NCBI RefSeq assembly: GCF_000271665.2
Contig: NZ_CP010978.1
Span: forward strand, 2,944,501-3,008,500
Direction: 5' to 3'
DNA length: 64,000 bases
DNA from: Pelosinus fermentans JBW45
GTDB lineage: Bacteria; Bacillota; Negativicutes; DSM-13327
This document shows positions 1-64,000 of the stretch, in pieces. The position numbers were made by a program, and so were the translations under genes. The notes under the pieces are model-generated. The model was not told the DNA's origin. It was given only the letters and a program-made list of their open reading frames with translations, and searched no databases. How positions within the stretch are numbered: the stretch's first letter is position 1; each line of letters begins with the position of its first letter.

Positions 1-510
1 CGTTATATTACGGCCAATCGGTTTACTAAATAGCTGCATTGCATTTGGCGATGCAATCGCTCTTTTGTACCAAGTCTCATCAGTAAGGGGATCACGTGAA
101 ATTCGATGCATTTCATTGCTAATATAAAGATTATTCTCATTTACAATGAGTATTCCGGCAATCTCTGGATGCACATTCGTATAGGTTCTTAAGATTCGCC
201 GAACCTCATTGTTCAGCGATTCATCCCTATCCCCCTCTTTCGCAATCCGTAAGAACGCAATGATCTGAGGATCACCCATAAGGTAAGAAACGATATTTTC
301 CATATCATGAATATAAAACTCAACATTGCGAGTGACTTGCTCAATCATTTGTCCCGTATGTTCATTGGCCTGTTCTTCAATGGATTTGCTATAGATGACA
401 TTACCCAATACTCCGAGTGTAACAATAGGCAATAAAATGAGAGTGAAAAAATATAATAACAATTTAGAACGAATATTTTCTATCTTAAGTAATTTGCGAA
501 AGAATTCCAA
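1..510 (-). CDS. Sensor histidine kinase of YesM type, N-terminal part only
   Basis: The reading frame is open from a TTG start at 510 and runs off the left edge, so only about 170 residues are visible. A GGGATGG ribosome-binding site lies 7-8 nt before the TTG; a GTG about 40 nt further upstream is an alternative start. The protein has a short basic N-terminus, one membrane segment at about residues 12-35, then an extracellular region resembling a double-Cache sensor domain. This matches the N-terminal half of YesM-like sugar-responsive kinases. HAMP, His-kinase and ATPase domains would lie outside the window. The nearby ROK repressor and monosaccharide ABC transporter suggest a role in sugar sensing, which is inference. 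Confidence 0.7.
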   Translation of the reverse strand, partial: MEFFRKLLKIENIRSKLLLYFFTLILLPIVTLGVLGNVIYSKSIEEQANEHTGQMIEQVTRNVEFYIHDMENIVSYLMGDPQIIAFLRIAKEGDRDESLNNEVRRILRTYTNVHPEIAGILIVNENNLYISNEMHRISRDPLTDETWYKRAIASPNAMQLFSKPIGRNIT

Positions 511-664
511 TATTGCACCATCCCAGCGCTCATTTTTTTCTAATACTCCCACTTTTATTATTATACACAATAGAGCATGAAAAATGGTAATTTTTTCTTA
601 TTATAGTGAAATATAATATATTAATATATTTCACTTTTAATGTGAACAATAGGAAATTGGGATA

Positions 665-721
665 GTAAAAAGCCCCCTATATAGGCAGTTCGGGTGTCTT
701 AACCCTGCCTACATAGAGAGC
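665..721 (-). terminator. Rho-independent terminator after the ROK gene
   Basis: On the minus strand a stem of about 17 bp (705-721 pairing with 672-688, several G-T pairs) is followed by TTTTTA at 666-671. It lies just past the ROK stop at 735. A related hairpin follows galM at 14158-14215. Confidence 0.8.
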
Positions 722-734
722 ATTTTCGTCATAA

Positions 735-1934
735 TTATCGTAAAAAAATTCCTTCCATTACCACATCAACAATTCCCTTCAGGGCATCTTGCCTGCCTTC
801 AGAAGAAAACTCAATACGAGCTAGGGAATAACAACTTGCTAAAGCCCGTTCTTTTATGACTTGCATCATTGTCTCTTCCATAAAGACTCGCCCTTTAACA
901 ATGCCTCCACCAATAAGTACTAGCTGCGGATTAAAAATATTAATGATATTGGCTGCGCCCATACCAATATATTTAGCAACATGCTGAAGCATCTTTATCG
1001 CAAGGAGATCTCCTTCCTCAGCCGCGGCGTAAATATGTTTAGGTCTAATAGCATCCATATCGCCTTTTACCATCTCTGACACTAGAGAACTTTCACCGTC
1101 GTTAATTGACTTAACCGTAATATTAACTAAAGCCGACTCTGATGCCATAGCTTCCAGACAGCCATAATTGCCACAGCTACATAAGGGACCATCAACATCT
1201 ACAACGGTATGACCTATCTCACCTGCACTATCCCCTAAGCCTCGATATAACTCGCCATTTAAAATGATCCCAGAGCCAATTCCACCGCCGACCCCCAGGA
1301 ATACCGCATTTTTAATATCTCGATAAGGACCATAATGATAAGCTCCCAGTGCCATAGCCCGCATATCATTCTCGACAAAAACAGGAAGCTGGAACTGCTT
1401 TTCCACAAGATATTTTAGTGGTACATTGCGCCAACCGGCACTAGGGGAAAACAAGGAAAGTCCCTCCCTGGACATAACAGGCCCTCGCACAATAATACCA
1501 ATAGCTAAAGCCAATTTGCCATTTTCAGAAGAATAACACTGTTCTATTGTATTCTCTAGTAAGGATAATATCTTTTCTTCTTTCAAATGTTGAATATCAT
1601 AGCACGTCTGTTCCTTAATCTCTAAACCGCCATTTATCAAATATCCAATCATTTCCTTAGAGCGAATGTCTACAATAATCATATTCGCTATTTCAGAATT
1701 AACCTTAAGAAGTACTGGGCGCCTGCCGCCGCTATATTCACCAACCATATACTCATGGATGAGTCCATGTTCAATGAGTTTACCTGATATGTTTGTTACA
1801 GTTGGCGCTGTTAAACCTGTCAATTTCGCAATATCGACACGAGATATTGGTCCACGCCTGCGAATCGTATTAACGATTAGCGACTCATTTAACCCTCCTA
1901 CTGCTTTTGAATTAATCGTATTTACACCTTCCAT
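735..1934 (-). CDS. ROK-family transcriptional repressor (XylR-like)
   Basis: This 399-residue protein has the usual length of ROK repressors. An N-terminal winged helix (about residues 15-75, with the TAPTVTNISGKL recognition helix region) is followed by a sugar-kinase-like ROK domain. The zinc motif CSCGNYGCLE and the preceding GEIGHTVVD signature are present. ROK repressors bind AT-rich operators and release them on binding a sugar. The gene lies 200 bp downstream of the monosaccharide transporter operon on the same strand and appears to have its own promoter. AT-rich repeats before it, before the transporter operon and before araB make control of pentose genes likely, but the ligand (xylose, arabinose or other) cannot be read from sequence. 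Confidence 0.88.
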   Translation of the reverse strand: MEGVNTINSKAVGGLNESLIVNTIRRRGPISRVDIAKLTGLTAPTVTNISGKLIEHGLIHEYMVGEYSGGRRPVLLKVNSEIANMIIVDIRSKEMIGYLINGGLEIKEQTCYDIQHLKEEKILSLLENTIEQCYSSENGKLALAIGIIVRGPVMSREGLSLFSPSAGWRNVPLKYLVEKQFQLPVFVENDMRAMALGAYHYGPYRDIKNAVFLGVGGGIGSGIILNGELYRGLGDSAGEIGHTVVDVDGPLCSCGNYGCLEAMASESALVNITVKSINDGESSLVSEMVKGDMDAIRPKHIYAAAEEGDLLAIKMLQHVAKYIGMGAANIINIFNPQLVLIGGGIVKGRVFMEETMMQVIKERALASCYSLARIEFSSEGRQDALKGIVDVVMEGIFLR

Positions 1935-1949
1935 AAAACACCTACACTC

Positions 1950-2110
1950 TTGCTTTCAATATTTTTGATAAGAGATATCTTTAAAAAGCTTCTCTTCAAA
2001 TAAACAAAATACACTAAAAAATTTATTTAAACCATTATATAATATTAAAAGCTAAAATGTCTAATTTAATCATTAATTAATTGCTCATTTAATGCATTAA
2101 GAAAAAACGC
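1950..2110 (-). promoter_or_regulatory. Promoter region of the ROK repressor with AT-rich repeats
   Basis: A TATAAT box is visible on the minus strand near 2036-2041, with a weak TAGACA -35 about 18 bp upstream. Just upstream are the overlapping repeats TTTAATCATTAATTAA and CATTTAATGCATTAA (about 2063-2100), similar to AT-rich repeats at 6189-6226 and 14050-14085. They may be operators of the ROK protein; low complexity makes this weak. Confidence 0.35.
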
Positions 2111-2134
2111 TTCACTTCTTTTGTCTAATTCATT

Positions 2135-3298
2135 TTATGACTGTTTGGATTTTGTATAAATATCAAAGGCTACAGCTAATAACAATACTAACCCTTTAAT
2201 GGTCTGCTGCATATCAATGGTAACACCAATTAAGGACATACCATTGTTCATAACTCCCATAACCAACCCACCAATAATGGCTCCCATAACAACACCAATA
2301 CCACCAGCAGTAGAGGCTCCGCCAATAAAACAGGCAGCAATTGCATCTAGTTCAAAACCCGTACCTGCTTTCGGCGTTGCCGCATTGAGTCTCGCCGCGA
2401 AAACAAGACCCGAAAGAGCTGCTAATACACCCATGTTTACAAAAACCCAAAACACAATACGTTTCGTTTTAACACCAGATAATTTTGCCGCCTTTTCATT
2501 ACCACCTAAAGCATAAATGTGACGCCCTACAACTGTTTTTGTCGTTATAAACGTATAAAAAACAATTAGAATAAATAATAATATTAAAACATTAGGAATG
2601 CCTTTATATGAGGCAAGCAAATACATAAACCAGTTGATTGCCACGCCAACAAACACCAACTTAGCAACTAAAAACTGCATAGGGATTACATCAAAATTAT
2701 ACTCCTGCTTGGCTTTTCTATGATCTAATTCAATATATATATATATCAAAGTTAAAATAACCCCAACCACAAGAGTTGTAATATGGATAGTTGTTCCACC
2801 CAATATATCTGGTACAAACCCGTTGCTCATTTTTTGAAAAAGTTCTGGATAAGGACCTTTGGATTGCCCCTCTAAAGCAGTCATTGTCAAACCTCTAAAA
2901 ATCAGCATACCCGCTAATGTAACAATAAATCCTGGAATCTTAAAATAGGCAACCCAATACCCCTGAAAAGCTCCCGCAAGGCCCCCTATCAGTAAGGAAA
3001 TGAGTATTCCAGGTACAACACCAAAATGATTATCTACCATTAAAATAGCAGAAATGGCACCAACAAAAGCAGCCATAGAACCTACTGATAAATCAATTTG
3101 AAAAGCAACGATAACTAGTAACATACCGATCGCCAATACGAGTATGTAACTATTCTGCTGAATTAGGTTCGTTACATTTAATGGTTGTAAAAGTACACCA
3201 TTGCTGACAATTTCAAAGAACAGCACGATGGATACTAGTGCAATAACCATGCCATATTCCCTGATATTACTTTTAAACATCTGTTTCAAAGTTTCCAT
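2135..3298 (-). CDS. mmsB: Monosaccharide ABC transporter permease (MmsB/GguB/XylH type)
   Basis: This 387-residue polytopic membrane protein belongs to the BPD_transp_2 (RbsC/XylH) permease family. About ten hydrophobic segments are visible, with the conserved QIDLSVGSMAAFVGA loop and GGASTAGGIGVVMGA near the C-terminus. A long charged stretch around residues 190-205 (between helices) is typical of the XylH/GguB branch rather than RbsC. It forms the channel for the ATPase encoded 13 bp upstream and the binding protein before that. The ATG follows a GAGGAGG ribosome-binding site. The substrate is probably a pentose or several monosaccharides. Confidence 0.9.
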   Translation of the reverse strand: METLKQMFKSNIREYGMVIALVSIVLFFEIVSNGVLLQPLNVTNLIQQNSYILVLAIGMLLVIVAFQIDLSVGSMAAFVGAISAILMVDNHFGVVPGILISLLIGGLAGAFQGYWVAYFKIPGFIVTLAGMLIFRGLTMTALEGQSKGPYPELFQKMSNGFVPDILGGTTIHITTLVVGVILTLIYIYIELDHRKAKQEYNFDVIPMQFLVAKLVFVGVAINWFMYLLASYKGIPNVLILLFILIVFYTFITTKTVVGRHIYALGGNEKAAKLSGVKTKRIVFWVFVNMGVLAALSGLVFAARLNAATPKAGTGFELDAIAACFIGGASTAGGIGVVMGAIIGGLVMGVMNNGMSLIGVTIDMQQTIKGLVLLLAVAFDIYTKSKQS

Positions 3299-3311
3299 GA
3301 CGATCCCTCCT

Positions 3312-4835
3312 CTATTTACTCATTACATATTTCATAATTTTTTCCTGTGAAGCTTCTTTTCCTGTAAGCTCTCCCGTAATGTTTCCTTCACTCATAACAT
3401 AAATTCGATCACACATTCCCAGAATCTCAGGAAGTTCTGAAGAAATCAATACAATGCTTTTTCCATCTTTAACTAGATTATTAATGATGTTATAAATTTC
3501 AAATTTTGCCCCTACATCAATTCCTCGAGTAGGTTCATCTAGAATTAAAATATCTGGTTCTGTAAAGATCCATTTGCTTAAAATGACCTTTTGCTGATTC
3601 CCACCACTCAGGTTTACAGTATTTTGCAAAATACTTGAGCATTTAATATTCATCTGCTGACGACTTTTTTCCGCCACTACGATTTCTTTATTTTCATCAA
3701 TTACAGAATTCTTCGATATTTTTTTTAAATTAGCCAACGTGATATTTTGTTTAATATCATCATTTAATATTAAGCCATACTGCTTGCGATCTTCCGTTAC
3801 ATATGCAACACCTTGGTCAATAGCCTGACTCACATCTTTCAAATATATCTCTTTACCATTCTTATAGATCTGTCCGCTAATTTTTTGTCCATAGGATCTG
3901 CCAAAAATACTCATTGCAAGCTCTGTTCTCCCTGATCCCATAAGCCCTGCAATTCCTACAACCTCACCTTGCTTAACATGAAAGTTAATATTTTTAATAA
4001 CTTTACGTTCACTATGGAGGTGGTGGTATACATTCCAATTCTTAACCTCAAAGATAATATCACCAATGGCTACATCTCTTTTGGGGTACCGATCTGTTAA
4101 TTCTCGTCCTACCATACCCTTAATAATTCTATCTTCCGTAATATGATCTTCTTTTACATTCAATGTTTCAATGGTGGCTCCATCACGCAGCACGGTAATG
4201 GAATCAGCAATTCTTGAAATTTCATTCAATTTATGTGAAATAATAATCGAAGATATTCCTTGCTTTTTAAATTCGACTAATAAATCTAATAGATTATTAC
4301 TATCATCTTCATTTAATGCTGCCGTAGGTTCATCGAGGATTAACAATTCAACTTCCTTTGATAGGGCTTTTGCAATCTCAACCAATTGTTGCTTGCCAAC
4401 CCCTATGTTGGTAACTAATGTAGCTGGCAATTCTTTGAGTCCTACTGTTGCCAGCAGTTTTTTCGTACGCATCGTAGTAACATGCCAGTCAATAAGACCA
4501 CGTTTTCCCTGTTCATTGCCCAGAAATATATTTTCTTCTATGGATAGATAAGGGATTAAAGCTAATTCCTGATGAATAATAACGATACCTAATTTTTCAC
4601 TTTCTTTAATATCCTTAAACTCACACAGTTTCCCCTTATAATGAATTTCACCTGTATAGGATCCGTGAGGATATACTCCACTTAAAACTTTCATTAAGGT
4701 TGATTTTCCTGCGCCATTTTCACCAACCAATGCATGAATTTCGCCTTTTTGCACTTGCAGATTCACGTTATTAAGAGCTTTAACACCTGGAAAGGTTTTT
4801 GTAATATTTATCATTTCCAAAATAACATCTTCCAT
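3312..4835 (-). CDS. mmsA: Monosaccharide ABC transporter ATP-binding protein (MmsA/GguA/XylG type)
   Basis: The 507-residue protein carries two fused ABC domains. The first has Walker [10 protein letters not shown], a Q-loop and Walker [12 protein letters not shown]. The second has the degenerate P-loop GLMGSGRTE usual for RbsA/XylG proteins, a signature LSGGNQQKV and Walker [11 protein letters not shown]. It powers uptake through the adjacent permease. The gene lies between the binding-protein and permease genes in the standard order. A stem-loop precedes it (4881-4920). The start follows AAGGAG at good spacing. Confidence 0.93.
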
Positions 4836-4880
4836 ATATCCTCAACTCCTTGCAATATCGTTCTTTTAAATAGGCCATAT

Positions 4881-4920
4881 AATAATTTAGCAATGACTTT
4901 GCAGTCATCACTAAATTATT
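4881..4920 (-). promoter_or_regulatory. Intercistronic stem-loop between chvE-like gene and mmsA
   Basis: A 10-bp outer stem (AATAATTTAG with CTAAATTATT) and a 6-bp inner stem (ATGACT with AGTCAT) are separated by a symmetric 2-nt internal loop. It lies in the 104-bp gap after the binding-protein gene. Such hairpins often protect the 3' end of the binding-protein message or cause partial termination, giving more binding protein than membrane components. Confidence 0.6.
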
Positions 4921-4939
4921 TTGACCTTACGACCGGCTA

Positions 4940-6019
4940 TTATTTAAGTTTATCTGCAGTATAATATCCGCTTTCAACCAATATTTTCTCGTAGTTTGAT
5001 TTATCAACAGAAACAGGTACTAATAAATAGGAAGGCACTACTTTAACACCATTGTTATAAGTCTTATCATCATTCGTTGGTGCTTTTTTACCAGTGAGTA
5101 CCGCATCCACCATATCAACGGTTACTTTCGCAAGATCTCTAGTATCTTTAAATACAGTCTGTGCTTGTTCGCCCTTAATAATGGATTTAATGGAAGGAAT
5201 TTCAGCATCTTGTCCAGTAACGATAGGCATTGGCTGAGATGGTGTTCCATAGCCAACGGCCTTTAGGGAAGAAAGAATACCAATGCTAATACCATCATAC
5301 GGAGATAAAACAGCGTCTATTTTGGAACCAGTATAGTTCTTACTTAACAGATTATCCATTCTTGCTTGAGCAGTAGCGCCATCCCATCTTAATGTCGCGC
5401 ATACACTCATATCCATTTGTCCACTTTTTACAACTAGTTTCTTAGAATCAATATAAGGTTTTAAAATCGACATAGCACCATCAAAGAACATGTATGCATT
5501 ATTGTCATCCGGTGAACCACCAAAGATCTCAATATTAAAAGGACCTTTACCTTCTTTTAAGCCTAGGCTTTTTTCAATATAAGATGCCTGAAGAACTCCG
5601 ACTTGAAAATTATCAAAAGTTGCATAGTAATCTACATTTGGAGTCTTTTTAATTAAACGATCATAAGCGATAACGGGAATATTTTTCTCTTTGGCTTTTT
5701 GCAATACCGTTGTCAAAGATTCACCATCAATATTTGCAATGACTAAGACATTAGCTCCTTTTGTAATCATATTCTCGATTTGCGCAAGCTGATTTTCTAC
5801 ATTGTCTTCACCATACTGCAAATCAGTATCATACCCCTTGGCTTGCAGTTGTTTAACTATATTTTCACCATCTGCGATCCATCTAGAAGATGATTTCGTA
5901 GGCATTGCTATACCTACTTTTTTCTTAGCATTAGGAGAACTAGAGTTTGAACTAGAACCACATGCAGTCAACATTAGTACCATGGTAAACATAAGTAACA
6001 AAGCTAAAACCTTTTTCAT
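4940..6019 (-). CDS. chvE: Monosaccharide-binding lipoprotein, ChvE family
   Basis: This 359-residue protein has a lipoprotein signal peptide ending in MLTACGSS, with the lipidated Cys at residue 20, and a periplasmic-binding-protein type 1 fold. The segments [25 protein letters not shown] and TGQDAE are characteristic of ChvE-like multiple-sugar (arabinose, xylose, galactose) receptors. It delivers sugar to the MmsA/MmsB transporter encoded downstream. The start follows GAGGGGGAGA. A strong sigma-A promoter lies at 6161-6189. Exact ligand specificity is inferred only from family and neighbours. Confidence 0.9.
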
Positions 6020-6160
6020 TGAAATCTCCCCCTCTTTTTATTTTTTACAACCTAGTCCACCAATTTCTGTTATACCACCCATCACCTACTTTCTATCTAT
6101 ATTAAATACGCAAAATAATATTTCGTAATATAATTCCAAATTACTAGTTTGAATATTTAA

Positions 6161-6189
6161 ATTATAACAAACAATTCATACTTTTTCAA
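6161..6189 (-). promoter_or_regulatory. Sigma-A promoter of the monosaccharide transporter operon
   Basis: On the minus strand TTGAAA (6184-6189) and TATAAT (6161-6166) are separated by exactly 17 bp. The -10 box lies about 140 bp before the chvE-like start. An AT-rich repeat tract (about 6189-6226, with TTTAATTAA and TTTAATTTAG units) abuts the -35 box and may bind the ROK repressor. Confidence 0.7.
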
Positions 6190-6305
6190 TTATTAATTTA
6201 AAATTTAATTTAGAATTTAATTAATGTTTAAAAACCAAGTACAATGCATAGCAAGTCTGCCATTACGGCCTTTTTCATCTTTCATTTTCCTACTTTTAAG
6301 CGCCT

Positions 6306-8021
6306 CTAAATCCTAAACTTCCTGACAGATATCTGCAACTCCTCAGCCATCCTGGCTAAAGCCTGACTAGACGTGGAGATTTCCTCCATTGAGGCAGATT
6401 GTTCTTCCGTAGCAGCAGAAAAGGTTTGGGCCTGTCCAGCAGACTCCCTGCTAATTTGTTCTATATCTCGTACCGATGCAACAATCTGCTGACTTTCAGA
6501 AGACATCTGCTGAATGGCAGCTGAGATTTCCCTAACTTGAGAGGAGACCTCATCGATGAGTAAAACAATATCCTTAAATGCCTGCCCTGCATTGTTTACC
6601 ACATCAGCTCCGATTTTGACCTCGCGCGTGCCACCGTTCATAGCAACAACAGCATTGTCAGTGTCTAACTGAATTTCGGAAATCAGTTTAGCTATCTGTT
6701 TAGCAGCTTCTTGTGACTGCTCAGCTAACTTGCGCACCTCTTCTGCAACTACCGCAAATCCCCTGCCTTGCTCACCTGCACGCGCAGCTTCAATAGCCGC
6801 ATTCAACGCTAATAGATTCGTCTGACTTGCTATCCCAGAAATAGTGCCTACAATTTGCCCAATCTCTTTCGAGCGTTCACCGAGTTTTGTAACCACCTGC
6901 GCCGAGCTAGAGACAGATTTCTCTATGCTTAACATCTGGCTCATAGCAATGTTCACTGCCTTGTCTCCTTGGCTAGCTGCATTGGCAGTTTTGTCTGCTA
7001 CACCTGACACTGCATTGGTATTCACAGCTATTTGTTGAATGCTTGCAGACATTTGCTCGACAACCAAAGCAGTCGCGTCAACAGCATTTACCTGTTTTTC
7101 TGCCCCTTGTGCAACTTCACTGATTGTGTCTGCCATCTGATTACTCACTTGCGCTGACTGCTCGGAACTTGCCGTTAATTCTTCCGAAGAAGCTGCCACT
7201 TGCTCCGCGGTTTGCACTACGTGCTTTACAAGTGTACGCAGACTTTTCTTCATATCATTAAACTCTACCGCCAATTGTCCAACTTCATCTCTTGTGTTTG
7301 CTGGGATGTCTTCAATTGCCAGATTACCTTGAGCCACTTCCCTCACCTTTGAAACTAGCGCAGCCAAAGGATTTGCAATCTGACGGGCCACAAACCAACC
7401 GAATGCAACACCTAAAAGAATCGCAAGCAAGGTCACCCCCATAATCATCACATTCGTATAATTAGCTAATTTTTCGCTCTCAGCCTTTTTGTCTTCTGCC
7501 TCTTTGCCACTATAATCGGCTAGCTCTTTCAGTAACACATTAACATGATTGATAGGCTCTGCTGCATTTTGCGCAAAATAGGTATATGCCTCTATTTTTT
7601 GTCCTGCTAATGCCATGTTTATTGCTTTTTGACGATAGATCCGATACGTTTGTAAATCACTCATTAACTGTGTAAATCGTTCATTCTCATAGGGTGATAA
7701 CTGAGCATTACCATAATCGGAAAGCAGCTTGTTCATCTCCTCAACCCGTTCTTTGATTTCCTTAATGTTTGCTTGCGCCTTATTCTTATCACTAGTTACA
7801 AACAATTCAATCGTTAGAGATTCAACAAGCCTCGTTTGTGCCCGTGATTCATTCAGCCATTTAATTGGCAGAACTTGCTCATTGTACATTTTATCCATTT
7901 CATTAGCTAGCTTATTAGAGGAATAGTACCCAGCAAAACCTATAACAAACAGACAAACTCCCATTATGGCAACGAGATAGAGAATCTTTGCTGAAGTTTT
8001 CAAGTTCCGAAATACTTGCAT
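6306..8021 (-). CDS. Methyl-accepting chemotaxis protein
   Basis: This 571-residue chemoreceptor has two membrane segments (about residues 12-32 and 188-210). They flank a helical extracytoplasmic domain of the four-helix-bundle (4HB_MCP) type. A HAMP domain (about 210-262) and a signalling domain follow, with the hairpin tip [22 protein letters not shown]. It ends without a CheR-tethering pentapeptide. It signals to CheA/CheW, which are not in the window. Its position between the sugar transporter and ara genes suggests it may sense sugar, perhaps through the ChvE-like protein, but nothing in the sequence proves this. The start follows GGGGGG at 8 nt. Confidence 0.92.
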
Positions 8022-8246
8022 CGCATTTCCCCCCCACAGTCCTTTTTAAAGAACTTTTGCAATATTGTGACAATATGTATTATTACAGTATAACTATTAT
8101 CTGCAGTACCATAGTCACTTCAATATCGCTGTAGTTTTAATGCCATTTCTTCCGTGCAAAAATATTAAATCGTGTAAGAGAAGTTTATTCCAATATTCGG
8201 AGGTGAACCACAACGTTCTTCAAGGTATATCAGCAACCATGTCTGC

Positions 8247-8287
8247 TGTAGTAATAGGGGGGAGCCCTTTAGGCTCCCTATTATTCT
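8247..8287. terminator. Possible terminator hairpin after the isomerase gene
   Basis: GGGAGCC and GGCTCCC pair around a CTTTA loop, and the stem extends to AATAGGG/CCTATT. It lies just past the stop of the FucI-like isomerase gene at 8306. No good T-tract follows on the minus strand, so efficiency is doubtful. Confidence 0.4.
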
Positions 8288-8305
8288 ACAGCCGCATACA
8301 CTCTT

Positions 8306-9787
8306 TTATTGAAAAGGGTTTTCATCCTTATACATCATTGAACGAGGTTGGTTAAAGGCAACATCCTCTACGCCAAGCATCTTCATTACGGCAAACAATA
8401 CTTTGCCCGCGTGTTTAAAGGCAACACCTGCATGGTGAGGATACTGCTTCCCTATCAATACATGGCGATAAAATCTGCCCATTTCCTGAATGGCAAAAAT
8501 ACCAATACCTCCGAAGGAATGAGGATCCACATCAATTATTTCCCCATTAGCTATATAACTTCGCAGTTTACAATCTGCCGTACTCTGAAGCCTAAATAAA
8601 CTAACATCCCCCGGCCTTATGGCTCCTTCCAATGTTCCCCTTGTAATATCAGGTTCTGTACCTGGCTCTAATAATCTGTGCATAATGAGCTGATATTTCA
8701 TCGCTGAATCCTTCATACAGCAAGAAGGCGTATTGCCACAGTGAAAGCCCATAAAGAGATCGGTTAGTTCATACCCTGCAAACTGTGCCTTATTATTCGC
8801 ATACATATCTTTAGGTACACTGTTATTAATATCAAGTAAAGTAGCAGGCATATTCGTGGCGCAAGTAATAATGTACTCACTTACCGCGCCATAGATATCG
8901 GTTTCACAAGCCACAGGAATACCCTTAGCAGCCAGTCTTGAATTCACATAGCAAGGAACAAACTTAAACTGGGTCTGGAAGGCTGGCCAACATTTATTGG
9001 CAAATACAGCATATTCGGATGTGCCAAGATTATTTTCCATCCAATCCAGTAATGTCAGTTCATACTGGGCAAGCTTAGGAAGTATGCCTGGATAACCATT
9101 TCCTTCTTTAAGCTCGTCAGCCATTTCATTTATGATTGCAGGTATCCTTGGATCATTTTCATGTTTTACAAAGGATTCAAGCAGATCCAGTTCCGAGTTT
9201 TCCATAATTTCAATACCTAAATCATATAACGGTTTAATGGGGGCGTTACATGCTAGAAAATCATGTGGTCTAGGTCCAAAGCTAAATACTTTCAGCTTTC
9301 CTAATCCTACTATGACTCTGGCGATATTTTCAAAATCCCCAATCATCACGGCAAGTTCATCCGCAGTACCAACTGGGTACTCAGGAATATAAGGAACTAA
9401 TTTACGTAGTGCTAAATTGTAAGAAGCGTTGAGCATACCGCAGTATGCATCGCCACGCCCCTTGATTAGATTAGCCTCTGCCTCTTCCGCTGCTGCTACA
9501 AACATTGTCGGACCACTGAATTTTTGGGCAAGAATGGTTTCTGGTCCCTCCGGTCCAAAATTACCAAGATAAACAACTAACGCATTCACCCCTGCAGTTT
9601 GCAGTTCATTCAAGGCTTTTACTACATCCTTCTCATTCTCAACAGCCGTTTGTACCTCAACAATATCAATATTTATATTTGCACATGCCTGTGTTACTGC
9701 TTTTCTTCGTTCTTTACTAAGCTGTACGGGAAAACAATCCCGACTTACAGCGACTATACCCAGCTTTACGCTTGGAATATTAATCAT
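8306..9787 (-). CDS. L-fucose/L-arabinose isomerase family protein, substrate unknown
   Basis: This 493-residue protein belongs to the FucI/AraA superfamily of ketol isomerases. It is clearly different from the canonical AraA encoded directly upstream. Visible features include an N-terminal Rossmann-like domain (AVSRDCFPVQLSKERR), a segment resembling the metal-site region (MGFHCGNTPSCCM) and a C-terminal HHAGVAFKHAGKVL motif. The start at 9787 is chosen because AAAGGAG lies 9 nt upstream; a longer frame begins at 9808. It is the last gene of the araB-araD-araA run (58 bp after araA) and probably isomerises another sugar released from plant polymers. It could also be a non-isomerase member of the superfamily. 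Confidence 0.75.
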   Translation of the reverse strand: MINIPSVKLGIVAVSRDCFPVQLSKERRKAVTQACANINIDIVEVQTAVENEKDVVKALNELQTAGVNALVVYLGNFGPEGPETILAQKFSGPTMFVAAAEEAEANLIKGRGDAYCGMLNASYNLALRKLVPYIPEYPVGTADELAVMIGDFENIARVIVGLGKLKVFSFGPRPHDFLACNAPIKPLYDLGIEIMENSELDLLESFVKHENDPRIPAIINEMADELKEGNGYPGILPKLAQYELTLLDWMENNLGTSEYAVFANKCWPAFQTQFKFVPCYVNSRLAAKGIPVACETDIYGAVSEYIITCATNMPATLLDINNSVPKDMYANNKAQFAGYELTDLFMGFHCGNTPSCCMKDSAMKYQLIMHRLLEPGTEPDITRGTLEGAIRPGDVSLFRLQSTADCKLRSYIANGEIIDVDPHSFGGIGIFAIQEMGRFYRHVLIGKQYPHHAGVAFKHAGKVLFAVMKMLGVEDVAFNQPRSMMYKDENPFQ

Positions 9788-9845
9788 TTTCATAATCTCC
9801 TTTATCATTTTTCTCTTTCGAACTTATTGGGGGGTATCTAATAAG

Positions 9846-11348
9846 TTACTTAGCCAAATGATAATATAAATCGTTCCACCGAAGTTCTTTCTTCAAATTA
9901 CTAATCTTAGTTTCATTATCAATCAGCACGTATTCAATTCCAGCTATTTCACTAAAATCTTCTAAATGCTCTTTCGTCACAGCTTGGCTGAATCCGCTAT
10001 GATGGGCTCCACCCGCTAGAATCCATGCCTGTGCGCCAACTTTGAGATCAGGTTGTGGCACCCAAAGGGCTCTGGCAACTGGAAGTTTCGGCAAATCATA
10101 GTCTGGAGCCACCACATCAAGTTCATTTACGATCAATCTGAAACGACTACCCATATCAATAATGGTGGCATTGAGTCCTCTGCCAGCAGCTACATTGAAT
10201 ACCAAGCGTACAGGATCATCCTTACCGCCGATTGAGAGGGGATGAATCTCCAATGAAGGCTTTTTATCAGCAATAGACGGGCATACTTCCAGCATGTGAG
10301 AACCGAGCACCTTCATATTGCCGTCTTCCAAGTGATAGGTATAATCCTCCATGAAAGAGGTTCCACCTGTAAGACCATAAGACATCACTTTCATGGCTCT
10401 GACGAGCACAGCTGTCTTCCAATCGCCTTCGCCGCCAAAACCATAACCAGCTGCCATTAAACGCTGACATGCCAGTCCTGGCAGTTGTGACAAGCCATAT
10501 AAGTTTTCAAAATTCGAAGTAAAACCTTTAAAATTACCAGCTTCCAAGAATTTTTTCATGCCTAATTCAAGTTTAGCAGCATCTTCTAAGGAAGCCCTTT
10601 TAGCCCCACCTTGGGTTAGTTCGTCGTTCATTACATATGTTTGTTCATATTCAGCAATTAACGCTCGAATCTCGGCATCACTGACACCATCCACATACTT
10701 AGCAAGATCGCCTAAGGCATACCCATTAACAGAGTATCCGAATTTCATCTGGGCCTCGACCTTGTCACCTTCCGTCACAGCCACTTCTCGCATATTATCA
10801 CCAAAACGAGCAAATTTAGCACCCTGTAAATCATTCCAAGCCAAAGCTGCTCCACACCAAACAGCTATCTTTTGGATTACATCTTCATCCTGCCAAAATC
10901 CAACAATAACCTTACGCGCTCTCTTCATTCTCGTACAAATAAATCCAAATTCCCGATCACCATGGGCAGACTGATTCGTATTCATAAAGTCCATATCAAT
11001 CTCAGACCAAGGAATATCACGATTATACTGTGTATCAAGATGGGCTAAGGGTTTATTTAATATGTTTAGTCCGCCAATCCACATTTTCGCTGGTGAGAAG
11101 GTATGCATCCAGGCAATCAGCCCGATGCAACTATCTGTGCTGTTTGCTTCCACACAAAGATTATAGATAGCATCTGAATTGGTCAATACAGGTTTAAAAA
11201 TAACTTTTACAGGTATTTTCTTATTTTCCCCCAGTGATGCAGCAATCGTTTGCGAATGCTGGGCTACTTCTTTTAGTGTCTCTTCACCATAAAGATGCTG
11301 ACTGCCAGTTATAAACCATACTTCTTTATTTTCTAAATTCTTAAACAT
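9846..11348 (-). CDS. araA: L-arabinose isomerase
   Basis: This 500-residue protein has the family length. It begins [19 protein letters not shown], typical of AraA. The active-site regions [20 protein letters not shown] and [11 protein letters not shown] carry the conserved metal-binding glutamates, and HHSGFS near the C-terminus holds conserved histidines. It converts L-arabinose to L-ribulose. The start is set at 11348 because AAAGGAGG lies 9 nt upstream. The longer frame from 11417 would overlap araD and lacks such a site. The gene is third in the araB-araD-araA operon. Confidence 0.97.
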
Positions 11349-11379
11349 GATAGTAGTCCTCCTTTTTGCTAACTCCATA

Positions 11380-12075
11380 TTACAGTTTGTTTTGTCCATA
11401 ATAGGCGTTTTTGCCATGTTTTCTTAAAAAGTGCTTATCCAATAGCAGTTGATCCATGGCTTTGACCTCTGAATTCGCTGAGCAAGTATAAAAGGCCATT
11501 TTTGCCAACTCCTCTAAGACTACTGCATGATAGACAGCATCATGAGCATCTTTTCCCCAGGAAAAAGGACCATGATTGGCGACTAGAACTCCAGGAACAT
11601 GAATAGGATTTAGCTGCTCAAACTTCTCCACAATCACATTACCTGTTTCTTCTTCATATTCTCCCTGAATTTCTTCCTTACTAAGACTACGCGTACAAGG
11701 GACTTCGCCATAAAAATAATCTGCATGTGTCGTACCAAGGGCAGGGATGGATTTTCTCGCCTGGGCCCACGCTGTAGCACAAGTGGAATGGGTATGAACA
11801 ACACCGCCAATAGCAGGGAATTTACGATATAAGACTAAATGAGTAGGCGTATCAGAAGACGGTCTAAGCTTTCCCTCTACCTGGTTTCCCGCCAAGTCCA
11901 GCACCACCATATCCTCAGGCTGCATTTGATCATAATCCACGCCACTAGGCTTGATAACAATCAAACCTTTCTCCCTGTCGATGCCACTGGCATTACCCCA
12001 TGTAAATACAACTAATCCATGTTTTTGTAAATTCATATTTGCTTGCCATACTTGTTGTTTAAGTTCCTCTAACAA
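11380..12075 (-). CDS. araD: L-ribulose-5-phosphate 4-epimerase
   Basis: This 231-residue protein belongs to the class II aldolase/AraD family. [12 protein letters not shown], the phosphate-binding KPSGVDYDQ and zinc ligands in [15 protein letters not shown] are visible, as is [10 protein letters not shown] with the third His. It converts L-ribulose-5-phosphate to D-xylulose-5-phosphate, the exit of the arabinose pathway to the pentose phosphate route. It lies 40 bp after araB and 31 bp before the araA start, so the three are almost certainly co-transcribed. Confidence 0.97.
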
Positions 12076-12115
12076 AATTATCTAACCTCCTTGTGTTACT
12101 TCACTATCGTTTTTC

Positions 12116-13798
12116 TTACTCTTTACTACTTTTTGTATTTTTCTTAATTTCTTTAAGCCGTTTCATCACATCATTCGCACCACGGCCAAAATAGTCGTGC
12201 AGGATTTTATATTCTGCATACAATTTTGCATAGCGGGCAACATTTTCTGGGTTAGGTATATATACCTGTTTTATACTAGTCATTTTAGCAGCGGCATCGA
12301 AAACAGTATCATAGCCACCAAATTCTTTGCCAGCGGCAACTGCACCAAACATAGCAGCTCCTAATGCTGGAGTCTGCAAAGAGGTAGCGACACGAATCTC
12401 TAATCCAGTTGCATCCGCATAAATTTGCATTAGCATATTATTTTTTTGGGACAGACCACCGCAAGCATACAGTTGATCAATTTTCACCCCTGCATTGGTA
12501 AATGTTTCGACAATCATATTTGTGCCAAAGGCAGTAGCTTCAATTAAAGCCCGATAGATTTCCTCCGGTTTAGTAAGCAAAGTAGCTCCTAGCAGTACAC
12601 CAGTCAAGTCGGTATCGACAAGTACAGAACGATTGCCATTCCACCAATCAAGAGCCAATAGACCACTTTCCCCTGGTAGAAGCTTGGAAGCCTTTTCCTC
12701 CAGCAATTGATGAATACTTATGCTTTTCGCACTTGCTTGGGCGAAATAGCTTTCAGGAACACAGTTTTCCACAAACCACTCGAAAATATCTCCTACAGCA
12801 GATTGACCAGCCTCATAGCCAAAATAGCCACCAACGATGCCATCCTCGACCACACCACACATGCCATCCACTGTTTTTTCTTCTTCCCCTAATACCAAAT
12901 GACAAATCGATGTTCCCATACTCATGACCATTTTGCCTGGCGTAACAACTCCTGCCGCTGGAACAGCGGCATGGGCATCCACATTGCCTACTGCTACAGC
13001 TGTGCCTGCCTTAAGCCCCATCTGTCTGGCCATGCTAGGAATCAAGCCGCCAGCTTTACTGCCAATTGCTACGATGGGACTGTTCAATTTTTCTTCTACC
13101 AGATTTTCTAATCTGGGATCTAAGGCTTTAAAAAAATCTTTTCCGGGATACCCATCTTGCTTATGCCATATTGCTTTATAGCCAGCAGTACAACTATTAC
13201 GTACATCAATCCCAGTCATTTGCATGGTTACCCAATCAGTAGCCTCCATAAATCGATCAGCGACCTCATAGATTTCCGGTGCTTCATTGAGAATTTGCCA
13301 AATTTTCGGAATTATCCACTCAGAAGATATCTTGCCACCGTATCGAGCTAGAAAGGCTTCGCCACGTGCAGCTGCAATTGCATTTAAAGAATTGGCTTCA
13401 TCTTGAGCAGCATGATGTTTCCACAGTTTAACCCAAGCGTGAGGATTCTTCCGGTATTCTGGAAGCTGACATAACGCCCTGCCATCTTTAGCCACAGGAA
13501 GCATCGTACAAGCAGTAAAGTCAATCCCGATTCCAATTACGTCTTCGGGGTCTACTTTAGAATCCTTTAAAACTTGTGGTACTGCTTGGCGTAAAACATC
13601 TAAATAATCATCCGGATTTTGCAATGCCCAATCATACTCCAACTTAATATCAGTAGCTGGTAATTGTTCATCAATTACACCATCAGCATAAGGTACTACT
13701 GCAGTAGCAATTTCTCTACCAGTTGCTACCTCGACAAGCATTGCCCGACCTGACTGCGTCCCATAATCAATTCCAATACTATACTTTTTATTTCCCAT
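12116..13798 (-). CDS. araB: L-ribulokinase
   Basis: This 560-residue FGGY-family kinase has the phosphate-binding [13 protein letters not shown] at the N-terminus. [14 protein letters not shown], the FGGY signature region near residues 430-460 ([19 protein letters not shown]) and the ATP-binding C-terminal lobe are also visible. It phosphorylates L-ribulose. It is the first gene of the araBDA run. The ATG follows AAAGGAGG at 8 nt. Upstream lies a 478-bp regulatory gap. Confidence 0.97.
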
Positions 13799-14157
13799 AT
13801 TACTGGCCTCCTTTTATTGAATAGTTATATTAAAATCAAAAATATGTTTTTTTAACTCAACTTTTACAGAGCCAAATTCATCTCACAATTTAAATCAATT
13901 AAAATACTCTTTATTGCTAATGAAAAAGCACCCTATGCTTGATAAAGTGAAGTCCAGACGAACTTAATCTTACATTTATTTTATACCATTATATCCCTTA
14001 TATGTTATAATGACCCATTATTTTTTCTTCACTCATCACCATCCTTGCGCAATAAATTAAATATTTAATTAATTACTTAATGATATACGCTATTATTTTT
14101 AGATCTCCTTCTTTTAACAGTAAAAAAATCAAATTTTTTTTTCCAACTAGAAAGAAA
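13799..14157 (-). promoter_or_regulatory. Regulatory region upstream of araB
   Basis: This stretch holds no supported gene. A GGATATAATGG -10 candidate lies at about 13985-13995 on the minus strand without a clear -35. Upstream, near 14050-14085, the palindromic AT tract TTAAATATTTAATTAATTA resembles the repeats before the ROK gene and the transporter operon, so ROK control is possible. A small hairpin (AAGCA/TGCTT followed by TTT) at about 13927-13944 lies in the likely leader and could act as a weak attenuator. No AraR-type ATTTGTACGTACAAAT box was seen. Confidence 0.4.
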
Positions 14158-14215
14158 ATACTCCCTCTATAGACAGGTTTTAGATTCTTAATAACCCCGT
14201 CTACAAAGAGAGCAT
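14158..14215 (-). terminator. Rho-independent terminator after galM
   Basis: On the minus strand a stem of about 20 bp with several G-T pairs (14196-14215 with 14158-14177) is followed by TTTTCTTTC. It ends the long araN-to-galM transcription direction. Stem sequence and loop resemble the terminator at 665-721. Confidence 0.75.
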
Positions 14216-14276
14216 TCATTTATCGCAATAGTTCTTTTTAAGCACATTTTTCCTGCTTTAGAGGAATCTCAAAGTA

Positions 14277-15317
14277 CTATACACTAAAAGTATATTTAGT
14301 CGCTGTGGTAAAAGTCTGATCTTTCTTCAGAATGCACGAAGGAAAATTTGAATGATGAATCGAGTCTGGAAGTCCTTGGGTTTCAAGACACAATCCTAAA
14401 TAGCGTCTAGATTTTACCCCATAAATATCGAAATCACCTGGTATGTGGTTCCCCGTATAGAGTACTACCCCCACTGCATCTGTTTCGATAGTCAAAATAC
14501 GTCCGCTTTCCTCATCCTGCAAGACAATTTCTCCATTATGATTACTGTCTAAAACAAAGGGATGATCATAGCCTTGCCCGGCTATGATATTTTGGGAATT
14601 GATAGAATTAATTCCCTCCATTATTTTCCGACCAGTTCTAAAGTCAAAAACCGTACCCGTAACATCCAGCAGCTTACCAGTTGGAAGCAGCTGCTGTGTT
14701 AGTTCCAAAAAGCGACTACTATCTATTTTCAAACTGTGTTGAGAGATATCTTGTTTGAAATTGCCGCTTAAATTGAAATATGTATGATTTGTAGGATTGA
14801 ATAACGTAGTTTTATCTGACTGTCCGCGATAATGAATGATGAATTCATTCTTGTTATTTAACGTATAGGTTATTTGAGTCGTCAGTATTCCTGGATATCC
14901 CCCTGCACCATCCAAACTGGTATGAGAAAATTCAATAGTATCCTCTTCCTCTTTATCAGCTGCTGTTGCGTCCCATACTACATTATGAAAACCCTTTGGT
15001 CCACTATGAAGATTATTGGGACCATCATTGCTGGGCAATGCACAGTTTTCCCCCTCTAATACAAACTGTGCATCACGTATTCTTCCAGCTACTCTGCCCA
15101 CAACTGCACCAGCGAATATAGAATTTCTTTGGTAATCGGCTAACTCTTGAAATCCGATTACAATATTTTCATAATTACCCCTGCGGTCAGGTACTATAAC
15201 CTTAGTAATAATGCACCCATAATTCAAACAAGAAATTTCTACACCACCATTTTTTAACGTATATTCGTATACCTCTTGCTCATTTACTTTGCCGAATAGT
15301 CGCTTGCTGATTGCCAT
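14277..15317 (-). CDS. galM: Aldose 1-epimerase (mutarotase)
   Basis: This 346-residue GalM-family protein interconverts alpha and beta anomers of aldoses. Conserved blocks include FAGAVVGRVAGRI, the substrate-binding NDGPNNLHSGPKG, the catalytic His segment NPTNHTYFNLSG, and GYDHPFVL. The catalytic Glu lies in LCLETQGLPDS. The ATG at 15317 is chosen because AAAGGAG precedes it at 8 nt; a GTG at 15326 overlaps that site. It is the last gene of the araN-galM run and would mutarotate sugars released by AbfA. Confidence 0.93.
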   Translation of the reverse strand: MAISKRLFGKVNEQEVYEYTLKNGGVEISCLNYGCIITKVIVPDRRGNYENIVIGFQELADYQRNSIFAGAVVGRVAGRIRDAQFVLEGENCALPSNDGPNNLHSGPKGFHNVVWDATAADKEEEDTIEFSHTSLDGAGGYPGILTTQITYTLNNKNEFIIHYRGQSDKTTLFNPTNHTYFNLSGNFKQDISQHSLKIDSSRFLELTQQLLPTGKLLDVTGTVFDFRTGRKIMEGINSINSQNIIAGQGYDHPFVLDSNHNGEIVLQDEESGRILTIETDAVGVVLYTGNHIPGDFDIYGVKSRRYLGLCLETQGLPDSIHHSNFPSCILKKDQTFTTATKYTFSV

Positions 15318-15433
15318 GATTTTCACTCCTTTGTATCGTAGATATTTATATCAATAGTATACACCATCCTTATGACCACTTCCTTCTTAACGATACCTTA
15401 CCTATCATATTAGACCAAATTACAGGGTTATTA

Positions 15434-16546
15434 TCAATTCAGAATTATCTTTTCTGTATCTTTATCAAAAATATGTATTTTATTTGTATCAATCGCAATT
15501 TTAACAGTATCACCAGCCTTAGCAGTACTTTTGGGATTGACGCGGGCAACAAAATTGCTGCCTTCTACCTTCATAAACAGGTAAGTCTCCGCCCCCATTA
15601 ACTCAGTAACTTCAATGGAAGCATTCACAATACTAGCACTAAATTCCTTAAAGCACTCCTCATTATCATATAAATCCTCGGGACGTATTCCCATAATAAC
15701 TTCTTTATCAAAAAAATTTTCTAAAGCTGGGTTTTTAGCTTTAAATGCTGGTAATTGAATGTTGGTATCACCAAAAGTGAGATAGGCTCCCTCTTCTTTC
15801 TTAACAACGACCGCTTTTACAAAATTCATCTGGGGACTGCCAATAAAACTAGCGACAAATAAATTACAAGGTGATCCGTAAAGAACTTGCGGGCTATCCA
15901 CCTGTTGCACTAGTCCATCCTTCATAACCACGATGCACGTTCCCATTGTCATAGCTTCGCGCTGATCATGAGTCACATAAACAAAAGTTGTCTGTAGCCG
16001 CTGGTGCAGCTTACTAATTTCGGTTCGCATCTGGTCACGAAGTTTAGCATCCAAGTTCGACAAGGGTTCATCCATCAAAAATACCTTTGGATCCCTAACG
16101 ATGCAACGCCCTAGCGCTACACGCTGCCTTTGCCCTCCTGACAAGGCTTTCGGCTTTCGATCCAGCAAATGCTCTATATCAAGAATTTTCGCCGCTTCCA
16201 TAACACGCTTTTTCATCTCATCTTTAGGCATTTTACGAATTTTAAGGCCAAATACCATATTTTCATACACAGTCATATGAGGGTATAGGGCATAGTTTTG
16301 AAAGACCATAGCAATATCTCGATCTTTAGGTGCTATATTGTTTACCATTTTACCATCAATATATAGCTCACCCTCTGATATTTCCTCTAGTCCTGCAATC
16401 ATTCTAAGAGTAGTGGACTTTCCACAGCCCGATGGGCCCACTAACACCACAAATTCTCGATCAGGTATATCAAGGTTGAGGTTATCCACAGCCGTAACAT
16501 TACCAGGATATCTTTTATATATATTTTTCAATTCCAAGCATGCCAT
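15434..16546 (-). CDS. msmK: Carbohydrate ABC transporter ATPase (MsmK/UgpC family)
   Basis: This 370-residue protein has one ABC domain: Walker A GPSGCGKST, signature LSGGQRQRVALGR and Walker B VFLMDEPLSNLDAKLRDQMR. A C-terminal TOBE/MalK regulatory domain starts at about residue 235. MsmK-type ATPases energise several CUT1 transporters. Here it would serve AraP/AraQ, whose operon otherwise lacks an ATPase, unlike Bacillus subtilis where msmX is remote. The start follows GGAGGAATCGATT. Confidence 0.93.
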   Translation of the reverse strand: MACLELKNIYKRYPGNVTAVDNLNLDIPDREFVVLVGPSGCGKSTTLRMIAGLEEISEGELYIDGKMVNNIAPKDRDIAMVFQNYALYPHMTVYENMVFGLKIRKMPKDEMKKRVMEAAKILDIEHLLDRKPKALSGGQRQRVALGRCIVRDPKVFLMDEPLSNLDAKLRDQMRTEISKLHQRLQTTFVYVTHDQREAMTMGTCIVVMKDGLVQQVDSPQVLYGSPCNLFVASFIGSPQMNFVKAVVVKKEEGAYLTFGDTNIQLPAFKAKNPALENFFDKEVIMGIRPEDLYDNEECFKEFSASIVNASIEVTELMGAETYLFMKVEGSNFVARVNPKSTAKAGDTVKIAIDTNKIHIFDKDTEKIILN

Positions 16547-16641
16547 AATCGATTCCTCCGATTCATAACAGTTTGATTTTCCTTATTTCTGCTACCAGTT
16601 TGACAATACACCCATCAGATTCCAATTAACAGTACTCCCCT

Positions 16642-18258
16642 CTATCCCGGTTCATGATTTTTACATTTTTCTTTATATTCGACTGGTGTTATACCTGCAA
16701 CCATTTTAAAAACCTTGAAAAAGTAAGTGTAATTATTAAATCCTACCTGTTTTACAATCTCTTTTAGCTTTACATCGGTACGTTCGATTAGATATTTTGC
16801 CTGTTTGACTCTTATACTGTTTAAATACTCGGCAAATCCCATACCATAATCCTCTTTAAATACCCTGCTTAGATAAGAGCTATTCACACCGATATATTCT
16901 GCCGCCTGATTTAAAGATACATCATTGGTATAATTTTTCCGTAAATATTCCAAGGCCTTATTCGTAGGTTCCGTATATTTACCATGCATATTATTGCCTA
17001 ATAGTAATGTGATGAGGCGTTGATAAATAGTGCCAATCCATTTTTTCACATCCATAATCGTTTCATGTTTTTTCATTTCTTCATAAGGTATTTCGTTATT
17101 ATTATATAATTCTTTTATATCAAGAGCAGACTCACGAGCAATACGATTGGCTATGCCAATTAGCTCAATGCAAATCATCTGTATGGACTTATAACTAACT
17201 CTGAACTCAGTGATTCTATCGAAAATATTATCAAGGTATTGATTAATTTTTTCAATATCACCAGCCTTTATCGCCAGCATAATCTGCTTTTCATCTTTTA
17301 CATCTAAATTTGAAAAATCAATTGTATTACCAAGATTTGCAGACTCTCTAAAAATCTGATCTTTTCCCGTAATTATTTTTTCACTCAACATTTCATCTAC
17401 TTCTTTGTAAAGCCTACTAATTTCTCCGATATTGTAAAATAACCTGCCGAGGCTAATACAAGATGTAATATTCAAATATCGCTTCATACTCTCTCGTATG
17501 CGCCTCACAGTGGTAGACACATGATTGTGGATAAACAATTCACTGTGCACTGCGAAATGGAAGATGATAACAAACTTTCCGTCATCCACTTCGGACATTA
17601 CAGCATTCCCCATATCCGCCAATATTTCTACAGTCAAATCCGTAAGGGAAGAGATAAAACCACTTGCTTTATCCTCTGCAAAACGTTTTTTTATGTCCTT
17701 AAAGTCGTCAATTGCTATCACTACGATCATTAGAGGACTGTGGTCAATCGGCAGCTCCAACTCCTTTGCTTTTTCCTTTATGACGCGCATATCGCAAATA
17801 TCACCTAATACAAGCTTCCTGATAAAATTCTGTCGCAAAATCTCACGACTTTGTACAATCTGCTTCATGAGCTTGTGCTCCCGACTGATTTTATCGCTGG
17901 CGGCGTTCAAGACTTTCAAAAGGGATATATCATCTAATTTATGTTTTAAAAGATAATCCACCGCTCCATTTTTAAGACTTTCCTTTACATATTGAAAATC
18001 TTCATATCCACTAAGGGCCACACTTTTTATATCTGGAAAGTTTGATCCTATATATTTAATAAGCGCGACTCCATCCAATATTGGCATATTCATGTCAGTA
18101 ATCACAATGTCCGGCAGATTGTCTTTTATCATCCCTATTGCATTTTGACCATTTGCAGCCTCACCACATAGCTCAAATCCATTTTTCTCCCAATCAATCA
18201 TTGTCTTGAAATTACTTCTAGCAGTAAAATCATCATCTACAATTAATACCTTCAGCAT
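16642..18258 (-). CDS. Response regulator with AraC-type DNA-binding domain (YesN type)
   Basis: This 538-residue protein has an N-terminal receiver domain. LIVDDD gives the acidic pocket, DIVITDMNMP the phospho-Asp and VDYLLKH the conserved Lys. A long central domain and a C-terminal AraC/XylS double helix-turn-helix (about residues 430-530) follow. It is the partner of the kinase encoded immediately upstream, whose end it overlaps by 26 bp. The start at 18258 follows GGAAG at 8 nt. Its place within the araN-galM run suggests it activates the araNPQ-abfA genes on sensing an arabinose-containing sugar. Confidence 0.92.
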   Translation of the reverse strand: MLKVLIVDDDFTARSNFKTMIDWEKNGFELCGEAANGQNAIGMIKDNLPDIVITDMNMPILDGVALIKYIGSNFPDIKSVALSGYEDFQYVKESLKNGAVDYLLKHKLDDISLLKVLNAASDKISREHKLMKQIVQSREILRQNFIRKLVLGDICDMRVIKEKAKELELPIDHSPLMIVVIAIDDFKDIKKRFAEDKASGFISSLTDLTVEILADMGNAVMSEVDDGKFVIIFHFAVHSELFIHNHVSTTVRRIRESMKRYLNITSCISLGRLFYNIGEISRLYKEVDEMLSEKIITGKDQIFRESANLGNTIDFSNLDVKDEKQIMLAIKAGDIEKINQYLDNIFDRITEFRVSYKSIQMICIELIGIANRIARESALDIKELYNNNEIPYEEMKKHETIMDVKKWIGTIYQRLITLLLGNNMHGKYTEPTNKALEYLRKNYTNDVSLNQAAEYIGVNSSYLSRVFKEDYGMGFAEYLNSIRVKQAKYLIERTDVKLKEIVKQVGFNNYTYFFKVFKMVAGITPVEYKEKCKNHEPG

Positions 18259-20089
18259 TCTTTTCACTTCCTTGCTTTATCGCCGGTAATGTAATCTCAA
18301 CCGTTGTATAAAGACCTGGGACACTTTCAATGGACAAGCCATATTGCACACCAAAATACAGCTTTATTCTTTCATCTACATTGGCAATGCCGAGACCATT
18401 TAGACGCATAGAACTATTTTGATCTCCTCCATTCAAAAGAGCTTCCATTTTTTCAGGCGCTATACCTACTCCATTATCGGTTACAATCATTTTGATAAAA
18501 CCATCGTAATTAAAACCTTTAATCACTATTATCCCCTGCCCATCCATTGGTCCAACTCCATGTATCAACGCATTTTCTACCACCGGCTGCAATAGGAGTC
18601 TGGGAATTTTGCAGTCTAAAATTTTAGGTTCTATATCATAATTTATTTTAAATTTGTTGAGATACCTATATTCCTGAATATTTACATAATTCATAATATA
18701 TTCTATTTCTTCACCAATAGTTATCAGGTCTTCTCCTTTTCCCATGGTCATATGGAATAATTGAATCAATGAAGTAGTAATGTTCTCGATATTCTCAGCC
18801 TTTTGGGCTTTAGCTAAAAACCTTACCGTATTAAGGGTATTAGAAAGGAAGTGAGGATTAATTTGTGCCTGCAATGCCCTGAGCTCAGCCAATCTTTTTT
18901 GCTTTTCTTTCTGTTTAACGTTTTGCAGCAGATTTTTGATCTCACTTAGCATATAGTTAAAATTTCGTGTAACGTCACCAATTTCATCATGATACTGATC
19001 TGTAATCGTTACTGACAAGTTCCCTTGCCGAGCTCGCTCCATAGCCCTCTGCAGCTTTTTAAGAGGAGCAAGTATACTGGCAGAAAAAATATAAGCTAAT
19101 ACTATTGCGGCTAAAAAACATCCTATCCCGATCATTGTGGCACCTACAATGATTTTCTCCGAGTCAGAATTAATATAGGAAAAAGGAATGATCCCCACCA
19201 CGAACCAATCCACTCCATCTACTGGTGCAAAAGATATAAGGTATTGTTTGCCTCCGATTCCGTAAGGAAATACATAGTTACCAACTTCAAAATTCTCTGT
19301 AATATATCGAATCAGATTTCCATCGGCATAATGACTTGCCACTGGCACGCTTGAACTACGGCTAGAAACTACCACTCCTGTCCTATCTAAAACAAAAATA
19401 TCAGCTCCCTGACCAATATCAACATTTTTATAAATATTTGACAAGTGTCGCTCGTTAGTGCGGATAATAAGATACCCGATAGTACTCCCCTCTTGCAGGG
19501 ATTTTACTGCACGCCCAAGCAATACACCATTACTTTTACTAAGGAGTTCTGCACTAGTAGCAAACTTCACCAAATGATATTCACTGTCTGTATTGACTGA
19601 TGTCCATATCACACCGCCACCTTTGTTATAAAGCTGATCCAGATAATTCTCAAGGTATTCTTTTTTAAGTTTGAAAGGAATGCCAGCATCACCATAGGCG
19701 TTTATACTTTTTCGATTAGATGTATAGATTACAACATCAGACACATCGTGCAAAAACGAAAACTTTTTTGCATTATTTTCTCTCATCATATAAGTGGAAT
19801 TCACAATCTCCCATTCACTCATTTCGTCATAGTGTAAAAGAGTTTTCTGGACAATATCGGAAAATTCAATTTCTACACTATCATACTGCAATTTATCTAA
19901 TTCTCTTTTGATGTTTTCACTAACTTGACGCATAACTTGTACAGAATATGTACTAATCTTTGCTTTTATGGCATTACTGGAATCCTTATATACCAAAACT
20001 ACAGTAACAAGCAATGGTATTAGTGAGAGTATGGTAAACAATAACACTAGTCTAATGCGTATTTTAAAATTTCTAAAAAGTTTAGTCAT
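18233..20089 (-). CDS. Sensor histidine kinase (YesM type)
   Basis: This 618-residue membrane kinase has membrane segments at about residues 12-32 and 305-330. They flank a roughly 270-residue extracellular Cache-like sensor region. HAMP (about 330-385) and a His_kinase domain with QINPHFLSNTLNTVRFLAKAQ follow, where the phospho-His lies. The ATPase domain has LLQPVVENALIHG (N box) and DNGVGI. It phosphorylates the overlapping YesN-like regulator. The likely signal is extracellular arabino-oligosaccharide, inferred from neighbours. The start follows GGGGAG. Confidence 0.92.
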   Translation of the reverse strand: MTKLFRNFKIRIRLVLLFTILSLIPLLVTVVLVYKDSSNAIKAKISTYSVQVMRQVSENIKRELDKLQYDSVEIEFSDIVQKTLLHYDEMSEWEIVNSTYMMRENNAKKFSFLHDVSDVVIYTSNRKSINAYGDAGIPFKLKKEYLENYLDQLYNKGGGVIWTSVNTDSEYHLVKFATSAELLSKSNGVLLGRAVKSLQEGSTIGYLIIRTNERHLSNIYKNVDIGQGADIFVLDRTGVVVSSRSSSVPVASHYADGNLIRYITENFEVGNYVFPYGIGGKQYLISFAPVDGVDWFVVGIIPFSYINSDSEKIIVGATMIGIGCFLAAIVLAYIFSASILAPLKKLQRAMERARQGNLSVTITDQYHDEIGDVTRNFNYMLSEIKNLLQNVKQKEKQKRLAELRALQAQINPHFLSNTLNTVRFLAKAQKAENIENITTSLIQLFHMTMGKGEDLITIGEEIEYIMNYVNIQEYRYLNKFKINYDIEPKILDCKIPRLLLQPVVENALIHGVGPMDGQGIIVIKGFNYDGFIKMIVTDNGVGIAPEKMEALLNGGDQNSSMRLNGLGIANVDERIKLYFGVQYGLSIESVPGLYTTVEITLPAIKQGSEKNAEGINCR

Positions 20090-20136
20090 TACAACTCCCC
20101 ATTTTTGCAGAATCAGAAAGATTTAGTTTCTGACTG

Positions 20137-20191
20137 CATCTCCAGGACTTGGCTCAAGCCAAGCCTTTTCTCATATTTACCCCAGGAGATG
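20137..20191. promoter_or_regulatory. Structured intergenic element between abfA and yesM
   Basis: An outer pair CATCTCC (20137-20143) and GGAGATG (20185-20191) encloses an inner near-palindrome (TTGGCT/AGCCAA, about 20149-20162). On the plus strand the inner hairpin is followed by CCTTTTC; on the minus strand no T-tract follows. It may limit read-through from abfA into yesM or act as a leader of yesMN. Confidence 0.4.
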
Positions 20192-20303
20192 GTACTTTTA
20201 GAAATATTGTATCACAGCGACAAGGAAAATGTTTACTTTACATACAAATATTAGCACTAGAAACTAAACTGAATAACCAGCAGTCTCAATCCATCTAGCA
20301 ACA

Positions 20304-21800
20304 TCACCGTTTTGCAAAGCGATAAACATTCCAGGAAAGTTTGGACAATGTTGTCTTAAATATATTGCCGTCATTGGCTTCATCAACAGCCACTTTTCTA
20401 GGAATGACTGTCTCAGGCGCTTCAAAAGTATTTTTAGCAAACAAGTCAGGACCATCCATAATAAGATGCTCAACCATTTTTACATTACCAAAGGAACGTA
20501 AATCTATAGAAAACTCTGCATCCTCCTGCACATCACATTGTAGGGCAAAGACAGTGATGCTACCATCATTTTCATTATATGTAGCTGCAGTTTGCACAAA
20601 AGGTACATTACCATACAAAGTAGTCTCAAATGTTTCGGAACTTGTCAATGTTTTAAGAGCCGTACCTCTACCATACATCGATACCTGCTGGAATGGATAA
20701 TATATGGTCTGCTTTAAAACTCGACCACCCTTTTCAGTAAAGATAGGAGCTATAACATTTACTAATTGGGCAAGGCAAGCCATTCTCACCCTGTCACAGT
20801 TATTTAAGAGGGTACACAACATACCACCAAATACCAACGCATCTAAAAGTGAATACTGATCTTCAAGTATAGGAGGGGCCTCCATCCAAGGAAAACGTAT
20901 TTGTTTTTTTATATACCAGACATTCCATTCATCAAAGGATAGCTTCATAGTTTTTTTACTTCTCACCTTAGCTTTTACATAATCGGCGGTAGCGGCCACC
21001 GTTTTGATAAAATCATTCATGTCCGCAAAGGAAGCTAAAAAATTCTCTATACTGCCTTCATTTTCATAATATCGGTGCAAGGATATATAATCGATATGTT
21101 CATAAGTATGTTCCAAGACTACTCTGTCCCACTCTGGATAGGTTGCCATCCAAGGGGAAGAACTACCACATGCCACAAGCTCTATAGAAGGGTCAATCCA
21201 CTTCATAATTTTTGCTGCCTCACGGGCCTTTTTGCCATAATCTTCAGCACTAAGTCCACAAGTCTGCCACGGACCATCCATCTCATTACCAAGACACCAA
21301 ACCTTTATATTATGAGGATCTTTATGACCATTTTTGATCCGTAAATCACTCCAGTATGTTCCCGATGAATGATTGCAATACTCTATCATATAACCTGCGT
21401 CTTGTGGTGTACCAGTACCTAAATTTACCGCTGCCATTGGTTCTGTGCCGACCTTTTTGCACCAATCCATAAATTCATCAATACCAATTTTATTAGACTC
21501 AATCGATAACCATGCATAGTCAAGCCTTTTAGGGCGATCTTCTACTGGGCCTATACCATCTGTCCATGTATAACCTGATACAAAATTGCCCCCTGGATAA
21601 CGTATAATCGGCACCGATAAATCCCGTACTAGTTCTAAAACATCCTGCCTAAATCCATGCTCATCAGCAGTTGGGTGTGAAGGTTCATAGATACCAGAAT
21701 ATACAGATCTACCCAAATGTTCTATAAATGAACCATAAAGCTTCGGTTCAACCTCACCTATAATATAGTCTTTGTCTACAATACACTTTGCCTTTTTCAT
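20304..21800 (-). CDS. abfA: Intracellular alpha-L-arabinofuranosidase, GH51
   Basis: This 498-residue GH51 enzyme is of normal length with no signal peptide, so it acts in the cytoplasm on imported oligosaccharides. The acid/base Glu lies in KVWCLGNEMDGPWQ and the nucleophile Glu in LSFDEWNVWY. RYPGGNFVSGYTW and the C-terminal beta domain are also conserved. It releases L-arabinose from arabinan or arabinoxylan fragments brought in by AraNPQ. The gene lies 84 bp after araQ. Confidence 0.95.
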   Translation of the reverse strand: MKKAKCIVDKDYIIGEVEPKLYGSFIEHLGRSVYSGIYEPSHPTADEHGFRQDVLELVRDLSVPIIRYPGGNFVSGYTWTDGIGPVEDRPKRLDYAWLSIESNKIGIDEFMDWCKKVGTEPMAAVNLGTGTPQDAGYMIEYCNHSSGTYWSDLRIKNGHKDPHNIKVWCLGNEMDGPWQTCGLSAEDYGKKAREAAKIMKWIDPSIELVACGSSSPWMATYPEWDRVVLEHTYEHIDYISLHRYYENEGSIENFLASFADMNDFIKTVAATADYVKAKVRSKKTMKLSFDEWNVWYIKKQIRFPWMEAPPILEDQYSLLDALVFGGMLCTLLNNCDRVRMACLAQLVNVIAPIFTEKGGRVLKQTIYYPFQQVSMYGRGTALKTLTSSETFETTLYGNVPFVQTAATYNENDGSITVFALQCDVQEDAEFSIDLRSFGNVKMVEHLIMDGPDLFAKNTFEAPETVIPRKVAVDEANDGNIFKTTLSKLSWNVYRFAKR

Positions 21801-21883
21801 ACCTTAACCTCCTGTAATTATCAATGTACCTACACATTTGCACGTTTTCTTCTTAATCCGTTACCATGGTCCTTTCTTACACA

Positions 21884-22729
21884 TCAACCTTTTACACCAC
21901 CAACGGTAAGTCCTGAAATGAAAGCCTTCTGGTTAATAATAAATAAAATCATGATTGGTATTACTGACATAACAGCACCTGGAAACAGTAAGTCATAATT
22001 GTTTCCATATGGTGTTATTAATGATTGCAGCCCTATAGGCAAAGTCAGCATGTCTGTTGAACGCAACACAATAAGGGGCCATACAAAACTATTCCAGCTA
22101 GACATAGCTTGTAAAATACCCATGGCGCCAAAAGCCGGCAGCATGAGAGGCATCATAATCTGAAAAAAAATTTTAAATTCACCGCAGCCGTCTATCCTCC
22201 CTGCATCTAAAAGCTCTCTTGGCAAAGACATTGCATATTGTCTAAAGAAGAATATGCAGGTGGGAGTTACTACAAATGGCAGAATAACACCCATATAAGA
22301 ATCTATCAGGTCAATACTTATTGCCAACTTATACAAGGGTAGTATTAGTATTTCAACCGGTATCATCATGACTACCAATACAATGGTAAAGATAAGATTC
22401 TTCCCTTTAAAATTATATATCGCCAACCCGTACCCCACCATGGAAGTGAAGAGTAGCGAAAATACAGTGTGAGCTACTGTTATAATGACGCTGTTTATAT
22501 ACCACAGAGGATATATACCATCCTTACCTTCTACTAAAAGCCAATAATTTTTTAGATTGAGTGCTGAAAAATCAATTTGGAATGAAATTCCATTTTGAAT
22601 CATCTCCACTCCCGGGCGCAAGGAAGATATCAGTAAAAAGAAAAAAGGTACAAGACAAAATAAGGCAACCACCAATAAAGTCAAGTAAATTATAATTGCC
22701 CCTATCTTTTCCTTATATTTTGAAGTCAT
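21884..22729 (-). CDS. araQ: Arabino-oligosaccharide ABC transporter permease
   Basis: This 281-residue CUT1 permease (MalG family) has six membrane helices and the EAA-like loop ELLDAGRIDGCGEFKIFFQI that contacts the ATPase. The start is set at 22729, 1 nt after the araP stop, because AAGGAGGGC in the end of araP lies 7-8 nt upstream. A longer frame from 22759 overlaps araP. It forms the membrane channel with AraP. Confidence 0.92.
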   Translation of the reverse strand: MTSKYKEKIGAIIIYLTLLVVALFCLVPFFFLLISSLRPGVEMIQNGISFQIDFSALNLKNYWLLVEGKDGIYPLWYINSVIITVAHTVFSLLFTSMVGYGLAIYNFKGKNLIFTIVLVVMMIPVEILILPLYKLAISIDLIDSYMGVILPFVVTPTCIFFFRQYAMSLPRELLDAGRIDGCGEFKIFFQIMMPLMLPAFGAMGILQAMSSWNSFVWPLIVLRSTDMLTLPIGLQSLITPYGNNYDLLFPGAVMSVIPIMILFIINQKAFISGLTVGGVKG

Positions 22730-22730
22730 A

Positions 22731-23675
22731 TCAAACGCCCTCCTTCTTGAAAAATCCACTAACCCAAAGCTGAATCACATTTACTATCATCACTAGTACA
22801 AACAGGGTAATGCCAATTGCCGAAGCAAATCCCAAATTGTTGTTATTAAACCCCTCTTGGTATAAGTAATTTACAATGGTCATACCGATTTCCCCTGGAG
22901 AACGTGGGCCAGACCATAGAGCAAAAGATTCCGCAAACATGGAATAGCCACCATAAACACTTATGGTCAATACATACATAATAACTGGTTTTAAACTAGG
23001 AAGAGTTATATGCCAGAACTGCTGAATTTCATTGGCACCATCAATAGATGCCGATTCATAAAGTTCCACCGGTATGCCTTGAAGGCCTGACAAAAAATAA
23101 ATAATATTTACTCCTAACCATCTCCATGTGCAAAGTAGTACCATCGCAAACATGCTGCCTTCAGGATCTTGCAGCCATACCATAGGTTTTATGCCAAATA
23201 CCCCCAGTATAGAATTCACGAGAGTAGTTTCCTGTTCCCCAAATGCAAGACGAAAGAACAGTCCTGCTACGATGACTGAAGTAAGGGCAGGCATGAAAAA
23301 AGCAGACTTAAAATACTTTTTCCCTATGGTAGTTTTTTTATTTAGAAATACAGCAAGCAGTAAAGGTAATGGGATCAACACTAACATTGTCCAGAAGGTA
23401 TATCTAGTGGTTACCCATAAGGCGTTAAAAAAGTGAGGATTTATAAGATTCTTATAATTTTTTAGCCCAATAAAGGTTATACTTTCTGGTCCATCAATAC
23501 GTTGAAAACTCATAATCACCGTAGAGATGATAGGATAAAGGAAAAACACCAAAAAGGATACCACAAAGGGCAAAACAAAAAGATAAGGCGCTTTCTTTTG
23601 GCAAGCAAACAGCGTTTTAATTTTACTCAGACGATTATACGACTTATTCAAAGCAACAACTGGTGGCTCCAACAC
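22731..23675 (-). CDS. araP: Arabino-oligosaccharide ABC transporter permease
   Basis: This 314-residue CUT1 permease (MalF/UgpA family) has six helices after a basic N-terminal arm and the EAA loop VELYESASIDGANEIQQFWH. It pairs with AraQ. It is separated from araN by a 107-bp gap that holds a strong stem-loop (23724-23765), consistent with lower expression than the binding protein. Confidence 0.92.
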   Translation of the reverse strand: MLEPPVVALNKSYNRLSKIKTLFACQKKAPYLFVLPFVVSFLVFFLYPIISTVIMSFQRIDGPESITFIGLKNYKNLINPHFFNALWVTTRYTFWTMLVLIPLPLLLAVFLNKKTTIGKKYFKSAFFMPALTSVIVAGLFFRLAFGEQETTLVNSILGVFGIKPMVWLQDPEGSMFAMVLLCTWRWLGVNIIYFLSGLQGIPVELYESASIDGANEIQQFWHITLPSLKPVIMYVLTISVYGGYSMFAESFALWSGPRSPGEIGMTIVNYLYQEGFNNNNLGFASAIGITLFVLVMIVNVIQLWVSGFFKKEGV

Positions 23676-23723
23676 GTTAAAATCCTCCTTCTCATACCAA
23701 ACCTAATATCAAAGTCCAGCATG

Positions 23724-23765
23724 ATATTAAAAGATTCAACTATTATGGGTTGAATCTTTTAATAT
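23724..23765 (-). promoter_or_regulatory. Intercistronic stem-loop between araN and araP
   Basis: A perfect 17-bp inverted repeat (23724-23740 with 23749-23765) has an 8-nt loop and a T-rich descending arm on the minus strand. It lies between the binding-protein gene and the permease genes, so it could be a leaky terminator or an mRNA-stabilising structure. Confidence 0.75.
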
Positions 23766-23782
23766 TAAGTTTATTTATGCTT

Positions 23783-25093
23783 TCACTTTGCCTTCACATC
23801 ATCGGCTGCTACTTTGAGGGCCTCTTCTGGAGACTGGCTCTGCTCCTTTAGAACCTTAAAGATAACATTTTTCTCGATTTGTGCCATCGCATCAGGAAAT
23901 TTAGGTCCGACATTGATGGAACCAATGTCACCAACGACAGACTTCAATGTAATGAATATATCAGTGCCAAAATAATCAGTGTACTTATTAGGTGCAGACA
24001 TAACCGGATCGCTCCATGCATCGCTTCTTATGGGATCAAAACCCAAAAGGGACCATGTCTTGATACTGCCTTCCTTAGAAAGCTTGGCTTCAGCCAAGAA
24101 TTGTTTGGCAAGTTCTATATTTTTACTCTGTGTTGTAATTGCAGTTCCAGTGCCGCCCATACCTGCAGATTTTTTACCACCTGGGAATACCGGCATAGGA
24201 CGAATCACTATTTTATTCTTTAAATCAGGCATATATTGCACAAACCTACCCATATACCACATAGGCATCCAAACAGAAGCAGCATTCCCCTTATTCATCC
24301 AAGCCCAGTATTCCTCAGAATGATGATGACCACCAGGTGTAATTATTGCAATCTTATCCTTGTATAGCATATCTTTAAGTGTTTGTAAGGTCTTCACATT
24401 GATCGCATTATCCAATATTACATTTCCATCCTTATCCATTGCGTCTGATCCCTGCATACAGATAAGAGGATAATATGACCATTTTTCCATACTTTCCAAG
24501 GTCGTCATTGGCTTTCCGGTTTTTTCTACAACCTTTTTACCAGCGGCGATATAGTCATCCCAAGTTACAATATCATTTACATTTATACCTGCTTGGTCGA
24601 GTATCTCTTTATTATAGTACATCACCTCAGCACCTACATGATAATCAAGACCGTAATACTTACCGCTTTTGGCATAGTTTTCAAGCCTGCCCATAATAAG
24701 CTTATCCTTTACAGGTTCTATAACATCATTGAATTCCACCAGTCCAGGTTTGCTCCCCTTTAAGAAGTTTGCAAATTTCCCCAGCTCAATGTCAGCCATA
24801 TCAGGAGCTCCTGTTCCTGACTGAATTGCAATTAAAAGCTTATTGTGCATTTCATCGTAAGGATATACTTCCGTTTTTACAACTATAGGTTTGTCTGGAT
24901 GATTTGTATTCCAAGTTGCAACACCATCATCAATAAAGTTTTTATGCAGTTCCTGGAAGGTCCAGAAGGTAAGGGTAGTAGCTTTTCCATCACCTGCTTT
25001 TGCATCAGCTGCTCTTTGTTCTTTACCGCATCCCGATACGGTCATTGTTAAAAACAATACTAAAGAAAGTAATAATACCAAACTCTTTTTCAC
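23783..25093 (-). CDS. araN: Arabino-oligosaccharide-binding lipoprotein
   Basis: This 436-residue family 1 extracellular solute-binding protein has a lipoprotein signal peptide ending MTVSGCGKE. GTGAPDMADIELG and the periplasmic-binding type 2 fold are typical of AraN/MalE-like proteins. The start is the GTG at 25093 because GAGGAGG precedes it at 8 nt; the longer frame from 25153 has no such site. It captures arabino-oligosaccharides for AraPQ. It is the first gene of the run that continues through abfA, yesMN, msmK and galM. Confidence 0.92.
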   Translation of the reverse strand: MKKSLVLLLSLVLFLTMTVSGCGKEQRAADAKAGDGKATTLTFWTFQELHKNFIDDGVATWNTNHPDKPIVVKTEVYPYDEMHNKLLIAIQSGTGAPDMADIELGKFANFLKGSKPGLVEFNDVIEPVKDKLIMGRLENYAKSGKYYGLDYHVGAEVMYYNKEILDQAGINVNDIVTWDDYIAAGKKVVEKTGKPMTTLESMEKWSYYPLICMQGSDAMDKDGNVILDNAINVKTLQTLKDMLYKDKIAIITPGGHHHSEEYWAWMNKGNAASVWMPMWYMGRFVQYMPDLKNKIVIRPMPVFPGGKKSAGMGGTGTAITTQSKNIELAKQFLAEAKLSKEGSIKTWSLLGFDPIRSDAWSDPVMSAPNKYTDYFGTDIFITLKSVVGDIGSINVGPKFPDAMAQIEKNVIFKVLKEQSQSPEEALKVAADDVKAK

Positions 25094-25324
25094 TATAGTT
25101 TCCTCCTCATTTTTTATGTAGCCTATAAAACCTGCATGGACCCTCGACGACAAAAGTTATACGAAATAAGGAATAATGAATCTTTCTTTAATTAAGTATA
25201 ATCGAATTTAAACCACTTAGTATTTAAATCATTTTACATTTTACTCAATTTTTTTTATCTTGCAAATTTTCTTTTGTTGAGAGTAAATTATCAATTTTGT
25301 GATAATTCCTCTTTAATAAAGAGT
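25094..25324 (-). promoter_or_regulatory. Upstream region of araN
   Basis: This AT-rich stretch is without a supported gene. It is the only sizeable gap before the araN-galM run and so must hold its main promoter and any YesN site. No promoter with both boxes could be named with confidence. Confidence 0.3.
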
Positions 25325-25362
25325 GAAGGGCATATCAGCAACTTAATGCTGACATGCCCTTC
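25325..25362 (-). terminator. Terminator after the DacF-like gene
   Basis: GAAGGGCAT-TCAGCA pairs with TGCTGA-ATGCCCTTC (one mismatch) around a short loop. It is followed on the minus strand by CTCTTTATT. It lies 30 bp past the stop of the gene at 25393. Confidence 0.75.
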
Positions 25363-25392
25363 ATTCTTTGATTTAAATCGTATTTACTTATG

Positions 25393-26211
25393 CTACTTCG
25401 TTCTTTTTGACTCAACCTGCTGAAATCCATAGTCTAGTAATTTCGCCGCATCATCCCAGCGGTAGTCACTATTTAGGATAACGGCTATTAATTGTATATC
25501 GCCTCGTTTCGCGGAAGCCACTAAGCAATCACCAGCATCATTGGTATAGCCTGTTTTAACACCATTGCTTCCAGGATATGTATTTAACAATTTATTCGTA
25601 TTGCGAACATGAATTGCACTTCGGTTCAGAAAGTTAACATCATATTCTTGAGTGGATACGATTTTTGCAAAATCAGGATTTTTCATCCCGTATGCAGTAA
25701 TTAATCCAAGATCATAGGCAGTAGTATAATGATTTATTGGATCAGGTAATCCATGGGGATTGGTAAAGTGAGTACTTGTTGCTCCGATTTTTTCTGCTTT
25801 TGCATTCATAATCTCCACGAAAGCGGGTATTGATCCAGCTACATTCTCAGCGATAGCCTCTGCTGCATCATTGCCTGATACTAGCATCATACCGTACAAC
25901 GCATTTTTTAGTGTTAATTGATTCCCTGCTTTTAGTTCGAGACTTGAGCCTTCACAAGCTGCATCACTAGAACTTACAGTAATGATATCATTAGAATTAC
26001 CTTTTTCCAGTGCAGTGATCAATGTCATGATCTTAGTAGTACTGGCTGGATACATAATACCTTTTGAATTCTTTTCAAATAATACCTGATTGGTATTGGC
26101 CATCATTACGATAGCCGCTTCAGCCTCTACTTGAGGGGGCGTTGGAGCGGCAAGAGCAATATTTACCCCAAAGATCATGCTTAAAAACAATAGTATGAGT
26201 CGACGATACAT
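25393..26211 (-). CDS. D-alanyl-D-alanine carboxypeptidase, S11 family (DacF-like)
   Basis: This 272-residue exported serine peptidase has a signal peptide (residues 1-21, ending ALAA). The three catalytic motifs are S-T-T-K in YPASTTKIM, S-G-N in VSGNDAAE and K-T-G in VKTGYTNDAG. It trims the terminal D-Ala of peptidoglycan stem peptides. At 272 residues it lacks the C-terminal beta-rich domain and amphipathic anchor of PBP5/DacF (usually about 380-400 residues), so it is probably soluble or loosely held. It is flanked by its own terminator and stands alone. Confidence 0.92.
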   Translation of the reverse strand: MYRRLILLFLSMIFGVNIALAAPTPPQVEAEAAIVMMANTNQVLFEKNSKGIMYPASTTKIMTLITALEKGNSNDIITVSSSDAACEGSSLELKAGNQLTLKNALYGMMLVSGNDAAEAIAENVAGSIPAFVEIMNAKAEKIGATSTHFTNPHGLPDPINHYTTAYDLGLITAYGMKNPDFAKIVSTQEYDVNFLNRSAIHVRNTNKLLNTYPGSNGVKTGYTNDAGDCLVASAKRGDIQLIAVILNSDYRWDDAAKLLDYGFQQVESKRTK

Positions 26212-26306
26212 ATATGTTGCCTCCGATTTATTTTGACCACAAACATAGCCTTGGTCAGTATATCATTTCAAATGCACGAATCCGATAGATAGAAGATCTT
26301 TTCTAC

Positions 26307-27665
26307 TTAAGCCTCCTTCTCTAATTGACTGTCCTCTAATAATTCTTTCATTTCATCTTGCTGTTTATATAAATAACCATGTTCCCAGTTCAAACTCATG
26401 GCCTTTTCAAAATCGGCAATCGCATTTTCTATATCATCCAGATCCTGAAATGCACGAGCCTTTCGTGCATATAGCAGCGCTCTATTTGCATAGGCAGCAT
26501 CATGTTCAGGTTCTAAAACAATAACTTGACTATAATCGTGGATCGCTGCCAAAAATTCTTCTGAAACATGTGCATATGTGAGATGATCATTCTTTTCAAG
26601 AGCTTGTTTCTCTTTATGTAATGCTATTTCGTCATATAGTTCTCCCCGCCCGAAATATCCAGCTGCACTATTAGGTGCCAATCGAATCGCCTCAGAATAA
26701 TCGGCCAACGACTTATCTTTTACCCGCAAGTTGTGGTGATAACATTTGCCTCGGTGAAGATAGGCTGCAGATTCATTAGGATTTAACTCAATTGCCACCG
26801 TGAAATCTTGCAATGCATCTACATATTGTCCTAATGTGCTGTATAACAAGCCTCGTTGTATTAATGCATCATAATGCTTAGGATTAGCGGATAGCACCTT
26901 TGTAAAAGCGTTACAGGCTCTTACCCAATCTTGCTGCGCTACTAGTGCCATCCCATATAAATAGTCCCGCTGTTCATGGTTCTGGTTTAATTGCTGACTT
27001 TTGCTCTTTTTTTCCTCAAATTTCATTTTAGAGTGCTTCTCGCAATATTGCTGTATGCTTGCTATTGCTTCTGGTATATTGATTTCCTCATATTTTGCCA
27101 AACTATTTTTAATATATTGAGACTCAAGAGCTGCGCTAGCGGAATCTTTGATCAAAGATTGTTTATTAAATCTATCCCCTTTTGTCAGTAAAATACGTTG
27201 TTCCAATTCCAAATGCAACTCTGTAAGGCCCTTTCCTGCACTAGTCAAACTCTTATACCGAAGTAACTGTTCCTCAAATAATTGATTAAACTGTCTTTCA
27301 TCCACATAAAGTACAGTATGAAACTTCTCTGCTATCCATTCCCGAATCGGAAGAGCGATTTGTTTTGCAAGCTCTGGCTGCTCCTTGTTTAACCAAATTT
27401 CCACTCGATAATAGGTATAAGCAGCAATTTCAAAGATCGTAGCATCTCCTAAGTATTGCTTGGACACTTGCAAAATCTGGTCATCCTGCCCTTTTGTATC
27501 ATACTTTCCCCAATAAACAGCAGTCTGTATGAGTCCTAGAAATAACGCGTAAACATCTGGATTTTCGATGTCCACCTTCTTAATTTCTTGTAGTATCCAT
27601 TTGCGAACCATCGAATTTTTTTCCGTATTTTTTGAAAATAACCACGAAAAGATACTCAAAATCAA
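26307..27665 (-). CDS. TPR-repeat protein
   Basis: This 452-residue protein has no signal peptide. The N-terminal half is helical without recognised domain. From about residue 235 to 440 there are five or six tetratricopeptide repeats (for example GLLYSTLGQYVDALQDFTVA and HRGKCYHHN), with consensus NPNESAAYLHRG. TPR arrays bind partner proteins, but the partner is not evident. The gene stands alone between dacF-like and PTS genes, with 118 bp upstream holding the PfkB terminator. Confidence 0.8.
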   Translation of the reverse strand: MILSIFSWLFSKNTEKNSMVRKWILQEIKKVDIENPDVYALFLGLIQTAVYWGKYDTKGQDDQILQVSKQYLGDATIFEIAAYTYYRVEIWLNKEQPELAKQIALPIREWIAEKFHTVLYVDERQFNQLFEEQLLRYKSLTSAGKGLTELHLELEQRILLTKGDRFNKQSLIKDSASAALESQYIKNSLAKYEEINIPEAIASIQQYCEKHSKMKFEEKKSKSQQLNQNHEQRDYLYGMALVAQQDWVRACNAFTKVLSANPKHYDALIQRGLLYSTLGQYVDALQDFTVAIELNPNESAAYLHRGKCYHHNLRVKDKSLADYSEAIRLAPNSAAGYFGRGELYDEIALHKEKQALEKNDHLTYAHVSEEFLAAIHDYSQVIVLEPEHDAAYANRALLYARKARAFQDLDDIENAIADFEKAMSLNWEHGYLYKQQDEMKELLEDSQLEKEA

Positions 27666-27752
27666 CCCTCCTTTTATTATATAATTATCGCATAATTTGG
27701 AAAATAAACAACCCTAAAGAAGCAGGATTTACTCTAATACATGATGCTGAAT

Positions 27753-27785
27753 AAAAAAAGAGTCAAGCAGATCAATGCCTGACTC
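27753..27785 (-). terminator. Terminator of the PTS/PfkB operon
   Basis: GAGTCA-GCA pairs with TGC-TGACTC in a hairpin that overlaps the PfkB stop codon. Seven T residues follow on the minus strand (27753-27759). Confidence 0.88.
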
Positions 27786-28737
27786 AATAGCCTTGCAAAA
27801 ACATCTCAACGGTTTTTAATGATGGCAATCCTTTTCTTCCCCCAAGAGCCTGGGTATTAAGAGCAGCTACTGCACTGGCAAACTCGGCACATTTTTTCAG
27901 GGGCATGTTATGGAGAAGTCCATATAAGAAACCTCCGTGATAGCTATCTCCGCACCCTGTGGTGTCTACGACATTGTCCATTTTAAATGCAGGTTGATGA
28001 AAGACACCAATGTTGTTGTCGAAGACCCAGCTTCCATTGATTCCATCTGTTATTACGACAAGTTCTAAGCCGGATTTTATCAATGACTCGCCTGCGCGAT
28101 CCAATTTAGTTTCATCTGTATAGGTAAGAGCGAATTCCTTTGCCAAAATACAAATATCTACCTTTGGTACAATTCGCCGCATATTTGGATTGTATCGATT
28201 TGCACCACCGTCAAATGATATTTTAACCCCTGCATGTTTTGCAATATCGATTGCCGCTAAACTAGCTTCTAAATGCCTCCCATTCAAATGAAGAACTTTA
28301 GCTCCTTGTATGATAGGGGTATACTTTGTAATGTCCCTTATTTCTGGAACCGATCCAGGATGATAGAGAACTGCACGAATGCCAGTATCTTTCTCAACTA
28401 GTATATTGGCTATTGAAGAAGAGTGCTCCGGGAAAATTTCGAGGCAGTGAGTATGCACATTATATTTTTTAAAATCTTCTACAATCAGTAAGCCGCTCCA
28501 ATCATCCCCTAGATTATCAATCATGATCGTGTTCGCTCCTAATTTTGCCAGCGTCACCATCGCTGTGGCAACAGGTCCTCCGCCATCAAGAACTATCTTG
28601 GATGCCTTTTGCACTTCTCTGGTCCTAGGAAAGGCGTCAACAACAGTAAACATATCCAAAGTGGATACCCCAATTCCTACCACATAGACCTTGCTATTCA
28701 ATTCATCATACATGAGACAATCACTCACTCTTTCCAT
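27784..28737 (-). CDS. PfkB-family carbohydrate kinase
   Basis: This 317-residue ribokinase/PfkB-fold kinase has an N-terminal GGPVATAMVTLAKLGA substrate motif. The anion-hole/catalytic motif DTTGCGDSYHGGF contains the catalytic Asp. It transfers phosphate from ATP to a sugar or sugar phosphate. As the last gene after the PTS components it probably acts on the sugar phosphate produced by transport. The substrate cannot be assigned. A hairpin (28767-28799) separates it from the EIIC gene. The start is uncertain: Met9 at 28713 is a possible alternative. Confidence 0.85.
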   Translation of the reverse strand: MERVSDCLMYDELNSKVYVVGIGVSTLDMFTVVDAFPRTREVQKASKIVLDGGGPVATAMVTLAKLGANTIMIDNLGDDWSGLLIVEDFKKYNVHTHCLEIFPEHSSSIANILVEKDTGIRAVLYHPGSVPEIRDITKYTPIIQGAKVLHLNGRHLEASLAAIDIAKHAGVKISFDGGANRYNPNMRRIVPKVDICILAKEFALTYTDETKLDRAGESLIKSGLELVVITDGINGSWVFDNNIGVFHQPAFKMDNVVDTTGCGDSYHGGFLYGLLHNMPLKKCAEFASAVAALNTQALGGRKGLPSLKTVEMFLQGY

Positions 28738-28766
28738 TTATTTTCTAATTCACTGCAAAGAGAAGC

Positions 28767-28799
28767 AGCGTGCTATTCTTACTTCTTAGAACGCACGCT
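28767..28799 (-). promoter_or_regulatory. Intercistronic hairpin between EIIC and PfkB genes
   Basis: AGCGTGC pairs perfectly with GCACGCT around a 19-nt loop in the 93-bp gap. It may be a processing or partial termination site; there is no strong T-tract. Confidence 0.4.
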
Positions 28800-28830
28800 T
28801 TCTCATTTTTCAAATTAACCGTTGACTAGG

Positions 28831-30204
28831 TTAGCCCTGCACATTGTTAATGGCGTGAGCCTTAGTTTTTATATAATTTGGAATCACCAGTATTATTACT
28901 AGAATCGCTACAAGGATATAAATCCCTGCTGGACCTACTGCATCATATGCTTTACCTAACAAAATTCCTAAGAAACCAAAATCTGCATCACCGAAAGTTG
29001 TATTCTGGAATCCCAACTGTCCAAGGACAGGAAGCAGAAATGCAGGTAAAAAAGTAATGGCCAGACCATTTACAAAAGCTCCCAATGCCGCTCCTCTTCT
29101 ACCACCAGTAGCATTTCCGTAGATTCCAGCCGTAGCACCGCAGAAGAAATGTGGAACAAGCCCTGGTATGATGAGCACACCTCCAGCGGTTCCTAATAGT
29201 AACATGCCTATTATACCGCCAATAAAGGAACTAATAAAGCCGATTACCACAGCTGTTGGGGCATAGGTAAAGAATACAGCACAATCCACCGCAGGAATCG
29301 CATTGGGTATGATTTTGGTTGCAATTCCTTGAAAAGCAGGGATTAAATCTCCAAGGATCATTCGAACACCTGCATACACGATGGTAACACCAACAGCAAA
29401 TTTCAGAGCCGACATGATAGCAAATAGGAAGGGTGACATTTCACCAGCCAAAGTGGTTACATAGCTAGGTCCCGCAGCAAAAGCTGCAATTAAATAGAAT
29501 ATCATCATGGTCAGCGCTGTGGATATGGTAGTATCTCTAAGAAATCCCCACTGCTCAGGTACTTCCATCTTTTCTGTACTCTCTTCTGGTTTTCCAGCAA
29601 ATTTTCCAACCCATGCAGATAAATAATAACCTAGACTGCCAAAGTGTCCCATGGCAATTTCATCACCATCCGTCACCTTTAACGTATATTTCTGACCAAT
29701 TGCCGGCGAGATGGCACTCCATGCTCCAAGAATAAAACCACCAATGAGAATCAGTTCGCCCCCTTTCATGCCTGAGGCACCTAAAACCGCTGAAAGAAGA
29801 CACGCCATAAAGAAGCTATGATGCCCCGTTAGAAACACATATTTATATTTAGTAAATCTTGCAATAAGAAGATTAATTACTAACCCAGCCACGAGAATAG
29901 ACATGGTTTCAATGCCTAGTACTTTTTGTGCCACCGAAACAATGGCTTCATTATTAGGTACTACACCAGTAATATGGAAACCTTCTTCAATCATTTTTCC
30001 TAGGGGTGTCAAATTCGCAACGATAAAATCGGCACCTGCCCCTAGCATCAAATAGCCTAAAATTGGTTTTAAGGTCCCTGTCATGACTTTGAACATAGGT
30101 CTTTTTAGGGCTACCAGCCCGATCAGTGCCATAATTCCCATTAATAATGCCGGTTGTTTTAGTACGTCCCGAAAGAATTCTAGAATGATGGTAAATGTGG
30201 ACAT
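28831..30204 (-). CDS. PTS EIIC component, ascorbate (UlaA/SgaT) family
   Basis: This 457-residue polytopic membrane protein with about eleven hydrophobic segments is of the UlaA family length. KPILGYLMLGAGADFIV and LGASGMKGGELILIGGFILG are typical of this family. It is the transport channel and phosphoryl acceptor site for a sugar or sugar acid; family members move ascorbate, but related proteins have other substrates. The EIIB gene lies 12 bp upstream. Confidence 0.88.
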   Translation of the reverse strand: MSTFTIILEFFRDVLKQPALLMGIMALIGLVALKRPMFKVMTGTLKPILGYLMLGAGADFIVANLTPLGKMIEEGFHITGVVPNNEAIVSVAQKVLGIETMSILVAGLVINLLIARFTKYKYVFLTGHHSFFMACLLSAVLGASGMKGGELILIGGFILGAWSAISPAIGQKYTLKVTDGDEIAMGHFGSLGYYLSAWVGKFAGKPEESTEKMEVPEQWGFLRDTTISTALTMMIFYLIAAFAAGPSYVTTLAGEMSPFLFAIMSALKFAVGVTIVYAGVRMILGDLIPAFQGIATKIIPNAIPAVDCAVFFTYAPTAVVIGFISSFIGGIIGMLLLGTAGGVLIIPGLVPHFFCGATAGIYGNATGGRRGAALGAFVNGLAITFLPAFLLPVLGQLGFQNTTFGDADFGFLGILLGKAYDAVGPAGIYILVAILVIILVIPNYIKTKAHAINNVQG

Positions 30205-30216
30205 AGATCATACCCC

Positions 30217-30501
30217 CTACATTTTACTTGCCTGTATTCTTTTTAGAATCTCAAGAACATCTTCTTCAATCTTTTTCTTATTAATGTAACTTCGAACCAC
30301 CGCCACTTCACGGCCCTCAAATTGATAGGCCAGCTCTTTTACTGTAATAATCAGGTCCGCCTTTTTCCCTTGGGCCGAATTAAAATCTGCTGATTCTACA
30401 GAAGCTTTAATATGATGGTCTTCACAAATCTCATCAATTTTCATTTTCAGCATAATACTGCTGCCAATCCCATTTCCACACACGGTTAAGATGGTAAGCA
30501 T
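30217..30501 (-). CDS. PTS EIIB component, ascorbate/galactitol type
   Basis: This 94-residue protein starts MLTILTVCGNGIGSS. Cys8 in the P-loop is the phosphorylated residue of UlaB/GatB-type EIIB. It passes phosphate from an EIIA to the sugar in the adjacent EIIC. It lies 7 bp after the regulator gene. Confidence 0.9.
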   Translation of the reverse strand: MLTILTVCGNGIGSSIMLKMKIDEICEDHHIKASVESADFNSAQGKKADLIITVKELAYQFEGREVAVVRSYINKKKIEEDVLEILKRIQASKM

Positions 30502-30508
30502 AACTGGA

Positions 30509-32632
30509 TCACCTCCTATCTACTTCTTTGCTATTGATATATGCTAAGATTTCCTCTTTACTACTTGCTGCATCCGCCATTGCTTTAAACTCTTCATCAT
30601 CTAATAATTGCATTAGTTCAGCTAATGCTTTTAAATGGGTAGTATTATCTACGGCACACAGGAAGATCGCTACACTAACAGGATCATTCTCCTTGCTGCC
30701 AAAATTCACCGGGTTCTTTAGAGTCATCAATGCCATTCCCACTTTTTTTGCTCCATCTTCTGGTCTTGCATGAGGCATGGCAATCCCTTTTGCAATAACG
30801 ATATAGGCTCCCATTTTCTTTACCGTATTCACCATGGCATCCACATAGCAATGTTCAATCAACCCACGATCCTCTAAAAGTTTTCCGCCTGCATAAATCA
30901 CTTCCTCCCAACTCTTCGCTTTTACCTTTACCTCTATCATATCTGTTGTTAATAGCTCTCTTAACAATGGTTGTACAACTCCCTTCTGCCCTATATTGTC
31001 TGCTTTTAAAATTTGCGCCAATCCTGCTACTAATGCATCATAATTTTTTATGTCACAATGTTCTTCAATTAGTTTTAGTGTCTGGAGAAAAATATTCTTT
31101 GGCTGAAAGTGGTATTGGGTTAAATATTTTTTTAAGCTCTCAACATCTTTTTCCAGAAGCATCGGATTGACCTGTACCCAGGGAACAACATCAAATTTTA
31201 CAGGCAGTGTTGTTATAATAAGATCAACTTCCCGATATTTGAGAACTTGACTTACTTGACGATAAGCAATCACATCCACAATATTCACATGAAATAATTG
31301 CTGTAATCTGGAAGAGAGCAATCTGGCAGTACCTAATCCCGTACTACAAACCACCAGAATTTTATTTTCCATTTCGTTTTTGTCTTTTAATTTTTCTAAA
31401 GCTGCGCCAAAATGCAAGGTAAAATACCCGATTTCTTCATCATCAAATGATTTACCGATATAACCTTCTACCGAAGCCATGCTGTTTTTTACAATTTGAA
31501 ACAAATGATGATATCTTACTTTAATTTCTTCTAGTACTGGATTTTTTAATTTCAAATCATTTTTTAGTCTGTAGATGGCAGGTCGTAAATGTTCCAACAG
31601 ACCGCTAAATAGTTGTTCATCCTGAATCAAAGATTCCTGCTGCAAGCTTTCACTTACTTCTTCCAGAATCTTTCCTGTTACGATTTGAAGAGCAGCCCAA
31701 TCTTCACTGGATGAAGGATTTGCCGCATATACGTTACTGCCAAGCAAATGAATGGTGATATAACCAATTTCATCATAAGGAACTTCAACCTGAAATTCTT
31801 CTTCCAGCCTGCTGGCGACATAAGAAGCAGCGGCAAATTCTTTCGTTGTCTCATAGCTTTTAAGTTCGTTATAAGGCATTACAATATCTCTGCCTAATTT
31901 GATTCTTTTTATGGCGATTGCTATGTGTATGACCAAGCCATAAAATGCCTCATCAGAAAAAGTGGTTTCTAATTGCTTTTCTGCCTCAATCACGCAACCC
32001 TCAATAAAGGGTATATTCATATTCGTAAACATATTGGAAATTTCTGATTGAGAAAGAGTATTCGTGTTTTTTAATATTGGTGACATTTCTTGACTTAGCA
32101 TGCCTTGCACTTCTATGCTTTTCATTAACAATTCAATAGACGCACGCCGCAGATATTTTTCCTCTCCCATGACTTTTATCCCATGATTCGTGGAAGAAAG
32201 CAATGTTAAGTGATTGCCTTTCAATACCTCTCTTACTTTATTTAAATCTTTGATTACGGTACTGCGACTCGTTTTTAACCTTTCGCCAAGATCATCAATC
32301 GTCATATAATTTTGCTGCTGCAACAGTACAGCCAAAATCATTTCGACTCGTTCTTCTTGAGAAGCTATATAATGCTGATTTTCTCGCTCTAGCAGTTTCT
32401 GCATAATCCTTTCCACGACCTGGGGAGAGGCAGTATAGGTGATTCCCACATTAGGTTTGCGAAGGAATTGCGGAAACTTATTGTATTTTAGGAATTCATC
32501 TATTTTATCCAACTTATAACGTATTTGCCGCGGAGTACTGTGCAAAGCCTCTGCTAGAGCAGAAATCGTTACAGCCTGATTACTGCTTGTGATCCTTTGA
32601 AATAATTGAGCAGACATTTCATTTAGTGTAAT
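30509..32632 (-). CDS. PRD-containing transcriptional regulator with EIIB-like and EIIA domains (MtlR/LicR family)
   Basis: The protein has about 707 residues. In order it carries an N-terminal HTH (around STPRQIRYKLDKI), a second HTH (KTSRSTVIKDLNKVREVL) and PRD1, with His in VIHIAIAIKRIKLG and TIHLLGS. PRD2 has His in LLEHLRPAIYRL and TLHFGAALEK. A GatB-like EIIB domain (VVCSTGLGTARLL) and a C-terminal EIIA (active His in IAMPHARPEDG) complete it. It activates PTS genes and is tuned by PTS phosphorylation. AGAGGTG lies 8 nt before an ATT codon at 32632, while the first in-frame ATG is at 32617. A longer frame to 32716 overlaps the promoter. It lacks the sigma-54 AAA domain of LevR. Confidence 0.85.
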   Translation of the reverse strand: MTLNEMSAQLFQRITSSNQAVTISALAEALHSTPRQIRYKLDKIDEFLKYNKFPQFLRKPNVGITYTASPQVVERIMQKLLERENQHYIASQEERVEMILAVLLQQQNYMTIDDLGERLKTSRSTVIKDLNKVREVLKGNHLTLLSSTNHGIKVMGEEKYLRRASIELLMKSIEVQGMLSQEMSPILKNTNTLSQSEISNMFTNMNIPFIEGCVIEAEKQLETTFSDEAFYGLVIHIAIAIKRIKLGRDIVMPYNELKSYETTKEFAAASYVASRLEEEFQVEVPYDEIGYITIHLLGSNVYAANPSSSEDWAALQIVTGKILEEVSESLQQESLIQDEQLFSGLLEHLRPAIYRLKNDLKLKNPVLEEIKVRYHHLFQIVKNSMASVEGYIGKSFDDEEIGYFTLHFGAALEKLKDKNEMENKILVVCSTGLGTARLLSSRLQQLFHVNIVDVIAYRQVSQVLKYREVDLIITTLPVKFDVVPWVQVNPMLLEKDVESLKKYLTQYHFQPKNIFLQTLKLIEEHCDIKNYDALVAGLAQILKADNIGQKGVVQPLLRELLTTDMIEVKVKAKSWEEVIYAGGKLLEDRGLIEHCYVDAMVNTVKKMGAYIVIAKGIAMPHARPEDGAKKVGMALMTLKNPVNFGSKENDPVSVAIFLCAVDNTTHLKALAELMQLLDDEEFKAMADAASSKEEILAYINSKEVDRR

Positions 32633-32656
32633 AAATATCACCTCTTTTTCATTTCC

Positions 32657-32684
32657 ATTATATAACACAGAAAGCCACTCACAA
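32657..32684 (-). promoter_or_regulatory. Promoter of the PTS operon
   Basis: TTGTGA (32679-32684) and TATAAT (32657-32662) lie 16 bp apart on the minus strand. The expected transcript start near 32650 rules out the longest reading frame of the regulator. Confidence 0.6.
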
Positions 32685-32755
32685 AAGAGTAAGATTTGGC
32701 GTACTAATTGTGACAAAACTAACCTAATAACAACATATATTCATCATAAAAAGAC

Positions 32756-32799
32756 AAACCTCCTATACGAATTCTCGCTGGAATTCGTATAGGAGGTTT
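32756..32799 (-). terminator. Terminator of the hut operon (after folT)
   Basis: A perfect 19-bp inverted repeat (32756-32774 with 32781-32799) has a 6-nt loop. TTTGTCTTTTTAT follows on the minus strand. Its stem arms contain ACCTCCT and AGGAGGT. Confidence 0.9.
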
Positions 32800-32812
32800 C
32801 ATGCCAGATGGG

Positions 32813-33355
32813 CTATTGGGATGATCCTACTGATTGTTCACGATAACAGAATTTCACTCTGTCTACTACAGCATAAATCAACATGCAGTATATCGGGATC
32901 AGAATCCCTTGTGTAATCAGCCTTGCTGGCAGTGTAACCCAAAAAGGAATGCCAAAATGCCATTGCAGTAAACAAGGCACTAGGATAATGGCAACCAAAA
33001 TCTGACTTACAGCAATTGCTAAATACATACGCCATCGCGAACAATCTTTGATATTGCCGCTCCCCGCAATTAGCCCTGCAAGCAAACCATGCAAGCCAGC
33101 AGCAATCGTAAAGGTTGGCAGAAATATGCCTGACGGTGCCAGCATAAACCCCAGCACATCACCAATCAAGCCTGCAAGAAAGCCTAATCTTGCACCTAAC
33201 AAAATACCACTTAGTACTAACGGCAGCGTGCCAAACCCGATTCTAATACTTTCAACACCTTCAAATGGAATATGAACGCTACAAATCCTACTTAAAATCA
33301 TGTTTAGAGCAATAAAGATGGCCATGAGCGTAATACTTCGAACCGATACCGTCAT
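32813..33355 (-). CDS. folT: ECF transporter S component, folate family (FolT-like)
   Basis: This 180-residue integral membrane protein has six hydrophobic segments, the size of ECF S components. SIRIGFGTLPLVLSGILLG, DVLGFMLAPSGIF and TIAAGLHGLLAGLIAG resemble FolT (folate-family) S components. It would capture folate or a derivative and work with a shared EcfAAT module, not in this window. It is the last gene of the hut operon, 86 bp after hutH. FtcD and FchA need tetrahydrofolate, which fits the assignment. A related S component for another vitamin is possible. Confidence 0.75.
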   Translation of the reverse strand: MTVSVRSITLMAIFIALNMILSRICSVHIPFEGVESIRIGFGTLPLVLSGILLGARLGFLAGLIGDVLGFMLAPSGIFLPTFTIAAGLHGLLAGLIAGSGNIKDCSRWRMYLAIAVSQILVAIILVPCLLQWHFGIPFWVTLPARLITQGILIPIYCMLIYAVVDRVKFCYREQSVGSSQ

Positions 33356-33441
33356 TACATCACCTGAATTTCAATTCTATTACTGGTTTAGCAGTCTAAA
33401 ATATTTTAGCACATTCCATAATCTGATAAAACCCCAAATTT

Positions 33442-34971
33442 TTAATAAATCTTCAATTGTCCAACCACCGCTTCTACTTCTCCAACTATTCTGCCGCTCG
33501 CAATTAAATTGTGAAGTGTTTTGATATCCGGTGCAGGTACCCGATCCTCATCCAAATGCGGTACAACACTGCGAATGGTTTGATGAGCTTTAGCTGTGCC
33601 ATCGCCTGGTGTGAGAGGTGCCAAAAAGTCAACACCTTGTGCAGCAGCCAGCATTTCAATAGCTAATACGTTGCAGACATTATCCAAAATTTCTCTGGCT
33701 TGACGAGCAGCAATCGTCCCCATGCTTACATGGTCTTCTTGATTCGCAGAAGTCGGAATGGAATCAGCACTGGCTGGATGTACCAGAACTTTATTCTCCG
33801 ATACCAATGCAGCTGCAACATATTGCGTGATCATAAGACCAGAGTCAACCCCTGGGAAAGCTGTTAAAAATGCTGGCAAATCGCTTAAATGCACATCTAA
33901 CAGACGATTGATACGTCGTTCAGAAATATTGCCTAGTTCCGCAATTGCTAGTTTAAGATAATCCATAACCAAAGCAATCGGCTGACCATGAAAATTTCCG
34001 CCGGAAATTGCTTCACCTGTTTCCGGCATGATGAGCGGATTATCTGTTGCCGCATTAATTTCGACATTCAAGGTTTCCTCTGCACGCCTAAGAGCATCTT
34101 TAGAGGCACCATGCACTTGAGGTATACAGCGCAGCGAGTATGCATCCTGTACTTTTTTGCAGTGAATATGAGAAGCAATGATAGCGCTATGGGCGGTCAG
34201 GCGCAGCATATTTTGGGTAGTTGCAACCTGACCGGGATGTGCTCTAACCTGACTAATCCGCGGATCAAAAGCCGCCCTGGTACCTTTTAAGGCTTCTACG
34301 CTTAATCCCGCTGCAATATCTGCTGCCTTCATCAAATTAACAGCATCATGCCAGGCAATCGTACCAACCGCCGTCATAATTTGTGTCCCATTAATCAATG
34401 CCAACCCTTCTTTGCCACTCAATACAATTGCCTCTAGACCACAAGTTTTTAGCGCCTCAGCACCTGTTATCAACTGACCATTTAGATAAGCCTCACCTTC
34501 CCCCAGCATAACCAAGACCATATGTGAAAGGGGTGCTAAGTCGCCGCTGGCACCGACTGATCCTTTAGCTGGAACTGCAGGACATATGCGTTTATTGAGG
34601 AGATTTAACAGCATTTCTACTGTTGACAGCCTAATCCCTGAATAACCTTTTGCCAATGAATTCGCTCTAAGAAGCATAGCTGAGCGAACAACATCTTCTG
34701 ACAAGTGCTCGCCAACACCGGTAGCATGACTTAAAATCAGATTACGCTGCAGTTTTGCCCTTTCATCTTTTGAAATAAAGATGGTGCTGAAATCGCCAAA
34801 CCCAGTGGAAATACCATAAACAGGCTTTTCTTCTTCTAATATTTTATCAACGATCTGTCTGCTGGCAATGATTTGCTCGCGCCCTTGATTACTGAGCCTG
34901 ACTTCTTCATAGCTGCGTGCTACCTTTATCACATCTTCCAATGTTAAGGAATTTCCATCTAATACTATCAT
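33442..34971 (-). CDS. hutH: Histidine ammonia-lyase
   Basis: This 509-residue HAL/PAL-family enzyme deaminates L-histidine to urocanate. The Ala-Ser-Gly triad that cyclises to the MIO cofactor is in SVGASGDLAPLSH. The active-site Tyr region YGISTGFGDF and QEDHVSMG are conserved. The start at 34971 follows GGAGG at 9 nt; the longer frame from 34989 begins inside that site. It is separated from the other hut enzyme genes by the permease gene. Confidence 0.97.
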   Translation of the reverse strand: MIVLDGNSLTLEDVIKVARSYEEVRLSNQGREQIIASRQIVDKILEEEKPVYGISTGFGDFSTIFISKDERAKLQRNLILSHATGVGEHLSEDVVRSAMLLRANSLAKGYSGIRLSTVEMLLNLLNKRICPAVPAKGSVGASGDLAPLSHMVLVMLGEGEAYLNGQLITGAEALKTCGLEAIVLSGKEGLALINGTQIMTAVGTIAWHDAVNLMKAADIAAGLSVEALKGTRAAFDPRISQVRAHPGQVATTQNMLRLTAHSAIIASHIHCKKVQDAYSLRCIPQVHGASKDALRRAEETLNVEINAATDNPLIMPETGEAISGGNFHGQPIALVMDYLKLAIAELGNISERRINRLLDVHLSDLPAFLTAFPGVDSGLMITQYVAAALVSENKVLVHPASADSIPTSANQEDHVSMGTIAARQAREILDNVCNVLAIEMLAAAQGVDFLAPLTPGDGTAKAHQTIRSVVPHLDEDRVPAPDIKTLHNLIASGRIVGEVEAVVGQLKIY

Positions 34972-35007
34972 GCTGAATCGCCTCCGCATTTTTCGAATTC
35001 TGCTAAT

Positions 35008-36444
35008 TTACTTGCTAATTTCTGCTGGTTTTTCTTCACGCTTGCTGTGAATAAAAATGTAATACAAATAAATGGTTATGATGATTGGCAAACCTGTATA
35101 AAGGACAATCTCCTGTCCATCAATAAAAGCTAAACTTGCGATAATACAAATATTCAAGATAATTGCCACAATTGGCAGCGCCGGATATAATGGCGTTTTA
35201 AAAACCAAGTCTTTCAAATCACCGCCAATTTCCAGAAAGTGTTTGCGAAAATTAATTTGGCACCAAGAAATGACAATCCAAATCAAGCAACCAGTCAAAC
35301 CTACACTGGACATCAGCCATATATAAACCGTGTCAGCAGCATATTCACTGGTTAACAGTGATAATGCAGATAATAGCAGTGTCAAAAATATACCATTAAT
35401 GGGAACGCCCCCTGAATTTAAATGTCCTAACCATTTTGGTGCGTGCCCGTCTTTGGACATTGACCAGAGTAAACGCGAACAAACATATAGTGCAGAATTA
35501 CTGGCTGATAAGGCCGAGGTAAGTACAACAAAACTCATAATATCTTTTGCAATGGGAATGCCGATACGACCAAATACGTATGCAAAGGGGCTTTCTAACA
35601 CACCTGCTTCTTTATAAGGAATGGTTGCTCCCAATACAACGATTGCCAGTACATAAAACACAATGATTCGAAAAACAACGCCTTTAATAACTTTAGGCAC
35701 ATTTTGACCGGGATTCTCACATTCCCCGGCGGCCACTCCCACCAGTTCCGATCCTTGGAAAGAATACACTACCGTAATCATAGTCAAAAACAAAGCCCAA
35801 CCACCATTTGGAAATAACCCAGCCCCTGTGTTAAAATTGGAAAATCCAATAGCTCCTTCATTACCAACAGTACCAAACATTAAACCTGCACCAGCAAGAA
35901 TAAAGGCAATAATAGCTGCAACTTTGATGCCGGCAAACCAAAACTCAGTTTCACCATAAACTTTTACGGAAATTAAATTCAAAGCAGTTACCAATACAGC
36001 AAATAATACACACCAGATCCAAATAGACACACCAGGAAACCACAGTGACATAATAATACCAGACGCGGTAAAGTTAGCCGCAATACAAACTGCCCAGTTA
36101 ATCCAGTACAACCACCCTACTGTAAAGCCTACGCCGGGGGAAATAAATTTCATTGCATAACTTTGGAATGATCCTGATACAGGCATTGCGACGGCAAGCT
36201 CTCCTAAACATAGGAGAGCCAAATACATGACCATCCCACCAAACAGAAAAGCTAACACAGCTCCAACTGGTCCCGCTTCGCTCACCACTTGCCCAGCACC
36301 TAGAAATAAACCAGTACCAATGGTGCCACCAATCGAAATCATCATCATATGCCGCGACTTCAAACCACGATTTAGACCTTTTTTCTCTGGAACCAATGCT
36401 TCTGTATCCACCGCCTGTTTTTTGGGGCCTGTCAGCGTTGTCAC
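35008..36444 (-). CDS. Amino acid permease of the APC family, probably histidine uptake
   Basis: This 478-residue protein has twelve membrane segments. The N-terminal SIGGTIGTGLFLGAG motif marks the amino acid transporter (AAT) branch of the APC superfamily, as in HutT, ProY and LysP. It is a proton-coupled importer. Its place between fchA and hutH makes L-histidine the probable substrate. The GTG start at 36444 follows GGAGGGG at 6 nt; the longer frame would start inside that site. Confidence 0.9.
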   Translation of the reverse strand: MTTLTGPKKQAVDTEALVPEKKGLNRGLKSRHMMMISIGGTIGTGLFLGAGQVVSEAGPVGAVLAFLFGGMVMYLALLCLGELAVAMPVSGSFQSYAMKFISPGVGFTVGWLYWINWAVCIAANFTASGIIMSLWFPGVSIWIWCVLFAVLVTALNLISVKVYGETEFWFAGIKVAAIIAFILAGAGLMFGTVGNEGAIGFSNFNTGAGLFPNGGWALFLTMITVVYSFQGSELVGVAAGECENPGQNVPKVIKGVVFRIIVFYVLAIVVLGATIPYKEAGVLESPFAYVFGRIGIPIAKDIMSFVVLTSALSASNSALYVCSRLLWSMSKDGHAPKWLGHLNSGGVPINGIFLTLLLSALSLLTSEYAADTVYIWLMSSVGLTGCLIWIVISWCQINFRKHFLEIGGDLKDLVFKTPLYPALPIVAIILNICIIASLAFIDGQEIVLYTGLPIIITIYLYYIFIHSKREEKPAEISK

Positions 36445-36523
36445 AATAATCCCCTCCATATTCTTTTTTTCTCTTTTATTGGACGATTTTTCTCGTTTTC
36501 ACAAATTTACAGCACTTTATTCT

Positions 36524-37147
36524 TTATATTTTTTCATTTGCAGTTTTAACGAGTTGATCCATTAACACTTCCGAACGTGCTACGATATCTTCAACCCTGC
36601 TGGTCATGTCAGCAACAAAATCAGCATCTTTGATTGACCCCAGATTAATTCGTACGTTATAGATAGCCGACCACATAGCAGCCTCTGCCATTCTTCCCGC
36701 TACCGCTGCATCACTTGCCGCATTGACGTTGCCAATAGAGAGAATTTTCCCCGATAGCTCTAATACATCCAGACAAGCCTTGGCAACGGTAAACGGTAAT
36801 GTAGATGCAGCTTTGAGGGATTCTTGAATGACTTTTGTACGCACCTGTTTTTCTTCATCGGTATTCTTAGGTAATTTATAGGCTTTCATTACCTGGGTAA
36901 AGGCTTCTGTATCCTCATCAATATATTTTCCCAGCGCTGCTAAACGTTCTTCAAAATCCAACGATAACCTTTTGCATTTTTCATGCACCGTTTCATATTT
37001 TGCACTACCTACCGTTAGGTTTCCTACCATAATCCCCAGCGCTGCCCCGATGGCCCCTACTAAAGCGGCTGCACTGCCACCTCCTGGTGCTGGGGAGTCT
37101 GATTTTAGTTCTGCTAAAAAACCTGTGATACTTTTGTCAATCAGCAT
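36524..37147 (-). CDS. fchA: Formimidotetrahydrofolate cyclodeaminase
   Basis: This 207-residue FTCD_C-family protein has the signature DSPAPGGGSAAALVGAIGAALG. It converts 5-formimino-THF to 5,10-methenyl-THF and ammonia, handling the one-carbon unit made by the glutamate formimidoyltransferase encoded just upstream. The start at 37147 follows GGGAGG at 10 nt. In animals this domain is fused to the transferase; here the two are separate genes. Confidence 0.94.
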   Translation of the reverse strand: MLIDKSITGFLAELKSDSPAPGGGSAAALVGAIGAALGIMVGNLTVGSAKYETVHEKCKRLSLDFEERLAALGKYIDEDTEAFTQVMKAYKLPKNTDEEKQVRTKVIQESLKAASTLPFTVAKACLDVLELSGKILSIGNVNAASDAAVAGRMAEAAMWSAIYNVRINLGSIKDADFVADMTSRVEDIVARSEVLMDQLVKTANEKI

Positions 37148-37180
37148 ACTATTAATACCTCCCAAATTTGTACATATCAA

Positions 37181-38071
37181 CTAAATATTTTCTTCCAACA
37201 CTTGCTTACGATTGAAGCCCTCTAGGCGTAAGTAATAGTCCGCTGTGTCAATTAGTGCCTGCATTGGTACCAACCCCACAATTTCACTGCCAATAATGTT
37301 CACACCGTAACGAGCTGCTTCATTTTTTACCGTTTCAAATACGCGGTGTAGTGGTGTACCTTCATAATTAATCATATTGATAGTAACTTGTGCTACATTG
37401 CGTTCTTCAATCATAATGCCCATAGCTCGGCAGTATTTGAAACCGCCTTTTGCTTCCCGGATAGCAGTGGCAATCTTCTTAGCTACGTTAACATCACTGG
37501 TACTTAAATTAATATTATAGGCAATTAAGCACTGCCTAGCTCCTACTACTGTAGCACCAGCCTTAGGATGCATTTTGGCCGGACCATAATCTGGCTTTCT
37601 TTCCGGCTCCGTAATGGCTGTTTTTAAGCCTTCATACTGCCCTTTGCGAACGTCTGGCAAATTCTTACGCTCATTCTTTTTCGCGGCTGCTTCATACATA
37701 TACACTGGAATGTCTAGTTTCTCAGCAATTTCTTTCCCTAATTCGTTGGCTAAATCCACGCATTCTTCAAGGCTGACTCCTCGTACAGGAATGAACGGAA
37801 TCACATCAGTAGCTCCCATACGCGGATGCTCACCATGATGTTGTTCCATGTCAATCAATTCCGTGGCCTTGGCACAAGAGGCAAACGCTGCCTGTTTAAC
37901 GGCTTGGGGTTCGCCCACAAATGTTACCACCAAGCGATTGTGACTGGCATCGGATTGTACATCCAGCAGCTTGATACCTTCTATTTTTTTCACTTCATTT
38001 ACGATGGCCTCAATGACTTCAGGACGACGTCCTTCACTAAAGTTAGGTACACATTCTACTAATTTACTCAT
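37181..38071 (-). CDS. ftcD: Glutamate formimidoyltransferase
   Basis: This 296-residue FTCD_N-type enzyme begins KLVECVPNFSEGRR, a diagnostic start. HHGEHPRMGATDVIPFIPV, with active-site His, and GPAKMHPKAGATVVGAR are conserved. It transfers the formimino group of N-formimino-L-glutamate to tetrahydrofolate. It lies 1 bp after the hutI stop. The locus also has a formimidoylglutamase (hutG), so two routes for the same intermediate are encoded together. Confidence 0.96.
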   Translation of the reverse strand: MSKLVECVPNFSEGRRPEVIEAIVNEVKKIEGIKLLDVQSDASHNRLVVTFVGEPQAVKQAAFASCAKATELIDMEQHHGEHPRMGATDVIPFIPVRGVSLEECVDLANELGKEIAEKLDIPVYMYEAAAKKNERKNLPDVRKGQYEGLKTAITEPERKPDYGPAKMHPKAGATVVGARQCLIAYNINLSTSDVNVAKKIATAIREAKGGFKYCRAMGIMIEERNVAQVTINMINYEGTPLHRVFETVKNEAARYGVNIIGSEIVGLVPMQALIDTADYYLRLEGFNRKQVLEENI

Positions 38072-38072
38072 C

Positions 38073-39356
38073 TTATTTATTACCTCCCAAATTACTATAT
38101 CCTTTATCTACAACCACTTGCCCTTTCTTAATAACCCGGTCGACGATATCCATCCCAGCATGATAACTCAAGAATAAATAAGATGGATATTTCAGTATAA
38201 CAATATCAGCTTGCTTTCCAGGTTCTAACGTACCGATACGATCCGCTCTTCCAACGGCAGCTGCACCATTTAGCGTCAACGCCGTCAGAATTTCTGCTGG
38301 CGATAACGTAAGCTGGATAGCGGCCAATGCAATCAGCATGGGAATCGAATGACTAAAACAGCTTCCTGGATTATAGTCGGTTGCCAGTGCAAGTGCTCCG
38401 CCATTGTCAATGATCCATCTGGCTCTGGCGTATTTTTCCCTTAGACAAAATGCCGTTATTGGCAACACTGTCGCCACTACACCTCGCGCCGCCATGTCAG
38501 CAATCCCCTTATCCGATGCCTGCAGCAAATGATCCGCAGAAACAGCCCCAAGTTCTGCTGCAAGCTCTGCTCCGCCAAAGGATACAATCTCATCAGCATG
38601 GATTTTTCTTTTCAATCCTAAACCACCTGCGGCCTGCAGGATCTTTCGCGTCTGATCGACTGAGAATACGCCTTTTTCGCAGAATACATCGCAAAACTCT
38701 GCAATTGACTGCTCTGCCACTGCCGGCAGAAGGCTTTCCACAATGAATGTGACATAGTCATCTTCTCGCCCACGATATTCAGGAGGCACGGCATGGGCTC
38801 CCATAAAAGTGGGTACAACCTCGACAGCATGATCAGCATTTAAATTTCCCATAGCTTTTAATTGCATAAGTTCCGTATCAAAATCCAATCCATAACCGCT
38901 TTTGCCTTCCACGGTAGTAACGCCCATGGCTAGCATGTCATCTAACCGCCTCGACGCAGTCTCAACCATTGCCTCATATCCCATAGACTGAGTGGCTTTG
39001 ACGGTATTTAAAATACCACCGCCACGCTCTAAAATCTCCAAATAAGGCGTTCCGCTAAGGCGCCAGAAAAATTCTTCTGGACGATAGCCGCCAAACACAA
39101 AATGTGTATGAGAATCTACAAACCCTGGAATGACACTGCACCCTGTCGCATCAATAATCGTTAAATTTTCATGGGAAATCTCGGGCAAATCAGCAGTTGT
39201 ACCCACCCATTCGATCATTCCATCTTTTGCGAATAATGCACCGTCAGTGATTCTCTCCAAGCGGTTCATACCGGTTCCCTTTCTTGCCGCTGTCCCTGTG
39301 CTGGTGACAATCTCTGCTGCATGTTTAATTAACAATATACTACCTTCACTATGCAA
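38073..39356 (-). CDS. hutI: Imidazolonepropionase
   Basis: This metal-dependent amidohydrolase opens the imidazolone ring to give N-formimino-L-glutamate. Metal ligands are visible in DSHTHFVFGG, in KIHADEIVSFGG and at the Asp of ALATDYNPGSC. The start is unsettled. A TTG at 39356 has AAAGGGGGAG 5 nt upstream and is preferred. A TTG at 39335 has GAAGG at 7 nt, and a frame to 39413 would overlap hutU. All leave the catalytic domain intact (about 421-447 residues). Confidence 0.93.
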   Translation of the reverse strand: MHSEGSILLIKHAAEIVTSTGTAARKGTGMNRLERITDGALFAKDGMIEWVGTTADLPEISHENLTIIDATGCSVIPGFVDSHTHFVFGGYRPEEFFWRLSGTPYLEILERGGGILNTVKATQSMGYEAMVETASRRLDDMLAMGVTTVEGKSGYGLDFDTELMQLKAMGNLNADHAVEVVPTFMGAHAVPPEYRGREDDYVTFIVESLLPAVAEQSIAEFCDVFCEKGVFSVDQTRKILQAAGGLGLKRKIHADEIVSFGGAELAAELGAVSADHLLQASDKGIADMAARGVVATVLPITAFCLREKYARARWIIDNGGALALATDYNPGSCFSHSIPMLIALAAIQLTLSPAEILTALTLNGAAAVGRADRIGTLEPGKQADIVILKYPSYLFLSYHAGMDIVDRVIKKGQVVVDKGYSNLGGNK

Positions 39357-39390
39357 AGCATCTCCCCCTTTAGCACTTTTTTGTACAAAA

Positions 39391-41418
39391 CTATTGAAAC
39401 GCTGCAGTGACAATTTTTTCGATCAGTTCTTCCGTTGGTATATAAGGAATCGTCACATGAGCTTTACCTGCATAATCGCGGTTAAATTCAATAATGGTTT
39501 CAATTGAATGTTCATTTCTTGCCCATGATCGACGGGCTACACCCCCAATGACATCCCATAACATGGCCGATTGCAAAATTTTATCGACCCGCTCACTACC
39601 ATCCAACACCATACCAAAGCCGCCATTGATTGATTTACCGATCCCCACACCCCCACCATTATGCAATGCTACCAGGCTCATTCCTCTGGCAGCATTGCCG
39701 GCAAAACATTGTACTGCCATATCTGCCATCACATTGCTGCCATCCTTGATATTCGACGTTTCGCGAAAGGGTGAGTCCGTGCCGCTGACATCGTGATGAT
39801 CACGCCCTAGCATGACCGGACCAATATCACCACGGCGCACCATTTCATTAAAACGTAATGCAATACTCTTACGGCCTTCTGCATCCTGATATAAAATGCG
39901 CGCCTGGGTTCCTACAACCAACTCATGTTTTTGGGCATCACGAATCCAAATATAATTATCCCTATCCTGGCCGCGCCGTTCAGGATTAATGCATTGCATC
40001 GCCGCTTGGTCAGTTTTATGTAAATCTTCCGGTTTGCCGCTTAAGCAAACCCAGCGAAATGGACCATAGCCGTAATCAAACAATTGTGGTCCCATGATAT
40101 CTTCCACATAGGAGGGAAAAATAAAGCCATCTTTTTCATCATGTCCGTTTTTAGCAATTTCTGTAACCCCTGCATCATAAATTGCCTTCATAAATGCATT
40201 TCCGTAATCAAAGAAATAGGTCCCCTGTTTTACCATTTCTTTGATTAATATGAAATGACGCTGCAAGCTCTTGTTAACCAATTCATGAAATTTGCTGCGA
40301 TTGTTAGTCAAAAGTGCGGTCCGCTCCTCAAAGGTCAACCCCTGTGGACAATAGCCACCGTCATAGGCCGCATGGCAGGAGGTTTGATCAGACAATAAGT
40401 CAATATGTTTATGATTGGCTACTGCATATTCCAGCAAATCTACAATATTGCCATGATAGGCTATGGATAATGCTTTACCCGCAGCCTGATATTCTTCTGC
40501 CATCTTGAATACTTCCTCAATATTATCGCTGCATTTTCCAACCCATCCTTGTTCTAAACGTGTCTGAATGCGGGAGATGTCTACCTCAGCAATAATGCCC
40601 ACTGCACCAGCAATTTCTATTGCTTTTGGCTGCGCACCGCTCATCCCTCCCAATCCAGAGGAAACAAACAACTTCCCATGCAGATCATCATGAGGCGCAA
40701 CGCCCAATTTAATCCTACCTGCCGTTAATAAGGTGTTAAAAGTTCCATGAACAATGCCTTGTGGACCAATATACATCCAGCCGCCCGCTGTCATCTGTCC
40801 ATAGTTGGCAACCCCCATCTGTTCGGCAACTTCCCAGTCATCCTGATTATCAAACATCCCCACCATCAGAGCATTGGTGATAATTACCCTGGGTGCTTCA
40901 GGTTTTGAGGGGAACAATCCCAGGGGATGACCGGACTCTACAACTAGTGTTTGATCTTGCGTCATAACTTCCAAATATTTTTTAATCAATTGATATTGCA
41001 TCCAATTCTGACATACACTTCCTGTTTCTCCATAAGTGACCATTTCATAAGGATAAAGAGCAACATCATGATCCAGGTTATTATCAATCATGACTTGAAA
41101 TGCCTTACCTTCAATGCAGTTACCTTTATATTCATCTAATGGTTTACCGTAAATAGATTCTTTCGGCATATACCGATAACCATAAATCCGTCCATATGTT
41201 TTTAGTTCTTCCATAAATTCCCTTGCCAAATGGTTATGCAACTCCTCTGGAATATACCGTAGAGCATTTTTCAATGCAACTTTACTTTGTTCAATACTTA
41301 ATCGAAAGCCTCTATTCGGTGCCCTGCGCACACCCGTTTTAAATATCGGCGGCTCTGGTAATACATTGTCCAGTTTAATCGTCATGGCACAGGTAATCCC
41401 TTTATTATCGATCTTCAT
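39391..41418 (-). CDS. hutU: Urocanate hydratase
   Basis: This 675-residue protein is of the longer urocanase type found in anaerobes (the classical enzyme is about 555 residues). The NAD-binding FVSSGLGGMSGAQPKA and the active-site Cys region FAGNAARGMSLVALHNGGGVGIGKS are conserved. It converts urocanate to 4-imidazolone-5-propionate. The start at 41418 follows GGAAGGGG at 8 nt. A promoter with SARP-like repeats lies at 41508-41562. Confidence 0.96.
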   Translation of the reverse strand: MKIDNKGITCAMTIKLDNVLPEPPIFKTGVRRAPNRGFRLSIEQSKVALKNALRYIPEELHNHLAREFMEELKTYGRIYGYRYMPKESIYGKPLDEYKGNCIEGKAFQVMIDNNLDHDVALYPYEMVTYGETGSVCQNWMQYQLIKKYLEVMTQDQTLVVESGHPLGLFPSKPEAPRVIITNALMVGMFDNQDDWEVAEQMGVANYGQMTAGGWMYIGPQGIVHGTFNTLLTAGRIKLGVAPHDDLHGKLFVSSGLGGMSGAQPKAIEIAGAVGIIAEVDISRIQTRLEQGWVGKCSDNIEEVFKMAEEYQAAGKALSIAYHGNIVDLLEYAVANHKHIDLLSDQTSCHAAYDGGYCPQGLTFEERTALLTNNRSKFHELVNKSLQRHFILIKEMVKQGTYFFDYGNAFMKAIYDAGVTEIAKNGHDEKDGFIFPSYVEDIMGPQLFDYGYGPFRWVCLSGKPEDLHKTDQAAMQCINPERRGQDRDNYIWIRDAQKHELVVGTQARILYQDAEGRKSIALRFNEMVRRGDIGPVMLGRDHHDVSGTDSPFRETSNIKDGSNVMADMAVQCFAGNAARGMSLVALHNGGGVGIGKSINGGFGMVLDGSERVDKILQSAMLWDVIGGVARRSWARNEHSIETIIEFNRDYAGKAHVTIPYIPTEELIEKIVTAAFQ

Positions 41419-41507
41419 CGTCATATCCCCTTCCACAAAAATAGTATTTAACCATCTATAAAATAATTAATCAAATATATTTTATTTATAATAATCTTTA
41501 TATTCTG

Positions 41508-41562
41508 ATTATAATGCGCCTACTGTCAAAATATCGTCAAAAGAATGCCCAGCATCGTCAAA
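41508..41562 (-). promoter_or_regulatory. hutU promoter with phased direct repeats (SARP-like architecture)
   Basis: On the minus strand the 9-mers TTTGACGAT (41533-41541) and TTTGACAGT (41522-41530) have an 11-bp period. Eight bp (41514-41521) follow before a perfect TATAAT (41508-41513). A further TTTGACGAT copy lies 21 bp upstream (41554-41562). No normal -35 box is needed in this layout. The promoter of the PAS gene at 43191-43224 has the same arrangement. Confidence 0.7.
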
Positions 41563-41585
41563 TTATACACCAAATACCTTCACTG

Positions 41586-42596
41586 TCACCTAGCCACCCC
41601 TTTCAGTCGGCAAAGAGTATCTACTACAGCAAAAATGATCACTTTGGCCAAGCTCGCAGTTGCCCTGTCATGATCAAACCGCGGTGATACTTCTGCAATG
41701 TCAAATCCAACAACTTTCTGTGTGCGAAGTATATGTTTTAAATACTTCAGCACCATCTCCGGGTGCAGCCCCAAGGGCTGTGGTGCACTGACTCCGGGAG
41801 CAAAAGAAGAGGAAAATACATCTGCACAAATCGTTACGTAAAGATTGGGTATCGACTGCATAAAAGAATCAAGCTTTTCCAGGATATGTTCTTCATATTG
41901 CATGGAAATATCACCTGCTAATAAATAACCTGCTCCTAATTGTTGGGCCGTCTTGAATAATTCAAGTGTATTGCTGCTGCGCTGGATTCCCAAGCAAAAA
42001 TAATGGAATCCTTCTCCCCATTTGCAAGCATCATCGGCAATTTGCCGAAACATCGTCCCAGAATTTCCTTCCCTAATAAATGGTCGAAGATCAAAGTGTG
42101 CATCAAAATTTAAAATACCCAGATCACATTTACCATCTTTCTGTCGCAGGAAATCCGCTTGTCCCCGGAAATGTCCCAAAGCAGTTTCATGACCGCCTCC
42201 CATAACCAGAGGAAACAGTCCGGCTTGACGGAGATTAAGAACTGCTTGTTCTAGCACCATCTGGCTTTTCATTAACTCTCCATCTGCACAGGTAATGTTT
42301 CCCGCATCAAACACCAACACCTCTGAAGAAAAAGAACAGGGTAAATTAGCAAGTTCACGTCGTATCCCCTCCGGTCCTGAAGAAGCACCTTGGCGTCCGC
42401 TATTCCTCCGTATGCCCTCGTCACAGCAAAATCCCAGCAAAGCAAATCCCAATTTACCTGTGAATTTAAATAATGGCTGCCGTAAATCCAGCGGTTTTAT
42501 CCATTGGTGCCACCGAAAAGCATCATAATTTTCCCTGCTGTCAATCCGCCCCTGCCATATTGTAAAATCCGCTGTCTCGTATCTATCCTGAAACAT
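41586..42596 (-). CDS. hutG: Formimidoylglutamase-like ureohydrolase
   Basis: This 336-residue arginase/agmatinase-fold protein carries Mn ligands in GGGHET, NFDAHFDLR (D-A-H-x-D) and CADVFSSSFAPGVSAPQPLG, the last in the form usual for formimidoylglutamases. It hydrolyses N-formimino-L-glutamate to glutamate and formamide. It precedes hutU by 167 bp, which hold a separate promoter, and follows the PAS gene and fhs scar. The start follows GGAGGATAAGT. Another ureohydrolase activity is possible but the neighbours support HutG. Confidence 0.9.
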   Translation of the reverse strand: MFQDRYETADFTIWQGRIDSRENYDAFRWHQWIKPLDLRQPLFKFTGKLGFALLGFCCDEGIRRNSGRQGASSGPEGIRRELANLPCSFSSEVLVFDAGNITCADGELMKSQMVLEQAVLNLRQAGLFPLVMGGGHETALGHFRGQADFLRQKDGKCDLGILNFDAHFDLRPFIREGNSGTMFRQIADDACKWGEGFHYFCLGIQRSSNTLELFKTAQQLGAGYLLAGDISMQYEEHILEKLDSFMQSIPNLYVTICADVFSSSFAPGVSAPQPLGLHPEMVLKYLKHILRTQKVVGFDIAEVSPRFDHDRATASLAKVIIFAVVDTLCRLKGVAR

Positions 42597-42645
42597 ACTT
42601 ATCCTCCTGCTCAGTCTTATCTATTGGTCTACGACTTGTTTTGGC

Positions 42646-42787
42646 TTAAAATAATCCAGTAATTTTACCATCATTATCAATATCCATCATTTCTGCCGCA
42701 GGTTTTTTCGGAAGTCCTGGCATTGTCATAATATCGCCGGTAATCACCACCAAAAAATTCCTGGGCAATTTCCACATCACTTTTCAT
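42646..42787 (-). pseudogene. fhs: Remnant of formate-tetrahydrofolate ligase (both ends only)
   Basis: Reading the minus strand, GAGGTGATTGTA is followed by an ATG at 42787 and codons [10 protein letters not shown], which match the N-terminus of Fhs. Immediately after, shifted by one frame, come about 37 codons ending at a TAA (42646-42648). They read [16 protein letters not shown], then [13 protein letters not shown] and GKITGLF, the conserved C-terminus of Fhs. The whole middle of a gene of about 1.67 kb is missing and the join is out of frame. No function remains. It lies 22 bp after the PAS gene and 49 bp before hutG. Confidence 0.85.
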
Positions 42788-42809
42788 TACAATCACCTCA
42801 TCAAAAAAT

Positions 42810-43148
42810 TTAACTTCTTACATAATGGGGCATTTCAGCTGGGATCACCATAGATAATTCCACCAGACCCGCATATTCCCCATTCTGATACCATGGCGTT
42901 TGATAAACCAGCTTTTTTACGCCGTTTTTCTCAATGGTATAACTATTGGCAGTTTTGGTTTCGATAATCTCCGTGATTTTTTTACAGGCACGGTCAGAAT
43001 GAATATCTGCTACATTTTTCCCAACCAAAGTCTTACCACCATATTTTTCAAAAGTTTTAACCGAGGAATCATTCATTTCTATAATTTTGCCAGTTTTATC
43101 TGTAACGGTAATTGCAAAAGGCAATTCCTTTACCCATCCTGTAGACAT
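42810..43148 (-). CDS. Single PAS-domain protein
   Basis: This 112-residue protein is essentially one PAS domain (about residues 8-105: PFAITVTDKTGKIIEMNDSS, then VGKNVADIH) with no effector or membrane segment. It may sense a small molecule or redox state and act on a partner. It heads a transcript PAS, fhs scar, hutG. Its promoter (43191-43224) is built like that of hutU, so both appear to be controlled by the same activator. The start follows GAGGGGGAAGGG. The function is not known. Confidence 0.8.
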   Translation of the reverse strand: MSTGWVKELPFAITVTDKTGKIIEMNDSSVKTFEKYGGKTLVGKNVADIHSDRACKKITEIIETKTANSYTIEKNGVKKLVYQTPWYQNGEYAGLVELSMVIPAEMPHYVRS

Positions 43149-43190
43149 ATGCTTTCCCTTCCCCCTCTTAAAGTGGTTCTTCTTATATGA

Positions 43191-43224
43191 ATTCTACAAA
43201 AAGCAATGTCTAACTATCGTCAAA
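43191..43224 (-). promoter_or_regulatory. PAS-gene promoter with phased direct repeats (SARP-like architecture)
   Basis: On the minus strand TTTGACGAT (43216-43224), 2 bp, TTAGACATT (43205-43213), 8 bp, then TAGAAT (43191-43196). Spacing and repeat sequence match the hutU promoter. Confidence 0.65.
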
Positions 43225-43273
43225 TAGTAGTGACACATTACATAATGGCACACTGTACAATAAATCTTATTAT

Positions 43274-43315
43274 ACAAATAAAAAAAAGGTGGCGAATAGC
43301 CACCTTTTTATTTGT
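43274..43315. terminator. Terminator of the spoVA operon
   Basis: AAGGTGGC and GCCACCTT form a GC-rich core around GAATA. The stem extends through A/T runs on both sides (ACAAATAAAAA with TTTTTATTTGT). It functions in either direction by sequence. Confidence 0.9.
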
Positions 43316-43465
43316 GTCATTGGTTTTCTTTAGTTGGATAACTAGCTAATAATTCTACAAGGAAGTGTTAGAATGAAGTTTATAAATAGCAAATTACATA
43401 AAGATAAAAACTGAATTGGTTTCTTCAGCTTTTATTCAAGATGAACTTTACCATTAATCACTTTG
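43316..43465. other. Non-coding gap between spoVA terminator and DUF1657 gene
   Basis: This 150-bp AT-rich stretch lies downstream of the last spoVA-operon gene and before its terminator. No reading frame, promoter or repeat worth naming was seen. Confidence 0.3.
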
Positions 43466-43666
43466 TTATTTGTATTGAGGTTCTTGCTTTTCAATGTATT
43501 TTTGCCTTCCCTTCAATGTATCAATAGCATTGTCAAGGGTTGTTGCTAATTGCTCAAATGTTTGTTTTGCTTGCGGATCCTGAGTTTCCATAGAAAATGT
43601 TTTCATGCTGGATGCAGCAGATTGAATAGTTGCAATAGCCTGATTCATTTGAGTACCTACCGTCAT
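43466..43666 (-). CDS. DUF1657 small protein (second copy)
   Basis: This 66-residue protein (MTVGTQMNQAIATIQSAAS start, KYIEKQEPQYK end) belongs to DUF1657. Such small helical proteins accompany spoVA genes of the spoVA2mob type. It shares the MTV start and the QEPQYK end with the first copy at 46435-46641. The start at 43666 follows AAAGGGGGTGAG; a longer frame to 43735 overlaps spoVAE. The molecular function is unknown. Confidence 0.85.
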   Translation of the reverse strand: MTVGTQMNQAIATIQSAASSMKTFSMETQDPQAKQTFEQLATTLDNAIDTLKGRQKYIEKQEPQYK

Positions 43667-43694
43667 TTTTCTCACCCCCTTTTCAGAAATATTT

Positions 43695-44048
43695 TTATCC
43701 TTTTGGTTTACATAGTAAAGCTGACAAAAATCCAAATATAATCGCTGCTGAAATACCTGAACTGGTGATTTTAAAAATACCTGTCAATACCCCAATAATA
43801 CCAGTCTTTTCTGCCTCTTGAAGAGCGCCTTTTACCAATTGGTTGCCAAAGCTACTGATCGGAACGGATGCTCCAGCTCCAGCAAATTTTACTAAATCAT
43901 CATATAAACCAAATCCTCCTAAAACAGCTCCAGACACTACCAATGTAACCATTGTATGTGCAGGAGTTAGTTTTAACCCGTCCATGAGGAGCTGTCCAAT
44001 CACACATATAGCCCCACCAACGATAAACGCCAAAATAAATTTTTCCAA
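43695..44048 (-). CDS. spoVAE: Stage V sporulation protein AE (SpoVAEb type)
   Basis: This 117-residue membrane protein has about four hydrophobic segments and GGFGLYDDLVKFAGAGASVPISSFGNQLVKGA, the SpoVAC/SpoVAE family signature. The TTG start at 44048 is chosen because AGGAGG precedes it at 8 nt; the longer frame lies in spoVAD. With SpoVAC and SpoVAD it takes up dipicolinic acid into the forespore and releases it at germination. It lies 17 bp after spoVAD. Confidence 0.92.
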   Translation of the reverse strand: MEKFILAFIVGGAICVIGQLLMDGLKLTPAHTMVTLVVSGAVLGGFGLYDDLVKFAGAGASVPISSFGNQLVKGALQEAEKTGIIGVLTGIFKITSSGISAAIIFGFLSALLCKPKG

Positions 44049-44065
44049 ACCTGGTGCCTCCTGTT

Positions 44066-45067
44066 TTACATTTCTATGGATACTGCATGAGCAACGCACG
44101 GTATAGTTTCCTTTTGCTGGTAAGACATAGGGGACAATAAAGCACCTGTGGCTATAACCAGAATTCGATTCAGTTCTCCTTTTCGCATACGATTTAAAAG
44201 ATGCCCAAAGGTTGTTGTCGCAGCACAGGCACAACCACTGCCTCCTGCAAAAACTGGCTGATTTTCCTTATACATCAAAATACCGCAGTCGGTCAATTTT
44301 TCTACAGGGATATCAAGTCCATGCTGTTTAAGCAAATCTCCTGCAATTGGGTGACCTACCCTACCCAAGTCTCCGGTGGCAATCAGGTCATATTGTAATG
44401 GGGATATGTTTAAATCCCTAAAGTGGGCTTCAATGGTGTCAACTGCAGCAGGAGCCATAGCTGCCCCCATGTTAAAGGGGTCAGAAAGCCCCATGTCTAT
44501 TACACGCCCAATAGTAGATGCTACGATGCGCGGTCCTTCACCTTGCCTCGCAATAACTGCAGCACCTGCTCCCGTCACAGTCCACTGTGCAGTAGGTGGC
44601 TTTTGCGCGCCATATTCGGTAGGGTAACGGTATTGTTTTTCACTAGCTGCGTTATGGCTAGATGTGCCAACAAGTGCATTCTGTGCGAAGCCACTATCAA
44701 TAATAAGAGATGCTAAAGAAAGACCTTCCATAGAACTAGAGCATGCTCCATAAATCCCCAAGTAAGGAACAGCAAGGGCACGTGCAGTAAAGCTGCTGGG
44801 GATAATCTGGTTAATTAGATCACCGCTGAGAAAAAACTGGATATCCTCTTTCTTAAGTCCTGATTTTTTAATTGCAGTCTCACAAGCCTGTTCCAAAAGT
44901 TTTTTTTCTGCTTGTTCATAACTGTCTTGTCCAAGCCATATATCGCCATGAAGCATGTCAAAATCCTTTGCTAGGTTGCCTTGTGCCTCAAAAGGTCCGC
45001 CTATAGCCGCAGATCCAATAATTACTGGTTTGGATTGAAAAACCCATGTTTGATGACCTTGCAACAT
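44066..45067 (-). CDS. spoVAD: Stage V sporulation protein AD
   Basis: This 333-residue protein has a thiolase/ketoacyl-synthase III fold and is the dipicolinic-acid-binding subunit of SpoVA. GIYGACSSSMEGLSLAS, QWTVTGAGAAVIA and FAGGSGCACAATT are conserved. SpoVAD is peripheral on the inner forespore membrane. Its ATG directly follows the spoVAC stop (the TAA and ATG abut), suggesting translational coupling. Confidence 0.95.
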   Translation of the reverse strand: MLQGHQTWVFQSKPVIIGSAAIGGPFEAQGNLAKDFDMLHGDIWLGQDSYEQAEKKLLEQACETAIKKSGLKKEDIQFFLSGDLINQIIPSSFTARALAVPYLGIYGACSSSMEGLSLASLIIDSGFAQNALVGTSSHNAASEKQYRYPTEYGAQKPPTAQWTVTGAGAAVIARQGEGPRIVASTIGRVIDMGLSDPFNMGAAMAPAAVDTIEAHFRDLNISPLQYDLIATGDLGRVGHPIAGDLLKQHGLDIPVEKLTDCGILMYKENQPVFAGGSGCACAATTTFGHLLNRMRKGELNRILVIATGALLSPMSYQQKETIPCVAHAVSIEM

Positions 45068-45547
45068 TTACATTCCACCTAACGACTTAATCATTACACT
45101 TATAATAGCAACAATAAAAGCAGAAAAGACTCCAAATACAATGACTGGTCCTGCGATTTTAAACATATTGCCTCCAACACCTAATACAAAACCCTCACTT
45201 TTATGATCAAGAGAAGCTGATGCGATAGTATTTGCAAATCCTGTAACTGGAACCGAACTTCCCGCACCAGCCCATTGAGCAATATGATCATATACTCCAA
45301 AGCTTGTGAGTAACACTGAAATCATAATTAAAACCGCAACGGTAGGATCTCCTGCTGTCTTTTCATCAAAATTGAAATAATTTATGAAAAACCACTGTAT
45401 TCCCTGACCTATTGTACAAATAATTCCTCCGCCAATAAAAGCTCGTACGCAATTTAATAGTATGGGACGCTGTGGTTCCCTTGCACGAGCAAAGTCTTGG
45501 TACTGCTGCTGCACCGGAGTGAGATTCTTTCTTTTAATACTTGACAA
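45068..45547 (-). CDS. spoVAC: Stage V sporulation protein AC
   Basis: This 159-residue membrane protein of the SpoVAC/SpoVAE family has about five hydrophobic segments and the signature SFGVYDHIAQWAGAGSSVPVTGFANTIASA. In Bacillus, SpoVAC is the mechanosensitive channel for dipicolinic acid. It lies 12 bp after the DUF421 gene. Confidence 0.94.
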   Translation of the reverse strand: MSSIKRKNLTPVQQQYQDFARAREPQRPILLNCVRAFIGGGIICTIGQGIQWFFINYFNFDEKTAGDPTVAVLIMISVLLTSFGVYDHIAQWAGAGSSVPVTGFANTIASASLDHKSEGFVLGVGGNMFKIAGPVIVFGVFSAFIVAIISVMIKSLGGM

Positions 45548-45559
45548 TACAATCCACCT

Positions 45560-46420
45560 CTATCGTAATAAATATGGCTTGAGTTTTTCCATAAGTTGTT
45601 CTAACTTTTCAGCATGCTCCGAATACATCTTTCGAGCTGCTTCATTTTTTGTCTCCAGTGAAAAGCTCATGAGATCAGCCTGGCTTTTTTCAAAATTTGC
45701 ATAGAGCATTTCCTTAACTTTAGGCTGCGGTATTTGTATAGAGTCGTCAAACAAATCTAGGTATAAATCCCCAGATGAATCTACTTGTCCGATGAAAACA
45801 TTATCGATGGATACTCCTATGGTTTCCAATTGAATCTCTAGCCATTCCCTATTAAAGCCTAAAGAAAATAGGGATTCGTTTAGCATATTGCCATCTAGTA
45901 TAACAGTCTGTGGTTCTGTCAGTGGTGCCAATTTCATTCCTAAATCATAGGAAGATACAGGCTTTTTATGGGATTTCAAAAATACATTTATGTCTCCGGT
46001 ATCCTCCATTACAGCAAATTCTACATCTGCTAAACTGAAAGCATTTTTGGAGCGAAGTTCTCGCAGCAGTTCCTCTGCTGTTAGTCTTGTTTGTAGGAGA
46101 TTTTCTTCCATGATCTTCCCATGCTTAATTAACACAGTTTCTTTTCCGCTGACAATGTCATGGACCCACTTGCTTTTTAGAGATAAATAATCCAATGCTA
46201 TAGGAAATAATACCCAAACACTAAGAGCAATAAATCCAAAGGTAAGATTTGCAATTAAATTTAAGGACATTATTGCAGCAATTACTGCAGCTACAATGTA
46301 ACTTACAAATCTAAAAGGCGTCATTCGGACAATATTTCTTTTTCCCATTAATCTGATCAAAATCAACATTAAAAAGAATAATGAAACTGAGCTCAGTAAT
46401 ATCTGTATCCATGTTTGCAT
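45560..46420 (-). CDS. DUF421 (YetF-like) membrane protein of the spoVA operon
   Basis: The 286-residue protein has three N-terminal membrane helices (about residues 5-90) and a cytoplasmic DUF421 region with IKHGKIMEENLLQTRLTAEELL and SLADVEFAVMEDTGDINV. The C-terminal part is unassigned. In spoVA2mob operons a DUF421/DUF1657 protein (2Duf) raises spore heat resistance; a similar role here is inference. The ATG at 46420 follows CAGGAG at 7 nt. The gene lies 14 bp after the first DUF1657 gene. Confidence 0.88.
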   Translation of the reverse strand: MQTWIQILLSSVSLFFLMLILIRLMGKRNIVRMTPFRFVSYIVAAVIAAIMSLNLIANLTFGFIALSVWVLFPIALDYLSLKSKWVHDIVSGKETVLIKHGKIMEENLLQTRLTAEELLRELRSKNAFSLADVEFAVMEDTGDINVFLKSHKKPVSSYDLGMKLAPLTEPQTVILDGNMLNESLFSLGFNREWLEIQLETIGVSIDNVFIGQVDSSGDLYLDLFDDSIQIPQPKVKEMLYANFEKSQADLMSFSLETKNEAARKMYSEHAEKLEQLMEKLKPYLLR

Positions 46421-46434
46421 TTTCAATCTCCTGA

Positions 46435-46641
46435 CTAATTTCCTTTATATTGTGGCTCTTGATATTCCAAAACTTTTATTCTTTCCTCAAGATCGCTGAT
46501 AATTTGCGCTGTAGCTTCTAACGTTTCATTGTAAACTAATTTGCTTTCTTTATCCCTCGTCTGTAGCGCATATAGTCTTAATGTTCCTTGATTACCTTTT
46601 AGAGTGGCTAATGTTTTTTTTATCTGAGAAGCAACTGTCAT
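46435..46641 (-). CDS. DUF1657 small protein (first copy)
   Basis: This 68-residue helical protein (MTVASQIKKTLATLKG start, EYQEPQYKGN end) belongs to DUF1657. It is the first gene of the spoVA operon. The ATG at 46641 follows GGAGG at 8 nt, and the longer frame to 46680 would start inside the sigma-G-like -10 box. The function is not known. Confidence 0.87.
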   Translation of the reverse strand: MTVASQIKKTLATLKGNQGTLRLYALQTRDKESKLVYNETLEATAQIISDLEERIKVLEYQEPQYKGN

Positions 46642-46665
46642 ATCCATTACCTCCATCTTCCCTAC

Positions 46666-46695
46666 TAGTATTACTCTCATTCTAAATATTATTCA
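46666..46695 (-). promoter_or_regulatory. Sigma-G-like (forespore) promoter of the spoVA operon
   Basis: On the minus strand TGAATA (46690-46695) and AATACTA (46666-46672) lie 17 bp apart. This is close to the forespore sigma-G consensus (TGNATA and CATNNTA). It begins 25 bp before the first start codon. Confidence 0.65.
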
Positions 46696-46702
46696 GTAAG
46701 TT

Positions 46703-46744
46703 ATGATTCGTCCCCAAAAAGAAGTGTTGTTAGAGACAAATCAT
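46703..46744 (-). terminator. Hairpin after the BTAD regulator gene
   Basis: ATGATTTGTC and GACGAATCAT on the minus strand pair over 10 bp around a loop of about 22 nt. It lies between the regulator stop and the spoVA promoter. There is no good T-tract, so it is a weak terminator at best. Confidence 0.35.
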
Positions 46745-46778
46745 AGCTATTAATTAAACAGCCAAAGCCCACGGTCTA

Positions 46779-49700
46779 TTACCTTTTGCTGCTATATTCA
46801 TCCATCATGTCTTCCAAAGATTTCAGTTCAACCGCCATACCCATTTTATAAAAAACTTTTCGGGCCTGCTGATAATATTCTACCGCAGGCAAAGGCAAAT
46901 CATCTTCAAATACTTCTGCTACTTTTGCGTCATCTTTCATCAACAGTTTTATTTCTGCTTGGGTACGAAAGATTAGTCCATTTTGATATTGATCATTGTA
47001 TTTTTTCAAGAAGTCCTTCGCCTGCTCAAAATATTTTCTTGCTTCATAAGGACGATGCTGCTTGACAGCAATCAATGCCAGTACACAATTGAGTGTACAA
47101 TAACCACGCAAACACCAATAGCCTTTTTGATCGCCAAACCCTTCTGCCACCGACAAAGCCTCCGTAAGATATGCAACAGCCTTTGCATAATTTTTGATTT
47201 GAAAGGCTGTATAACCAGCATTAATATAAAATAAGGCTACTCCTTCGCTAATATTTTTACGTCCAGCTATTCTAGCAGCTTGCTCATAGTGATGTAAAGC
47301 TGCTTGATAATCAGAACTCTCTCGTCTTAAATCACCAATATAATTTTGGACTGCTGCAATGGTAAAAGCATAAAAACGATTGCGAGTTGCCAACTTCTTA
47401 AATAGTGCCAATGATTGTCTGTAATAATTCTCTGCTTCTTGATGTTGCCCTTTGAGCGCGCAGGCAATTCCTAAAAATCGCAAAGCTGTCGCTTTTTTAT
47501 CTGGAAGTTCATCATGTTCCGTCAAATGCAACAACTTGAGGGCAAATTCCTGGATCAAATATGCCCTCCGAGTTTGAATACCGCAATAAATAATTTGCTG
47601 ATACCCTTTGATTTGATACTCTCTAAGTTTTTGCACTGAAGCTAAGCGCAGCATTTGGTGAATTAGTTTCAATCCCAGCAAGTGTTCTCCCCGCCAGATA
47701 TGATAGCGACCAGACATTTCCCAGTAAGCAACTTTATGAGCATCCAATCGTTTATCTGCTATTTTGGGATGGACTAATACATCCAGCAATTCCTTTATTT
47801 TCTCCAGATATGTGGTGATCTGGCTCCGACTTTCCCGAAAATCAACATATCCCGTTGGGTAATAACGATTCAGTTCCGGAAACATTTCATACTGGGGACA
47901 AAAATATTTTTCGGATAATTTAATAGTATAATCCAACATTTTCAACTTTTCATCGGCATTTGTGTAATGGTATAAAATATGTTCATAAACATCTTTACTT
48001 TGCATGCCATCTTGCAGCAGCTGCTCTAAATAGGATGCCGCTTGCTTATGAAACATCCGTTGTCTGATTGTTGACATTTGATTATATACGTAATTACGAA
48101 TCTGCAAATTATAAAACTTATAGGCCGATCCGTCTCTATTTGAATCCAGATCTTCCATCAGAAGTTGTTTTTGTTGTAATTCCTCTAACACTTCCACCAA
48201 TTCAAATTCATTGATTCTAGAAATAGCCTGCAGCACCTCATAATTCACATTATTAAAGAAAACGGATGCAATCTCTAAAGTTTTTCTGGCATTATCAGAA
48301 ACATTGCCAGTACGTTCTTTTAATACGCTGTTCAATCGGATTGAGCCGTGGCTAATATCTCTGCCAGCTGCAATTAAATTTAGACATTCAATCAAAAACA
48401 GCGCATTGCCGCCTGTATAGTCGTATAGCCTAGACTGCATCTCCTTACTAATACCAGGCAGCCGTAAAACAGACAATTTCATTACGTCTTGCGCACTGAA
48501 CCGACCAATTTCTAAGTGTTCCAACATATTGCTGCGTTCAAATTCTTCCATGGTTTTGTCAATCTGCTGTAAATACTCCGCATGACAGGTCGCTATACAG
48601 ATTATATTTTTTCCATGAATGCGTAATACCTGCCACAGCAGCAGCCACCCTTGCTTATCCATCCAATGAATGTCTTCAATCAATAGTATGGTTTTCTTCA
48701 AATTAGCAGCTTTACCCAAAACCTCACACATAATTTCTTCAACCGTGGTTGCACTGAATTTATAAGCATCCATCGTTACTTCTTTATGTAACAGTGTTTC
48801 ACTTATTTTCGTCGTTGGAAAAACATAAGCAATTACCTGTTGCCAAAGGAGTGGCAAATGAACATCGGCTTGCATTAAACAGCTCATTACCTGTAAAAAG
48901 ATATTGTTCCACGCCTTATACACATATTCAAATTCAGCCTGATAGCATTGGGTACGAAAAATATTACTATGCTTTATTGGAATGCTTGAAAAAAGTTGTT
49001 CAATAATTGCCGATTTGCCAACACCTTGATCTCCCTGCAGCAATATCATCTGCTTACTATGGCCCTTTTGATAAAAGTCATCCAGCCATAGGCGCAATTG
49101 CAGTAATTCTTTTTCCCTTCCGAAAAATCTCTGATTACTAACTACCCCTTCTTCAATGGCTCTGCTGCTTTTCCGGTCCTTGATCCGCCTATAGAGTTCC
49201 TGAGTCTTAGCACTAGGCAGCAAAGACAAATCCTGTGCCATCTTTCTCTCAAGATCTTGATAGATTTCCATTGCTTTATACGAGTCTTCTTTTTCATAGA
49301 TTTTCATCAATACCCGGTAGGCACTTTCGTTATATGCATCCATTCCAATCAATTGCTTTAAATACTTCTTGGCTGACATATATTCTTTTTGGTTTATTAG
49401 CTTTATGATATATTTCGTCAAATAGTTTATACTATCCATCCTAAACTGCTCGCGTTTTTCGGTAACCCATTCGTCAAAACTGGCTGCATCTTTACAATAA
49501 AAACCACCTAAAAACTCACCAGGATTTTTTTCTAAAAAATTTACAATATCAGTTACCGTCATTAGCTCCAAATCTGTCTCTGCCACTATTTCTGGGTTTA
49601 ATGCAATCTTTGCCCGGGATGAAGTAATCAGTAAATCCACGGAAAACATTTTTCTCAATAAATACACTGTATTGCGTAAATTTCGTTTCGCGGCATGATC

Positions 49701-49865
49701 TCCCATATCCCCCCAGAGCAGTGCTGCCAAATCCTCTCGTGTAGCTTCACCAGTAACCAAAAGATAGTACAACAAGGCTTCCATTTTTGCAAAAGGGAAT
49801 ATCATTTTTTGATCATTCCAATAAACTGCCGGTTTTTCAAATAACACTACATGTAATTTAGCCAC
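46779..49865 (-). CDS. SARP/AfsR-type transcriptional regulator (wHTH-BTAD-ATPase-TPR)
   Basis: This 1028-residue protein has, in order, an OmpR-like winged helix (about 5-95, LLWGDMGDHAAKRNLRNTVYLLRKMF) and a bacterial transcriptional activation domain (BTAD, about 98-240). An AAA/NACHT-like ATPase (about 250-520, P-loop GDQGVGKSAI, Walker B TILLIEDIHWMD) and a TPR-rich C-terminus (about 770-1015) follow. Family members bind direct repeats spaced 11 or 22 bp, 8 bp before the -10 box. Exactly such sites precede hutU (41508-41562) and the PAS gene (43191-43224). The GTG start follows AAAGGGGATGA, with a TATAAT at 49907-49912. A role as hut activator is inference. Confidence 0.88.
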   Translation of the reverse strand: MAKLHVVLFEKPAVYWNDQKMIFPFAKMEALLYYLLVTGEATREDLAALLWGDMGDHAAKRNLRNTVYLLRKMFSVDLLITSSRAKIALNPEIVAETDLELMTVTDIVNFLEKNPGEFLGGFYCKDAASFDEWVTEKREQFRMDSINYLTKYIIKLINQKEYMSAKKYLKQLIGMDAYNESAYRVLMKIYEKEDSYKAMEIYQDLERKMAQDLSLLPSAKTQELYRRIKDRKSSRAIEEGVVSNQRFFGREKELLQLRLWLDDFYQKGHSKQMILLQGDQGVGKSAIIEQLFSSIPIKHSNIFRTQCYQAEFEYVYKAWNNIFLQVMSCLMQADVHLPLLWQQVIAYVFPTTKISETLLHKEVTMDAYKFSATTVEEIMCEVLGKAANLKKTILLIEDIHWMDKQGWLLLWQVLRIHGKNIICIATCHAEYLQQIDKTMEEFERSNMLEHLEIGRFSAQDVMKLSVLRLPGISKEMQSRLYDYTGGNALFLIECLNLIAAGRDISHGSIRLNSVLKERTGNVSDNARKTLEIASVFFNNVNYEVLQAISRINEFELVEVLEELQQKQLLMEDLDSNRDGSAYKFYNLQIRNYVYNQMSTIRQRMFHKQAASYLEQLLQDGMQSKDVYEHILYHYTNADEKLKMLDYTIKLSEKYFCPQYEMFPELNRYYPTGYVDFRESRSQITTYLEKIKELLDVLVHPKIADKRLDAHKVAYWEMSGRYHIWRGEHLLGLKLIHQMLRLASVQKLREYQIKGYQQIIYCGIQTRRAYLIQEFALKLLHLTEHDELPDKKATALRFLGIACALKGQHQEAENYYRQSLALFKKLATRNRFYAFTIAAVQNYIGDLRRESSDYQAALHHYEQAARIAGRKNISEGVALFYINAGYTAFQIKNYAKAVAYLTEALSVAEGFGDQKGYWCLRGYCTLNCVLALIAVKQHRPYEARKYFEQAKDFLKKYNDQYQNGLIFRTQAEIKLLMKDDAKVAEVFEDDLPLPAVEYYQQARKVFYKMGMAVELKSLEDMMDEYSSKR

Positions 49866-49977
49866 CCACTCATCCCCTTTTGAAAAAACTTGCTATAATC
49901 AACTATATTATACTGAATTTTCTTGTAATTGCCTACATTATCCTGCAAAGTAAGCAGATATACAAAGTATGTAACAT

Positions 49978-50023
49978 AAAAAGAAGCGGAAAATCAAAAA
50001 ATGATTTTTCCACTTCTTTTTGT
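49978..50023 (-). terminator. Terminator after the M50 protease gene
   Basis: AAAGAAG-GGAAAATCA pairs with TGATTTTTCC-CTTCTTT. The minus-strand end is CTTCTTTTTATG, a rho-independent signal 55 bp past the stop. Confidence 0.8.
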
Positions 50024-50077
50024 TATCAATAGGTGACTATAGCGTAATTAGAGTTATAACTTCACTGCAAGAGCAAA

Positions 50078-50920
50078 TTATCGATTCAGTACTTCATGTA
50101 TACTGTAAGTATAATAGGCAGACAGAGCAAACAGAGAAAAATAGGATAACCCCATTTTAAAACGGAAGCTGCTATCTGTATCATAATAGGGATTTTCTCG
50201 ATCTTTCCATACTTCCCATGCTTTTTTTATGGCCAATATAGAGATCAAAATACCAATTGGATTAAAGAAATATAGGGAGAAAAATACCATTACTGGGATA
50301 CCAACGATCCAAAGTTTTAGGGATATGGCAGTAACAATCCGTCCACCATCAAGGGGATGGGCCGGAATGAGATTAAAGGCAGTTAATAAAAAACCAAAAT
50401 ATGCTAGTGCAAGCAACAATGCTGAATTAAAGATTTCTCCAAGCAAGAGACAGACAAATGCACCAAGAGCTCCGAAAATTGGACCAGCAATACCAACAAT
50501 CGCTTCTGTCTTGGCATCCTTCGGTGCTTGTTTCATTTGAATGATGGCACCGATAAAGGGGATAAACATCGGTAGGCTCGTATCAATTCCCAACCGCCTA
50601 GAAGCAGTCAGATGTCCCATTTCATGAATAAACAATAACAAAACAATGCCTATGGCGTATTTCCATCCATATAGAAAGGTATACGTGATAATCATTAGCA
50701 TCATTGACAAACCAGTAGTTAGAAATTTTCCAAATTTAAGAAATATAAAAGTTCCTTTAATGAGCGCCCATATCTTTCCTGCTTTGAAAAGCAGCAATAA
50801 TCCGCCAAAGCTCGTAAACCAACCCCATTTACTTTTCTTTTTTTCAGGAAGTTCGTTTTCCTCTGAAGGCTCGCTGCTTGCTAAAATGATTTCATTTTCT
50901 TTGTTCTTATTTTCTTCCAT
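50078..50920 (-). CDS. Site-2-protease-like M50 membrane metallopeptidase
   Basis: This 280-residue membrane protein has zinc ligands in LFIHEMGHLTASR (H-E-x-x-H) and NLIPAHPLDGGRI (the distal Asp), both within membrane segments. A charged cytoplasmic tail of about 30 residues precedes the first hydrophobic segment. Family members cleave substrates within the membrane. No PDZ domain is present and no substrate is evident from the neighbours. The start lies 67 bp after the helD stop; co-transcription with helD is possible. Confidence 0.88.
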   Translation of the reverse strand: MEENKNKENEIILASSEPSEENELPEKKKSKWGWFTSFGGLLLLFKAGKIWALIKGTFIFLKFGKFLTTGLSMMLMIITYTFLYGWKYAIGIVLLLFIHEMGHLTASRRLGIDTSLPMFIPFIGAIIQMKQAPKDAKTEAIVGIAGPIFGALGAFVCLLLGEIFNSALLLALAYFGFLLTAFNLIPAHPLDGGRIVTAISLKLWIVGIPVMVFFSLYFFNPIGILISILAIKKAWEVWKDRENPYYDTDSSFRFKMGLSYFSLFALSAYYTYSIHEVLNR

Positions 50921-50987
50921 AATTTAAAAGCCTCCATTTATACGAATCTTTATATCTATGAACAACTACATGCTAAGCAATACTTTG

Positions 50988-53246
50988 TCATTTACAAATC
51001 GGTGTGATTTCATAAAGCTTCTCATCCATCTCCCTTAAGAAAAGCGAGGGTTTTCCGTAATAAAAAAGACTTAAACGATGCAATGTACGTGTGCATATTG
51101 TATATAATATATGACGTTCTTCTTCACTGCTAAAGTTAATTGTATCAGCATTAACGACCAACACCGCATCAAATTCTAATCCTTTTGCTAAATACGATGG
51201 AATTACAACAATACCTTGATGGAATGAGTCCTCCTCATCAATTACAAGATTCAAATCAATATGTTCTTTAAGCTCTGAAAAAACTTTTTTCGATTGATAG
51301 GTATTCTTACAAATAATGCCGATTGAATGCCATCCTTCTTTAAGGATATTCTTAATGGTATAAACGAGAACAGGAGAGTACTCGTGAAGATTTTTAATTT
51401 TGGTTACTGTGGGTAAAGCTCCTGAACGATTAATTGATTCTACTTTTGTTTTATCAGAAAGTATCGCCTGACAAAAAGCCTGAATTTGCTTTGTCGATCG
51501 GTAACTGCGCGTTAGTCGGAAGGCAATTGATTTTTCATTTCCGATAATTTCACTCATATCGGTAAAGCTTGCTGTATTTAAAAATGGATGCACGGCTTGT
51601 GCAGGATCTCCTACTACCGTCCATGTAGAGTTAGGAAAGAGTGTCACAAGAATTTGATATTGCATTCTAGTGTAATCCTGGGCTTCATCAATGATCAAAT
51701 GTTTAATATCGCGATTTATGGGAAAACCTTGCAGCACACCTTGAAAATAAATAAATCCTGGAGTATCTTCGTATGGCAGCACACCATTATTTAAGTAAGA
51801 AAGGGTTTGTCTTTGAATTGCCTGCCATTCTTTAGGAAAATCAGTTTTATTTGACGACCTGGCAAGCAGCCAGCCCCCTTTAAATAGTCTTCGATATTCT
51901 GCTAGCGGACTCAATTTCGTCAATCTGTCAATTTTCTCGTATAAGGAACCAAACTCTTCTCGGGCCGCAATTCTTGCCAGAGCTTTAATGGTATTCTCGT
52001 CAACTTCTTCAGCGCGATTTACAATTTCGGCTTCCTTTTCCTTACGAACAGCATGAAACATTGGGCGCATTCTGCTTTCGATCACCGCTCTTATCTTTTC
52101 TAATCGAATCTTCACTGGCATATCGGAAAGATTCCCAAGAAAATAATGTTTCCACTCCTCTTTTCGAAAGACCAATTGCCCGCGAAACTCAATATCTGGA
52201 TACTCATCCACTAAGCTTGTTTGTACCCATTCTAGATATTCCCGTAGGATATTCTCAAAATTATGAGATGATTTAAAACGTATATTTTCTGCGCGCAGGA
52301 TCTGTTGGTGGTCGCTCCCATTTGACAATACCGTTTCCAGATGAAACGTACGGGTTTCAAGTTTTATGGGAAGCTGGTTTATTGCCTCGAAGACACAATC
52401 GTGAAATGTTTTTTGCAGCACATTTTCTTCTCCCATTTCCGGTAAAACATTGGAAATATAGTCGCTAAATAAATGGTTCGGTGAGAGAATCAGAACATTT
52501 TTCTCATTAATACTCTTTCTATCACGATAAAGTAAAAATGCGATACGGTGCAAGGCTACAGAAGTTTTACCACTGCCTGCTGGCCCCTCTACAAAAAGTG
52601 CTCTATGATTTGCATCACGAATAATTTGATTTTGCTCACGTTGAATGCTGTTAACAATGGTATGCATTTTATCATCAACACTTTTACCTAGTATTTCTTG
52701 CAGAACTTCATCATCTATTTTTAAATCAGCATTAAACATATACTGCATACAACCGTTTGCTATTTTAAATTGACGTTTTAGTATGATCTTTCCCTTGATG
52801 CTTCCTTCGGAACAATCATAAGCCGCTTCACCTAACCCATAATCATAAAACATACTCGAAATAGGTGCCCGCCAATCATAAATGAGGAATTCTCCTGTTT
52901 CTTCATCCATTAACGTAGAAAGACCAATATATACTTCTTCTTCCTGGGGTTCAATCCCAGTATCCTCTTCGATAAAATCAATACGTCCAAAGTAAGGTGA
53001 GTTTAGCATTTTTCTTAATTTAAGAGGTGTGCTATGGGTTAAGGATGAAAGTGCCCGCTGACGATTTGCGGTTTCTACCAATTGCGCTTCATCACTGCCG
53101 CATTTTTCCCAATAATTTAATAGCGTTTCTTTGAGTTCAGATTGTTTTACTACGCAATTTTCTTCACTTATTGCTAGTTGTTTTTTTATTTCTTCAAGAG
53201 TTTCCTCTAGTTTTATTGCTTCTTTTTGTCTTTCTTGATCGTCCAT
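50988..53246 (-). CDS. helD: RNA polymerase recycling helicase-like ATPase HelD
   Basis: This 752-residue UvrD/Rep-like protein has an N-terminal coiled-coil arm (about residues 1-60) that enters the polymerase secondary channel in HelD. The P-loop is GPAGSGKTSVALHR. The Walker B region is HLIIDEAQDYTRMQ, and helicase motifs lie towards the C-terminus. HelD removes stalled RNA polymerase from DNA using ATP. The start at 53246 follows GGAGG at 5 nt; the longer frame from 53258 begins inside that site. Confidence 0.9.
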   Translation of the reverse strand: MDDQERQKEAIKLEETLEEIKKQLAISEENCVVKQSELKETLLNYWEKCGSDEAQLVETANRQRALSSLTHSTPLKLRKMLNSPYFGRIDFIEEDTGIEPQEEEVYIGLSTLMDEETGEFLIYDWRAPISSMFYDYGLGEAAYDCSEGSIKGKIILKRQFKIANGCMQYMFNADLKIDDEVLQEILGKSVDDKMHTIVNSIQREQNQIIRDANHRALFVEGPAGSGKTSVALHRIAFLLYRDRKSINEKNVLILSPNHLFSDYISNVLPEMGEENVLQKTFHDCVFEAINQLPIKLETRTFHLETVLSNGSDHQQILRAENIRFKSSHNFENILREYLEWVQTSLVDEYPDIEFRGQLVFRKEEWKHYFLGNLSDMPVKIRLEKIRAVIESRMRPMFHAVRKEKEAEIVNRAEEVDENTIKALARIAAREEFGSLYEKIDRLTKLSPLAEYRRLFKGGWLLARSSNKTDFPKEWQAIQRQTLSYLNNGVLPYEDTPGFIYFQGVLQGFPINRDIKHLIIDEAQDYTRMQYQILVTLFPNSTWTVVGDPAQAVHPFLNTASFTDMSEIIGNEKSIAFRLTRSYRSTKQIQAFCQAILSDKTKVESINRSGALPTVTKIKNLHEYSPVLVYTIKNILKEGWHSIGIICKNTYQSKKVFSELKEHIDLNLVIDEEDSFHQGIVVIPSYLAKGLEFDAVLVVNADTINFSSEEERHILYTICTRTLHRLSLFYYGKPSLFLREMDEKLYEITPICK

Positions 53247-53385
53247 GTCGACCTCCATCTATAGAAAAGATTCATATGAACTGAGGTGCCATCAATCGGC
53301 TGCCTGCGAAGATCATATCTAGGATTGTATCATAATCCATTTACTCTGGCTATTGTGCCTCAATTTTAAGAATTCTAAAATACAA

Positions 53386-53425
53386 ACCTCCTACAAAAAA
53401 TTCCTTTCGAATTGGTGCAGGAGGT
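53386..53425 (-). terminator. Terminator after rlmN
   Basis: ACCTCCT and AGGAGGT arms flank an AATTC/GAATT inner stem on the minus strand, followed by TTTGTATTTTAG. It resembles the hut-operon terminator at 32756-32799. Confidence 0.75.
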
Positions 53426-53445
53426 CCCCTTAATAAATATGTTTG

Positions 53446-54522
53446 TTAACCATGATTATTTTTCCTGGCTTCTTTGATTTGTTTACTTCTTAACTGCCCA
53501 CAAGCAGCATCAATATCGGTTCCATGCTCGAGACGCTTGCTGCAATGAATACCATTCTTTTTCAGTATATCGTAAAACGTCCGCATGGCTTCTAGCTCGC
53601 TTCTTTGGTATTGACTATGCTCGTCTACTGGATTATAAGGGATTAAGTTTACATTGACACTTTTCTTTCTATCACCAATCAACTCAGCAAGTTCAAGAGC
53701 ATGCTGACTACTATCATTCATATCCTTTAGGAGAATGTATTCTAACGTAATCCTTCTATTGGTTTTTGACAGATAGTAATCAACAGCCTGCATTATTTTC
53801 TCTATAGAAAAAACACGGTTTATTTTCATGATCTGCGATCGAAGTTCATTATTTGGCGCATGTAGAGAAATTGCTAAGTTAACCTGCAAATTCGTATCGG
53901 CAAATTCAACAATTCGATCTGCAAGTCCGCTGGTTGATACGGTGATCCGCCTTGCAGCAATGGCTAGGCCGTTATGCTCTTTGATAATTAATAAAAAATC
54001 GATTAGATTTACAAAATTATCAAGTGGTTCGCCAATTCCCATCACTACAACATGACTGACTCTTTCTTCTTGATTCTCTTGCTCTAAATACTGTTCGACT
54101 TTCATAATTTGTTCCACAATTTCGCCACTGGTCAAATCGCGTTTTTTCTTTAATAAGCCACTTGCACAAAAACCACACCCAATATTACAGCCAACTTGTG
54201 TTGTAACACAAACCGACAAACCAAATTTATTTCTCATTAGAACGGTTTCAATTAAATTGCCATCAAACAGCTGAAATAAAAATTTGACCGTTCCATCTGC
54301 AGCTTCTTGCCTACAGTGTTCTTTTAGTGTTTCGATGACAAAGTGATCTGCTAATAATTGAACACACTCTTTATTGACATCAGTCATTTCGGAGAAATGC
54401 ATTACTCTTTTCCGATAAATCCACTGCCATACTTGCACTGCACGAGATTTTTTATGTCCACGTTCTATAAGCCATGTTTCTAGTTGATTTAATGTCAATC
54501 CATAAAAGGATGCTTTGTCCAT
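53446..54522 (-). CDS. rlmN: Dual-specificity 23S rRNA/tRNA adenine-C2 methyltransferase
   Basis: This 358-residue radical SAM enzyme has the Fe-S motif [11 protein letters not shown] (C-x3-C-x2-C). The SAM-binding GEPLDN and the catalytic Cys in AACGQLRSK near the C-terminus are also visible. It methylates A2503 of 23S rRNA and A37 of some tRNAs. The start at 54522 follows GAGG at 7 nt; a frame to 54588 has no good site. It is of the housekeeping RlmN type; nothing points to Cfr. Confidence 0.93.
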
Positions 54523-54638
54523 TCGTTGTCCTCTTTTCAAACTAATAAAAATCTCTTTTATTATCATTAGGTATTTGGAGCCTACCAATCTGTTTCTTAT
54601 TATCCCAAATTTTTATTATTAAAACAAGAGGAGTCAAA

Positions 54639-54665
54639 ATACGCGCTATTGCCGATAGCGCGTAT
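54639..54665 (-). terminator. Terminator after the secreted unknown gene
   Basis: This is a perfect 11-bp GC-rich inverted repeat (54639-54649 with 54655-54665) with a 5-nt loop. TTTTGA follows on the minus strand. Confidence 0.85.
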
Positions 54666-54695
54666 AAAGTCCCAAAATATCAAAAACATACTAAA

Positions 54696-55256
54696 TCACC
54701 TGTGACCATCCCCTCTAGGCCACCAAAAACCACCACCAATGATTACAACCTTTTCACCATCAGCGTATTTTAAATGTTCGCCATCTTGTCGAAGAGTAAA
54801 CTCATACCTGGCAGGATGCCATCCATCTTTCCCAATAAAAATTTGTTCCGAATCAATGGATTCTCCATCTAACGATAAACTAAATTTCACATAGCTCCCA
54901 TAAGAAAGCTGAAAATCAAGTCCCTCTTCGTCTTTGGCAGTCGTAAAATTATATATGATTTTATTCTGGCTTTTATTAACTTCAAAATAGTCTTCATTTC
55001 CACCCTGATATTTTCCTAAAACATTCTCAAATCTCCCATCCGTACGAACCGTTCCACTGAAAGTATGAGGGATTCCAGTAGACGTGATTCTCAGGTGTAA
55101 CCCTTCTTTATCCTGCCATAAAAAATATCCCATGCTTTTACCTGGATCAAAAGCAATCGGTCTTTCCTCAAGATTAGGAGAGTAAGACGCAAATACATAG
55201 CTGTTCAAACAAAATGCAGCCAGAAAAGCAAGAACTAGAAGCCTCCATCTTTTCAT
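54696..55256 (-). CDS. Secreted protein of unknown function
   Basis: This 186-residue protein has a clear signal peptide (residues 1-23, LVLAFLAAFCLNSYVFA). The mature part is rich in beta-strand-like patterns (KEGLHLRITSTG, FSGTVRTDGRFENV). It ends in a Gly/Trp-rich WWPRGDGHR tail. No catalytic motif or named family is recognised. It has its own terminator and stands alone, divergent from the Met-rich gene at 55470. Confidence 0.7.
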   Translation of the reverse strand: MKRWRLLVLAFLAAFCLNSYVFASYSPNLEERPIAFDPGKSMGYFLWQDKEGLHLRITSTGIPHTFSGTVRTDGRFENVLGKYQGGNEDYFEVNKSQNKIIYNFTTAKDEEGLDFQLSYGSYVKFSLSLDGESIDSEQIFIGKDGWHPARYEFTLRQDGEHLKYADGEKVVIIGGGFWWPRGDGHR

Positions 55257-55469
55257 TTCATCCTCCTGATATCAAAATTCTACGCATCATTCGTTTTAAA
55301 AATATCTCCTACAGCCCAATATTCTCCATATTTCATTGTTCCCCTTCTAAGTTTATAACTAAATGACACTCACAATTATAAATTTCTACCTTTTCTTAAA
55401 ATTAGAGAATATTTCAAACTCGAATAGGGAAAAATGTCACAGGATGTAAAATTTAAGGAGGTATTTTTT

Positions 55470-56072
55470 ATGAACTATGGAATGAAACGTTCACTACAAG
55501 CACAAAAAATGGGTGAAATGGGAAGGGGACACATGCTGGTAGAAGCTCATCAAATGGTGCATGTTGGCGAAGCTATAACAACAATGGTCAACTGCATGAA
55601 TACATTTCGTATGTACCGTCCTCAAGTTAGAGAACCCCAAATGACGTCTATGATGGACAGGCAGTTGGAGCATATGATGAGCATGTGTAATAATATCCTC
55701 AAATATATGCAAACCAAAGAAATTAACCAAATCATGCCCGATCGCATCATGAGCTGGCAATCCAGTATCAATCAAATGCATCAACCAATCAACATGAATG
55801 CCAGCCGATTAGATGAGCGTGATATGGTATGTTGTATGGCAAGTTCGCTTAAAGCATGTGTTATGTCTTTGAGCGTTGCAACCATGTCTTGCTCTGATGA
55901 TACTATGCGGAAGATGGTCATGAATTGTTGTACCTCATGTATGAATATGGTTTATGATATGTTAATGCATATGCATCAAAGAGCGATGCACCACTTATCA
56001 ACTATGCAAGCCAACACGATGCATTCCGCCATGCATGTTTATCAACCCCTGTCAGAAATGCAATATCAATAA
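55470..56072 (+). CDS. Met/Cys/His-rich helical protein of unknown function
   Basis: This 200-residue protein has about 37 Met, 9 Cys and 11 His, mostly in helical, amphipathic patterns such as MSMCNNILKYM and MVYDMLMHMHQ. There is no signal peptide. The Cys pairs (VCC, NCC) and Met/His clusters suggest soft-metal (copper) binding or a spore-coat role; neither is proven. The start at 55470 is set by AAGGAGGT; a longer frame from 55434 has no such site. It is the only complete plus-strand gene in the window and ends in a strong terminator. Confidence 0.75.
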   Translation: MNYGMKRSLQAQKMGEMGRGHMLVEAHQMVHVGEAITTMVNCMNTFRMYRPQVREPQMTSMMDRQLEHMMSMCNNILKYMQTKEINQIMPDRIMSWQSSINQMHQPINMNASRLDERDMVCCMASSLKACVMSLSVATMSCSDDTMRKMVMNCCTSCMNMVYDMLMHMHQRAMHHLSTMQANTMHSAMHVYQPLSEMQYQ

Positions 56073-56106
56073 AAATGGTATGAAACTGCTTTTAATGCAG
56101 CTTCAA

Positions 56107-56157
56107 ATAAAGATCAAGGACTGCATTTTCGCGCAACCCTTGATCTTTATGTTTTTT
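56107..56157. terminator. Terminator between convergent genes
   Basis: ATAAAGATCAAGG and CCTTGATCTTTAT pair over 13 bp, followed by GTTTTTTG on the plus strand and TTTATTTG on the minus strand. It serves the Met-rich gene and probably also the sigma-54 activator gene. Confidence 0.88.
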
Positions 56158-56165
56158 GTTACGTT

Positions 56166-57923
56166 CTAGATAACTTCACTTTTAATTTTAAGCTTTTCCA
56201 TTTTATAGTACAAACTACGAATCGCAATTCCTAATTGGAGTGCAGTCTGTGTTCTATTTCCCTCGTTCTTTTTTAAACAATCTTCAATAATATTACGTTC
56301 TACTGCCTCCAGCATTTGGGTTAAACTACTGTGAGGAAAATGCGTATCCACGATATGAGCAACCTTTATTTCTCGAAAAAATGGTGGAAGATGTCTACTT
56401 AAGATTGTCGTCTCAGAAAATTGCATGTTTATCAATGCTCGGCCAAGAACATTTTCCAGCTCTCTTACGTTGCCCGGCCACAAGTATTCACGAAATACGG
56501 CAATCGCTTCAGGGGAAACTGCGGTTACATTCCTTCCGTATTCTTGATTGAGCTTTTCTAATATATGCACAATTAACTGTGGTAAATCTGCCATTCTGTG
56601 ACGCAATGGCGGAATGACAATGGGGAAGACATTTAGTCTATAGTACAAGTCTTCGCGAAAGGAACCTTTTTTCACTGCAACATCCAAATTTTGATTTGTA
56701 GCAGCAATTACCCGCACATCAATACTCCTGGATTTTACCCCACCGACCTTCGTGAACTCACGCTCTTGTAAAACTCTTAAGAGCTTTGCTTGAACCATCA
56801 AAGGGATCTCACCGATCTCATCTAGAAAAATAGTCCCGCCGTTTGCTTCTTCAAATAATCCCTTCTTCCCGCCTCGTAAAGCACCGCTGAAGGCCCCTGC
56901 TTCGTAGCCGAAAAGCTCACTCTCAAATAAAGTCTCCGGCAACGCTGCACAATTAACCCGAACAAAGGGCTTATTATTTCGATGGCTGGCAAAATGTATG
57001 CTATGAGCAAATACCTCTTTCCCAGTTCCACTTTCTCCGGATAACAGTATTGTCGCTGGTGTTGTTGCAGCGTGACGCGATTGCTCTACGGCAAGGGACA
57101 TGGCTGCATCCGTTGCCACTATAGTTTCAAACGTATAACGTGACTGAGATCGGTTCACCAGCATTCGTGTACGGGCTAGCTCCTTACTAAGTCGCTTAAT
57201 TTCGGAAACATCATGAACGACCCCCACACTGCCACGCAATTTACCTTTAATAATAATCGGCGAGACACTTGCTAAAACCTCTCGATTGCCTGGTCCCACC
57301 TTTAAGGGAATTCCACGTACCGCATCCAAAGTCTTCACCACCTGCAAGTGCATACTCTCTCCCTCTCGGATATCAACAGTAGACAACTTGCCGACTACTT
57401 CCTCCTTGGGCATTCCAATGACTTGAGTATAAGCCTGATTCACCATAATAATCTTTCCCTCTTGATCCGCCACTGAAATGGCATCCTGGGTAACATCTAT
57501 AATCGTTTCTAAAAATTTCTGCATTTCATTTCTGGAGGTAAGTTCTTCCATTAACTGCTCTACTTCGGTAAATTCTCGAAATACTGCAGCCACGCCCACA
57601 ATTTGATCCTTTTCATCCCGCAGTGGAACGCGATTCGTGACAATGTATGTTTCACCGATCATTTGCTTTTGATTAAGCTCAGCAATTCCTGTCTCCAATA
57701 CACAATCGAGACGGCTGCCGGTAATAACGTCTCTTGCAAGCTGTCCGTATGCATCTTGCACAGGTATGCCCAGTATCCTCTCTGCTGCTATGTTAATAAG
57801 AATAATGACACCCATTTCATTGGCGACAATCATTCCATCACTTGTTGAATTAAAAAGATCTCTCATTTGACGGCTGCCAAAGTCCCATGCAGTTTGAAAG
57901 GCACTTTTATCTATACACTTCAT
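56166..57923 (-). CDS. Sigma-54-dependent PAS/AAA/Fis activator
   Basis: This 585-residue enhancer-binding protein has two PAS domains (about residues 20-120 and 140-240) and a central AAA domain (Walker A GESGTGKE, Walker [12 protein letters not shown]). A Fis-type HTH ([23 protein letters not shown]) completes it. The sigma-54 contact loop reads GAFSGA instead of GAFTGA. It lies downstream of the branched-chain fermentation genes, whose operon starts with a sigma-54 promoter (63430-63445), so it is the likely activator, as BkdR is for bkd in Bacillus. GGGGGAG before the ATG at 57923 decides the start; a frame to 57998 would add a hydrophobic stretch but has no good site. Confidence 0.9.
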
Positions 57924-58037
57924 ATTTTCTCCCCCGCACAAATATAGTACCAGAAATGAGATACATAACAATAACCCTACTATAGCGCATATTTCCATAT
58001 TAACTTATAAATTCCTGTTTCATTTGTAAATTAATAT

Positions 58038-58092
58038 AAACAAGTACGCAATTTTATGCATTGTAATATGCAAAAAATTGCGTACTTGTTTA
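58038..58092 (-). terminator. Terminator of the branched-chain fermentation operon
   Basis: A long near-perfect stem (AAACAAGTACGCAATTTT with its complement) and an inner ATGCA/TGCAT pair end in TTGTTTATATT on the minus strand. It lies 40 bp past the gamma-subunit stop. Confidence 0.85.
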
Positions 58093-58132
58093 GTCACATC
58101 TTCTTTATATCTGCAAGTATCCTTTCCCTTTA

Positions 58133-58672
58133 TTAACCAGTTATATGTTTGACCCCTGCTAATATTGCCAGCTCGTTCGATGCAATAATGCCAGGTTTTT
58201 TCGCAAAAATTTTCTTGAATGCTTCCATAATTCGTGAAGTATCCACTATATAACCAAGAGCTGCATTGAGTGCTCCTAAAGCAACCATATTCGCCATTCT
58301 TGCATCTCCCAAGGAATTAGCAATTTCATTAGCAGGAACGTTGTAGGTTTTAATATCATCCCGTTTACTTTGGCGATCAATTAAAGAACTATTTAATACC
58401 AAGATTCCACCAGAAGACAAAGAAGACTCAAACTTTTCAAATGAAGGTAAATTCATCGCCACCACTGCTGTAGCTTCCGTGACAATCGGGCTACCGATTG
58501 GTTCTTGGGAAATAATAACCGAACAGTTTGCTGTACCCCCCCGCATTTCTGGACCATAAGAAGGAATCCAGGAGACATGCGCCCCCTCCAACATTCCAGC
58601 GTAGGTTAACAATTGCCCCATAACCATAACACCTTGCCCGCCAAACCCTGCTAGAATCATCTCGTGAGTCAT
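58133..58672 (-). CDS. 2-oxoacid:ferredoxin oxidoreductase, gamma subunit
   Basis: This 179-residue protein of the POR/KOR gamma family (EKR-type) starts THEMILAGFGGQGVMVMGQLL, with PSYGPEMRGGTANCSVIIS conserved. It carries part of the CoA/2-oxoacid site of the heterotetrameric enzyme. The ATG at 58672 lies 1 nt after the beta-subunit stop, and GGAGGAGAG precedes it. Leucine dehydrogenase in the same operon suggests branched-chain 2-oxoacids (VOR type) rather than 2-oxoglutarate. Confidence 0.9.
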   Translation of the reverse strand: MTHEMILAGFGGQGVMVMGQLLTYAGMLEGAHVSWIPSYGPEMRGGTANCSVIISQEPIGSPIVTEATAVVAMNLPSFEKFESSLSSGGILVLNSSLIDRQSKRDDIKTYNVPANEIANSLGDARMANMVALGALNAALGYIVDTSRIMEAFKKIFAKKPGIIASNELAILAGVKHITG

Positions 58673-58673
58673 G

Positions 58674-59420
58674 TTACTCTCCTCCTGCATCTTTAAATAC
58701 GCCCAAAGGATATTGAGGTATCATATTTGTTTCCAACCATTTGACCGCTTCAAGAGGCGTCATACCCCAATTGGTAGGACAGGTAGATAACACTTCTACC
58801 AAGCAGAAACCTTCCCCACTGTTTTGCAGCTGAAATGCTTTTTTGATGGCAGCTTTTGCTTTTGCCATATTCGATGGATTATTAACGGCAACCCGGGCAA
58901 TGAACCGAGCGCCTTGTATCGTGGACAGCATCTCGGATATACATAAAGGAGTCCCGGCCTGATTCACATTGCGCCCGTAAGGTGAAGTCGTCGTTACTTG
59001 ATCTACTAATGTGGTAGGGGCCATCTGCCCTCCAGTCATCCCATAAATAGCATTGTTTATAAAAATAGTCGTAATTCTTTCTCCCCTGGCAGCAGCATGC
59101 ACCACTTCAGCACATCCAATCGAAGCAAGATCACCATCACCTTGGTAGGTAAATACGGTGGAATCTGGACATACTCTCTTTACGCCTGTTGCAACCGCAG
59201 GCGCACGCCCGTGAGAAGCTTGAACTATGTCAAAATTAAAATATTCATAAGCCAAGACCGAACATCCTACAGGAGCAATGCCAATTGTTTGCTTCCGGAC
59301 TCCCAATTCATCAATAACTTCAGCAATGATTCGATGAACAATACCATGCTGGCATCCAGGGCAATAATGAAAAGGAGCATCAGTTAAAGATTCTGATCTT
59401 GCATAAAGTTTAGAGTTCAT
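58674..59420 (-). CDS. 2-oxoacid:ferredoxin oxidoreductase, beta (TPP-binding) subunit
   Basis: This 248-residue protein has HYCPGCQHGIVHRI at the N-terminus, the TPP/Mg motif YQGDGDLASIG and NNAIYGMTGGQMAPT. It binds thiamine diphosphate and decarboxylates the 2-oxoacid. The start overlaps the alpha-subunit stop by 4 nt (ATGA). Confidence 0.92.
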   Translation of the reverse strand: MNSKLYARSESLTDAPFHYCPGCQHGIVHRIIAEVIDELGVRKQTIGIAPVGCSVLAYEYFNFDIVQASHGRAPAVATGVKRVCPDSTVFTYQGDGDLASIGCAEVVHAAARGERITTIFINNAIYGMTGGQMAPTTLVDQVTTTSPYGRNVNQAGTPLCISEMLSTIQGARFIARVAVNNPSNMAKAKAAIKKAFQLQNSGEGFCLVEVLSTCPTNWGMTPLEAVKWLETNMIPQYPLGVFKDAGGE

Positions 59421-60487
59421 TTCACTGCCTCCTTTTCTCTCACGATGAGGTTGATTTGATTATATATTTCTCTGGAACTCGGCATCATACCACCCATACG
59501 ACCATAAAAATGGACTGGTTTAATTTGTCTTGTGGCAAGGCGTACATCTTCTATCATTTGTCCGGCACTAAGCTCTGTCACTAAGAAGGCCCTTGTCTGT
59601 TTGGCCAATGTTAATAATCGTTCACTAGGAAATGGCCATAGACTTATCGGTCGAAAGAGTCCCACTTTAAGTCCATCTCGTTTAGCCATTTCAATAGCCG
59701 ATCTAGCGATCCTGGAGGTAATGCCATAAGACACTACGATTAATTCCGCATCTTCTACGCTAAATTCTTCCCAGCGGCATTCTTGTTTTATTATCCTTTG
59801 GTATTTATTCTGAAGATGGATATTATGTGCTTCTAGTTGCTCTGGCTTAAGATATAACGAGTTAATGATGTTGGGCTTTGTTCGTTTTCCCAGCCCATTA
59901 GCGGCCCAAGATTTTTCCTGTGGAACAAAAGGTCTTTCTTCAAGGTTCACTGGTTCCATCATCTGTCCAAGAGCACCATCACCAAGCAGCATTACCGGAT
60001 TGCGATATGTATCCGCTAAATCAAAGGAGAGCATTGTTAAATCTGCCATTTCTTGCACAGAGTTGGGAGCCAGAACAATATTTCGATAATCACCGTGCCC
60101 TCCACCTTTCGTAGCCTGAAAGTAATCTGCCTGAGACGGTTGAATACTGCCAAGTCCAGGGCCCCCCCGCATAATATTAACAATCACACAAGGAAGCTCT
60201 GCTCCGGCGCAGTATGAAATACCTTCTGCTTTCAAGCTTATTCCTGGGCTAGATGACGAGGTCATGACACGCGCTCCTGCGCCAGCAGCACCATATACCA
60301 TATTAATGGCCGCAATTTCACTTTCTGCTTGCAAGAATACTCCCTCAATCTGGGGCATTCTCTTTGCCATATATTCCATTAACTCGGTTTGTGGCGTGAT
60401 CGGATATCCAAAATAGTATCTGCAGCCAGCAACAATAGCGGCTTCGCCGATAGCCTCATTCCCTTTCATTAGTCTTGTTTCAGACAT
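59417..60487 (-). CDS. 2-oxoacid:ferredoxin oxidoreductase, alpha subunit
   Basis: This 356-residue pyrimidine-binding subunit has KGNEAIGEAAIVAGCRYYFGYPITPQ and SSSPGISLKAEGISY. It forms the catalytic core with beta. The ATG at 60487 follows GAGGGGAG at 8 nt; the longer frame begins with GTG codons inside the spacer. VOR, KOR and IOR enzymes share this subunit, so specificity is taken from the operon. Confidence 0.92.
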   Translation of the reverse strand: MSETRLMKGNEAIGEAAIVAGCRYYFGYPITPQTELMEYMAKRMPQIEGVFLQAESEIAAINMVYGAAGAGARVMTSSSSPGISLKAEGISYCAGAELPCVIVNIMRGGPGLGSIQPSQADYFQATKGGGHGDYRNIVLAPNSVQEMADLTMLSFDLADTYRNPVMLLGDGALGQMMEPVNLEERPFVPQEKSWAANGLGKRTKPNIINSLYLKPEQLEAHNIHLQNKYQRIIKQECRWEEFSVEDAELIVVSYGITSRIARSAIEMAKRDGLKVGLFRPISLWPFPSERLLTLAKQTRAFLVTELSAGQMIEDVRLATRQIKPVHFYGRMGGMMPSSREIYNQINLIVREKEAVK

Positions 60488-60502
60488 ATTCACCACTCCC
60501 CT

Positions 60503-60706
60503 CTATTTATAAATTTCAATTACCACATCCGGGCAAGCTTTAGCACACATTATGCAGCCGATACACGCGGATTCATCGGAACAAGTTGCTGAGTGATAGC
60601 CCTTGCTGTTTAGAGAATCACTAATCACAATGATATTTTTTTTACAGGCCACAACACAAAGTCCACAGCCTTTACATCTTTCTTGATTAAATACCGGTCT
60701 TGGCAT
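60503..60706 (-). CDS. 2-oxoacid:ferredoxin oxidoreductase, delta (2x[4Fe-4S]) subunit
   Basis: This 67-residue ferredoxin-like protein has two cluster motifs, CKGCGLCVVACKK and CIGCIMCAKACPD. It passes electrons from the TPP subunit to free ferredoxin. The start follows GGAGGAATGAATC. It lies 15 bp before the alpha gene. Confidence 0.93.
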   Translation of the reverse strand: MPRPVFNQERCKGCGLCVVACKKNIIVISDSLNSKGYHSATCSDESACIGCIMCAKACPDVVIEIYK

Positions 60707-60802
60707 GATTCATTCCTCCTGTTTCCCATACCGATTTTCCTCTCCGCTTTATAGAATACTCTCGTAAAACAAGCATATATGGCCGTAGACAGGCAAAGGA
60801 GA

Positions 60803-60853
60803 AGCATAACTATAAAGCATAGGTAAGTAGAAGGTTAGAGCGTTAGTTATGCT
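60803..60853 (-). promoter_or_regulatory. Stem-loop between CoA-transferase and delta-subunit genes
   Basis: The 199-bp gap holds a 10-bp inverted repeat (AGCATAACTA with TAGTTATGCT) around a 31-nt loop. There is a smaller GTCC/GGAC hairpin near 60869-60884. No clear promoter was seen, so the oxidoreductase genes are probably read through from the leucine dehydrogenase promoter, with possible processing here. Confidence 0.4.
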
Positions 60854-60905
60854 CATCCTTTACCGTCCTGAAAATGGGACTTTCTGAGAGACTATACACA
60901 ATCCA

Positions 60906-62249
60906 TTAACTAATTTTGTTGGATCTACGCCATATCCCTAACTTCTCGGCGCCTTTAATTAACTCTTCACGAAAATTAGGATGAGCAATTTCAATAATCC
61001 TCTCTGCCCTCTCCCAAGTTGATCGTCCAGCCAAATTAGCCATCCCCCACTCTGTTACAAAATAATGAGCTTGTGTACGCGGATCTGTTACTACTGCATT
61101 CGTGGGCAGATCTACGACTATCCTCGATTTCATTAATCCCGTGTTTTTGTCAATGAAGGTAGAATTAAAACAGATAAAGCTTTTTCCCTCTTTGGACAAA
61201 TAACCTCCGTTCAAAAAATCAAGTTGTCCGCCCGTGCCGCTGATCTGACGAGAACCGGATGTTTCAGCTGTCACTTGTCCTAAAATGTCAACTTCAACGC
61301 AACTATTAATGGTAACAAGATTATCAATATTCGCCATCACATTTGGATCATTGGTATAGTCAATTGGATAGGAGGCTAATCCGCTATTTCCATCAACCCA
61401 ATCATATAATTCTTGGCTTCCGGCACAGAAAGCCCAAGCACCTTTTCCTTTATCAACGTTTTTATATCGATTGGTGATTTTACCTGCTTTTGCCATTATC
61501 AAATAGGCATCCACTAACATTTCCGTGTGTATAGCCAAATCTTTTAGATCAGACTCAGCAATCATTGTACCTACCGCATTGGGTAACCCCCCCACACCCA
61601 ATTGAATTGTAGATGTATTATTTATTTCTTTTATAATCAACTTAGCAATTTTCCTATCCGTATCTGTAGCTTCCGCAGATTGAATGACTGGCAAATCTGG
61701 ATTACTACTTTCTACTATGTAGTCAATATCACTAATGTGAATACAATTTTCTTGTCCTCCCAAAGCAATCGGTAATTTTTCATTTACCTCTAGTATGATA
61801 ATTTTAGCTTTCTCACAGATAGCCCTGGATGCAGAGTTAGTGAGAGAAAAATTGAAGTATCCATGTTTATCCATTGGGGCCACTGAAAACATTGCTACAT
61901 CTACTTCCAAACTCTTACGATAAAATAATGGTTTGTTGCGATAAATCATTGGGATATAGTTGCACAGACCTCGATCACTCAATTTTCTCTCATAAGGACT
62001 AAAGTGCCAGCTATTATAAAAGAAATGTTCTCTTTCATGATCGGCATTAACAATTTCTAAAGGCCTTAATGAAAAGCCTCCTCTTACCTTCACATTGACT
62101 AGTTCATTTTTTCGTGCTGCTAGTGCCTTATCTAAAGCCACGGGTTGGGCTAACGTAAAATTATAATCAACCCAATCACCAGGCTGAACGACTTTAACTG
62201 CTCTTTCTGCCGTGGTCAATTTAGCACGATACTCTTGTATATAATTCAT
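60906..62249 (-). CDS. Acyl-CoA:acetate CoA-transferase (4-hydroxybutyrate/butyryl-CoA transferase family)
   Basis: This 447-residue protein of the AcH/4HBT family carries the catalytic Glu in DLAIHTEMLVDAYL and the CoA-site motifs LGVGGLPNAVGTMI and GTGGQLDFLNGG. It exchanges CoA between an acyl-CoA and acetate. Next to leucine dehydrogenase and a 2-oxoacid:ferredoxin oxidoreductase, it most likely releases isovalerate, isobutyrate or 2-methylbutyrate while forming acetyl-CoA. That would permit ATP gain through acetate kinase elsewhere. Confidence 0.9.
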   Translation of the reverse strand: MNYIQEYRAKLTTAERAVKVVQPGDWVDYNFTLAQPVALDKALAARKNELVNVKVRGGFSLRPLEIVNADHEREHFFYNSWHFSPYERKLSDRGLCNYIPMIYRNKPLFYRKSLEVDVAMFSVAPMDKHGYFNFSLTNSASRAICEKAKIIILEVNEKLPIALGGQENCIHISDIDYIVESSNPDLPVIQSAEATDTDRKIAKLIIKEINNTSTIQLGVGGLPNAVGTMIAESDLKDLAIHTEMLVDAYLIMAKAGKITNRYKNVDKGKGAWAFCAGSQELYDWVDGNSGLASYPIDYTNDPNVMANIDNLVTINSCVEVDILGQVTAETSGSRQISGTGGQLDFLNGGYLSKEGKSFICFNSTFIDKNTGLMKSRIVVDLPTNAVVTDPRTQAHYFVTEWGMANLAGRSTWERAERIIEIAHPNFREELIKGAEKLGIWRRSNKIS

Positions 62250-62292
62250 TTGCTTCCTCCATAAAATTTATTCCAGCCTGGTTTTTTAATAA

Positions 62293-63375
62293 TCATCTTC
62301 TAGCAGGTGATAAAAAAGTACTGCGCACTTTTCCTAATATATCGATCCGCCGTTCAGCTAAAATGTCAGCTGCCTTATAAGTAGGTATGTTATCCCGTTT
62401 TGAAATAGCAATAATTTCTTCAATATTCCGATAAATGATTTCAACAGCTCTTAAGGCTCGTTCTTTATTGTAGTCGCCATTCAATTCATCCGCTATATTA
62501 ATTACCCCTCCAGCATTGATGATATAATCAGGAGCATACAAGATTCCTTTACTATGAAGTAGATCTCCATGACGATTTTCTCCAAGTTGATTATTAGCGG
62601 CACCTGCAATAATACGGCACTTAAACTGTGGGATGGTATGGTCGTTAATGATTGCTCCAAGAGCTGTCGGAGTAAAAATATCACATTCTACACCATAAAT
62701 AGCATCGGGATTAACCGCTGTCGCTCCCAATTCTTTTACCACACGTTCCACGTTGTGCTCATTAATATCAGCTACAATAAGATTAGCACCTTCTTGATGC
62801 AGATGTTTAGCCAGATAATAACCTACATGACCAAGTCCTTGAAGTGCCACTGTTTTCCCTTTCAGCTGTTCAATTCCCCAAACCTCTTTAGCACAGGCCT
62901 GTATGCCTTTTAATACCCCAAAAGCAGTGATTGGAGAAGGGTCGCCGCTAGATCCAGCTATGGCTCCTACGCCATTAACGTGCTTCGTTTCCTGGCTCAC
63001 AATATCCATATCCTCGACACAGATTCCTACATCCTCCGCAGTGATATAACGTCCATTGAGACTTTCAACAAATCGGCCGAAGGCTCTAAACAATGCCTCA
63101 CTTTTATCTTTTCTTGGGTCGCCAATAATGACTGTTTTTCCTCCACCAAAATTAAGACCTGCTGCAGCGTTTTTAAAAGTCATGCCACGAGCTAGTCGCA
63201 ATGCATCAATAACAGCCTCTTCTTCACTGGTATAGGGCCACATTCGCGTCCCGCCCAATGCTGGCCCCAGCGTCGTATCATGAATCGCAATAATGGCCTT
63301 CAAACCGGACGCCTTATCCTGGCAAAAGACAAGTTGCTCATAGTCATAATTCTCCATAGAATTTATAATTTCCAT
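62293..63375 (-). CDS. bcd: Leucine (branched-chain amino acid) dehydrogenase
   Basis: This 360-residue Glu/Leu/Phe/Val dehydrogenase has the catalytic Lys in [20 protein letters not shown] and the NAD-binding [15 protein letters not shown]. It oxidatively deaminates Leu, Val and Ile to 2-oxoacids. The ATG at 63375 follows AAAGGGGGAAC. The longer frame from 63441 begins within the sigma-54 promoter and is rejected. It heads the operon with the CoA-transferase and oxidoreductase genes. Confidence 0.94.
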
Positions 63376-63429
63376 ACTGGTTCCCCCTTTAGAATAATAA
63401 TTTAAATTTTCTAACTTTTTCAAGTAAAT

Positions 63430-63445
63430 TGCAAGAAACATGCCA
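63430..63445 (-). promoter_or_regulatory. Sigma-54 promoter of the branched-chain fermentation operon
   Basis: On the minus strand TGGCATG, 4 nt, TTGCA gives the GG (-24) and GC (-12) pairs with exactly 10 bp between them, matching the sigma-54 consensus. The expected transcript start is about 45 nt before the leucine dehydrogenase ATG. Confidence 0.85.
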
Positions 63446-63683
63446 ATCAGATTTAATTCATCCTTATAGCAAAATCACTATAAATCAAAGCACAAGCCTG
63501 ACCAATCTCTCTGCAACATTTAGCATGCCTGCAAAATATTGCAGGCTAACTCTTGCAGCTTTATATCAAGTAATCGCCTTTATTGTATCTTATCAATGGG
63601 AAATATTACGTTAACCACAGGGAATGAATATAGAGTATAATTTACTTAACTGACTAAAATCTATAATGAGTAAGGATGAATAA
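63446..63683. promoter_or_regulatory. Divergent intergenic region with palindromic activator site
   Basis: There is no gene here. At 63527-63546 a perfect palindrome GCCTGCAA-N4-TTGCAGGC lies about 80 bp upstream of the -24 element. A TTGCAG half-site flanks it on each side (about 63510-63516 on the minus strand and 63553-63558 on the plus strand). This fits an upstream activator site for the PAS/AAA/Fis activator. The other end must hold the promoter of the plus-strand amidase; TATAAT at 63662-63667 is a candidate -10. Confidence 0.55.
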
Positions 63684-64000
63684 ATGAAAAGACAGCTACG
63701 ATTGCCTCTTACGTTTATAGCTCTGCTGGTACTTGGAATGATCTCAACCTCCATTACAGCTAGTGCCGCTGCATATGGTTCCCAGAGTCAAAACATCAAT
63801 GCGATTCGAGAATATCAAGCCAAGAAGCCCCTCAAAAACAAAGTGATCGTTGTTGACCCTGGCCATGGCGGTAGTGATGCTGGTGCCATTGGTCCCAACA
63901 ATGTTGCCGAAAAAAATGTTACACTGGCAATCGCTCGCGACTTACGTGACTTACTTTCTGCCGGAGGAGCAACTGTCATTATGACTCGGACGTCTGATCG
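63684..64000 (+). CDS. N-acetylmuramoyl-L-alanine amidase (Amidase_3), N-terminal part
   Basis: This plus-strand gene is cut by the right edge; 105 codons are visible. A signal peptide (residues 1-28, ending ITASAAA) is followed by the Amidase_3 start: [18 protein letters not shown] (zinc His and following Gly-rich loop), then [14 protein letters not shown] with the zinc Glu. The ATG follows TAAGGATGAATAA. It cleaves the amide bond between MurNAc and the stem peptide in the cell wall or spore cortex. The remaining domains are outside the window. Confidence 0.9.

Follow-up and report, generated by a model that had tools for sequence, protein, structure and literature searches.

The histidine-degradation (hut) genes of Pelosinus fermentans JBW45 lie behind a promoter with short direct repeats ahead of its -10 hexamer, which raises the question of what protein reads these repeats and with what effect on the genes. 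The preliminary description of the locus proposed that the reader is a SARP-type regulator encoded at 46779-49865 of the same stretch of DNA, 64,000 nucleotides long and referred to here as the window. SARPs are known from actinomycetes, where they act as switches for antibiotic gene clusters. The analyses presented here make it very probable, as judged from sequence, that the repeats are the operator of this regulator and that it is a SARP-type activator of the hut genes.

The repeats were present exactly as first described: the minus strand at 41541-41508 reads TTTGACGAT-AT-TTTGACAGT-AGGCGCAT-TATAAT, and the listed start of hutU is 71 bp downstream. The promoter elements are as follows.

41554 to 41562, minus strand: third copy of TTTGACGAT in the hutU promoter, 21 bp upstream of the first repeat.
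41533 to 41541, minus strand: TTTGACGAT, the first direct repeat of the pair at hutU and the predicted upstream half-site for the regulator.
41522 to 41530, minus strand: TTTGACAGT, the downstream direct repeat at hutU, beginning 11 bp after the start of the upstream repeat.
41508 to 41513, minus strand: -10 hexamer TATAAT of the hutU promoter, 8 bp after TTTGACAGT.

SARP sites have been described as direct repeats with a period of 11 or 22 bp, the 3' one being separated from the -10 by 8 bp (PMC10936776). The preliminary description had assigned this SARP/AfsR geometry to the hutU promoter, and we found direct repeats at 11 bp, followed by 8 bp to the -10, at both of the sites of this form in the window. 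A degenerate version of the site, allowing at most three mismatches, matched twice in the 64-kb window and never in 100 dinucleotide shuffles of it. A closely similar pattern matched three times in the 5.38-Mb genome (at the hutU site, at 43224-43191 and once with three mismatches), and the version with a 7-bp gap had no match in the whole genome. The three-mismatch match (G000:C1:2991377) is within the reading frame of the regulator and was taken as chance. The genome therefore has two good sites only, at hutU and ahead of a gene for a PAS protein 1.7 kb away, both of them at the hut locus. The generalised pattern given in the preliminary description fits the second site as well, although that description had named the hutU promoter alone. 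The second site and the hut genes are listed below.

43191 to 43224, minus strand: second site of the same kind, TTTGACGATAGTTAGACATTGCTTTTTGTAGAAT, ahead of the PAS-protein gene.
42810 to 43148, minus strand: small PAS-domain protein of 112 aa, predicted target and possible co-sensor.
42649 to 42799, minus strand: formate-tetrahydrofolate ligase remnant (residues 3-16 and 526-561, in two frames).
41586 to 42596, minus strand: hutG, formimidoylglutamase, downstream of the PAS promoter.
39391 to 41436, minus strand: hutU (urocanate hydratase), with which the predicted operon begins.
38073 to 39413, minus strand: hutI, imidazolonepropionase.
37181 to 38071, minus strand: ftcD, glutamate formimidoyltransferase.
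36524 to 37180, minus strand: methenyltetrahydrofolate cyclohydrolase FchA-like protein, under the NCBIfam cut-off.
35008 to 36459, minus strand: amino-acid permease of the AA_permease family.
33442 to 34989, minus strand: hutH (histidine ammonia-lyase), with which the predicted operon ends.

The genes from hutU through hutI, ftcD, the FchA-like gene and the permease gene to hutH share one strand, with gaps that are short or genes that overlap. Behind the PAS site the order is the PAS protein, whose PAS matches were just under the Pfam cut-offs, the formate-tetrahydrofolate ligase remnant and hutG.

Both the hutU and PAS sites were present in all eight genomes of the genus examined, as was a PAS homologue at the locus. 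Relatives have either 7 or 8 bp between the downstream repeat and the -10, and the two window sites have 8 bp; in one congener (G004) the gap at the PAS site is 7 bp. The third copy of TTTGACGAT, which the preliminary description had placed 21 bp upstream of the pair, is present in the window but is not general: in the genus it lies 21 bp upstream in 4/8 genomes and 42 bp upstream in 3/8 and is absent from one (G001), and in the two close relatives checked outside the genus (G048 and G335) it was not seen within 120 bp. G048 does have a second full site approximately 120 bp upstream.

The neighbourhood of the PAS gene varies. Where JBW45 has the ligase remnant, five congeners (G001, G003, G004, G005 and G006) have an ORF of 558-561 aa, identified as the ligase in G001, and no such ORF was listed at this place in G002. 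A spoVAC-spoVAD-spoVAE-DUF421 block, at 43466-46680 on the minus strand of the window, separates the regulator from the PAS gene in JBW45, G002 and G004, and the regulator directly adjoins the PAS gene in G003, G005 and G006. Homologues of the small PAS protein also occur near the regulator outside the genus, in G024 (L055 5851-6171, 48% identity) and in G335 (L161 9017-9349, 77% identity), which hints at a functional link between the PAS protein and the regulator.

The candidate regulator is encoded upstream of these genes.

46779 to 49865, minus strand: regulator of 1028 aa, with wHTH-BTAD (SARP domain), AAA_16 ATPase and TPR parts.

Its assignment as a SARP-type (wHTH-BTAD) protein, made in the preliminary description, was borne out by a BTAD match and by an N-terminal model of AfsR/EmbR type. 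Besides BTAD, the protein has AAA_16 at residues 246-416 and TPR matches at 792-908. BTAD was found in 31/31 members of the regulator alignment (A1), and the regulator is the one BTAD protein found in the JBW45 genome. No match to Pfam Trans_reg_C was reported for it, no NCBIfam match was above the curated cut-off, and phmmer of the full protein against the PDB returned TPR proteins only. The fold of residues 2-245, modelled from 31 relatives with a mean pLDDT of 90.8, matched AfsR in its transcription complexes (8k60, Z 16.6, residues 1-233; 8hvr, Z 15.8) and EmbR (Z 15.0) over 223-225 residues, followed by OmpR-type DNA-binding domains over 85-90 residues at Z of at most 9.4. Foldseek gave six matches at E of 0.001 or lower, all of them AfsR or EmbR. 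Based on this model, the N-terminal part of the regulator would be an AfsR/EmbR-type SARP domain.

AfsR of Streptomyces coelicolor, a large SARP, has the same order of parts as the regulator, a wHTH and BTAD fold (Z 16.6) and then NTPase and TPR, and the features of large SARPs, wHTH followed by BTAD with a C-terminal NTPase (NOD) and TPR, are all found in the regulator. What it lacks is the antibiotic or secondary-metabolite role in actinomycetes; its sites and neighbourhood point to histidine degradation in Negativicutes, and the term SARP therefore fits it by architecture and not by role. The regulator also differs from AfsR in phylum, in having a primary catabolic pathway as its target, in the repeat (TTNGACG) and in an ATPase that was scored as AAA_16. 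The residues of AfsR described as contacting bases are T88 and R92 (PMC10936776). With positions counted by hand on the alignment, these two correspond to N64 and L68 of alignment A1, and W74 of AfsR to W50; the regulator thus has N and L in place of T88 and R92, which are themselves not kept in the family, and N64 is almost invariant. Base recognition would accordingly differ from that of AfsR. EmbR of Mycobacterium tuberculosis has the same SARP domain fold (Z 15.0) but carries an FHA domain (PMC10936776), whereas the window protein has an ATPase and TPR.

A different winged-helix protein, for instance a PhoP/OmpR-type response regulator, might bind the repeats instead. Response regulators of this type also use direct repeats at about 11 bp, and the DNA-binding half of our model resembles YycF, PhoP, VicR and KdpE (Z 8.8-9.4), so that geometry is not enough by itself to identify the protein as a SARP. 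Against such a protein, both good sites of JBW45 are at the hut locus, and the distribution of the site follows that of the BTAD gene from one genus to another, as determined from a sample of 380 genomes of the class Negativicutes, to which Pelosinus belongs.

A hutU match was obtained in 69 of these genomes, of which 67 were kept (G102 and G029, with about 40% identity, were dropped). The regulator, defined as a match to alignment A1 at E 1e-15, was identified in 43 genomes, 36 of which also have hutU; genomes listed as being without the regulator are those with no such match. The region from 400 bp upstream to 30 bp downstream of each hutU start was scored for TTTGACG, a second TTTGACG at +11 and TATAAT after a gap of 7 or 8 bp, with a maximum of 20. 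The preliminary description had staked its proposal on the repeats being kept in relatives that have both genes, and kept they were: a hutU site scoring at least 14 was found in 34/36 genomes with the regulator versus 2/32 hutU copies without it, and one scoring at least 16 in 22/36 versus 2/32. The cut of 14 had been picked after seeing the first 150 genomes. Among hutU copies beyond those 150 it separated the two groups fully (6/6 with the regulator versus 0/16 without), and at a cut of 16 the counts were 2/6 and 0/16. Four of the 22 held-out copies, those of G166, G216, G220 and G221, did not pass an alignment filter and were counted in afterwards; they score 12-13 and have no site. G016 entered the test with 144 bp of sequence only. 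As the genomes are related and not independent, Fisher values for this co-occurrence overstate its certainty; the regulator is in 10 genera, and a site at hutU was found in 8 of these 10. When the BTAD model was run on 16 genomes without the regulator, three had another BTAD match (G138, G030 and G126).

In 28 of the 36 genomes the regulator gene and hutU share a contig and lie within 12 kb of each other, which likewise argues against another winged-helix protein; the two genes are on different contigs in seven genomes and far apart in one. The last of these (G377) has its regulator 573 kb from hutU on one contig, and the hutU site is still present. A scan of 663,845 bases of partly overlapping loci identified 39 sites scoring at least 15, compared to 0-3 in each of five first-order Markov resamplings, and 18 sites scoring at least 18, compared to none in the five. 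Based on the dinucleotide shuffles and these resamplings, a chance origin of the site was rejected.

The exceptions to the co-occurrence were also examined. Of the two genomes with the regulator and no hutU site, G024 has a site before hutG, the first gene of its hut run, and in G094 the sole site in the scanned 20 kb precedes the regulator gene itself. The two genomes with a site and no regulator match differ from one another. In G126 decayed fragments of a BTAD regulator are located just upstream of hutU (L136 7278-7905), and the predicted operator at hutU is intact beside the decayed gene. G130 has a good operator-like site before hutU (L143 2114-2146), yet neither the BTAD model nor the regulator search found a BTAD protein in its genome, and four genes near hutU gave no SARP candidate. 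The G130 site would suit a winged-helix protein of another kind; considering all of the above, we regard control by such a protein as unlikely and retain the BTAD regulator as the reader of the repeats. Weak hutU sites, with shuffle p values near 0.1, were found in three genomes of one genus (G059, G103 and G378); there, and likewise in G073, G081 and G085, an equal or higher score is reached at another place or in another register. In G335, which has two hutU genes, the copy near the regulator has a site scoring 19 and the other copy scores 11 and has no site. The Pelosinus-like regulator of G335 falls inside the Pelosinus clade of the regulator tree, and its cluster was either transferred or belongs to a mis-binned contig.

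Several genomes have sites before genes other than hutU. In genus g41, seven genomes have both the regulator and hutU, and in six of these (G059, G103, G107, G377, G378 and G379, but not G143) a second site just after the regulator precedes a transporter gene and then a hutH-like gene. The transporter of G059, the only one of the six scanned, is of the Na+/H+-antiporter family, and in G097 and G109 sites are located ahead of transporters from those Pfam families. A third site in G059, G103 and G107 is located before a gene of 189-197 aa, identified as HutD in G107. Sites were also found before hutG in G024 and G335 and before an aromatic amino-acid lyase gene in G106. The occurrence of sites of the same form before the genes for PAS protein, hutG, HutD, transporter and lyase in different genomes is difficult to reconcile with chance repeats in an ordinary promoter that were conserved via common descent of the upstream region only. 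The persistence of the G126 site beside a decayed regulator gene is what such descent could produce, but it is opposed by the shuffle controls and by the six columns ahead of the repeats, which are hardly conserved (at most 0.44 bits over 34 promoters). We consider this explanation extremely improbable.

The anatomy of the site was examined in 34 promoters, with G024 and G094 left out. The conserved columns read TTNGACGWT-TT-TTNGAYR. Conservation of the scored columns is in part by construction, but unscored columns between and inside the repeats are also conserved, for example a T at position 8 in 34/34. In none of the 34 promoters does a hexamer spaced 16-18 bp from the -10 agree with TTGACA at more than 3/6 positions, and the best match of the JBW45 hutU promoter at this spacing is 3/6; an ordinary -35/-10 promoter at hutU was rejected on the basis that no hexamer exceeds 3/6. 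Numbered with TATAAT as -12 to -7, the window site has its repeats between -40 and -19. The afs box occupies the same positions, -40 to -19, and in the afsS promoter it likewise consists of two 11-bp direct repeats with a poor -35 (PMC10936776). The -10 of hutU in Pelosinus differs from that of the afs system in being the consensus. The AfsR register and the lack of a good -35 led us to read the site as that of an activator.

It is conceivable that the regulator binds the hutU site and represses the hut genes, since a protein sitting over the promoter would presumably block RNA polymerase too. A repressed promoter, however, normally keeps a -35 of its own, and none of the 34 has one above 3/6; in addition, SARPs have been described as activators (PMC10936776). 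Repression is therefore very unlikely, and activation at hutU in the AfsR register is, with good confidence, the best reading of these sequences. The pairing of the regulator with the hutU repeats, as put forward in the preliminary description, is supported by the co-occurrence, the single BTAD protein of JBW45, the fold model and the AfsR register, and the comparative evidence for regulator and site belonging together is strong enough for us to hold it with high confidence.

The sequence, its conservation, the joint occurrence of site and regulator, the predicted fold and the lack of a good -35 are computed results, whereas physical binding of the regulator to the repeats, activation over repression, the operon boundaries, an inducer and a role for the PAS protein are inferences. 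Under the proposed mechanism, a pair of adjacent SARP domains would occupy the 11-bp direct repeats, where a -35 would otherwise sit, and bring RNA polymerase to a promoter with a good -10 but no -35. Two transcripts would be switched on, hutU-hutI-ftcD-fchA-permease-hutH and PAS-(fhs)-hutG. Keeping the SARP domain inactive is the probable role of the AAA_16 and TPR parts, and its release is probably caused by a metabolite of the histidine pathway or by the PAS protein.

Other regulators of histidine genes are known in Firmicutes. Hut operons controlled by HutP share the histidine-degradation pathway with the system described here; HutP acts on RNA. In three genomes (G114, G122 and G138) a HutP-family gene is directly upstream of hutU, and in all three hutU is without the DNA site. 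HutP-family genes are present in 48/67 hutU genomes, many alongside the BTAD regulator, and we rejected a genome-wide mutual exclusion of the two for this reason, which leaves only the direct adjacency of HutP-family gene and hutU in the three genomes above. JBW45 has HutP-family genes at 1292377 and 1655649, both far from the hut locus near 2986000, and HutP control of its hut operon was rejected on these grounds. HisR likewise has a histidine-related regulon and is reported in Negativicutes too (PMC9413887), but it is of the TrpR family, with a 20-bp palindromic site and biosynthesis and transport genes as targets (PMC9413887). A hutH-hisT gene cluster is named for Oscillibacter (PMC9413887).

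The history of the regulator family was examined in a tree of 38 regulators, which carried a long-branch warning: 30 regulators with a hut label are spread throughout, with six others nested in between, and two are unlabelled. The neighbours and sites of the six point elsewhere. Direct-repeat sites precede a cytosine/purine-type permease gene in L074 (13328-13360) and L076 (12502-12534) and a putative permease gene in L075 (6499-6531), and the genes downstream of these three sites are divergent from the paralogous BTAD regulator. In L077 the site overlaps the start of a methyltransferase gene. In L078 and L081, genes for an SSF symporter and aconitase X adjoin BTAD regulators of the same family, which suggests that these two control another catabolic pathway; that of L081 (G041) is also within 12 kb of a hutU having a site. 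Together, the tree and these neighbourhoods suggest duplication and retargeting of a hut activator, presumably in that direction. Distant regulators were seen beside an FchA-like gene in three genomes with no hutU match, and a site of the same form is near each of them: L063 4971-5003 (G071), L185 4598-4630 (G372) and L187 15916-15948 (G371).

Among the open-access literature matches listed, as read from title and start of abstract, neither BTAD/SARP control of histidine degradation nor a BTAD/SARP regulator from Negativicutes is described. We speculate, as a broader idea that we hold to be slightly more doubtful than probable, that SARP-type activation is an old and general route of Negativicutes for catabolic promoters without a -35, and one not tied to antibiotic control. 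In one family, duplication of an ancestral hut activator may have been followed by retargeting to a nucleobase-type permease and to an SSF symporter with aconitase X, with the TTNGACG code kept and the ATPase-TPR part serving as metabolite sensor. As proposed here, the hut regulon in these diderm Firmicutes would combine SARP architecture and promoter register with a dedicated catabolic pathway as its target, and a SARP-type hut regulator would add a mode of control in Firmicutes beside HutP. The regulon would be a simple system whose inducer could be searched for among a few pathway metabolites, and through it what the ATPase-TPR part of a large SARP senses could become directly testable.
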